Assembly: GCA_903870065.1 (NCBI GenBank)
Contig: CAIQBN010000384.1
Span: 1 to 44,867 of the forward strand
Length of the DNA: 44,867 bases
Direction of reading: 5' to 3'
DNA from: an uncultured beta proteobacterium
Lineage (GTDB): Bacteria; Pseudomonadota; Gammaproteobacteria; Burkholderiales; Burkholderiaceae_C
The position numbers were made by a program, and so were the translations under genes. The notes below the pieces were generated by a model. The model was given only the letters and a program-made list of their open reading frames with translations. It was not told where the DNA came from and did no database searches. Shown here piece by piece: positions 1-44,867 of this stretch; the first letter of the stretch is position 1, and the number at the start of each line of letters is the position of its first letter.

Positions 1-174
1 CCGGTACTCAGCCACCACCTCCAGGCAGCGCAAAATCTGCTGACGATCTATTCGCATCTCGTATTCCTCGTTGATTTCGGAAACACGAGGGTGGCACGTT
101 CCTCCAGCGATTTACAGATGAGATGCCGGAACGTTTACGATGTAACTACGATTTTCGGAATCTAGAGGTACCCC

Positions 175-1695
175 ATGATCGCAGCGAAAAGACATATCAC
201 GTGTCCCGCTTTGATGCTGGCGTTGATATTTGCCATGTCACAGGACGCACAAGCCAAACGCATTGCCCTGGTGATAGGCAACGACAATTACCAGTACGTC
301 AGCAAGCTGCAAAAGGCAGGGAACGACGCGACAGCGATGGGAGTCGAACTGCGCGCTGCGGGCTTCGAGGTTCTGCTGCACCGTGACCTGAACTACGCGG
401 CCATGGTCCAGGCGGTCGATACACTGACCAAGCGGATTACCGGTGGTGATGAAGTGGTCGTGTTTTTTGCGGGGCACGGCGTGCAGATCAAAACCGGTAG
501 CTATTTGCTGCCCGTAGACATCAACGCCACGAGTGAAGTCGTTGTCGACAAAACCTCATATGCGCTCACAGATCTGCTGGATCAACTCGCATTGGCCAAA
601 GCGACGTTCAGCCTCGTCATGATAGACGCTTGCCGCGACAACCCTCTCAAGTCGCAGGGGCGCTCCGTGGGATCTACTCGTGGGCTGAGCCCGCCTGACC
701 CGCCCAAAGGCCAGATGGTGGTCTATTCGGCGAGCAAGGGCCAGCAGGCGCTGGACCGGCTGAGCGAGAATGACTCAAACCAAAATAGCGTTTTCACGCG
801 CGAGTTCATTGCCCGCATGAAACGGCCCGGGCTCCGCATTGAAGACCTGGTGCGCGAGGTGCAGGATTCAGTCGAAGTACTTGCCAGCACAGTGAGCCAT
901 GAGCAACGCCCGGCTTTGTACAACGAGGCGCGCGGAAATTTCTACTTCTTTGCCCCCAAGACCAATGCGGCGTCTTCAACGTCAGTATCAAAGGCTTCCC
1001 TGCGCGAAGACCGGTTTTGGGACGAAGCCAAATCTGCAGGTAACAGGGAAGGATTTGAGGCCTACCGCAAGGCCTATCCCGATGGAAGGTACGCTGATCT
1101 TGCTCTTGCCAATCTGAGCAAGCTGGCTGCACAAACCCAAGGCCAATTCGCTAGCTCGGGCGATGCAACCACTGGAACAGCTGCCACAAGTTCCAACCGA
1201 ACGGCAACCCCCGCTGTGGCCCTACAGTCTTTCGGCTTTGAGGACAAAGACTGGGGCGTAGCCCCGCGCAGTTCGCCCAAGACCGGGTCGGCTCACGCAC
1301 CGACACCGGTCAGCATTCCGGGTGGGCGTGTGATCAAAACCCTGGAACTCAAAGACATGCTGGCCACCAGCAAGAATTTGACCGTGGTCGACGTGCTGGA
1401 CAGCAAGGAAAGGCGAACAGTTCCAGGTGCGCACTGGCTTCCTGACGCAGGCGACACCAAGATGCTTGGTGCCGAGAAAGCCCGATTGGCCACTGCACTG
1501 GAGAAACTAACCGGTGGCGACAAAGATCGGACCTTGGTCTTCATGTGCATTAACTCGGAGTGCTGGCAGTCTTACAACTCGTCGCTGCACGCGTTGGAGT
1601 TTGGTTACAGAAATGTGGTCTGGTACCGTGGTGGAACGCAGGCTTGGGTGGGTGCCGGGCTGGAGCTCAAGAGGGCTAGAAAAGTCGAGTGGTAA
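175..1695 (+). CDS. Caspase-like (peptidase C14) protein with C-terminal rhodanese-like domain, secreted/periplasmic
   Basis: N-terminal hydrophobic signal-like stretch; KRIALVIGNDNYQ start, His motif VVFFAGHG and Cys motif LVMIDACRDNP; C-terminal VVDVLDSKER...VPGAHWLP...LVFMCINSECWQSYN...YRGGTQAW rhodanese-like pattern. Confidence 0.85.
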   Translation: MIAAKRHITCPALMLALIFAMSQDAQAKRIALVIGNDNYQYVSKLQKAGNDATAMGVELRAAGFEVLLHRDLNYAAMVQAVDTLTKRITGGDEVVVFFAGHGVQIKTGSYLLPVDINATSEVVVDKTSYALTDLLDQLALAKATFSLVMIDACRDNPLKSQGRSVGSTRGLSPPDPPKGQMVVYSASKGQQALDRLSENDSNQNSVFTREFIARMKRPGLRIEDLVREVQDSVEVLASTVSHEQRPALYNEARGNFYFFAPKTNAASSTSVSKASLREDRFWDEAKSAGNREGFEAYRKAYPDGRYADLALANLSKLAAQTQGQFASSGDATTGTAATSSNRTATPAVALQSFGFEDKDWGVAPRSSPKTGSAHAPTPVSIPGGRVIKTLELKDMLATSKNLTVVDVLDSKERRTVPGAHWLPDAGDTKMLGAEKARLATALEKLTGGDKDRTLVFMCINSECWQSYNSSLHALEFGYRNVVWYRGGTQAWVGAGLELKRARKVEW

Positions 1696-1803
1696 AAGAC
1701 TTGAAAACGTTGCTCAAGGCCAAGCGCGCAGAGTCAATTTTTTGCATGTCAAACCCTTTGAATTCTGTTGTCCAAACTAGCCCTCACCCCCCCTCACGCA
1801 ACC

Positions 1804-2520
1804 CTACTTTTGCCGCGTGGAAGCCCCTGTAGCTACCCATTGACCGGCTTGATTTTCCAGCAGGTACTGCTCCATCGATTCGATTCGGTAGGCCTTGGCG
1901 TTTTGCCGTCCCTGCTCAATCACAGTCGACCTGACCACAATTCGGTCGCAGTTTCCAGGCTCCTGAAGCTGCGCTTGAATCGACAGACGCCTCTGGCTGA
2001 ACTTGCTGAGTGCCTTTACAGCAGCAACCGTGCTATGGGCGAACTCGTCGCGGCCAATGTCCAGTGTTGACAGGCTTGCATCCTGGTTGCGCACCGTGGC
2101 ATGCACCACCACTCCAGGGGCAAACAAACGCAAAACACTGTCGGCGTCGCGCTGAATCACAGCGCTATCCAACTGATTCAGCCAGGCCTTGGCCACCTTG
2201 GTGGTCGGACACACTGTGCGCAGGGTTAGCTCCTTGAGTTGCCGGGCGCTGCTTTCATCCGCTGTGGCAGACAGGCCGTCCAACTCTGCATCAAACTGGC
2301 CCGGTACATAAAAGTCCGGCACCTTGGTCAGTAGCACCGGCAGCAACAGCGTCATCAGAGCCCGTGTGTTGGTGGGTGTGCCTTGTCGTGCAAAGCCGAC
2401 TTTACCAACAGGGATATCGAGTTCATTGCCGTTGGCCTGAAGCGTGGTTGCGCCACGGTTGACTTTGTCGTACGTGCCTGTTGCTTCAGCAGGCACAAGT
2501 GATTGGAGAAAACTGGGCAT
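1804..2520 (-). CDS. Hypothetical protein, possible NTF2-like C-terminal region
   Basis: 238 aa ORF; C-terminal half (WLNQLDSAVIQRDADSVLRLFAPGVVVHATVR...) resembles an NTF2/SnoaL-like fold by eye. Confidence 0.5.
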   Translation of the reverse strand: MPSFLQSLVPAEATGTYDKVNRGATTLQANGNELDIPVGKVGFARQGTPTNTRALMTLLLPVLLTKVPDFYVPGQFDAELDGLSATADESSARQLKELTLRTVCPTTKVAKAWLNQLDSAVIQRDADSVLRLFAPGVVVHATVRNQDASLSTLDIGRDEFAHSTVAAVKALSKFSQRRLSIQAQLQEPGNCDRIVVRSTVIEQGRQNAKAYRIESMEQYLLENQAGQWVATGASTRQK

Positions 2521-2767
2521 CGTGGATTACAAACGGCATTGCCAGCGCTTTTGAGAGCGCACTGGTAATATCGACGCCAGTGAAAGACCCGCAGAAATTG
2601 ACCAGTCGGACACGCACGATGTGCCATGCCGGCTGGATGAACATTACGAAAATTGAACACCGACCGCTTCATTGACCTTGCCTATTTCCATGCTTATCGG
2701 GTAGCAGGGTACGCGCTACAAAATTGGGCGGACGATGCGGCGATTTTGGCCTTCATGTTCTGTTGAT

Positions 2768-3007
2768 ATGAAAAAATTTCCTACTCACCCCGCCAATCCA
2801 GAGCGGCTTTGTTGGGGCTGCGACACCTACTGCGCATCGGATTCCATGCGTTGCGGCAATGGATCTGATCGCACCCAACACCCCAGTGAATTGTTTGGCG
2901 AAAATTGGCGCGACTGGGGTAGTGACTTCGTCGCAACACCTGCTAAACCGCCGGACCAGTCTCACGAGTTGCGCCAGCAACCCGCTTCTGACCTACCCGT
3001 CAAGTAG
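2768..3007 (+). CDS. DUF3079-like small cysteine-containing protein
   Basis: MKKFPTHPANPERLCWGCDTYCASDSMRCGNGSDRTQHPSELFGENWRDWG; the ORF track starts at 2735 but ATG at 2768 fits the family start. Confidence 0.7.
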   Translation: MKKFPTHPANPERLCWGCDTYCASDSMRCGNGSDRTQHPSELFGENWRDWGSDFVATPAKPPDQSHELRQQPASDLPVK

Positions 3008-4933
3008 GCATTGTTGGCGGTGCAACGAGCGGCAAATGAATGTCGATCGTGGTGCCCTGGCCCAAAACGGAACGCACATGCATCGAACCGCCCAGCGCTT
3101 TGCGCACAATCGAGTCAACGATGCTCATGCCCAGGCCCGTTCCTCCGTGGCCGATTTTCGTGCTGAAGAAGGGCTCAAAGAGATGCAACAGGACATGTTG
3201 GGGAATTCCAACGCCGTTGTCAGCAAAACGCAAATTCACCTGACGGTCTAGCACCTGGGCACTGATCACCAGAACCCCATCACTGCGCCCTTCAAAGGCG
3301 TGAAAGTAGGCGTTATTGATTAAGTTGATACAACCAGCCCTAGCGGTCCTGGCAAGCTGTCCATACGAATGCCCACCGCCACCTCCTGCACGATCCGGTG
3401 TGGTGATTTCTTCAGGCTTGGTCCCAGCGACATGACAACTTCAGCCAGCACCTCAGCCAAATCAAACGTCCGCTGTTGCTCACTGGCTTGATCCGCCGCA
3501 ACCTGCTTGAAGTTTTTGAGCAAGGTCTCAGAGCGACTCAAATTGCGCTGCAGCAAGAGTCCGCCCTCTTCCAAATTGCGCCCCAACTCCATCAGGCCGG
3601 ACTTGCGCACTTGACCCGACTCCAACCGCAACTGCAACTGCCGCGCCAGATCAGTCAAGGTACTGGCTACCAAGACACTGTTGCCCAGCGGGGTATTCAA
3701 CTCATGGGTAACACTGGCCACCAGCGCAGCCAAGGCCGCCTTGGCCTTGCTGCGCACCAGCTCCTCACGTGAGTCGTGCAATTTGCCCAAAGTCAGCGAC
3801 AGTTCAGCCGTTCGATGCTCGACGCGTTGCTCCAGTTCAGCATTGAGTTCGCGAATCGCTTTTTCGGCCTGGACCCGATCCGTCACATCGACAAGCAACG
3901 CAAATAGACCGACCACCTTGCCGTTCTCGAATTCTGGCAATACATCTACATCCAGCCAGTACTCCAACCCGGTATTGGCGTCAAAGTTGGTGCGGCGGTA
4001 CCGCTGTGCAACGCCCCCCAGTGCCCGGCGCCAGTAGGGCAGAATTTGTTCCAGCGCGATATTCGGGATGTAATCAGCAATCGGCAAACCAATGATGTCA
4101 GCCGGTTGGGCGCCCATGAGGGTGGCGTAGCGGGTGTTGCAGCGGCGCAGTCGGGATTGAGCATCAAACGAGGCAACGCCGGCTGGCACGTTATCCATCA
4201 GAAGCAACAACTCACGCTCGCGGAGCTCCACTTTCGCATTGTGTTGTGCCGGTTCATTGGATAAGGTGATAGCACGGTCACGACTGTTAATGAGATTTTG
4301 CCGCGCTGTATAGGCCAGAATGGAAATCACAGTGAGTACGACTGCAACCTGAACCATGACCACCAGCGTTCCTGCGCGCGGCGTTGGATGATAAACGCCA
4401 GCCAATTCTGCGGAGCCGACGGCCAATATAAAACCGACGGTACCAAGGGTCATGGCAGCCAGCCAGCGCCGACCCAGCACCCAACCGACCAAACCTATCG
4501 AAAAGGGGTAAATGACCATGCTGGCGCTGTGCACACCCGCAAATTGCAAGACATTGGCACTGGTCATCAACCAGACACCCACCGCAAAAACCACAATCGC
4601 CCGCCGCGGGCTGTGCCGCAATTGCCAACGACTAATCACCAGCACCAACACCAGAAACACTAAGGGTATATAGCGCTGCCATTCGGTTGGGGTGGTGGTG
4701 ACAATGCTGACGAAAACCAACACCAGTGCCACAACAATGGCGCGCTGGATCCAGATAACGAACTGTCGGCAGCCTCCGATATCGTCAAAGTCACTCATCA
4801 ATGCCGGATCGGGCTTCATCGGTTGGATTTGTTCCAATACATTCTTCAACGTAGCAGACCATGATAGGATTTGCCCAGCCTCTGGATACACACCATGAAC
4901 CGCTGTTGCAACCTGCTCACTTCGCATGCTCAC
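3000..4933 (-). pseudogene. PAS-domain sensor histidine kinase, split by a frameshift near 3328-3331
   Basis: 3320..4933 carries membrane segments, PAS and HisKA (LAALVASVTHELNTPLGNSVL) and ends ...GPLGLVVST*; the other frame continues INLINNAYFHAFEGRSDGVLVISAQVLDRQVNLRFADNGVGIP...GGTGLGMSIVDSIV (HATPase_c). Confidence 0.85.
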
Positions 4934-5024
4934 GCCCCCGCCACGCCGGCGGCTGTTTTGACATCACGAGCGCCATGACAACCGTGATGGCATGGATCCA
5001 GCCTCTTTTATTCTGAACAAACCA

Positions 5025-5072
5025 GCCTCTAGCCCCCAAAAAGGCTGATGCTAATGCTATTTTATTAATAGC
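5025..5072 (-). repeat. Intergenic repeat copy G
   Basis: GCTATTAATAAAATAGC-N18-GGGGGCTAGAGGC on the minus strand. Confidence 0.8.
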
Positions 5073-5088
5073 AAAGAAAAGTTGCAAA

Positions 5089-6432
5089 ATGACCAAGAAA
5101 GTATTTATCAAGACCTTTGGCTGCCAAATGAACGAGTACGACTCGGACAAGATGGCTGACGTGTTGGGTGCGGCCCAGGGCTACGAGCCCACGCAAAACG
5201 TCGATGAGGCCGACTTGATATTGTTCAACACCTGCTCAGTGCGGGAAAAGGCGCAAGAAAAAGTCTTTTCGGACCTTGGCCGGGTCCGCCACTTGGCTCG
5301 CAAGGGAGTGCTAATAGGCGTGGGCGGTTGCGTTGCCAGTCAGGAGGGGGCCGAGATCATCAAGCGCGCGCCATTTGTGGACGTGGTGTTTGGCCCGCAA
5401 ACCCTGCACCGCCTGCCAGACATGCTGAACGCTCGAAAAGAGACAAAACTCCCTCAAGTCGATATCAGTTTCCCTGAAATTGAAAAATTCGATTTTTTAC
5501 CGCCAGCCAAGGTGGACGGCGCATCGGCATTTGTCAGCATCATGGAAGGCTGTTCCAAATATTGCAGCTACTGCGTCGTGCCCTACACCCGTGGTGAAGA
5601 AGTAAGCCGCCCGTTTGAAGACATTTTGGTTGAAATTGCCGGTTTGGCCGACCAGGGTGTAAAGGAAATCAACCTGTTGGGTCAAAACGTGAACGCCTGG
5701 CGCGCGCCCATGGGCTCGACGGCCGAGGTGGCAGACTTTGCCACACTCTTGGAATACGTCGCCGACATTCCCGGCATTGAGCGCATTCGTTACACCACCA
5801 GCCACCCCAACGAGTTCACGCCTTCCCTGATCGCCGCCTACGACAAGATTCCCAAACTCGTAAGCCACCTTCATTTACCAGTGCAGCATGGAAGTGACAC
5901 CATATTGATGGCCATGAAGCGCGGCTACACCGCCATGGAATACAAAAGCACCGTCCGCAAGTTGCGCGCCATTCGGCACGACATGTCCGTGAGCTCGGAC
6001 TTCATCGTGGGTTTTCCTGGCGAGACCGACGATGACTTCAATAAGATGATGAAGCTGATTGACGATGTCGGCTTTGACAACAGCTTCAGCTTTATTTTCA
6101 GCCCCCGCCCAGGCACCCCGGCAGCCAACTTGCGAGACGGTACACCCCACGATGTGAAGTTACGCCGACTGCAGACCCTGCAAACGGCAATCAATGACAA
6201 CATCACGCGAATCAGCGAGAGCCGTCTGGGCACAGTGCAGCGCATCTTGGTGGAGGGCCGTAGCAAGCGCGATGCAAGTGAGCTGATGGGGCGCACCGAA
6301 TGCAACAGGGTGGTGAACTTTGCCGGGCAATCCCGGTTGGTGGGGCAATTGGTGGACGTCAAAATCACCGAGACGCGCTCGTACACGCTGCGCGGAGAGG
6401 TACTGACGCACGACGAACCCCTATCAATTTGA
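5089..6432 (+). CDS. miaB: tRNA-2-methylthio-N6-dimethylallyladenosine synthase MiaB
   Basis: [19 protein letters not shown], radical [19 protein letters not shown]-terminal TRAM-like region. Confidence 0.97.
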
Positions 6433-6468
6433 TAGCTTCCAACGCCCAATCGACGAGGGCTAGCCGCC
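6420..6468 (+). repeat. Intergenic repeat copy A
   Basis: CCTATCAATTTGATAGC-N18-GAGGGCTAGCCGCC; contains the miaB stop. Confidence 0.85.
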
Positions 6469-6495
6469 AAAAATCCTTACAAAGAAGACTGATGT

Positions 6496-7860
6496 TCAGA
6501 ACGGCATTTTGGGCATTCCCTTCATGCCACCGAGGCGCTTCATCATCTTCATCATTCCGCTGCCCTTCATTTTCTTCATCATCTCCTGCATTTGCTCAAA
6601 CTCCTTGAGCATGCGGTTGACTTCCTGAACATGAACACCCGCGCCACCAGCAATACGGCGTTTACGGGTAGCTTTGATCAGTTCGGGCCGCCGGCGCTCG
6701 AGCGGCGTCATGCTGTGAATGATGCCTTCCTTGCGCTTGATTTCCTTTTCGGCCCGCTCCATGTCCACATTGCCGGCCTTGGCCGACATGGCAGCAGGGA
6801 GCTTGTCCATCAAACTCGACAGGCCACCCATTTGCTTCATCTGCTGAATTTGTGCAAGGAAGTCGTTCAAGTCGAAACCTGCACCACTTTTTACCTTTGC
6901 AGCCAGCTTTTGTGCTGCCGCAATGTCAACCCCTGCGGTCACCTGCTCCACCAAAGCCAGGATATCGCCCATGCCCAGAATACGCCCGGCGTGGCGCTCG
7001 GCGTCAAATACTTCCAGACCATCGAGTTTTTCGCTGGTACCGGCAAACTTGATCGGCGCGCCGGTGATTTGACGCACCGACAGGGCCGCGCCACCGCGGG
7101 AGTCACCATCAAGCTTGGTCAGAATAATGCCAGTCAGTGGCAGCGCTTCCTTGAAGGCTTTGGCGGTGTTGACCGCGTCCTGGCCCTGCATGGCGTCCAC
7201 CACGAACAAGGTTTCCACCGGGTTCAACGCCGCGTGCAATTCCTTGATTTCAGCCATCAGCACCGCATCAATTGCCAACCGGCCAGCGGTGTCAACCAAT
7301 AACACATCGAAAAAATGCTTGCGGGCAAAGTCCAAAGCCGCGCGGCCTATGTCCACCGGCTTTTGGTCCGGTGTGCTGGGGAACCACTCGGCACCCGCCT
7401 GCGCAGTGACGGTTTTGAGCTGTTCAATGGCGGCCGGACGATAGACGTCGCCGGAGACGGTTAGAACCTTTTTCTTGCGTTTCTCAATCAGGTGCTTGGC
7501 CAACTTCGCCGTAGTGGTTGTTTTACCAGCGCCTTGCAGGCCCGCCATCAGAATCACTGCGGGCGGCTGGGCCGCGAGGTTGATGTCACTGACGCCCTCG
7601 CCCATGGTGGCCGCCAGTTCTTTACTGACGATACTGACCAACACCTGCCCGGGCTGCAATGAACCCATCACCTCCTGGCCGAGCGCTTTTTCCTTGACGC
7701 GGGCCACAAAGTCGCGCACTACCGGCAGCGCCACGTCAGCTTCGAGCAGGGCCATGCGAACCTCTCGCAACATGTCGGAAACGTTGGTTTCCGTGATGCG
7801 GGCCTGGCCGCGCATTTCTTTGACGAGGCGGGAAAGTTTGTCGGAGAGGGCGGAGGCCAT
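6496..7860 (-). CDS. ffh: Signal recognition particle protein Ffh
   Basis: GLQGAGKTTTTAKLA, DTAGRL, TKLDGDSRGGAALS, methionine-rich M domain ending MKRLGGMKGMPKMPF. Confidence 0.97.
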   Translation of the reverse strand: MASALSDKLSRLVKEMRGQARITETNVSDMLREVRMALLEADVALPVVRDFVARVKEKALGQEVMGSLQPGQVLVSIVSKELAATMGEGVSDINLAAQPPAVILMAGLQGAGKTTTTAKLAKHLIEKRKKKVLTVSGDVYRPAAIEQLKTVTAQAGAEWFPSTPDQKPVDIGRAALDFARKHFFDVLLVDTAGRLAIDAVLMAEIKELHAALNPVETLFVVDAMQGQDAVNTAKAFKEALPLTGIILTKLDGDSRGGAALSVRQITGAPIKFAGTSEKLDGLEVFDAERHAGRILGMGDILALVEQVTAGVDIAAAQKLAAKVKSGAGFDLNDFLAQIQQMKQMGGLSSLMDKLPAAMSAKAGNVDMERAEKEIKRKEGIIHSMTPLERRRPELIKATRKRRIAGGAGVHVQEVNRMLKEFEQMQEMMKKMKGSGMMKMMKRLGGMKGMPKMPF

Positions 7861-7903
7861 AGGATGTGTACCAGTGCAGAAAGCAAAACGCTAAACTGTA
7901 CCC

Positions 7904-8707
7904 ATGATTTTAGCCAGTGCGTCCCCGATAAGCCTGATTTTGTCGCTATTAGCCGCAGTGGCCTATGCATGGCCGGCATGGCGTGCGACCCATTTAAGCG
8001 AGAATGTTGCCCGGTTTTCGGTCGCGCTGGCGTGGCTACTGCACGGCACAGTATTGGCATTGACTTTGTTGGGCGAGCAACCGCACTTTGGTTTCGCTCC
8101 AGCCATGTCGGTCACAGCCTGGTTGGTTGCCGCAGTCTACGCGGTAGAGAGTCACATTTACCCCCAACTTCCGACTCGCTGGACGCTTTGTGTTGTTGGC
8201 GCCGCTGCCGTCATGACGGCCTTTTTCTTTCCCGGTAGTCCGATGCCGGTTACCGTTTCGGCGTGGCTGGCGCTACATTTGGCGTTCGGCGTGGCGTGTT
8301 ATGGTTTGTTTGGAATCGCAGTGGTTCATGCTTGGTTTATGACCCGCGCCGAGACGCGAATTCGTCATGCACAAGACCCGCACAGCGGCCTGCCATTGCT
8401 GACACTGGAGCGCCTGACCTACCGGTTTGTTGGTGCGGGCTTTGCGTTGCTGAGCGCCACTCTTTTGGCGGGTTTCCTGTTCGGCGATGCGCTGTACGGG
8501 CATGGACACGGATGGCGTTGGGACCACAAAACCATTTTTTCTACACTGGCATGGATCGCGTTTGCTGTGCTTCTGGTGGGGCGTTCCGGATTTGGATGGC
8601 GTGGCAGGAGGGCCGTCACGGTCCTCTACATTGGATCGGGCTTTTTGTTGCTGGCCTATGTCGGATCGCGCTTCGTGTTGGAAATTATTCTGGGGCGCAC
8701 ACCGTGA
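7904..8707 (+). CDS. Inner membrane cytochrome c assembly-like protein (CcsA/YpjD family)
   Basis: Multiple TM segments, WLALHLAFGVACYGLFGIAVVHA...WRWDHKTIFSTLAWIAFAVLL; typical position divergent from ffh. Confidence 0.8.
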   Translation: MILASASPISLILSLLAAVAYAWPAWRATHLSENVARFSVALAWLLHGTVLALTLLGEQPHFGFAPAMSVTAWLVAAVYAVESHIYPQLPTRWTLCVVGAAAVMTAFFFPGSPMPVTVSAWLALHLAFGVACYGLFGIAVVHAWFMTRAETRIRHAQDPHSGLPLLTLERLTYRFVGAGFALLSATLLAGFLFGDALYGHGHGWRWDHKTIFSTLAWIAFAVLLVGRSGFGWRGRRAVTVLYIGSGFLLLAYVGSRFVLEIILGRTP

Positions 8708-8931
8708 AATTCCTCCTGGTATTTTTACTCGTACTCGTCGTTGCCTGGCGTTGGCGCGCGTGGCGTGAGGCAGTGCTGCGAAACAAACCGCGTCAGGACC
8801 CGCCTATCCCCACGGCGGCGAACATGGTTACCTGCAAGCGCTGCGGGCTGCATATTCCAGAAAAGGATGCGCTAATCGGTAAACTGGGCAACTATTGCAG
8901 CGCAGAGCATCGGCATCAAGTGGAAAATTGA
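8704..8931 (+). CDS. Small PP0621-like protein with one TM and zinc-ribbon-like motif
   Basis: GTG start overlapping the previous stop; MKFLLVFLLVLVVAWRWRAWREAV...MVTCKRCGLHIPEKDALIGKLGNYCSAEHRHQ. Confidence 0.75.
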   Translation: MKFLLVFLLVLVVAWRWRAWREAVLRNKPRQDPPIPTAANMVTCKRCGLHIPEKDALIGKLGNYCSAEHRHQVEN

Positions 8932-10692
8932 ATGACGGAGTCCGTGACAACCCACTCCTGGTTGGGTCCCGGTAGTTCCGATATCGAGACCCGCCAGTCG
9001 AGCATCTCCCATGAGTTGATCCGTCAGTGGCAGGGTTTCATGACCGCCAGACTGGTTTTAGGTTTCATGCTGGTCACCTTGCTAGCAGCCCTCCAGGCGA
9101 GTGGCGCCGCACAAAACAAAGCATTGATTGCAATCAGTCTGGCCTACCTTGCCGGCACGCTTGCGAGCAAAATGTTTATCCAGCCGCGCCCCCTGGGCCA
9201 GTCCTTTAACCGTGTCTGGGGAGCCCTGGTTGGTATTGATTTACTGACATTTTCGGCACTGCAAATGCTGCAGGATGGCCCCGGCAACTCCACCTCCATC
9301 AATTACACACCGCTTTTTGCGCTGCCACTGCTGCTCGCCTCAGTGCTCGGTTCGCTGCGGCTGGCTTTGGGAACTGCTGCCGGTATCACCATGCTGATAT
9401 TGGGCGGGTCTATCTTGGTTTTTCTGCGCAGCCCGGTTGACTCACCGCCGTATTTTGTGCAACCGGCACTGAGTGGAGCAGGCTATTTCGCCATCGCCTG
9501 GCTGTCCAATCAACTCGCCAGCCGGCTGGCAACCGAAGGCCTACGTGCAAGCCAAAGCCAACTCGCAGCATCCATACAGCGGCAGGTCAACTCATTGGTA
9601 ATTGAATCGTTACCCGACGGTGTGCTGATCGTTGACGATCGCGGGCGTGTGCATGCCGCCAACCCGTCAGCGCGTCACATGCTGGGCTCAAGCCTGGCAC
9701 TGCACGCAATGGCTTTTGACCTGAAGGACGAACCCGGATGGCGCCCGCTGCTTGATCTGACTCGGCGCAGCGTCGGCACCAGCGAAAGCCATGAAGAGGA
9801 CGTGGTGATAAGCCACGGCGGCCAGGGCCCGCGACGCCTGCATGCTCGCACCCGCCTTGCTGCGCCGCACGGCAATCTCGGCGAAAGTCTCTGCGTACTG
9901 TTCCTGCAGGACCAGCGTGAACTGGAAGCCCGCATGCGAACCGAAAAACTCGCTGGCATGGGTCGCATGTCAACTGCCGTAGCACACGAAATTCGCAATC
10001 CGCTCGCTGCAATTTCCCAGGCCAACGCACTGCTCGATGAAGACATCACCGACCCCAAGTTGAAAAAGCTCACGGCCATGGTGGGCCAGAACGCCAAGCG
10101 CCTTGAAAAAATTGTGAATGACATTCTCAACATTTCGCGCATACAGCCCTACGATGAGAGTTATCTGATTCCACCGGTGGAGCTCAAAACCGCAATCCAC
10201 CGCATTTGCCAGGATTGGGCCGCTCAAAGCGGTTGTGCAGACCAACTGAAAGTAACCGAAGGTGAAACCGCCGCAGCTGTGCGCTTTGATAGTGAGCACC
10301 TGCGACGTGTCATGGTCAATCTGCTAGACAACGCACGACGCCATACCACCGACATGCCAGAGTCCATTCAGGTCACCGTCAGCGCAATCGACACCCAGCG
10401 CGTCAGCATTTCCGTGTGGAGCGATGCGCCGCCGATGGACCAGTCAGTCGAACGCCATTTGTTTGAACCCTTTTTTTCATCGGACAGTCGATCCAGTGGA
10501 CTGGGGCTTTTTATCTGTCGTGAACTGTGTGAACGAAACGATGCTTCCCTCATCTACCAGCGCAACATACGCATGGCTCGGGAAAACCAGACTGAAGGCA
10601 ACGATTTTCTGATAACACTGAATCGGGTTGACCCACCCGATAATGCCGCCACGGCTGAAATATCCACAACACCATGGCAAGTCAATCCGTAA
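8932..10692 (+). CDS. pilS: PilS-like sensor histidine kinase
   Basis: N-terminal TMs, PAS, HisKA MSTAVAHEIRNPLAAISQANALL, HATPase; directly followed by an NtrC-family regulator. Confidence 0.8.
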   Translation: MTESVTTHSWLGPGSSDIETRQSSISHELIRQWQGFMTARLVLGFMLVTLLAALQASGAAQNKALIAISLAYLAGTLASKMFIQPRPLGQSFNRVWGALVGIDLLTFSALQMLQDGPGNSTSINYTPLFALPLLLASVLGSLRLALGTAAGITMLILGGSILVFLRSPVDSPPYFVQPALSGAGYFAIAWLSNQLASRLATEGLRASQSQLAASIQRQVNSLVIESLPDGVLIVDDRGRVHAANPSARHMLGSSLALHAMAFDLKDEPGWRPLLDLTRRSVGTSESHEEDVVISHGGQGPRRLHARTRLAAPHGNLGESLCVLFLQDQRELEARMRTEKLAGMGRMSTAVAHEIRNPLAAISQANALLDEDITDPKLKKLTAMVGQNAKRLEKIVNDILNISRIQPYDESYLIPPVELKTAIHRICQDWAAQSGCADQLKVTEGETAAAVRFDSEHLRRVMVNLLDNARRHTTDMPESIQVTVSAIDTQRVSISVWSDAPPMDQSVERHLFEPFFSSDSRSSGLGLFICRELCERNDASLIYQRNIRMARENQTEGNDFLITLNRVDPPDNAATAEISTTPWQVNP

Positions 10693-12137
10693 CGACCAAC
10701 GCGCACATTCTGGTAATTGACGACGAACCGGATCTGCGGACCCTTTATGAACTCACGCTATTGCGCGAGGGGTACCGCGTCCAAACAGCGGGTAGTGTCG
10801 CAGAGGCAATGCGCGCGATAGACACTCAGCGATTTGATGTTCTGATCACCGACATGCGCCTGCCAGACGGGCTGGGGATCGATATCCTCCACCGAATGCG
10901 TGACGAACGACGGTCCGAGCGTTGTATTGTGATAACCGCACACGGTTCCGCAGAAAACGCGGTCGAATCCCTCAAGGCTGGCGCCTTTGACTACCTGACA
11001 AAGCCAGTCGATTTGAGCCAGTTTCGTGTAGCCATCGCGTCGGCGATCCAGGGTCTGGCGCCCAAAGCGGGGCCCGCTCGCCGGGCAACCGATTGGACTC
11101 ACTCGGAATCCAGCGCCGCCGCCCCACTGGGTCAGTTGGCGCTGGCCCGACTGGCCGGCGAGTCTGCCGTCATGCGAGGCGTCAAAGAGCGCATCATCAA
11201 GGTGGCCCGCAGCATGGCCCCGGTATTGATTCAGGGCGAATCCGGTACCGGCAAGGAACTGGTTGCATGCGCTTTGCATGCCAATAGCCACCGTTGCACC
11301 GGTCCCTGGGTCGCGGTGAATTGCAGTGCAATTCCCGAAAACCTGCTGGAAACCGAGTTTTTTGGAGCGAAAAAAGGGGCTTACACGGGGTCGATTCACG
11401 ACCGGGAGGGGTTTTTTCAGGCTTCCAAGGGTGGGACTCTCTTTCTCGACGAAATTGGGGACTTGCCGCTGGCGATGCAGTCTAAACTTTTACGTGCGAT
11501 CCAGGAACGCTGTGTGCGTCCGGTCGGGTCTACAGCCGAAGTCCCCGTCGATGTCCGGATTGTGAGTGCCACCCACAAAGATCTACCGGCCGAGGTTGCG
11601 GCGGGGCGGTTTCGCCAGGACCTCTTTTACCGTCTAAACGTCATAGACATCAACATCCCGCCACTGCGCGAGCGCTCCGAGGACCTGCCGGCCCTGTGCA
11701 AAGCATTGCTGGAGCGGATTGCCGATGAGGCACAAATTGAAGTGCCCGGGATGGCGCCTGGCGCGATCGAACAGCTCATGCAACTTCCCCTGCGTGGCAA
11801 TGTTCGCGAACTCGAAAACCTGCTACATCGTGCGCTGGCGCTGTCTGAAGGTGCCGCACTTCAACTCGACGAGATTCAATCGCCCCTGAGTGGATCAGTT
11901 CCGCTTGACAATTACCCGCCCGAGGCCACCGAGGCAAGCTGTGAAAGCTCGCTCCCTACAGATCTTCAGGGTCACCTCGACCAGCAAGAACGCGAGATTC
12001 TGGTCAAGACACTGAAGGAGACCGGCTTCAACCGCACATTGGCTGCAACCCGGCTTGGATTGAGCCTGCGCCAGATCCGTTATCGCATTGCGCGATTGAA
12101 GATCGATGTTCCAAAAGACGATGGACCCGAAGAATAG
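10674..12137 (+). CDS. pilR: PilR-like sigma-54-dependent response regulator
   Basis: Receiver domain (ILVIDDEPDLRTLYELTL), GESGTGKE, GAKKGAYTGSIHDREGFFQAS, Fis-type HTH. Confidence 0.85.
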   Translation: MASQSVTTNAHILVIDDEPDLRTLYELTLLREGYRVQTAGSVAEAMRAIDTQRFDVLITDMRLPDGLGIDILHRMRDERRSERCIVITAHGSAENAVESLKAGAFDYLTKPVDLSQFRVAIASAIQGLAPKAGPARRATDWTHSESSAAAPLGQLALARLAGESAVMRGVKERIIKVARSMAPVLIQGESGTGKELVACALHANSHRCTGPWVAVNCSAIPENLLETEFFGAKKGAYTGSIHDREGFFQASKGGTLFLDEIGDLPLAMQSKLLRAIQERCVRPVGSTAEVPVDVRIVSATHKDLPAEVAAGRFRQDLFYRLNVIDINIPPLRERSEDLPALCKALLERIADEAQIEVPGMAPGAIEQLMQLPLRGNVRELENLLHRALALSEGAALQLDEIQSPLSGSVPLDNYPPEATEASCESSLPTDLQGHLDQQEREILVKTLKETGFNRTLAATRLGLSLRQIRYRIARLKIDVPKDDGPEE

Positions 12138-12735
12138 ACCGGAACACGCGCGCGCCAGCGCATGGGAAAACGGTTGGTACCGTTTGGCGCATCATCTGGC
12201 ATCACCCAATTTCGGCGCACGACCCGCCGGCACCCAAGTAGACCTGGTGGTGCTGCATTCCATCAGCTTGCCCCCAGGAAGATTCGGCGGAAACGAGGTT
12301 CAGGAACTGTTCACCAACCGCCTTGACTGGGAGGCGCATCCCTACTTCAAGCAAATTGAAGGATTGAAGGTCTCATCGCACTTCTACATACGCCGAACCG
12401 GGGTCTTGTGGCAGTTTGTGAGTTGCAAGCATCGCGCCTGGCATGCCGGCGCATCACACTACCGCGGACGATCCAACTGCAACGACGACTCCATCGGCAT
12501 TGAGCTCGAAGGACTGGAAGGCACCGAGTTTGAACCAGCACAGTACGAAATACTCAGCACGCTCTGCCAGGAAATACTCCTGTACTACCCAATTGCCCAC
12601 ATTGCAGGCCACGAACATATTGCACCAGGACGCAAGTGTGACCCGGGACCTGGCTTAGATTGGACTTTGTTACAAAAAGGTTTGGGACTGTCGGACCGGT
12701 ATTTTCCAGCCTCGGTCATCACAAGAAGCGGCTAA
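12121..12735 (+). CDS. ampD: 1,6-anhydro-N-acetylmuramyl-L-alanine amidase AmpD
   Basis: VDLVVLHSISLPPGRFGG...SSHFYIRRTGVLWQFVSCKHRAWHAGAS...IGIELEG...AGHEHIAPGRKCDPGPGLDW. Confidence 0.95.
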   Translation: MDPKNRPEHARASAWENGWYRLAHHLASPNFGARPAGTQVDLVVLHSISLPPGRFGGNEVQELFTNRLDWEAHPYFKQIEGLKVSSHFYIRRTGVLWQFVSCKHRAWHAGASHYRGRSNCNDDSIGIELEGLEGTEFEPAQYEILSTLCQEILLYYPIAHIAGHEHIAPGRKCDPGPGLDWTLLQKGLGLSDRYFPASVITRSG

Positions 12736-12946
12736 CGCGCCTCGGCGGAGTGGGGTCGCCGATGCTGTCAATTTAGCACTCAAAGCCGCACCCCGACTGC
12801 AGTCTCCATATTCCACGCCATTTTTCAGGCTATCCCCATTGCAGCGCCGTGTCCACATGGGGTCGCAAAACCTAAACCATCTGCCAAAACTACAAATCAC
12901 AAGCACATTTCTGTCCAATTTGCACATTGGCAAATATTCACCAAAA

Positions 12947-12962
12947 ACACTACCGGTAGTGG
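12947..12962. promoter_or_regulatory. Putative NrdR box 1 (acactaccggtagtgg)
   Basis: Palindromic match to the NrdR consensus acaCwAtATaTwgtgt; upstream of nrdA. Confidence 0.7.
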
Positions 12963-12978
12963 CTTGCATGCACCAAAC

Positions 12979-12994
12979 ACCCCATATATAGTGT
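12979..12994. promoter_or_regulatory. Putative NrdR box 2 (accccatatatagtgt)
   Basis: Strong match to the NrdR consensus; start-to-start spacing from box 1 is 32 bp (about three helical turns). Confidence 0.8.
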
Positions 12995-13088
12995 GCTTTG
13001 TCATAAACGACCTGTGAATGGTCGTTGACTGTGTATCGGTCAAACTGACCTGTGACGCCCTACATCAACCGAATTAGACGAGGAATTC

Positions 13089-16010
13089 ATGCTCACTGCT
13101 TCCAATCCGGCACCGGCGCTTGCTGCGTTGCGCCAACCTATAACCGATACGCTGGCCGATGGTGGCTCGCTCAAGTTACTGGCCGATTACCAGATCATCC
13201 GACGCAACGGTGCAGTCGTCCCCTTCGAGCCTAACAAGATCGTCGTCGCCATGATGAAGGCGTTTTTGGCGGTGCATGGCACCCAAGGTGCTGCGTCTGC
13301 CAGCGTGCGGGAAGTGGTGGAGACCCTCACCCGCCAAGTCATCCGGGCCCTTGTTCGGTCGCGCCCGGGTGGCGGCACCTTTCATATTGAAGACGTACAG
13401 GATCAGGTTGAGCTTGGCTTGATGCGCGATGGGCACCATGAAATTGCTCGCGCCTACGTGTTGTACCGTGAGCGACGCACGCAAGAACGCGCTAGGCAGG
13501 TCACCCTGTCAGCGCCAGTTGCCCAGGTACTGCACGCGATAGAAGGTGGCCAGCGGGTTGTGCTCGACCTGGAGCGCCTGACGGCGCTGATTGAAGCTGC
13601 CTGCAGTGGCCTGGGCGAGGATGTCAAGGCCGCACCCATCCTGGCAGAAACCATGCGAAACCTTTACGACGGCGTCCCGATGGACGAGGTCTATAAAGCA
13701 TCGATCCTGGCAGCACGCACGCTGATCGAAAAGGACCCCGACTACACCTACGCTACGGCGCGCCTGCTGTTCCACACCATTTCGCGGGAGGTGCTGGGCC
13801 ACGATGTCGAGGCCGGTGCAATGAAAAATGTCTACACCGACTACTTCCCCGCCTTCATCCGCCGCGGGATTACAGCTGAGTTGCTTGATGAGCGGCTGGC
13901 GCAGTTCGACCTCAAACGTCTGGCTTGCGCGTTGAAATCCGAGCGCGACCATCAATTTGATTACCTGGGATTGCAAACACTCTACGACCGTTATTTTCTG
14001 CACGAAGGCAAAACCCGGATCGAATTGCCGCAGGCATTCTTCATGCGGGTCGCAATGGGTCTGGCGCTCAACGAAATTGATCGCGAAGCACGCGCAATCG
14101 AGTTTTACGAAGTGCTTTCTCGCTTTGACTTTATGTCGAGCACTCCAACCCTGTTTAACAGTGGCACTCGGCGTCCTCAGCTTTCTTCATGCTACCTGAC
14201 TACCGTGCCCGACGATCTAGATGGGATTTACGAGTCGATCAAAGAGAATGCGTTACTGTCCAAATTTGCCGGCGGATTGGGCAATGACTGGACGCGCGTG
14301 CGGGCACTGGGCTCGCATATCAAGGGGACAAACGGGGAATCGCAGGGTGTCGTACCATTTTTGAAAGTGGTAAACGACACGGCCGTTGCTGTAAATCAGG
14401 GGGGCAAGCGCAAGGGCGCGGTTTGCACGTACCTTGAAACGTGGCACCTGGACATCGAAGAATTTCTGGAACTGCGCAAAAACACGGGCGATGACAGGCG
14501 GCGAACCCACGACATGAATACCGCCAACTGGGTTCCAGACCTATTTATGCGCCGCGTCATGGAAAAAGGAACCTGGACCCTGTTCTCGCCGTCCAGCGTG
14601 CCAGACCTGCATGACCTGTACGGTGCAGAATTTGAAAAGGCCTATTTGGTTTATGAGCAAAGGGCTGCGCGCGGCGAAATCCAACCTGCACGCACCATCG
14701 AGGCCAGCGATCTGTGGCGCAAGATGCTGACCATGCTGTTTGAGACCGGACACCCCTGGATCACCTTTAAAGATGCCTGCAATGTCCGGTCGCCCCAGCA
14801 GCATGTCGGCGTCGTGCATTCCAGCAATCTATGCACCGAGATAACCTTGAACACCTCCGATACTGAGACCGCTGTCTGCAATCTCGGCTCAATCAACTTG
14901 CGCCAACACTTGGCCGATGGCGCACTGGACCATGACAAGCTTCGCCGCACCGTTACCACAGCGATGCGCATGCTCGACAACGTCATTGACATCAACTACT
15001 ACGCTGTCAAAAAGGCCCGCGACGCAAATTTGCGCCACCGTCCGGTGGGTTTGGGTGTTATGGCTTTTCAGGATTGCCTGTACGAGTTGCGCGTGCCTTA
15101 TGCCAGTGAAGCTGCAGTGCAGTTTGCCGACACGTCGATGGAGGCAGTCTGCTATTACGCCTATTGGGCTTCCACTGAACTTGCAAAAGAGCGTGGCAGG
15201 TATTCCAGCTATAAAGGATCTCTGTGGGACCAAGGCATCTTGCCGGCGGACACAATCGACATGCTGACCCATGCGCGGGGCGGGTACGTCGAGGTTGATC
15301 TTTCATCCACGCTGGACTGGGATGCGTTGCGCAAGAAGATTGCCGCCGATGGCATGCGCAACTCCAATTGCGTAGCCATCGCACCGACCGCCACGATTTC
15401 CAACATCATCGGCGTGGATGCATCGATAGAACCCAGCTTTGGAAACCTATCGGTCAAGTCCAATTTGTCGGGTGAATTCACAGTGATCAACGGCTACTTG
15501 GTAAAGGATCTGAAGAGACTAGGATTGTGGGACGATGTCATGGTGATGGATCTGAAACACTTTGACGGATCGCTCGGTCCCATCGACCGCGTGCCACAAG
15601 AAGTCAAGCGCTTGTATGCAACGGCCTTCGAGGTCGAAACCCAGTGGTTGGTCGAGGCTGCGGCGCGACGTCAGAAGTGGATTGATCAGGCGCAATCGCT
15701 AAACATTTACATCGCTGGCGCCTCTGGTAAGAAGTTGGACGAGACGTACAAGCTGGCTTGGTTGCGTGGACTCAAAACCACTTACTACTTGCGCACCACG
15801 TCTGCAACCCACGCGGAAAAATCAACCGTTGCGGCGGGCAAGATGAATGCAGTTTCATCTGGCAATGACGCCACCGGGTCGTTGCGCACATCGCCAGCGA
15901 TGAACGCAATCGCCGCTGCGGCGCGTGCCCAGATTGATGCAGCAAACTACGTGGCCACCGACATTAAATTTTGCGGCGTCGATGATCCAACATGCGAGTC
16001 ATGCCAGTAG
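13089..16010 (+). CDS. nrdA: Ribonucleoside-diphosphate reductase subunit alpha, class Ia
   Basis: ATP-cone at N-terminus, FMSSTPTLFNSGTRRPQLSSCYL, NLCTEI, C-terminal CESCQ. Confidence 0.96.
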   Translation: MLTASNPAPALAALRQPITDTLADGGSLKLLADYQIIRRNGAVVPFEPNKIVVAMMKAFLAVHGTQGAASASVREVVETLTRQVIRALVRSRPGGGTFHIEDVQDQVELGLMRDGHHEIARAYVLYRERRTQERARQVTLSAPVAQVLHAIEGGQRVVLDLERLTALIEAACSGLGEDVKAAPILAETMRNLYDGVPMDEVYKASILAARTLIEKDPDYTYATARLLFHTISREVLGHDVEAGAMKNVYTDYFPAFIRRGITAELLDERLAQFDLKRLACALKSERDHQFDYLGLQTLYDRYFLHEGKTRIELPQAFFMRVAMGLALNEIDREARAIEFYEVLSRFDFMSSTPTLFNSGTRRPQLSSCYLTTVPDDLDGIYESIKENALLSKFAGGLGNDWTRVRALGSHIKGTNGESQGVVPFLKVVNDTAVAVNQGGKRKGAVCTYLETWHLDIEEFLELRKNTGDDRRRTHDMNTANWVPDLFMRRVMEKGTWTLFSPSSVPDLHDLYGAEFEKAYLVYEQRAARGEIQPARTIEASDLWRKMLTMLFETGHPWITFKDACNVRSPQQHVGVVHSSNLCTEITLNTSDTETAVCNLGSINLRQHLADGALDHDKLRRTVTTAMRMLDNVIDINYYAVKKARDANLRHRPVGLGVMAFQDCLYELRVPYASEAAVQFADTSMEAVCYYAYWASTELAKERGRYSSYKGSLWDQGILPADTIDMLTHARGGYVEVDLSSTLDWDALRKKIAADGMRNSNCVAIAPTATISNIIGVDASIEPSFGNLSVKSNLSGEFTVINGYLVKDLKRLGLWDDVMVMDLKHFDGSLGPIDRVPQEVKRLYATAFEVETQWLVEAAARRQKWIDQAQSLNIYIAGASGKKLDETYKLAWLRGLKTTYYLRTTSATHAEKSTVAAGKMNAVSSGNDATGSLRTSPAMNAIAAAARAQIDAANYVATDIKFCGVDDPTCESCQ

Positions 16011-16130
16011 ACAACAGCGGCAACGCCTAGGCGTCGGCGATGCTATTGAACAACACATATTTGCAACGAAATGCATGATTACTTTTCATTTCATTTCGCT
16101 GCTCTCATAATCCGCAGATTGGAATAATTT

Positions 16131-17264
16131 ATGTTGACCTGGGACGAAGAAGTCAAGCCCACATCGCTACCTAATTTTGCGTTCACGCCGTCGGAAAACC
16201 TGTCGGTCGAGCGAGCGCCCAACTCCCCTCCAAAGTCCGCCCCACCCCTTCGCATGAAGGCAGCGGACAAGCGCATCATCAATGGAAAAACGGACGTTAA
16301 CCAATTGGTTCCGTTCAAATACAAATGGGCTTGGGAAAAATATCTGGCAAGCTGTGCCAACCATTGGATGCCGCAAGAAGTCAACATGACACGCGACATT
16401 GCACTGTGGAAAAGTCCGACCGGTTTAACAGACGATGAGCGTCGCATCATCAAGCGTAATCTCGGTTTTTTTGTCACTGCGGATTCGCTAGCGGCCAACA
16501 ATATTGTTCTTGGGACCTATCGCCATATCACTGCGCCGGAATGCAGGCAGTTTCTGTTGCGGCAAGCGTTTGAAGAAGCGATTCACACCCACGCGTATCA
16601 ATACATCGTTGAATCACTTGGACTCGACGAGAGCGAAATATTCAACGCGTACAACGAGGTCCAATCAATACGTGACAAGGACCAATTCTTGATCCCGTTT
16701 ATTGAAGCGATCATGGATCCGCACTTCCATACCGGCACACCCGAGGCTGATCAGACACTGCTTAAGTCACTGATCGTTTTCGCCTGCCTGATGGAAGGTC
16801 TGTTCTTTTATGTCGGGTTCACCCAAATCCTGGCACTGGGACGACAAAACAAGATGACAGGCGCAGCCGAACAGTACCAGTACATCCTGCGTGATGAATC
16901 GATGCACTGCAATTTTGGAATCGATTTGATCAATCAACTCAAACTGGAAAACCCACAGCTGTGGACTGCTGAGTTCAAGGGCGAAATCCGGGCGCTTTTT
17001 GTCAAAGCGGTTGAGCTGGAATACCGTTATGCGGAAGACACGATGCCGCGTGGCGTGCTGGGAATGAACGCATCCATGTTCAGGGGATACTTGCGGTATA
17101 TCGCCAATCGGCGTGCCACCCAGATCGGCCTGGATGCCTTATTTCCGAATGAGGAAAATCCATTCCCTTGGATGAGCGAAATGATTGACTTGAAGAAGGA
17201 GCGTAACTTCTTTGAGACTCGCGTCATCGAATATCAGTCCGGCGGCGCTTTGTCGTGGGACTAA
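16131..17264 (+). CDS. nrdB: Ribonucleoside-diphosphate reductase subunit beta
   Basis: [41 protein letters not shown]. Confidence 0.96.
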
Positions 17265-17433
17265 AAGGCACGATGCCAACCCTATTTCATCTCTCCACCA
17301 CCGCCCTTGTCCAGGGTGTAACGGCTGGATGTCACCAAGTTCATGTGGCTGGGATCCGACCCAACCGCATGCATCACTTCCTGCTTTCCAAACTGCAAGA
17401 AGTGCTCTTTGTAAATTGATCAAGGAGAAAATC

Positions 17434-17928
17434 ATGGCAACTGCAAAAAAACCGGCCGCAAAAAAGGCCGCTCCCGCAAAAAAGGCTGCACCAGCAAAAG
17501 CGGCTGCACCAGCAAAGAAAGTAGCGGCTGCTAAAAAAGCGGCTCCGGCGAAGAAAGCTGCACCTGTAAAGAAAGTCGCAGCCAAAAAGGCCGCTCCTGC
17601 CAAAAAAGCAGCGCCAGCAACAAAGGTAGCAGCCAAGAAGGCAGCTCCCGCGAAAAAGGCCGCAGCAAAAAGTGCAGCCCCTGCGAAAAAGGCTGCCCCG
17701 GCTAAAAAGGCAGCAGTAAAGAAAGCTGCTCCAGCCAAAAAGGCCGCTGCCAAGAAGGCGCCTGCCAAGAAAGCCGTTGTAGCGAAGAAGGCAGCCAAAA
17801 AGCCGGCTGCGAAGAAAGCCGCGAAAGCACCCGCTGCCGCTGCCGCAACCCCTGCAGCAGCATCTGCCGCTCAAACCACGCTAAACCCACAAGCGGCATG
17901 GCCCTTCCCGACATCCAGCAAACCCTGA
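17434..17928 (+). CDS. Histone H1-like Lys/Ala/Pro-rich DNA-binding protein
   Basis: MATAKKPAAKKAAPAKKAAPAKAAAPAKKV... tandem PAKKAA repeats; RBS aaggag 5' of ATG 17434 (the ORF track start at 17212 is too early). Confidence 0.9.
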   Translation: MATAKKPAAKKAAPAKKAAPAKAAAPAKKVAAAKKAAPAKKAAPVKKVAAKKAAPAKKAAPATKVAAKKAAPAKKAAAKSAAPAKKAAPAKKAAVKKAAPAKKAAAKKAPAKKAVVAKKAAKKPAAKKAAKAPAAAAATPAAASAAQTTLNPQAAWPFPTSSKP

Positions 17929-17950
17929 TTGTTCAGTTGCAGGAAATCAA

Positions 17951-17981
17951 AGCCCGGCACTGAAAAGTGTCGGGCTTTTTT
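17951..17981 (+). terminator. Rho-independent terminator of the H1-like gene
   Basis: agcccggcact-gaa-aagtgtcgggct followed by tttttt. Confidence 0.85.
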
Positions 17982-18975
17982 ATGGATAAAACGAGAGAAG
18001 CCGGTAACCAGAAATTTTCTCTGACGTGGCTGTGAGTTTGACGCTCATTGCCAAGTTTGCCTGGATCTCGGCCCCGGCGGGCATTTCATTCGACTGATCG
18101 CCGAAGTCATGCGCCAGAAAGACGCGGCGGATGACCGCATGGTCTTGCATGTCGGTCAGGGTTAATTCCACTGCAGGCGTTGCAACAGGTACCGGCGACG
18201 TGTTCTTTAGCGTGAAGGACAGGCGGTACACATCGGACCGGATTTTGGTGAAGGCTGAGTTGTCGATCACCACCGCTTCGATATATCGAAACGGTGCGAG
18301 CGTGCAGCCAGCTGTGGCGCACAGTGATTCCAAAAGTGGTCTGCTCCACGGCAGGCTGGCAGACAACCGGTCGCGCTCGTGCCACAGGATCTGACCACAC
18401 AGTGCCAGCGTAAGCACGAAACACACAATAAACAGCAATGCCCGCACCGGGCGCGACGCCCATCGTGACGACCCAGTTCCTGCCGGTTGCATAAAGGACT
18501 GCCGCATAACCTCGACAGGCTCATGTACCGATTCGTCCAACGGCGCCAATGTGCTATCAGCACTATTGCCAGACACGTCGGTGTCAAACACGGGTTCGCG
18601 TGGGTAATCCACCGTATCGGCGCGACCAAGCTGTGGGGTATGCGGATCATCCGTAAAAATAGGAACCGGGGGCGTTTCGTCTGGCAGTGCACCGTCTGCT
18701 GCACTCACCATGCCAAACTGTGGTGCGGTGCTCTCAGGCGCGGCTTCATCAAGCACTGGAGCAACAGACTCCCCAACAGGTTGACCATCGGCCAGCCCCG
18801 GAACCTGCTGGTCGCGATCAACAGCAGAATTGGCAGCGAGGGCCTGGATATTCTCGTTCGCGTCAAAAACTTCGTTGCATTGCCCGCAGCGAACCCACCC
18901 CTCGGAAATGCGCAACTGATCCGGCACGACCTTGAACATCGTGGAACAGGCTGGGCATCGGGTTATCAGGCTCAT
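17980..18975 (-). CDS. MJ0042-type zinc-ribbon/DUF3426 protein
   Basis: MSLITRCPACSTMFKVVPDQLRISEGWVRCGQCNEVFDA, central TM, DUF3426-like C-terminus; ATG at 18975. Confidence 0.88.
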   Translation of the reverse strand: MSLITRCPACSTMFKVVPDQLRISEGWVRCGQCNEVFDANENIQALAANSAVDRDQQVPGLADGQPVGESVAPVLDEAAPESTAPQFGMVSAADGALPDETPPVPIFTDDPHTPQLGRADTVDYPREPVFDTDVSGNSADSTLAPLDESVHEPVEVMRQSFMQPAGTGSSRWASRPVRALLFIVCFVLTLALCGQILWHERDRLSASLPWSRPLLESLCATAGCTLAPFRYIEAVVIDNSAFTKIRSDVYRLSFTLKNTSPVPVATPAVELTLTDMQDHAVIRRVFLAHDFGDQSNEMPAGAEIQANLAMSVKLTATSEKISGYRLLSFYP

Positions 18976-19007
18976 CAACGATCCATTGTAAAGACCCTGG
19001 GTTGGGA

Positions 19008-19892
19008 CTAACGGGTCGTGGTCATCAATATCCAACCATCTTCGCTGTCTGTGACGACCAGTTGGCAATACGGTGCGTAGGCAGCGGTCAACTCAACTGC
19101 CTGTCGCTCAAGGATTCCTGCCAGTACCAGATGGCCGCCCACTTCAACACGGGCACACAAGAGCGGGGCTAGTACTTTGAGGGGACTTGCAAGAATGTTT
19201 GCCAGTACCACATCAAACAGACCGGTCGCGGCCTCGGGAGGACCTGCGCGCAAGGTCACCGCATTGGCACTTGCATTCAAACCGGTCGCCACAATGGCCG
19301 CCGGATCAATGTCCACAGCCACCACATCTCTGGCGCCGAATTTTGCGGCCCCAATAGCAAGAATGCCTGATCCACAACCGTAGTCGAGCACCCTGCCCCG
19401 CACTGAACGCGCCGCAATCCAGCGCAGACACATGCGGGTCGTGGGATGTGTACCAGTACCAAACGCCAACCCGGGATCCAGTCGGATGATCTGACGCGCC
19501 TGCGCCGGCGGCTCATGCCAGGTCGGGACAATCCAGAATTCCGACGTAACTTCGACTGGTGCGAACTGTGATTGGGTCAAACGAACCCAGTCCTCATCAG
19601 CTACCTCGCTCACTCCAATTAGCTGACAGGACAGAAAAAAATCCTGGAGCTGCAGCAACCGAGAAGCTTCGTTCGCTGCCAATTGGTCTGAAAACAAAGC
19701 GGTTACGCGTGACCGCTGCCACCCGTCCTTTAGGGCAGGCATGCCAGGTTCGCCAAACAATGCCTGCTCGGCATCGGTCTGGGCATCCGCGTCCTCAACA
19801 CTGACGCTTAATGCATCCAAGGCCTCCAACGCATCGCTGAGTTGTTCAACCCGATCCTCGGGGCACATCAAACTCAATTCAAACAGGGCCAT
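19008..19892 (-). CDS. prmA: Ribosomal protein L11 methyltransferase
   Basis: LDPGLAFGTGTHPTTRMCLRWI, VLDYGCGSGILAIGAAKFGA, NILASPLKVLAPLL; start MALFELSL at 19892. Confidence 0.95.
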   Translation of the reverse strand: MALFELSLMCPEDRVEQLSDALEALDALSVSVEDADAQTDAEQALFGEPGMPALKDGWQRSRVTALFSDQLAANEASRLLQLQDFFLSCQLIGVSEVADEDWVRLTQSQFAPVEVTSEFWIVPTWHEPPAQARQIIRLDPGLAFGTGTHPTTRMCLRWIAARSVRGRVLDYGCGSGILAIGAAKFGARDVVAVDIDPAAIVATGLNASANAVTLRAGPPEAATGLFDVVLANILASPLKVLAPLLCARVEVGGHLVLAGILERQAVELTAAYAPYCQLVVTDSEDGWILMTTTR

Positions 19893-19896
19893 CCGG

Positions 19897-21246
19897 TCAA
19901 CGCCTGCGCTCGTCAAGCCACTGCTCAAGGTAATGAATATTGGTGCCACCGGCCATAAATTTGGCATCCACCATCAACTCACGATGCAGGGGAATGTTGG
20001 TGTTGATCCCTTCAACCACGGTTTCAGCCAACGCAGTTCGCATCCGGGCCATTGCCTGCTCGCGCGTATCGCCGTGAACAATGATTTTGCCAATCATTGA
20101 GTCATAGTTTGGCGGGACAAAATAGTTGGTGTAGACATGCGAATCAACACGCACACCTGGGCCCCCTGGGGCATGCCAGGTCGTTACCCGCCCAGGCGAC
20201 GGTATAAATTTGTATGGATCTTCGGCATTGACGCGGCACTCAATCGCGTGGCCCCGCACTTCGATCTGACGCTGCGTGAAGGGCAATTTTTCACCTGCCG
20301 CTACCATGATCTGTGTCCGCACCACGTCAATACCGGTGACCAACTCGGTCACCGGGTGCTCGACCTGGACACGGGTATTCATTTCGATAAAGTAGAACTC
20401 GCCATCTTCGTACAAGAACTCAAAAGTACCAGCGCCGCGATAACCTATCTTCTTGCAGGCGGCAACACATCTCTCACCAATGCGTTCGATGAGTTTGCGG
20501 TTGATCCCGGGCGCCGGCGCTTCTTCCAGGATCTTCTGATGGCGCCGCTGCATTGAACAATCCCGCTCGCCCAAGTACACCGCATTGCGGTGCTTATCCG
20601 CAAGAATTTGGATCTCAATATGCCTGGGGTTCTGGAGAAACTTCTCCATGTACACGGCCGGATTGCCAAAGGCGGCCCCTGCCTCCGCCTTGGTCATGGC
20701 GACTGCATTGATCAACGCGGCTTCCGTGTGTACCACGCGCATGCCGCGCCCCCCTCCACCGCCGGCCGCCTTGATGATGACCGGATAACCTACCGCCTTG
20801 GCCATGCGTCGGATCAGTACGGGATCATCCGGCAACTCGCCTTCGGAACCCGGGACACATGGCACGCCGGCGCGAATCATCGCTTGCTTGGCCGACACCT
20901 TGTCTCCCATGGTTCGAATGGAGTCGGGCGTCGGTCCAATAAACTGAAAACCACTCTTTTCAACGCGTTCAGCAAAGTCCGCGTTTTCACTGAGAAAACC
21001 GTAACCTGGATGAATCGCTTCAGCGTCCGTCACCTCAGCGGCGGAAATAATGGCAGGTACATTGAGGTAGCTTTGCGCAGAAGGCGCCGGTCCAATACAA
21101 ACGGCCTCGTCTGCGAGCTTGATATATTTGGCGTCGCGGTCTGCCTCTGAGTACACCATGACCGCCTTGACACCGAGTTCACGGCAGGCCCTCTGGATTC
21201 TCAGTGCAATCTCGCCGCGGTTGGCGATCAGGATTTTTTTAAACAT
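19897..21246 (-). CDS. accC: Acetyl-CoA carboxylase biotin carboxylase subunit
   Basis: [52 protein letters not shown]. Confidence 0.97.
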
Positions 21247-21264
21247 TGCAGTAACCGGGCGTGC

Positions 21265-21708
21265 TCATTCAATGATGAACAATGGTTGACCGTACTCAAC
21301 CGCCTGCCCGTTTTCACACAGAATTCGGCTTATCGTGCCGGCTTTGTCGGCCTCGATTTCATTGAGAATCTTCATCGCCTCAATGATGCAGATGGTGTCG
21401 CCTTCCTTGACGACGGATCCCACTTCAACAAACGCCTTGGCACCTGGTGATGACGAACGGTAAAAAGTCCCGACCATGGGCGACTTAACCGTATGCCCAG
21501 CTTCCACAACTTCAATTGGTGCGGCAGCGGGCACGGGCAATGGGGCAGCTACAGCGGCCGCATAAACCGGAGCTGGAGCATAGCCATGCACTGCAGCCCC
21601 GCCGCCCTTCACAATACGTACCTTGCCTTCAGCTTCGGTAATTTCAAGCTCTGACACATTGGAATCCGAGACCAGATCAATCAGAGTTTTTAGTTTGCGT
21701 AAATCCAT
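21265..21708 (-). CDS. accB: Acetyl-CoA carboxylase biotin carboxyl carrier protein
   Basis: [23 protein letters not shown], biotinylation motif [15 protein letters not shown]. Confidence 0.97.
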
Positions 21709-21878
21709 GGAGTCCCCAACGGTCGTTATGTAACAAGATGGGCGAATTTACAGCAAAAACCCGCTATTTGTCGACAAAAATTTATATTTCACAGACAAAA
21801 CTCAACAAGATGAGAGAAAAATCTATCACTCGGATCCTCCTGATTCGGCCAAAAACCCCACTCAGACCGACACAGCTC

Positions 21879-22472
21879 TCATTTTAGCTGAAGCCATTGG
21901 GACAGGTCCGCCGGGCTCAACCGCCCTAACTTTCGGTGCGCAATCAAGCCATCTGCACGCAACACCACGGTGAAGGGCAAGCCGCCCGCCAGATTTCCTA
22001 ACCCGCGGCCCAATTCAGTGCCTGACATTCCGGCCATGCCAACTGGAAAATCCAATGGCATATTGCGCATAAAAGCCTGCACCGGCGCCAGCCGGTCAAC
22101 GGCCAAGCCCAAAACTTGCCAACCTTTCGCGCGGTTTTGACGGTAGAAGTCATTAATTAGAGGCAATTCCTCAATACAGGGCGCGCACCAGGTTGCCCAA
22201 AAATTAATGAGCAATGGCCGCCCGCGCAGCGACTGCATAGTCACGGGCGCTCCCTGGGGTGTCTCCCATTGCATGGACCACAGACCATCGACCGGCGCAC
22301 CCAATGATGGCGACTCAGCTGTGTGGGTACGCCACCACGCCGCACCAACCCCCAGCAAGGCCGCCGATGCGGCAGTTGCTCCCAGTAACCAGCGACGCCC
22401 TGACAACTTGTCCACCTCCTTTGCCGCAAGGTCTGAAGCGGGTTCAGCTAATAATGGTTCTGGTGAATTCAT
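21879..22472 (-). CDS. TlpA-like membrane-anchored thiol-disulfide oxidoreductase
   Basis: N-terminal TM, LINFWATWCAPCIEELPLINDFY. Confidence 0.9.
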   Translation of the reverse strand: MNSPEPLLAEPASDLAAKEVDKLSGRRWLLGATAASAALLGVGAAWWRTHTAESPSLGAPVDGLWSMQWETPQGAPVTMQSLRGRPLLINFWATWCAPCIEELPLINDFYRQNRAKGWQVLGLAVDRLAPVQAFMRNMPLDFPVGMAGMSGTELGRGLGNLAGGLPFTVVLRADGLIAHRKLGRLSPADLSQWLQLK

Positions 22473-23062
22473 GGTTGAGTGTCCTGCAGCAAAGCGCGCA
22501 ATGCGGCCACGTCACCCCGAGGGCGTCGCCCTCGGGAATCCAATCGCATGGCACCGCGCATGTCATCCAAATCGTACACCAGCAGGTGCACGCCGACATA
22601 TTCACCCAATTCAGAACAAAGTGCCTGAACGCTCAGAGCATCAACCGTTTCACCGTGCAAGCCAGGAACCGACCGAGACTCATACTGCACACCCAGATCA
22701 ATCAACTCAATCTCAGCCGACTTAGAGTCATCACAAAACAATTGCAGGTAAATATCGGTGCGGCGGGTGGCACTGCCATGCCATACCGCGCCGGCGATGT
22801 GAGGCCGAAACCGCTCCAGCCGATTCATCCACTCCACTGCCAACCGGCGCAGTGCCCTGAGCTCCGCCGGTTGCGTCGCGCCACAAAAAATGGCGATGTA
22901 GTCCTCCACCGCGGCTTCAAGCCTATCGTTATCGGGCAGTGCCGTGCGCGGTGACATCCCCATTTGCTTGACGGCCCGCCGTTTGGCGGCGCCAAATGCA
23001 AGCCCTTCCTCAGCCACTATACGTGCGGCAACCGCAGCAATTTCACTCTTCAATTCATCCAT
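22469..23062 (-). CDS. Conserved hypothetical protein adjacent to mpl
   Basis: 197 aa; start/stop overlap with the downstream TlpA-like gene (ATGA). Confidence 0.7.
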   Translation of the reverse strand: MDELKSEIAAVAARIVAEEGLAFGAAKRRAVKQMGMSPRTALPDNDRLEAAVEDYIAIFCGATQPAELRALRRLAVEWMNRLERFRPHIAGAVWHGSATRRTDIYLQLFCDDSKSAEIELIDLGVQYESRSVPGLHGETVDALSVQALCSELGEYVGVHLLVYDLDDMRGAMRLDSRGRRPRGDVAALRALLQDTQP

Positions 23063-23108
23063 GCCACTATTTTGCCCACTTCAGGCATTCCCCGCGTCCA
23101 TTCCGGTT

Positions 23109-23156
23109 GCTATTCAATTGATAGCTGACTGCACATACTGGACGAGGGTTAGCGCC
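23109..23156 (+). repeat. Intergenic repeat copy B
   Basis: GCTATTCAATTGATAGC-N18-GAGGGTTAGCGCC. Confidence 0.85.
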
Positions 23157-23182
23157 AATAAATTCATTGACTGAGTCGTAGA

Positions 23183-24604
23183 ATGCGGCTCATGCATATT
23201 CATATTCTTGGTATTTGTGGCACCTTTATGGGTGGTCTGGCCGCACTGGCAAGAGAAGCCGGGCATCGGGTAACCGGTTGTGATTCGGGGGTCTATCCGC
23301 CCATGAGTGACCAATTGCGGGCCTTGGACATTGCTCTGATAGAAGGCTTTAATGCGGACCAACTGAGTCTCAAACCCGACATGTTCGTGATCGGCAATGT
23401 GGTCAGCCGCAAGCGCCTGGCGGATGGCAGCCCAAAGTTTCCCCTGATGGAGGCAATTCTGGACGCCGGCGCAGCGTACACCAGTGGCCCGCAGTGGTTG
23501 GCTGAGCATATTTTGCAGGGGCGCCATGTCCTGGCAGTTGCAGGGACACACGGCAAGACCACCACCACGGCAATGCTGACATGGATTCTTGAATGTTCCG
23601 GCCTGAATCCTGGGTTTTTGGTCGGCGGTGTTCCGCTCAATTTCGGTGTATCCGCACGTCTCGGAACCGGTTCGGCGTTTGTGATTGAGGCCGATGAATA
23701 CGACACGGCCTTTTTTGACAAACGCAGCAAGTTTGTTCATTACCGACCCCGCACAGCCATTCTCAACAACCTGGAGTTCGATCACGCTGATATCTTTGAC
23801 GATCTGGCGGCGATTGAACGCCAGTTTCACCACTTGGTGCGCACCATACCAGCGTCCGGTCGCATCATCGTGAATGATTTGGAGGAGAGCCTCACCCGCG
23901 TGCTGCACCAGGGTTGCTGGAGCGAAGTGCGCAGTTTTGGTAGTGCCGTCAGTGATTTCACAGCGAATGGGGAGCCGCACTCATTTGACGTTTTGCAGTC
24001 GGGCAAGTCGCTCGCCCACCTTGAGTGGGCCATCGGTGGCACACACAACCAACTCAATGCCCTGGCCGCTATCGCTGCAGCCGAGCATGTTGGTGTTTCA
24101 GTGCCATCGTCAGTTAGCGCCTTGACGCAATTTCAAAACGTCAAGCGCCGCATGGAAGTCCGTGCACGCGTTCAATTTCAACGGCTTGGCAGTGCGCACA
24201 GCAGCGCACCGGCGTCTCCCGTCACGATTTACGATGATTTTGCACACCACCCCACGGCTATCCGGACCACAATCAATGGCCTTCGCCGTCAGGTCGGCAC
24301 TGAACGCATACTGGCTGTGTTTGAGCCGCGCAGCAACACCATGAAGCTGGGCGCGATGAAGTCACAGTTGCCCTGGAGCCTGGAGGAAGCTGATCTGGCG
24401 TTTTGTCACTCGGGGGGACTGGACTGGGATGCGGACGAGGCTCTGGCCCCGATGGGTGAACGTGCACACGTTGCTTGCAACGTGGACGAGCTGGTCGCAG
24501 AGGTTCTTGAAAGCGTGCGCAGTGGAGACCATATTGTGTGCATGAGCAATGGCGGGTTTGGCGGTATTCACGCAAAATTGGCGAAGGCACTTCAAAATTC
24601 ATAG
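23183..24604 (+). CDS. mpl: UDP-N-acetylmuramate:L-alanyl-gamma-D-glutamyl-meso-diaminopimelate ligase
   Basis: MHIHILGICGTFMGGLAALAREAGHRVTGCD, AVAGTHGKTTTTAML, EADEYDTAFFDKRSKFVHYRP; true start may be ATG 23192. Confidence 0.95.
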   Translation: MRLMHIHILGICGTFMGGLAALAREAGHRVTGCDSGVYPPMSDQLRALDIALIEGFNADQLSLKPDMFVIGNVVSRKRLADGSPKFPLMEAILDAGAAYTSGPQWLAEHILQGRHVLAVAGTHGKTTTTAMLTWILECSGLNPGFLVGGVPLNFGVSARLGTGSAFVIEADEYDTAFFDKRSKFVHYRPRTAILNNLEFDHADIFDDLAAIERQFHHLVRTIPASGRIIVNDLEESLTRVLHQGCWSEVRSFGSAVSDFTANGEPHSFDVLQSGKSLAHLEWAIGGTHNQLNALAAIAAAEHVGVSVPSSVSALTQFQNVKRRMEVRARVQFQRLGSAHSSAPASPVTIYDDFAHHPTAIRTTINGLRRQVGTERILAVFEPRSNTMKLGAMKSQLPWSLEEADLAFCHSGGLDWDADEALAPMGERAHVACNVDELVAEVLESVRSGDHIVCMSNGGFGGIHAKLAKALQNS

Positions 24605-24635
24605 CGCACTTTTTATACGGGACGAGGGCAAAGGC
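24589..24635 (+). repeat. Intergenic repeat copy C (degenerate left arm)
   Basis: ACTTCAAAATTCATAGC-N18-GAGGGCAAAGGC; contains the mpl stop. Confidence 0.65.
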
Positions 24636-24664
24636 ATGTTATTACCCTGGTCTTCGGCAACAGC

Positions 24665-25057
24665 ATGAAATGGTTGCAAAAAATTCCGCACAGTGTGCGT
24701 TCGAGTAGCGGCCTGGAGTGGCGTCTTTGGCGCAAGCTCCCGATTATTGCGCTATTGGGGACCGCGTTACCGCTGCTCGTTCTCGTCGCAGTGCATGGGC
24801 TGGCGGAACCGGATTCCACCGCGGCACAAGCACGCTGGCTTCAAATCGCAAATTATTTTGTCTGGGCGCTGCTGATTTTTCATTGGACCATGGTCATCAC
24901 CGTCGGTATTGGCTGCGTCATTGTCATGATCATGAAGGGTCCCGGCTACCATGCCGACAGTTACCCAGTCTCGCACAGTGATCGGCCTCGCGCGACACCG
25001 GAAAGCGATGATGAGGCCGCTGCGGGTCGCCCCGCGGACCCAAGGGAAACTACGTAG
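24665..25057 (+). CDS. Hypothetical membrane protein (two TM segments)
   Basis: Hydrophobic LPIIALLGTALPLLVLVAVHGLA and FHWTMVITVGIGCVIVMIM segments. Confidence 0.6.
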   Translation: MKWLQKIPHSVRSSSGLEWRLWRKLPIIALLGTALPLLVLVAVHGLAEPDSTAAQARWLQIANYFVWALLIFHWTMVITVGIGCVIVMIMKGPGYHADSYPVSHSDRPRATPESDDEAAAGRPADPRETT

Positions 25058-25105
25058 ACGGCGCGCGCTAGCATCGCAGGCTTGACTGCCACAACGGAGG
25101 CTCGC

Positions 25106-27061
25106 ATGCATACCCATTTCAAAAACGCCGCGCCACAAGGCGCGCAACGCAACAAGGTTGTCACAGCAACTGAGGCAGTGCGCCTGATCCATGACGGTGA
25201 CACGGTGGCTACCGGCGGTTTTGTTGGTATCGGTTTTGCTGAGTCGATTGCAGTGGCGCTGGAAAATCGATTCCTTAGCCTGCAGGAAGAGACCGGCATA
25301 GGGTCTCCGCGCAACTTGACCCTGGTCTATGCGGCAGGGCAAGGTGATGGAGGCAGTCGTGGCCTCAATCACCTGGGGCATGCCGGCATGATCAAGCGGG
25401 TTGTTGGTGGCCACTGGGGATTGGTACCCGCGCTGCAAAAGCTGGCAATTAACAATGCAATAGAGGCATATAACCTGCCACAAGGCGTGATTGCCCACCT
25501 GTTTCGTGACATTGCCGCCCGCAAGCCCGGCACGCTCACGCACGTTGGCATCGACACCTTTGTTGACCCACGCTGGGGCGGCGGAAAAATCAACACACGC
25601 ACCACAGAAGATTTGGTCAGCCTGATGGAGGTTAATGGAAAGGAATACCTTTTCTACAAGGCATTTCCAATTTCCGTGGGCATCATTCGCGCGACAACGG
25701 CCGACCCCGATGGCAACCTGACCATGGAACGCGAAGCCTTGACCCTGGAGGCATTGGCCATCGCCATGGCGGCGCGCAACTCCGGGGGGATCGTGATCGC
25801 GCAAGTTGAGCGCATTGCCGAGCGAGGTACCCTGCATCCGCGCCTAGTCAAAGTGCCCGGTGTCCTGGTCGATGCCGTCGTGATTGCGACTGAGCCTGCG
25901 CACCATATGCAGACTTTTTCCGAAGCCTACAACCCCGCATACTCGGGCGAGATCCGTGTACCGCAGGACTCGCTGTCGGTCATGCCCTTGTGCGAGCGCA
26001 AGGTGATTGCCCGGCGGGCCGCCCTGGAATTGCGGCCCAACAGCGTTGTCAATTTGGGGATTGGCATGCCGGAGGGCGTTGCCAGCGTTGGCGCTGAAGA
26101 AAAGATTATCGACCTCGTCACGCTGACCGCCGAGCCAGGAGTCATTGGTGGAATTCCCGCCAGTGGAATGAGCTTTGGGGCGGCAGTCAATGCGCAAGCC
26201 GTAATTGACCAGCCGAATCAATTCGACTTCTATGACGGCGGCGGTCTTGATATTGCCGTGCTGGGCTTGGCTCAGGCCGATGCACACGGTAATCTGAATG
26301 TTAGCAAGTTCGGGCCGCGGCTGGCTGGAGCCGGTGGCTTCATCAATATCAGCCAGAACGCCAAGACCGTGGTGATGGTGGGCACCTTCACTGCCGGCGG
26401 GCTCGATATTCGCCTACAGAACGGGCGACTGCAAATTCGCAGCGAAGGCAGCACACATAAGTTTGTGCAGGCCGTCGAGCACCGCACTTTCAGCGGTCGC
26501 GAGGCATGCAAGCGCGGGCAGCGCGTGTTGTATGTCACCGAACGCTGCGTCTTCCAGCTCAAGCCCGATGGCGACGAGGGCAGCCTGGAACTGATCGAAA
26601 TTGCGCCTGGCATTGACCTGGAGCGCGACGTGCTGGCGCACATGGATTTCATGCCAGGCATCAGCCCGAACCTGCGCCTGATGGATGCCGCGCTATTCGC
26701 CGATGAACCGATGGGTCTGCGCGAGAGGCTGTTGGACACACCGTTGGCGCAGCGTTTTGAGCTCGACCAGGAACACCGACTCTTGTTTATCAATTTTGAG
26801 GGTCTCGCGGTCGATCAACCCGGAGACATCGCCGATATCGAACACCACCTCACGGCAATGCTTGAGCCGCTGGGCCAGCGCGTGGCGGTGGTGGTGAACT
26901 ACGACAGTTGCAGCATTTTGCCGCCACTCATCGATGACTACTCGGAGATGGTCAAACGCATGACCGATCGCTATTACAGCCGCGTCACCCGTTACGGCAC
27001 GGGCGGGTTTCTGAAGGCCAAACTGGACGCACTCAGGGGCTCGGCCGCTCCCATGCAATGA
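25106..27061 (+). CDS. Acyl-CoA:acetate/3-ketoacid CoA-transferase, long form
   Basis: [30 protein letters not shown]; second half [22 protein letters not shown]; extra C-terminal about 120 aa. Confidence 0.88.
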
Positions 27062-27129
27062 CGTAGATCAATGACACGGCAGCCCAGGCGTTGCACACTG
27101 GGTCTCTCTATCACCAATGAGGACCTGCC

Positions 27130-27273
27130 ATGAAACTGTTGTCTGATCTGTTTAGCACCGATTACGGCCTGATGAGCATTTCCGGTATTGTTTTCATGCT
27201 GGGCATGGGTGTATTTTTCCTGCGCTTCTTCAAGCGCAAGATGGCTGAGGACGCCGCAAACGCAGGCAAGTAG
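27130..27273 (+). CDS. 47-aa single-TM protein, DUF3149-like
   Basis: MKLLSDLFSTDYGLMSISGIVFMLGMGVFFLRFFKRKMAEDAANAGK; below the ORF track size limit; atgagg-type RBS upstream. Confidence 0.7.
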   Translation: MKLLSDLFSTDYGLMSISGIVFMLGMGVFFLRFFKRKMAEDAANAGK

Positions 27274-27406
27274 CCTCGCAGCGGGCGGCCAGCAACGCCA
27301 CCCACCGATCCTGCCTTAAATACCCGCGCCAGCGCGTGCTAGCGCGTGCATCCGGACACGCTGGACGGATTCCGGTTACACTGCAAGTAATTACTCAATT
27401 ACTTCA

Positions 27407-28096
27407 GTGAAGATGGAACTAGACAAGCGACGAACCAAGCAGGCCACATCGGTTCGGCGGGCGGAGTTTGTTGCAGCGGCGCTGGAACTGGCTGCGATAC
27501 GCAGCCCGGTTGACATTACAACGACTGACTTGGCACACGCAGTCGGCATCAGCCAGGGCGCAGTTTTTCGCCACTTCGCGAGCAAAGAGGCCATCTGGCT
27601 TGCGGTACTGGACTGGGCCACATCCGCACTAATGGAACAGTTGCAGACTGCCGCTCGCGATGACACGAAACCACCCGGCCGCAGAGATCCCCTGGCGGCG
27701 TTGCATGCAGTTTTTTCGGCCCACGTAGCTTTTGTGATTGCGCACCCTGGTGTGCCACGTATCATCTTTCAAGAGCTGCAGCACGCCCACGACACGGAGC
27801 TCAAGGCGCGCGTACGCATGCTGATGCAGCAGTACCGCAGCCTCATCATGCAGCTGTTGGTCGAAGCGAACGAGCAGCAGTTGCTGGCACCTGCACTGGA
27901 CGTGCAGTCTGGCGCAGTGGCCTTTCTGGGGGCGGTTCAAGGACTCATCCTGCAGTCTCTTGTGAGTGGCCGGGTCCAGTCCATGCTGGACCAGGCACCT
28001 GGCGTGTTTTCCATTTATTTGCGTGGCATCACCGGCGGCCCGGGTGTTGATTTCGCGCAGCATCGTGTCCCTGGCGGACCAGAAAGAACACCATGA
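27407..28096 (+). CDS. TetR/AcrR family transcriptional regulator
   Basis: N-terminal HTH DLAHAVGISQGAVFRHFASKEAIWLAVLDW. Confidence 0.9.
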   Translation: MKMELDKRRTKQATSVRRAEFVAAALELAAIRSPVDITTTDLAHAVGISQGAVFRHFASKEAIWLAVLDWATSALMEQLQTAARDDTKPPGRRDPLAALHAVFSAHVAFVIAHPGVPRIIFQELQHAHDTELKARVRMLMQQYRSLIMQLLVEANEQQLLAPALDVQSGAVAFLGAVQGLILQSLVSGRVQSMLDQAPGVFSIYLRGITGGPGVDFAQHRVPGGPERTP

Positions 28097-29313
28097 AAGC
28101 CCCTCGCGCACTTTTGCGTCGCATCGCACTGTTCGCCATACTGCTGGCGATACTGGCCGCAATCATGTGGGTTGCGCTGCGCAGCGGTCCGCTGGCCGCC
28201 ACACGGGTGACCACCACCAACGTGCAGGAAGCCCAGCTCAAACCCGCCATCTTTGGTATCGGAACCGTAGAGGCCAGGCGCAGCTGGCTGCTCGGCCCGA
28301 CGAATGCCGCACGGGTGCTGGTGGTTAAGGTGGATGTAGGCGACACGGTGCACGCCGGGCAGTTGCTGGCCGAAATGGACCCGGTCGATCTGGACGACCG
28401 CCTGAGGGCCCTAGATGCAGCGCTGGCCCGCGCCGGCAGTTCCAAGCGCGCGTCCCAGGCCCAGCTTGCCGACGCCAGCGCGCGGCGCAACCTGGCTACC
28501 GTCAATTTGCAGCGCAATCAGGATTTGGCTGCAAAAAATTTCATCAGCGCGGGTGCGCTGGAATCGCGCCTGCAAGAAATGGCGTCCGCCGAGGCGGCGC
28601 TGCAGGCAGCAGAAGCCAACCTGGCAGGCGCCGGGCAGGATTTCGCGCGCCAGCAAGCTGAACGCAACGCACTGGCACGTCAGCGCACAACCGCCCGCCT
28701 GTTGGCACCAGCCGACGCAATTGTCACCAGCCGGGATGCCGAAGCGGGCTCCACTGTGGTGGCGGGGCAGCCGGTACTTCGCTTGATCGACCCGAGTAGT
28801 CTGTGGATCAGGTTGCGTGTGGATCAAGGCCGCTCCAGGGGACTTGCGCCGGGATTGCCGGCTCGCATTACCTTGCGCTCCCAGCCGGGTCAAACCATGG
28901 CCGGGAAGGTCGCCCGTGTTGAACTGCTGGCCGATAGCGTGACCGAAGAACGCATCGTGCAAGTGGCGTTTGACGCGCCAAACACGTCCGCAGCATCCGT
29001 AGGAGAACTGGCCGAGGTCACTCTGGATTTGCCACAAACTGCGCCTGCACTTGTGCTGCCCAATGCGGCCATCCAGCGCCAGCAGGGGCAAGTCGGTGTC
29101 TGGCGGCTCGGCGCTGCGGGCACTCCAGAATTTGCACCGGTACAACTGGGTATGGACAGCCTTGATGGACGGGTACAAGTACTCAAAGGGCTGCAAACCG
29201 GTGACACGATAGTCGTCTATAGCCAGGCTGCCCTCACTGCCCAGACACGGGTGCAGGTGGTCGATACACTTTCCAAAGCGCCACAGCAAGTCCGGCCGGG
29301 GGACGCCCCATGA
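28093..29313 (+). CDS. Periplasmic adaptor (HlyD/MFP) subunit of a DevB-like exporter
   Basis: N-terminal TM, lipoyl and coiled-coil regions, ATG overlapping the TetR stop. Confidence 0.88.
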   Translation: MKAPRALLRRIALFAILLAILAAIMWVALRSGPLAATRVTTTNVQEAQLKPAIFGIGTVEARRSWLLGPTNAARVLVVKVDVGDTVHAGQLLAEMDPVDLDDRLRALDAALARAGSSKRASQAQLADASARRNLATVNLQRNQDLAAKNFISAGALESRLQEMASAEAALQAAEANLAGAGQDFARQQAERNALARQRTTARLLAPADAIVTSRDAEAGSTVVAGQPVLRLIDPSSLWIRLRVDQGRSRGLAPGLPARITLRSQPGQTMAGKVARVELLADSVTEERIVQVAFDAPNTSAASVGELAEVTLDLPQTAPALVLPNAAIQRQQGQVGVWRLGAAGTPEFAPVQLGMDSLDGRVQVLKGLQTGDTIVVYSQAALTAQTRVQVVDTLSKAPQQVRPGDAP

Positions 29314-30503
29314 TCAGCCTGGCCGGGCGAGACATTGCCCACAGCTGGAGCAAGTTCGCACTTACTGGCATGGGTTTGGGCCTTTTGATCGGCGTCACGC
29401 TGACCATGGCTGGCGTCTACCGCGGCATGGTTGACGACGCCCGCGCGCTACTGAACAACAGCCGCGCCGACCTGTGGGTGGTTCAAAAGGATACGCAAGG
29501 TCCCTATGCCGAGTCATCCAGCATCCGGGACGATGCGGTGCGCAGCGTGCGCGGCATGCCGGGCGTCGCCCTGGCGTCCAACGTAACCTATTTCACGATG
29601 CAGGTGCAAGGGGCCGATGGCGGTGACACGCGCGCCATGGTGGTGGGAGTGGAGAACGGCCTGCCGGGCGAGCCGGGTTATCTGATTGCCGGACGCCACA
29701 TGACCCGCAGCCACTATGAGGCCGTTGCCGATGTCAAAACCGGCTTTTCGGTGGGCGAGCGCGTCCACATTCGCCGGCACACCTATACGGTGGTCGGGCT
29801 GACCCAACGCATGGTGTCCTCGGGCGGCGACCCGATGATTTTCATTTCGCTGAAAGACGCACAGGAGGCGCAGTTTTTGAAGGACAACGATGCCATTCAC
29901 AATGATCGCAACCGCACAGCCGCCAACCCGGCCTTTAACCGACCCGCCGTACCCGGCCTGCTCGAAGCCGTGCAGTCTTTACAGACCAGCAGCCACAATG
30001 TCAACGCAGTACTGGTTCAAGTTGCGCCGGGCTTTGATGCAGAACAAGTGGCGCAGCCCATTCGGCGCTGGAAGCACCTGCAGGTATTCACCCGCGAAGG
30101 GATGGAAGACATCCTGGTAGCCAAGCTGATTGCCACATCGGCCAAGCAAATCGGCATGTTTCTGGTCATTCTGGCGATCGTCAGCGCGGCCATCGTGGCC
30201 TTCATTATTTACACCATGACCATGGGAAAAATCCGCGAGATCGCGGTGCTCAAACTCATCGGCACCCGCAATCTGACCATTGCCAGCATGATTTTGCAGC
30301 AAGCAATGGGCCTGGGCCTGATCGGATTTGCTGTGGGCAAGGTTGCGGCAACCTTCTGGGCGCCGGTATTCCCCAAATTTGTTCTGCTGCTTACACAGGA
30401 TGCCATTACCGGGTTGGTGGTCACCCTGCTGATTTGTGCGTTGGCAAGCACCCTTGCCATTCGGGCGGCACTGCGCGTTGACCCTGCGCAGGCGATCGGG
30501 TAA
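29310..30503 (+). CDS. DevC/FtsX-like ABC transporter permease
   Basis: MISLAGRDIAHSWSKFALTGMGLGLLIGVTLTMAG, periplasmic domain, three C-terminal TMs. Confidence 0.9.
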   Translation: MISLAGRDIAHSWSKFALTGMGLGLLIGVTLTMAGVYRGMVDDARALLNNSRADLWVVQKDTQGPYAESSSIRDDAVRSVRGMPGVALASNVTYFTMQVQGADGGDTRAMVVGVENGLPGEPGYLIAGRHMTRSHYEAVADVKTGFSVGERVHIRRHTYTVVGLTQRMVSSGGDPMIFISLKDAQEAQFLKDNDAIHNDRNRTAANPAFNRPAVPGLLEAVQSLQTSSHNVNAVLVQVAPGFDAEQVAQPIRRWKHLQVFTREGMEDILVAKLIATSAKQIGMFLVILAIVSAAIVAFIIYTMTMGKIREIAVLKLIGTRNLTIASMILQQAMGLGLIGFAVGKVAATFWAPVFPKFVLLLTQDAITGLVVTLLICALASTLAIRAALRVDPAQAIG

Positions 30504-30507
30504 AGCC

Positions 30508-31248
30508 ATGCAAACATTAACCCAGTCTGTTCCTGATCGCACCACAGGCGGCATCCTGATTGAAAACCTGCGTAAGGTGTATGGTCAGGGTGACACCGCA
30601 GTCGAAGCACTTAAAAACGTGAACATGGCCGTATCCCCGGGTGAAGTGGTCGGTCTGGTAGGGCCATCGGGCTCGGGCAAGAGCACCTTGCTCAAATGCC
30701 TGGGTGCCATCATCGAGCCCACCTCGGGTCGGATGACTCTGGGCCAGGATGTCATTTACGACAATGGCTGGAAAGTACGCGACCTGCGCGCCCTGCGGCG
30801 CGACCGCATCGGCTTTGTTTTCCAGGCGCCCTACCTGATTCCGTTTCTGGACGTCATGGATAACGTCGCCCTGCTGCCGATGTTGGCCGGTAAAGCCAAC
30901 GCACAATCCCGAGTCCGCGCCCTGGAGCTGCTGACCGCACTTGACGTGCAGCACCGCGCCAAAGCCCAGCCCTCGCAGCTATCGGGTGGCGAGCAGCAGC
31001 GTGTGTCCATCGCACGCGCCTTGGCCAACCGCCCGCCGGTCATCCTGGCCGACGAGCCCACTGCGCCACTGGACAGCGAACGCGCCCTGGGCGTGATGCG
31101 CATCCTGAACCAGATGGCGAAACAGGCCCAGACCGCCATCATCGTGGTCACGCACGACGAGAAGATCATTCCAACATTCAAACGGATTTACCACATACGC
31201 GATGGTCAAACCGTGGAAGAGGCAGGCGAGGGGCGTTCACTAGACTGA
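30508..31248 (+). CDS. DevA/LolD-like ABC transporter ATPase
   Basis: [50 protein letters not shown]. Confidence 0.95.
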
Positions 31249-31267
31249 CAAAGTTAGTGATCAAATC

Positions 31268-31316
31268 GCCTGTTAGCCCTCGTATTCATTGCACATGAAG
31301 CTATATATTTTGTAGC
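31268..31316 (-). repeat. Intergenic repeat copy D
   Basis: GCTACAAAATATATAGC-N18-GAGGGCTAACAGGC on the minus strand. Confidence 0.85.
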
Positions 31317-31355
31317 TAATTTGATTTATTGGATCACTGCTGGCACTCCCGTGGT

Positions 31356-31700
31356 TCAACGACCGATTCGCGTCCAGAAGGGCGTAACGATTTGACCGCT
31401 GCGCCGCGCCAGGAACAGCAAAGTCCCGGTGACACCGAGCACGACAATGAGACCAATGGCCGAGCCTTCCAAGCCGAACGCGCCACCGGTTATCCATTCG
31501 GGTGCGCCCAGTGCAATCCAGCTTCCCAGTGATTCCTGCACCAATCGGAACAACACGCCACGCATCAGCATCTCTTCGATCAAGCCAAAGGTTTAGGCCA
31601 ACAAAAAAATATACCGCGTCGTCACCCACTCCCCGTGCCCAGACCAGAGCGGAAACACATTTGCTGTAAATCGCCGCGCCTCGAACCTTGCGGCCAGCTA
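31356..31700 (-). pseudogene. Decayed CPBP-family intramembrane metalloprotease
   Basis: Same-frame reading NVFPLWSGHGEWVTTRYIFLLA*TFGLIEEMLMRGVLFRLVQESLGSWIALGAPEWITGGAFGLEGS...; EExxxR retained, in-frame stop, no later His motifs. Upstream (5') boundary approximate. Confidence 0.75.
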
Positions 31701-31951
31701 GCTGAAATTGCGCACCAGCGGGTTTGAGGGTTCGGCGTGCAGCGTCAAATAGCAGCCTACGGTTGACGGTCAGTGGCTCTTTCCAACTGACGAAGTATCG
31801 CAAATAAGGAAAGTTGTGCCGTGCTCCCTGGCGCTGACTCGCCAAGTGCGCCTGCGGCATGCGAACCACCTTCACCGCTGCCGTGGCACCCAAGGCGCTG
31901 GTGCGAGTTGAGCGAGTTGCACAGCATTAACCTTACTTGGATACTACAGCT

Positions 31952-33403
31952 ATGAATCCCCTGTTGTTGCTGGCCGTGGTTGGGGCCTATTTCGCCATCC
32001 TGCTGCTGGTCGCCTGGGCCACCTCGCGCCATGCCAGCAATGACACATTTTTCATTGGCAATAAAAACAGCAACTGGATGCTGGTCGCCTTTGGCATGGT
32101 GGGCACGTCGCTTAGTGGGATAACTTTCATTAGTGTGCCAGGTGCGGTAGGGCGCGATGGGTTTGCCTATTTCCAGCTGGTGTTAGGCCACCTGATCGGC
32201 TTTTGGGTTGTAGCCTTTGTGCTGTTGCCCTTGTATTACCGCCACCGGCTGACGTCTATCTACCACTACCTGGGGCATCGCCTTGGAACCCGTGCCTACA
32301 AAACCGGCGCTGTTTTTTTCATCGTGTCGCGCACGTTGGGCGCAACCGCCCGGCTGTACCTGGTGGTCAATATCCTGCAGGCGATCATTCTGGAGCGCCT
32401 GGGCGTACCGTTCTGGCTAACCGCCCTGGTGATGCTGCTGATGATCCTTCTGTACACCTACGAAGGCGGCGTCAAAACCATCGTCTGGACCGACACCTTG
32501 CAAACCACTTGCATGCTGGGCGGGTTAGTCATCTGCGCGTGGTTTTTGCTAGACCGCTTGCATCTGGATCTGACCCAGAGTCTCGACGCGATGGATTCAC
32601 GGGGCCTTTCGACCATTTTTGTCACTGACCCCCATAACAAGCTGTACTTCCTCAAGCAGGTTGTGGCCGGAATTTTCATCACGGTAGCGATGACCGGGCT
32701 TGACCAGGAAATGATGCAAAAAAATATATCAGTCAAGACACTTGCCGATTCGCAGAAGAACATGATGAGTTTAAGCGTGGTATTCACCGGTGTGGTCCTG
32801 CTGTTTCTGTATTTGGGTGGGCTGTTGAGCCTGTTCACAGCGCAGCTGGGCATGACCGAAGCGGGCGACAAGATTTTTGCGGCCGTCGTTCTAGGTCACC
32901 TGCCACAAGCCGTGCAGATCATTTTTGTCGTCGCCCTGATCTCCGCACTGTTTCCCAGCGCCGACGGTGCCATCACCGCACTCACCTCAAGCTTTTGCAT
33001 CGACTTGCTGGGCATGCAGCAACGCAGCGAGTGGGATGAAGGGCACAGGAAGCGGATTCGACACCAAGTGCACCTGGGATTCGCCGCGCTTTTCCTGCTG
33101 CTGGTAATGGCATTCAAATGGATTGACGACCCAAGCATGATCGGGTTGATCCTCAAACTCGCCGCCTACACATACGGACCGTTGCTGGGTCTGTTCGCAT
33201 TCGGAATACTGACCACCCGGCAGGTCCACGGCGCGTGGGTGCCATGGATTTGCCTTGCGGCTCCCGCCCTGTGTTTTGCCGTCGATGCAAATCAGCGGTT
33301 CCTTTTTGGGACTTACCAGATCGGATTGGAGTTGCTGCTGTTTAACGCCACGTTGACGTTTTCCGGACTGTGGCTGGCCCGCAGAAAGCGCGTACACCTC
33401 TAA
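31952..33403 (+). CDS. Sodium:solute symporter (SSS family)
   Basis: MNPLLLLAVVGAYFAILLLVAWATSRHASNDTFFIGNKNSNWMLVAFGMVGTSLSGITF; about 13 TM segments. Confidence 0.92.
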   Translation: MNPLLLLAVVGAYFAILLLVAWATSRHASNDTFFIGNKNSNWMLVAFGMVGTSLSGITFISVPGAVGRDGFAYFQLVLGHLIGFWVVAFVLLPLYYRHRLTSIYHYLGHRLGTRAYKTGAVFFIVSRTLGATARLYLVVNILQAIILERLGVPFWLTALVMLLMILLYTYEGGVKTIVWTDTLQTTCMLGGLVICAWFLLDRLHLDLTQSLDAMDSRGLSTIFVTDPHNKLYFLKQVVAGIFITVAMTGLDQEMMQKNISVKTLADSQKNMMSLSVVFTGVVLLFLYLGGLLSLFTAQLGMTEAGDKIFAAVVLGHLPQAVQIIFVVALISALFPSADGAITALTSSFCIDLLGMQQRSEWDEGHRKRIRHQVHLGFAALFLLLVMAFKWIDDPSMIGLILKLAAYTYGPLLGLFAFGILTTRQVHGAWVPWICLAAPALCFAVDANQRFLFGTYQIGLELLLFNATLTFSGLWLARRKRVHL

Positions 33404-33468
33404 ATCACTGCCCCGCGAGGCGCCCAATGCCTCTAAAGGTTTGACCAGCAGCTTTAAGCCTAAAATAC

Positions 33469-33516
33469 CCCGTCAGCCCTCTTCTTTACTACACTCGTTG
33501 CTATAACAATAGTAGC
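33469..33516 (-). repeat. Intergenic repeat copy E
   Basis: GCTACTATTGTTATAGC-N18-GAGGGCTGACGGGG on the minus strand. Confidence 0.8.
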
Positions 33517-33538
33517 AACCGAGCCCTGACTGTCAGTA

Positions 33539-34456
33539 TCATGGCAGCGGGTGCTGCCCCCAGGGAACGACCTGCAAACGCTGTACCAGTCGGTGGTGGG
33601 CGCCCCCGCCGAGCGTGACACTATCGTCCCCTGCGTTGCTGGCTTCCACGCAGATGAACTGCAACCACCCTTCGTCGGGCATGTCGGGCATGGCGCGCGC
33701 ACCGGCCGACCCGGGATTCCAGACCACAACCGACTGACTGCCCTTGGTGGTGATTTGGATCTGGCGCTGTCCATCCGGGTCGATCACCGTGTAATGCTGC
33801 TGCGCCGCCCCCGACGTTTGTTGGTAAACCCGGTCACAGGCGTTTTCCAGCTGATAGCTGTCCGTTTGCAAGCGGTCAGTGGTTCCCAGCAGTTTGTCGG
33901 CGTACCGCAGTCCGGTCAATCCCTCGACCCGTATGCTGGCAGCATTGGTCACAGCGAAGTAAGAATGCAAGGCCTGGGTCAGACTGTAGTCGTTGGCGCC
34001 CTGATTGTGGGTGTGCAGAGTCTGTGTCAGATGCTCGTCCAGGTCGACCCGCAGACTTAAGCGCAGCTCGCTGGCGTGGCGATTGAGGGGATCCTCAGGC
34101 GATGAGGTGGTGCAGGGAGCCAGTTCAATGCTGACGCAATCAGGTCCGTCAGCGTGCACAAAAGTCACTTCCCACGCGCGGTTGCGCACCGGCCCGTGCT
34201 GCATTGCGCCGTCGGGCATGCCCTGCTTGCCAAACCAAGGCCAGCACACTGGCACGCCGCCGCGAATCGCAGCCGGCTCGGCAAAGGCCAGTGGGGAGAG
34301 CCAGAACACCTCGCGCTGTCCGATGGGCACCCAGGACAGTAGCTGGGCACCGTGCAGCGCCACCACGGCCGTGCCGTGTCGGGTCTGCAGTTGCAGGCAG
34401 CGGTGGCCTGCATAGTCCAGGGTTTGAATCTGCTGGGTGGCGAGGGTCATGACCAA
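33539..34456 (-). CDS. Aldose 1-epimerase / D-hexose-6-phosphate mutarotase-like
   Basis: VVALHGAQLLSWVPIGQREVFWLSPLA...IRGGVPVCWPWFG; likely start 34450. Confidence 0.9.
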   Translation of the reverse strand: MVMTLATQQIQTLDYAGHRCLQLQTRHGTAVVALHGAQLLSWVPIGQREVFWLSPLAFAEPAAIRGGVPVCWPWFGKQGMPDGAMQHGPVRNRAWEVTFVHADGPDCVSIELAPCTTSSPEDPLNRHASELRLSLRVDLDEHLTQTLHTHNQGANDYSLTQALHSYFAVTNAASIRVEGLTGLRYADKLLGTTDRLQTDSYQLENACDRVYQQTSGAAQQHYTVIDPDGQRQIQITTKGSQSVVVWNPGSAGARAMPDMPDEGWLQFICVEASNAGDDSVTLGGGAHHRLVQRLQVVPWGQHPLP

Positions 34457-34560
34457 GCCTACCGCAAACCAAGCGCAAATGCACGCGCAAATTCCAACCC
34501 CTTATGACATTGGATTGGGTTGCAGGTCGGCGCAGTGCTGCACGCGGGTGAGTTCTGTGT

Positions 34561-35583
34561 TCAGTGGGTTTTGGTGACCTTGGCCAGAAAGCGGGGCTCG
34601 TCCGGGTTGCGCCCGCGCGTGCGCGCCAAAGCTTCGACCAGAGGGTAGAAGCTCTGGATCAGCGAAATCGGGTCGAGGTCGCTAGAGGCGGTTTCAACGA
34701 TAGGCAGGTTGGCGCCCGGTGTGTCCGCCGGTGCCGCCAGTAGCACTTTGGCGCCGCGCAGACGCATTTCCTCTGCCAGCGCCAGCAGGCCGGCTTGGGC
34801 CGGCCCGCGCGGGGCGAATACCAACAGGGGATAGCCCTCCTCGATCAGCGCCATGGGGCCGTGCTTGACTTCGGCGCTGGAAAATGCTTCGGCCTGGATA
34901 CCGCAGGTCTCCTTGAACTTCAGTGCCGCCTCTAACGCCACGGGCATACCGGTGCCGCGGCCAATGACTAACAGGCGGTCCACGCCATGCAGCACATCCA
35001 GCGCAACTGACCAGTCCATCCGGGCTGCGCGGGCCAGCACATCGGGCAGCGCAGACAGCGCAGACGCCAGTTCCTGATCGCCTTGCCACGCCGCAACAAC
35101 ACGGGCACCAGCCACCAGCTGTGCGATATAACTCTTGGTTGCGGCCACGCTGACCTCGGTTCCGGCATGCAGCGGAAACACCCATTGCGCAGCCTGCGCC
35201 AGCGGGGAGTCGGCTTTGTTGACAAAGGCCGCCGTCACCGCGCCGCCTTCGGTAAACATGCGGGTGGGCGCCACCAGATCCGGGCTTTGGCCGGATTGCG
35301 AAAAGGCCATAGAGACCAGTCCCTTGCAGGCAATGTGCGAGTGGTACAGCGTGATCAGCGACATCGGCAACGAGGTCACCAGCCGGCCCATGCGGGCCAT
35401 CACCAGGTAAGCCAGAAAGTGGGCCGCGTGGTCCGAGCTGCCGCGCGCCACGGTCAGCACCGCAGTCGGATTCTGCTGGCGCAGTAATGCGCCAAACGCA
35501 CGGTATTCCTGGTCGTTATGCGCTAGTTGGTCTGCAACGGCTTGCGGCGCCTCTCTAGCCTCAGCGAGCATCAGTGTGTTCAA
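34561..35583 (-). CDS. SIS-domain glucosamine-6-phosphate deaminase (NagB-II/AgaS-like)
   Basis: Two SIS domains: TVARGSSDHAAHFLAYLVMARMG, SQSGQSPDLVAPTRM, VIGRGTGMPVALEAALKFKETCGIQAEAFSSAEVKHGPMALIE. Confidence 0.88.
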   Translation of the reverse strand: MNTLMLAEAREAPQAVADQLAHNDQEYRAFGALLRQQNPTAVLTVARGSSDHAAHFLAYLVMARMGRLVTSLPMSLITLYHSHIACKGLVSMAFSQSGQSPDLVAPTRMFTEGGAVTAAFVNKADSPLAQAAQWVFPLHAGTEVSVAATKSYIAQLVAGARVVAAWQGDQELASALSALPDVLARAARMDWSVALDVLHGVDRLLVIGRGTGMPVALEAALKFKETCGIQAEAFSSAEVKHGPMALIEEGYPLLVFAPRGPAQAGLLALAEEMRLRGAKVLLAAPADTPGANLPIVETASSDLDPISLIQSFYPLVEALARTRGRNPDEPRFLAKVTKTH

Positions 35584-36691
35584 TGGAATTTCCTTCTACG
35601 TAAACAGATTGCAATTGGAGATCCCGGTCCAGCACGACGACATCGGCCCAGGCACCTGTGACCAGGCGGCCGCGATCGCCCACGCCCAAATAGTCGGCGG
35701 CGTGGGTAGAGACGCGTTTGGAGGCATCCATCACCGACAGGCTCAAAGTGTCCACCAGATTGCGCAGGGCTTGGTCCAGCGTCAACGTCGAACCCGCCAA
35801 CGTCCCGTCGGCCAGACGCACACCGCCCAGACATTTGTAGACCTGTTGGCTGCCCAGCCGGTACTCACCATCGGGCATACCGGTGGCAGCCGTGGAGTCG
35901 CTGACGCAGTACAGGCAGGGTATGGCACGCAGGGCCACGTGAATGGCGCCAGGATGCACATGGATCAGGTCAGGGATGACTTCCGCATACTGTGCGTGGG
36001 CCAGTGCCGCACCCACCATGCCGGGTTCACGGTGGTGCAGGCCGGTCATGGCATTGAACAGGTGGGTGAAGCCGCGCGCGCCCTTGGCCAGTGCCTGCAC
36101 ACCGTCATCGTAGGTGCCCATGGTGTGGCCGATCTGCACGCGATAACCCGCGACGCACAGCGATTCGATCAGGTCCATATTGCCCGGCACTTCGGGTGCC
36201 ATGGTGATGAGACGGATCGGCGCCAGTTGGTTGAGGTGGCTCAGCTCATCGATGTGCACCGGGCGTGCAAAGGCCGGTTGTGCGCCAAGCTTGCCGTCGT
36301 TGATATAGGGGCCTTCCAGGTGCACGCCCAGCACCCTCGCGCCACTGGGAGCGCGCTGCTGGCAGATGGTGGTCAGTCTCTGCATGGCGGACACCAGGTC
36401 TGCCATCGGCGCTGTCATCGTGGTGGCCAGCATGGACGTGGTACCGTGGCGGGCATGGACCTGGCTCACGCGAACGACTGCGTCGCCGCCTTCCATGATG
36501 TCTCGCCCACCGGCGCCATGCACGTGCAGGTCGATGAAACCTGGCAGCACCAGGGGCTGGCCCGAAGCTCGGGCCGCGTCTTCGCTGATGGCCTTTCCCT
36601 GGATGCTCTGAATGCGCCCCTCAGGTGTGAACGCGAGAGAGCCGTTGACGAAGCCGGATGGCGTCAGGATATTGCCGATCACGCGACTCAT
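35561..36691 (-). CDS. nagA: N-acetylglucosamine-6-phosphate deacetylase
   Basis: LPGFIDLHVHGAGGRDIMEGG, GVHLEGPYIN, THLFNAMTGLHHREPGMVGAAL. Confidence 0.94.
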   Translation of the reverse strand: MSRVIGNILTPSGFVNGSLAFTPEGRIQSIQGKAISEDAARASGQPLVLPGFIDLHVHGAGGRDIMEGGDAVVRVSQVHARHGTTSMLATTMTAPMADLVSAMQRLTTICQQRAPSGARVLGVHLEGPYINDGKLGAQPAFARPVHIDELSHLNQLAPIRLITMAPEVPGNMDLIESLCVAGYRVQIGHTMGTYDDGVQALAKGARGFTHLFNAMTGLHHREPGMVGAALAHAQYAEVIPDLIHVHPGAIHVALRAIPCLYCVSDSTAATGMPDGEYRLGSQQVYKCLGGVRLADGTLAGSTLTLDQALRNLVDTLSLSVMDASKRVSTHAADYLGVGDRGRLVTGAWADVVVLDRDLQLQSVYVEGNSIEHTDAR

Positions 36692-37431
36692 TGCTCACGC
36701 CTCATTTCAACCACGAAATCGTAGTAGTCGCTGCGGCAGTACGAGTGCGTCAACTCCACCGCCTGCCCTGACTCCAGATAGCCTATGCGAGTGATGAACA
36801 GCACCGCCTGGCGATCAGGGATGCCCAACTGCTGGGCCAGCCGGGGTTGGGCGTTCATGGCGCGAATGTGTTGCAGAGCCCGTACCGGTACTTGCCGCAC
36901 ACTGGCCAGGTATTCATACAGTGAGTTCCCCACCAGCATGGGGTCGGTAACGATGCTCTGCGCCAAGACGCTCATTTCAAACGCCATCACTATGGTGTCG
37001 GCCAGGCGCAGGCGTTCCAGCCGAACCACCTTGGCGCCAGGAGATAAACCCAGCGTCAATTGCTCATCGACCGTAGCCATGTCGATCTTGCGCTCCAACC
37101 AGCGCGACGATGGCGTGTAGCCGCGGCGCAGCAATTCCTCGGAGAAACTGGTCAGCTTGGACAGAGGCTGCTCCAGCATGGGTGCGATGTAGTTGCCCGA
37201 GCCGCGCTTGCGCACAATCAATCCCTGTGAAACCAGTTGGTCTATGGCGGAGCGGGCCGTAACGCGTGACACACTCAGGGTCTCAGCCAGCAGGCGCTCC
37301 GAGGGTAGGGCTTCGTCGGGCTTGTAGCGGCCTTCGCGGATCAGCTGGGCCAGTTTGCGCGCGAGTTGCATGTAAATAGGCGAGCTGTCCCGGGGGTCCG
37401 GCTCAAACTTCAGAACGACGCCAGCAGCCAT
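36688..37431 (-). CDS. GntR/HutC-family regulator (UTRA domain), NagQ/NagR-like
   Basis: SPIYMQLARKLAQLIREGRYKPDEALPSERLLAETLSVSRVTARSAIDQLVSQGL; UTRA C-terminus; adjacent to nagA; start likely ATG 37431. Confidence 0.9.
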   Translation of the reverse strand: MAAGVVLKFEPDPRDSSPIYMQLARKLAQLIREGRYKPDEALPSERLLAETLSVSRVTARSAIDQLVSQGLIVRKRGSGNYIAPMLEQPLSKLTSFSEELLRRGYTPSSRWLERKIDMATVDEQLTLGLSPGAKVVRLERLRLADTIVMAFEMSVLAQSIVTDPMLVGNSLYEYLASVRQVPVRALQHIRAMNAQPRLAQQLGIPDRQAVLFITRIGYLESGQAVELTHSYCRSDYYDFVVEMRREQ

Positions 37432-37536
37432 GGTGTCTCTCCCCATAATTGGTGAACAACAGGCATTCGGCTACCAGGCCGTCCCAGAGCCACCGCCCTC
37501 TACACCGATTAAATCCAAAATGACAACCAATAGTAA

Positions 37537-37554
37537 CATACCAGTGAAATACCA
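37537..37554 (-). promoter_or_regulatory. Putative NagQ-type operator, site 1: TGGTATT-TCAC-TGGTATG
   Basis: Two heptamers in direct repeat separated by 4 nt, upstream of the GntR gene. Confidence 0.65.
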
Positions 37555-37614
37555 ATATTTGGAAATATTGTCACCATACATGCTCTTATCTTGCAAATAT
37601 GAAGGTTGCACAAT

Positions 37615-37632
37615 AAAACCAATTGAATACCA
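37615..37632 (-). promoter_or_regulatory. Putative NagQ-type operator, site 2: TGGTATT-CAAT-TGGTTTT
   Basis: Same heptamer-N4-heptamer architecture 78 bp from site 1. Confidence 0.55.
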
Positions 37633-37877
37633 AATTGATGGTTACGCGCTCAACCGCAGACCCCCCAGGTTAGGCAAGTCTGGCAGGCGTTTTGCTGCGG
37701 TGCTGAACGTTATGCCCGTAAGACTGCATGTGCGGCGTGGAGTCGGCATGGCGATGTGTAACAAGCTGCTGAAGACCGCGCCCGATAGCCTTCATGGCAC
37801 GGAGCGGGCGTTACCATCTTACTAACGCCTACGAAAGACGCATGCCATGCCCATCCACGGGTTCAAGACTCATAGCC

Positions 37878-38405
37878 ATGGAATTTCAACGCTTCTCATC
37901 GCCTGACGCCGCTGCCCTGGAAGCAAACATGGTGGAAACACGCGCCAAACTTGAACACGCGGTTGAAGCTTGCGACATGCACGCCATCGTCGAGCATGCG
38001 GCCGACCTGGGCTCCATGCTCACCACCGCACGGCGGGAGGTCGCGGCGGTTGCGCTTCTCGACCCGCATCGCGCGCTGGCCAACGCACTGCCCGAGCGCG
38101 AGGCGTCTGGCTGGTTCTGGAACGCCTTGGCCACGGCATTGCAGTACACGGGGCAGCGAGAGCAAGCCAATGCCATCTTTGCCAAAGCGCTGTCCCAATG
38201 CCAGGCACAGGGCTGGAGCCGCCTACAGTCTTTTGTCCTCCAGCACTGGGGCCGCAGTCTAGTAGAGCAAGGCGAGTTGCATCAGGCACACCAGCTGTTC
38301 GTTGAAGCGCTCGCCATCCGCCAGCAACTGGATGATCCACGCCAAGCCTCTACGCAGCGCGCACTTGCAGAAATTGCCCGCCTGCTACAGGAGGTGACCC
38401 GTTGA
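37878..38405 (+). CDS. TPR-like hypothetical protein
   Basis: Helical repeats (GWFWNALATALQYTGQREQANAIFAKALSQCQ...HQAHQLFVEALAIRQQL); start ATG 37878. Confidence 0.65.
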   Translation: MEFQRFSSPDAAALEANMVETRAKLEHAVEACDMHAIVEHAADLGSMLTTARREVAAVALLDPHRALANALPEREASGWFWNALATALQYTGQREQANAIFAKALSQCQAQGWSRLQSFVLQHWGRSLVEQGELHQAHQLFVEALAIRQQLDDPRQASTQRALAEIARLLQEVTR

Positions 38406-38866
38406 ATCAAATGAAACGAGACATCACCATACGAACAGCGGTTGCCGTTGATCAAAAGACGCTGGAGGCGCTTCAATGGCGCGCCTCACTCAACAATCCG
38501 GGCGACCGTGAAGCGCTATTGGCCCATCCAGAGGCTATTTCGATTTCCGTACAGCACAACGAATGCGGCAATGTCTTCGTCGCCGTAGTTGACGGTGCCA
38601 TCCAGGGATTCGCGGCAGTTATTCAGCGCACAGATGGAAACTGGGAGTTGGATGCACTCTTTGTTGAGCCAGAACATTGGCGCCAAGGCATAGGACGCCA
38701 CTTGGTCGAATATGTTTGCTTGCAGGCAGAAGCCTCCGGTGCCACAGAACTGCACGTCATAGGAAACCCGCACGCACAAGCCTTCTATGAAGCCAGCGGT
38801 TTCGAGTCGCTCGGCACGGTGACTATGCGCTTTGGAGTCGGCCTGCTGTTAAAGCGACGCCTGTGA
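38402..38866 (+). CDS. GNAT family N-acetyltransferase
   Basis: NWELDALFVEPEHWRQGIGRHLVEYVCLQAEASGATELHVIGNPHAQAFYEASGFESLG; start overlaps the TPR stop or ATG 38411. Confidence 0.88.
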   Translation: MNQMKRDITIRTAVAVDQKTLEALQWRASLNNPGDREALLAHPEAISISVQHNECGNVFVAVVDGAIQGFAAVIQRTDGNWELDALFVEPEHWRQGIGRHLVEYVCLQAEASGATELHVIGNPHAQAFYEASGFESLGTVTMRFGVGLLLKRRL

Positions 38867-39215
38867 TGCATCTGTCGTCTGCCTTTTGCGCCGAGCCCAT
38901 GCCGAGCTGAGAAAACTGCGGGAAGCAGCCTTATGGCCATCGTAGGTGTTCGACTTGTCGTACCCGGCACTGATGGTGTTCCGCTTGGCTTGGCGCAGGC
39001 TGTCGCGGACGCGTTACGCCTCCCGTTCGACTCGCCACCCCGGGCACACTGGGGTTGGTATATCCACGCTGTCGGCGTCGAACTACGTAGAGAACGGCTC
39101 GCATGTTACACAGGATGGCCTGCCGGTCTTCGTCACGTTGCCGCTGGCCGCGCCACCGGCCGGGCGTGCGTCAAGCAAACCAGCAGTTTGCACCAAGAAC
39201 CCATACATCAAATAA

Positions 39216-39263
39216 GCGTGTAGCCCTCGTGGAATCTGCATTATCCGCTCCTAAATATATAGC
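39216..39263 (-). repeat. Intergenic repeat copy F
   Basis: GCTATATATTTAGGAGC-N18-GAGGGCTACACGC on the minus strand. Confidence 0.8.
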
Positions 39264-39379
39264 GTTTTCCAATATACACGCACCATGACTATTTTTCAAA
39301 GGTGTTGGAAATCACCGACACCACAGCCGTTTTGCCGGTGATACCTTTGCGCCCTGACCTGCAACTGAACCCAAACACC

Positions 39380-40750
39380 ATGCCCAAAACACTCATCGAA
39401 CCCTTCCGCATCAAAAGCATTGAACCCATCCGCATGACCACACGCGAAGAGCGCGTGCAATTGCTCGAAGATGCCAAACTCAACGTCTACAAGCTGCGCG
39501 CCGAAGACGTGTTAATCGACTGGCTGACCGACTCCGGCACCGGCGCCATGTCATCCAAACAGTGGGGCGCGATCATGGAGGGCGACGAAAGCTACGCCGG
39601 GGCGCGCAGCTTCTATCGGCTGGAAGCTGTGATCCGCGAAATCACCGGCATGCAGCACTTCATCCCTACCCACCAGGGCCGTGCGGCCGAAAAGGTGCTA
39701 TTCACCGCCGTTTGCAAAAGGGGCGAACTGGTGCCCAACAACTGCCACTTCGACACCACCCGCGCCAACCTGGAATATCTGGGTATTGAGGCCGTGGACC
39801 TGGTCATTCCCGAAGGTCTGCAGCCCGCACTGGTCTATCCGTTCAAAGGCAATATCGACCTCGAGCGAGTCGAGGCGGTGCTCAAGGCCGAGGGCCACCG
39901 CATTCCGTTTGGCATGATCACTGTGACCAACAACACCGGTGGCGGACAACCCGTGTCCATGGCCAATATCCGCGCTTACTCGGCCCTTCTCAAGAAGTAC
40001 GGCAAGCCCTTCATCATGGACGTGTGCCGCTTCTCCGAGAACGCCATGTTCATCAAGATGCGTGAGCCAGGTTACGAAAACACGCCCATCAAAGCCATCG
40101 TGCAGGAAATGTTTTCCTACTGCGACGGTTGCACCATGAGCGCCAAGAAGGACGGCATGGTCAATATTGGCGGCTTCATCGTGCTGCGCAGCGACGAGTG
40201 GATGGACGCCGCCCGCAACGTGCTGATCATGACCGAGGGCTTTCCCACCTACGGCGGCTTGGCCGGGCGCGACCTGGAGGCGCTGGCCGTAGGCTTGGTC
40301 GAGGGCATGGACGAGGACTACCTGCGCTACCGTCTGCGCACCGCCGAGTACCTGGGCGAACGTCTGGAAGCCTGCGGCGTGGGCTTTGTTAAGCCCACCG
40401 GCGGTCACGCGGTCTACATCGACGCCAAAACGGTGCTGCCGGGCATGCCGATTGAGCACTACCCGGCCTGGGCTCTGTGCAACGCGCTGTACCTGGAAGG
40501 CGGGATTCGTGGCGTGGAAATCGGTTCCGTCATGTTCGGCAAACGGCTGGAAAGTGGTGTGGAGACATTCCACAGCATGGAGCTGGTGCGCCTTGCCTTT
40601 CCACGGCGCATGTACACCCAAAGCCACTTTGACTACGCGGCTGAGGTGATCGCCGAGGTGAAGGACAAGGCCGCCAGCATCCGCGGCGTCAAGATCACCA
40701 AGCAGCCGCAATTCCTGCGGCACTTCACGTGCGAATGCGCATGGGTGTGA
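39380..40750 (+). CDS. tnaA: Tryptophanase / beta-eliminating lyase
   Basis: EPFRIKSIEPIRMTTREERVQLL, LTDSGTGAMS, THQGRAAEKVLF, PLP-lysine region CTMSAKKDGMVNIGGF, FPTYGGLAGRDLEALAVGL; GTG at 39302 in frame. Confidence 0.85.
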   Translation: MPKTLIEPFRIKSIEPIRMTTREERVQLLEDAKLNVYKLRAEDVLIDWLTDSGTGAMSSKQWGAIMEGDESYAGARSFYRLEAVIREITGMQHFIPTHQGRAAEKVLFTAVCKRGELVPNNCHFDTTRANLEYLGIEAVDLVIPEGLQPALVYPFKGNIDLERVEAVLKAEGHRIPFGMITVTNNTGGGQPVSMANIRAYSALLKKYGKPFIMDVCRFSENAMFIKMREPGYENTPIKAIVQEMFSYCDGCTMSAKKDGMVNIGGFIVLRSDEWMDAARNVLIMTEGFPTYGGLAGRDLEALAVGLVEGMDEDYLRYRLRTAEYLGERLEACGVGFVKPTGGHAVYIDAKTVLPGMPIEHYPAWALCNALYLEGGIRGVEIGSVMFGKRLESGVETFHSMELVRLAFPRRMYTQSHFDYAAEVIAEVKDKAASIRGVKITKQPQFLRHFTCECAWV

Positions 40751-40768
40751 CCCGTCACGGCCTAATCG

Positions 40769-40816
40769 ACTCTTAGTCCCCGCGAACATTGCATAGATAG
40801 CTACCTAAATGATAGC
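40769..40816 (-). repeat. Intergenic repeat copy H
   Basis: GCTATCATTTAGGTAGC-N18-GGGGACTAAGAGTC on the minus strand. Confidence 0.7.
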
Positions 40817-40845
40817 AATCTGAATGTTCGTGGAGTGCAGCCGCG

Positions 40846-43347
40846 TCACGGCTTCTTCGGACTGTAGAGCCCTATCAACTTGTCGCCAAATCGGGTGAAC
40901 GACTGAAGTTTGCGCAGCGCCGCCGCTTTGGCTTTGCTGCGCAAATTCATGCGCCAGCCTATGGCAGCCAGCAGCATCACGGCCAGAGCCACTGCAAGAC
41001 TGATGCGGGTCCAGGTGGCTGTCGTCGCCACAATCGATACGCCAATCAGCAGCCGCTGCGGCTTGAGCCAGATGGCATTGATACTGTATACGGCAAGAGC
41101 ATCGTCCAGCGCGCCTTGCAGTTGCAGACTGGCAGCCAGGCAGGATTCGACCATGTTTCGAAACGTGGCCATGTCGTTGCCCAACGCCACCACTTGCACG
41201 GTGCGCGCGCAAATTTCCTGCAATGGCTCCAGCGCAGACTGCAAGCTTCGGATCTGGTCTGGACTATCCAGACCGCGGCGTGCCGCCTCCAGTACGGGCT
41301 TGAGCCCGACCAGCACTGCCTGACGCGTTTCGTCACTGTCGGCAGAGGTTTGCGGGCCCGGGGCTCCCCCGATCTTGGCCTGGCGCTGTGTGTCCTCCAC
41401 CGCCAGGGGCAGCAAGGTCTTGGCAACTGCAGTCCGAATCGGGTCCAGGGATTCGACCGGGCCCAGCGCGCCAAACCAGGAACAAAAGTGCAGGTGCTGC
41501 GCCATGGTCTTGAGGATGTCCATGCGTGTGGTCGACACATAAGCCGGTAAGTGCAGCGCCAGTAAAACCTGCCCGTGGAGGCGCTCGACCGACGGCATAT
41601 TCATGCGAATCGGCTGCACGTACAGCGCATAAGCCACATCCACCGCCCCGCTTTTGCCCGAGGCAGTCGGGGGTGCGCGGCTCCAGGCGTCCTCGGCCGC
41701 GCGTGCGGTTTGCCAATGCGTCTCGAAGTCGCGCAGACCCTGCAGCCAGACATGCCTGAATTGCAGTACCGCCTGCCGCCCGGCATCGCCCAATAGTTCC
41801 AGCACGCCCTGCGCATGGATGGACTGAAGCCACGCTGAGGCCTTGGCATCCCCCTGCGTGGACTTGCGTGCGGCCAGCAGCAGGGTTTCACGGCTAACGG
41901 TCTGGCCCTGCCACACCGCCGGAATCTCGGGCGCTGCCACCAGCACAAAGGCCAGCAACCGCCAATCGTCGCTGAGACCGCGCCGGTCCATGATGTCTTG
42001 CAGGCGGCGCAACAGATTGTGGTCGTGCAGCTCGTTGTCAATCCACGCCGCCACCGTCCCACGCATCAGATCCTTGGCCCCACTTTCCCAATGCTTGACC
42101 ATGGTGGCTGCCAACTCCAGTGCGTTGGTGCAACTGGAATCCTCGATGCGGTAAGGGCGAATGGCGACACTCACCGCGCTTTCCTGCGGAAGTGGCAGTG
42201 TGGGATCGGCGCGCAGCCAACGCTGAACTTCATCAGCGCCCCACCGCTGGTGCGGATCGCGCAGCAACAGGCCCCGGCACAGCTTGCGCAAGTCATCGTG
42301 AAACACAACGCGGGTGTCAATGGGCTTGGTCGCCAGCAGGTGGTTGATCACTTGTTCGTTGAGGCCCTCAAACGGGTGACGCCCCAATGCCGCTTCCATC
42401 ACCAGCATGCCAAGCGACCACCAGTCGGACTTTTCATCCAGCACGCCGGTGAGGGCCTCGGGCGCTGCGTAACGGGTGGTGCGCGCGCCACTGGTGAAGT
42501 GCTGGGTGGCCAGCCGCAAGCTGGAAATACCAAAATCGGTCAGCACCAATGACAGCGGTTGCAGCGACCGCACCAGCACATTTTCTGGCTTGAGGTCGCG
42601 GTGCAGGATGCGTTGTCCGTGAATGGCCGACAGGCCCTGCGCCAGTTCTGCCACCACGTCGCGAATCCGCTCAACCGCAAACGGTCCGCGCTCCATCAGT
42701 GAACGCAAGTCGCCTAGCGGGCAATACTCCATCAGCTCAAACCGGACGCCGTCGGCGACCCCGCTCTCATCTACATGAATCACCTGCGCGCAGTTGAGCA
42801 ATCGCAGTTGGTCTTGCAAATCCTGGTCGCCCTGGATGCCCTGGCGGTACAGCTTCAAGACACGCTCGTCAGACCCAGGGAGTACCTGAACCACCAGCAA
42901 GTCCGCTTCTGACCCTGCGGTAGGCAGCGCCTTCAGCACGCGAAGCCGTTGGCGCAGTCCTGCTGGCAACTGCCGGGCAAAAGGAATCTCCGCCGCCGCA
43001 CCAGTATCGGACAACAACTGTGGTGTGGAGTCCATTGAGCTTGCCGACGCCTGGACGGTTGGCATCAGGCTATTGCAATACAGGCAGCGCAGCTCTCCCA
43101 ACGGATTGAACTCGCGGCAATCCGCCTGAGCACACTGGACCCGATGGGCGACTGTCGTCGTACCTGACTCGAGCACCTGTGTGGGGGCTGGTGCGGGATC
43201 TGGATCTGCGTGTGCCTCGGGGTCCGTGTGGATCGAAAAGTCGACCGCCAATAGCGATGCGCCACACGCGCACTGGGTGTTCTGAGGCGGGTTCTCAGTC
43301 CCGCAAACGGGGCACACCCGAACATAGAGCGGGATCAGCGACGCCAT
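40846..43347 (-). CDS. Ser/Thr protein kinase with two N-terminal zinc ribbons and C-terminal TM
   Basis: VCPVCGTENPPQNTQCACG, VQCAQADCREFNPLGELRCLYCN; kinase motifs LHRDLKPENVL, LTDFGISSL, YAAPEALTG; TM ISLAVALAVMLLAAIGW; ATG 43347. Confidence 0.9.
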   Translation of the reverse strand: MASLIPLYVRVCPVCGTENPPQNTQCACGASLLAVDFSIHTDPEAHADPDPAPAPTQVLESGTTTVAHRVQCAQADCREFNPLGELRCLYCNSLMPTVQASASSMDSTPQLLSDTGAAAEIPFARQLPAGLRQRLRVLKALPTAGSEADLLVVQVLPGSDERVLKLYRQGIQGDQDLQDQLRLLNCAQVIHVDESGVADGVRFELMEYCPLGDLRSLMERGPFAVERIRDVVAELAQGLSAIHGQRILHRDLKPENVLVRSLQPLSLVLTDFGISSLRLATQHFTSGARTTRYAAPEALTGVLDEKSDWWSLGMLVMEAALGRHPFEGLNEQVINHLLATKPIDTRVVFHDDLRKLCRGLLLRDPHQRWGADEVQRWLRADPTLPLPQESAVSVAIRPYRIEDSSCTNALELAATMVKHWESGAKDLMRGTVAAWIDNELHDHNLLRRLQDIMDRRGLSDDWRLLAFVLVAAPEIPAVWQGQTVSRETLLLAARKSTQGDAKASAWLQSIHAQGVLELLGDAGRQAVLQFRHVWLQGLRDFETHWQTARAAEDAWSRAPPTASGKSGAVDVAYALYVQPIRMNMPSVERLHGQVLLALHLPAYVSTTRMDILKTMAQHLHFCSWFGALGPVESLDPIRTAVAKTLLPLAVEDTQRQAKIGGAPGPQTSADSDETRQAVLVGLKPVLEAARRGLDSPDQIRSLQSALEPLQEICARTVQVVALGNDMATFRNMVESCLAASLQLQGALDDALAVYSINAIWLKPQRLLIGVSIVATTATWTRISLAVALAVMLLAAIGWRMNLRSKAKAAALRKLQSFTRFGDKLIGLYSPKKP

Positions 43348-44006
43348 GAAACTTGCTCCAGGTTCAAGCCACGGCTTTGGCACAGCGACTCGAGTTGCGC
43401 CATGTCACCGCGCTCGGGGATGCCGATCATCCAGACCTTGCCCCCCTCCACCGCCACCTGCATGCTTTTACTGCCCACTGTGCAAGACACCAAGGAATCG
43501 TGCGTGTACAGGGTGCGACCGCGCTCACTCAAGGGGACCAGAGGCTGGTTGTCGGAGCCGCGCCAAGGTTTTTGGGTCGGTTGGCCGTCTATAAAAGGTT
43601 CTGGAATGATGGCATCGAGCAGCGCGAGGATCTTGGGATGGCGTCGACGCAGCCGCTTGAGCGGGTAGCCACTAAAGCAGATGACATCAAAGTTCATACC
43701 ACTTTGCACACGCCATTCCTGCAGGCCCAATAGCAATCGCAACAACGCGGCCGGTTGGTCAAATGGTTCTCCCCCGCTAATGGTGACACCGTCCAGACCG
43801 GTGGAGGCAACCTGGCGACACCAGCCAATGAGGTCCCGCACGGTGATGGTCTTGCCAGGGTCGCGTGGCCAGGTGTCCATTGACACACAGCCCTTGCAGC
43901 CAATGCTGCAGCCCTGCAGCCACAGTCCAATGCGCCGCCCCGGACCCAACACGGTCACGGGAAAGTGGGCTTTGTTGATCTCGACGGTGGTGCCGGCAGG
44001 TGTCAC
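43335..44006 (-). CDS. NrdG-like radical SAM protein
   Basis: LGPGRRIGLWLQGCSIGCKGCVSMDTWP (CxxxCxxC), GVTISGGEPFDQPAAL; GTG start overlapping upstream stop (GTGA). Confidence 0.88.
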   Translation of the reverse strand: MTPAGTTVEINKAHFPVTVLGPGRRIGLWLQGCSIGCKGCVSMDTWPRDPGKTITVRDLIGWCRQVASTGLDGVTISGGEPFDQPAALLRLLLGLQEWRVQSGMNFDVICFSGYPLKRLRRRHPKILALLDAIIPEPFIDGQPTQKPWRGSDNQPLVPLSERGRTLYTHDSLVSCTVGSKSMQVAVEGGKVWMIGIPERGDMAQLESLCQSRGLNLEQVSWRR

Positions 44007-44867
44007 TGCAGTATGACCGAAACCACCTGCTCGGCGTCTTCGAGAAGTTGTGTCACCGTGATTTGGCTGCGCCCCTCAAAGGACATGCTGAACAAGGCAC
44101 GACTCAAGGGATTGACGAAGGCTGCCTCCAACCGGTTTCCGATGCCGCGCCCGCCGTTTGACAGGTCGCGCACGCACTGCGCAGCAAGCATTTCGCGTAT
44201 CGGCGTTGGAATGACCAGCTCAAGCTTGTGTTCGTGCTGCACCCGCTGAACGATGTTATGCAGCATTCCGTCCACAATCTGGCGCGCCACCGCCGGCGCA
44301 ATGAATCCGAAGACAATGATGTTGTCTCCCAGTCGATTGAGGATTTCGGGGCGCGACAATTTGAATTTGAAATAGTCCTGGATGGCGCGGCGCACGCTCT
44401 CCTCAACCATTTGCGGATCATCCGTTGGCTGTAGGCTTTGAACCCGGCGGCCCTGCTCATCCTCGGTAAAGATGCCCAGGTTGGAGGTGAAGACAATGAT
44501 GGTTTCCGAAAAGTAGGTGATGTCACCGCGTCCGTCGGTCAAACGCCCGTCTTCCAAAATCTGCAGGAATTTATCCAGAATGCGCGGATGAGCCTTTTCG
44601 ATTTCGTCGAACAGCACGACGCTGAACGGCTTGGCGCGCACCGCGTTGGTCAACTCGCCGCCTGCGTCATACCCCACATAGCCCGGCGGCGCTCCCAGCA
44701 AACGTGCGCCGGTGTGCTCGTCGGCGAACTCGCTCATGTCAAATCGGATGTACGCCTGCTCGTCACCAAACACCAGTTCGGTCAGGGTCTTGGCCAGTTC
44801 AGTCTTGCCCACACCCGTGGGCCCGGCAAAAAAAAGCACGCCGCGCGGGCGCGTTCCGCGACCGCGC
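44003..44867 (-). CDS. ClpB-like AAA+ ATPase, C-terminal part (continues beyond the window)
   Basis: LFFAGPTGVGKTELAKTL, GAPPGYVGYDAGGELTNAVRAKPFSVVLFDEIEKAHPRILDKFLQILEDGRLTDGRG, TSNLG; open to the window edge. Confidence 0.92.
   Translation of the reverse strand, partial: RGRGTRPRGVLFFAGPTGVGKTELAKTLTELVFGDEQAYIRFDMSEFADEHTGARLLGAPPGYVGYDAGGELTNAVRAKPFSVVLFDEIEKAHPRILDKFLQILEDGRLTDGRGDITYFSETIIVFTSNLGIFTEDEQGRRVQSLQPTDDPQMVEESVRRAIQDYFKFKLSRPEILNRLGDNIIVFGFIAPAVARQIVDGMLHNIVQRVQHEHKLELVIPTPIREMLAAQCVRDLSNGGRGIGNRLEAAFVNPLSRALFSMSFEGRSQITVTQLLEDAEQVVSVILQ

Follow-up and report, generated by a model that had tools for sequence, protein, structure and literature searches.

At its right end, the window (the whole stretch of DNA that was analysed, 44,867 nucleotides) carries three of the four genes of an operon encoding a coiled-coil (CC) protein, an Hsp100-like ATPase, an NrdG-like radical SAM (rSAM) enzyme and a Ser/Thr kinase with zinc ribbons. 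It is near certain that the four genes belong together as a conserved unit, and the best reading of the window's operon is a kinase-output conflict/defence system. That the four components make up a mobile conflict system, probably anti-phage or stress-triggered, is somewhat favoured by the evidence below, and a conflict or defence role for the family as a whole is a little more secure. No description of the gene set or of its parts was found in the open-access literature searched, and the four-gene system is apparently undescribed.

In a genome assembled as 703 contigs, the window corresponds to contig C384. The features of the operon, including those on the adjoining contig C347, are as follows.

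40846-43347, minus strand: Ser/Thr kinase gene, 833 aa from the ATG at 43347, with the ORF extending to a GTG at 43383 (ORF, Pfam, sequence)
40948-41004, minus strand: predicted C-terminal transmembrane helix of the kinase (hydropathy alone)
42529-42537, minus strand: DFG, kept in the window's branch and lost in the helicase branch (sequence, alignment)
42580-42603, minus strand: catalytic loop HRDLKPEN (sequence, alignment)
42844-42861, minus strand: catalytic Lys motif VLKLYR, retained in the window's branch and lost in the helicase branch (sequence, alignment)
43075-43134, minus strand: zinc ribbon 2, CAQADCREFNPLGELRCLYC (sequence)
43264-43314, minus strand: zinc ribbon 1, CPVCGTENPPQNTQCAC (sequence)
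43335-44006, minus strand: NrdG/PFL-AE-like radical SAM gene, 223 aa (Pfam, NCBIfam, alignment)
43887-43910, minus strand: [4Fe-4S] motif CxxxCxxC, CSIGCKGC, with all three cysteines unchanged across 12 homologues (alignment)
44003-44867, minus strand: 3' part of the Hsp100-like ATPase gene, the complete 617-aa protein running to base 1130 of L004 (contig C347) (ORF, contig join)
44594-44614, minus strand: D2 Walker B, LFDEIEK (sequence)
44672-44683, minus strand: D2 substrate pore loop, GYVG (sequence, alignment)
44727-44867, no strand: exact overlap of 141 bases with the first bases of contig C347 (contig-end comparison)
44801-44824, minus strand: Walker A, GPTGVGKT, of the C-terminal (D2) AAA+ domain (sequence)
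L004:1130-2461, minus strand, beyond the window edge: CC gene (MSGP protein, 443 aa) (contig join)

The three minus-strand genes within the window overlap as the sequence-only reading had described: GTGA at 44003-44006 is common to the end of the ATPase gene and the start of the rSAM gene, and the kinase starts at an ATG (43345-43347) that is 13 nt within the rSAM gene, which ends at 43335. The motifs claimed in that reading (both Walker motifs, CxxxCxxC, HRDLKPEN and DFG) are present, and its domain calls agree with the Pfam matches to AAA_2 and ClpB_D2-small, Fer4_12/Radical_SAM and Pkinase. All three genes of its trio are real; a fourth gene, encoding the coiled-coil protein beyond the window edge, was missed. 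Its expectation that the operon continues past the right edge was confirmed by the overlap with C347, as the last 141 bases of the window are the first 141 of that contig and occur on no other contig of the genome, an identity expected of an assembly-graph overlap. The join is supported because the joined 617-aa ATPase aligns to its homologues without a break at the junction (72% to Rhodoferax, residues 1-617). Contig C347 carries the remainder of the ATPase gene, then the CC gene, with its stop and the start of the ATPase gene overlapping in TGATG, and then a divergent subtilase gene. At the opposite end, the kinase gene is followed by a convergent beta-eliminating lyase gene (Pfam). Opposing genes therefore flank both sides and delimit an operon of four genes in the order coiled-coil (443 aa), Hsp100-like ATPase (617 aa), NrdG-like rSAM (223 aa) and zinc-ribbon Ser/Thr kinase (833 aa), which constitutes a defined, testable module.

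Relatives were drawn from genome contigs, whole-genome searches and plasmids, and the tabulated set consists of 25 loci, the window included, with an rSAM match at E<1e-70. Two loci (L019 and L086), which extend hardly or not at all upstream of the rSAM gene, were set aside, leaving 23 loci scored. The ATPase is present in all 23, and the kinase in 22, the exception being a Gallionella locus (L017) with an ankyrin gene in the cluster. An MSGP-type CC protein is also present in 22 of the 23, with none found in L048; that of L039 was counted from an MSGPK start beside the ATPase alone, the rest being cut by the edge of the sequence analysed for that locus. The association goes beyond chance because the gene set recurs across distantly related Pseudomonadota, and relatives are also found in Bacillota. 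Examining the neighbourhood of the rSAM gene, as the sequence-only reading had proposed, thus showed a co-conserved gene set, and its view of a coupled operon outside housekeeping functions is upheld by this co-conservation and by a patchy distribution, the rSAM system being present in 3 of 37 genomes from the genus and in 11 of 399 from the order (E<1e-70). The system is plasmid-borne in Rhizobium and Caballeronia. Viral contigs gave only distant NrdG-like matches and so no sign of phage carriage; a phage-borne system was rejected on these matches and on the phage records, in which the gene is NrdG.

The rSAM protein belongs to the radical SAM superfamily, with CxxxCxxC within a conserved rSAM domain, and is nearest to PFL-AE and NrdG. 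NrdG is its best NCBIfam match, at 75 bits far under the equivalog cut-off of 126.1 bits, and on this match the protein could be an NrdG that activates anaerobic ribonucleotide reductase beside coincidental neighbours. This explanation can hardly be right, given the conserved operon and the search of the window's genome (88.7% complete), which returned 0 matches to NrdD, with control genomes positive, and 0 to any Gly_radical protein. A housekeeping NrdG/ClpB pair was rejected on the same absence. Because the genome lacks both, the rSAM enzyme probably acts on a partner within the operon, and at this completeness the missing proteins are good but not absolute evidence of a substrate elsewhere. 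Radical SAM genes also lie beside some MoxR-vWA systems, where maturation of small peptides has been proposed (PMC7159879), and by this precedent the enzyme might mature a small peptide, either a toxin or a signal, that the system releases. Such a role is quite improbable, as no conserved small-peptide gene was seen among ORFs of at least 60 aa, and the four genes overlap one another and are closed off at both ends by opposing genes.

The D2 domain of the ATPase features an Arg finger and sensor 2 in addition to its Walker motifs and pore loop, giving an intact Clp-type D2. The IG[FL] ClpP-binding loop is absent from the protein, which, judging from this absence, should act by unfolding or remodelling proteins and not by delivery to ClpP. 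No Walker A was found in the N-terminal half, and profile comparison of D1 with D2 gave no signal. The structural model (mean pLDDT 69.6) aligns over its full length with D1-D2 of ClpC/ClpB, and by this structure alignment the N-terminal half is predicted to be D1-like. A second active AAA+ domain (D1) of the kind found in Hsp100/Clp proteins is therefore not seen, the D1-like fold being without Walker A.

The CC protein of the window begins with MSGPATAAF, and its model (mean pLDDT 64) shows mainly helices and a small alpha-beta domain at the C-terminus; a PDB fold search with this protein gave no significant hits. In the CC alignment (A3), the first four residues, MSGP, are invariant and the following ~100 columns contain no invariant column. 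The start recurs as MSGPK in Aristaeella, MSGTK in L044 and MSGEK in Calothrix, and even distant members keep a conserved Cys close to the C-terminus. The MSGP start and this Cys are candidate sites for the rSAM enzyme or tags for engagement by the ATPase, a reading weakened because distant loci lack MSG. As a universal rSAM target, MSGP is likewise weakened by L049, L057 and L058, which have the rSAM, ATPase and CC proteins but no MSGP start. In one version of this idea, which we put forward as unlikely, the rSAM enzyme would arm the system by modifying the CC protein, possibly through a glycyl radical or another C-H modification at the invariant N-terminal MSGP or the conserved Cys, and the half-dead Hsp100 would read that state and switch on the membrane kinase or a pseudokinase-helicase-nuclease. 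If true, this would be a principle of defence that combines radical chemistry with protein unfolding.

The kinase of the window is composed of two N-terminal zinc ribbons, a kinase domain, a helical region without any Pfam match and a predicted C-terminal transmembrane segment. In the ATPase tree, the window's group splits with 100/100 support from one that comprises Alphaproteobacteria, some Burkholderiales and others, and the rSAM tree exhibits the same split with weaker bootstrap; the window and G014, two members of one genus, are placed apart in the ATPase tree. Gene order also follows the branches, with CC-ATPase-rSAM-kinase in the window's branch and ATPase-rSAM-kinase-CC in the sister branch. 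The aligned kinases of the window's branch all have Lys, HRD and DFG intact and a hydrophobic helix near the C-terminus, and in L039, a related but ungrouped locus, this helix is replaced by a WD40 propeller. All 7 kinases aligned from the sister branch have lost the Lys and the Asp of DFG, and the proteins checked extend into a DUF4011-SF1 helicase plus a Vsr-like nuclease (MTES_1575), both with intact motifs; the lost kinase residues mark the sister-branch kinase as a pseudokinase, here joined to a helicase-nuclease. It follows from the pattern that the kinase is active where the nuclease is not attached and dead where it is, so that its role as output or as regulator can be read by comparing the two clades.

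The helicase-nuclease part of the sister protein matches the models of the anti-phage proteins ProA (4e-144), Hhe (5e-81) and MkoA of Mokosh (4e-44) and of the candidate PDC-S37 (3e-137), with scores below the curated NCBIfam cut-offs where these exist (482 against 1500 bits for ProA). Two sister-branch loci lie within defence islands. In G727, the quartet adjoins a DO-GTPase1/DO-GTPase2/calcineurin-GAAD system of the kind in PMC7159879. In G1115, it adjoins a complete Wadjet I (JetA-D), which itself adjoins a complete type II CBASS (patatin, CD-NTase, E1-E2 and JAB). These two loci are a non-random sample, and defence islands co-locate unrelated cargo. More distant relatives extend the gene set: Aristaeella lactis (Bacillota) encodes, as separate genes, a helicase-nuclease, a kinase, an MSGP protein, a ZnR-FHA protein, the rSAM enzyme, the ATPase, PP2C and a second kinase, G435 has the order CC-ATPase-rSAM-ZnR-FHA-PP2C-kinase, and in L044 a relative of the rSAM/ATPase pair is beside a ZnR DO-GTPase. 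PP2C occurs only in distant relatives (L043, L049 and L054). The sequence-only reading had noted a resemblance to conflict or signalling systems, which is supported in part by the sister-branch helicase-nuclease, the defence islands and the relatives with PP2C, FHA or DO-GTPase, although its gene list was incomplete; of the vWA, PP2C and FHA genes it had proposed to seek upstream, none belongs to the window's operon.

Around the window's operon, and in the flanks examined at other loci of its branch, no known defence genes were seen, which is the main weakness of the defence reading for the window and means that this branch may serve another stress. The operon could thus be a phospho-signalling or protein-quality module for envelope or redox stress, in which the state of the rSAM enzyme would report redox or SAM status, the Hsp100 would remodel the CC protein and the membrane kinase would signal. 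We regard this as possible but rather doubtful. It would suit the missing defence neighbours, the kinase with its predicted transmembrane anchor and retained active-site motifs, and G177, where an rSAM-ZnR-FHA-PP2C-kinase cluster lies near putative TerD/TerB genes (read from sequence), a tellurite or stress context; the nuclease effector and defence-island placement of the sister clade argue against it, as do the patchy distribution and carriage on plasmids. For the window's operon, the defence reading is carried over from the sister branch and would work as follows. The CC MSGP protein would be a scaffold and the likely rSAM substrate, and the Hsp100 would remodel this scaffold or the kinase complex once a trigger is sensed. 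The output of the window's branch may be phosphorylation of a target near the membrane, leading to growth arrest, and the sister branch may act by cutting nucleic acid with its helicase-nuclease, the dead kinase being retained as a regulatory domain. If the conflict reading is true, an NrdG-type rSAM enzyme without a glycyl-radical enzyme and an Hsp100 with one dead ring enter the repertoire of bacterial conflict systems.

Compared with NrdG and pyruvate formate-lyase activase, the rSAM protein shares CxxxCxxC, GGEP and the small rSAM core, but it scores below the NrdG cut-off, forms its own clade tied to the ATPase, and has no glycyl-radical partner gene in the window's genome as searched. 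The ATPase resembles the Hsp100 proteins ClpB and ClpC in its two-domain alignment and active-type D2 with Walker A/B, GYVG and Arg finger, and differs in the absence of the D1 Walker A, the IG[FL] loop and the Clp N-domain and in its length of 617 aa. TerY-P triads, which include TerY-P-like antiphage modules, consist of vWA, PP2C and a zinc-ribbon Ser/Thr kinase (PMC11090510); the window also encodes a Ser/Thr kinase with zinc ribbons, and PP2C and FHA genes accompany the operon's distant relatives. However, the zinc ribbons are N-terminal here and C-terminal there, no vWA or PP2C was found beside the kinase with both flanks typed by Pfam, and the operon adds rSAM, Hsp100 and CC proteins. 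The MoxR-vWA ternary and DO-GTPase/GAP1 systems (PMC7159879) likewise combine an NTPase with a variable effector and zinc ribbons, whereas neither MoxR with vWA nor DO-GTPase with GAP1 was found in the window's operon or flanks, the quartet lacks MoxR, vWA and GAP1, and its gene set was not found in the text of PMC7159879. KKP kinase-kinase-phosphatase defence (PMC11341870) has a phosphatase partner and other accessory genes, and the quartet, which is not on prophages as far as searched, shares with it a Ser/Thr kinase as a possible toxic output. Finally, the kinase of the window has no helicase part by Pfam and helicase-model search, unlike the MkoA-type kinase-helicase fusion, and the sister-branch protein is set apart from Mokosh (MkoA), ProA and Hhe by its pseudokinase fusion and its rSAM, Hsp100 and CC partners, while matching the helicase and nuclease parts of their models.

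The genes of the quartet are also found in other arrangements, and a further radical SAM pairing recurs.

Loci of relatives and of the further pairing
L039:3267-8739, rearranged operon, genome G259
L044:6779-13667, ATPase/radical SAM pair with DO-GTPase2, genome G081
L017:7378-7836, ankyrin-repeat gene, Gallionella
L057:1-9585, helicase/PIN variant, Leisingera plasmid
L058:1-9534, helicase/PIN variant, Photobacterium plasmid
L053:7712-10579, NrdG-like radical SAM and other AAA+ ATPase, Paenibacillus polymyxa plasmid
L096:7962-10201, same pairing, viral contig
L059:8899-11054, same pairing, Treponema plasmid

The G259 kinase bears a WD40 propeller and is separated from the ATPase by small genes resembling toxin-antitoxin parts. 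At the G081 locus the kinase is replaced by a zinc-ribbon DO-GTPase2 protein beside the ATPase/radical SAM pair, and a protein with the variant start MSGTK is encoded a few kb upstream of this pair. The Gallionella cluster is without a kinase, and its coiled-coil and ATPase genes are separated by the ankyrin-repeat gene. In the Leisingera and Photobacterium plasmids, a single gene run encodes an SF1 helicase, a PIN-domain protein, a coiled-coil protein, the Hsp100-like ATPase and the radical SAM protein; both the kinase and the MSGP start are absent there.

The pairing of a NrdG-like radical SAM gene with a different AAA+ ATPase at three loci is distinct from the quartet's and may represent another radical SAM-AAA+ system. 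DUF1257 and DUF2997 genes accompany this pairing in Paenibacillus, and contractile injection genes adjoin it on the Treponema plasmid.

A DUF4011 gene and a radical SAM gene, which may be related to the sister branch, form the right flank of the P. aeruginosa core defence hotspot cDHS1 (PMC10250203).
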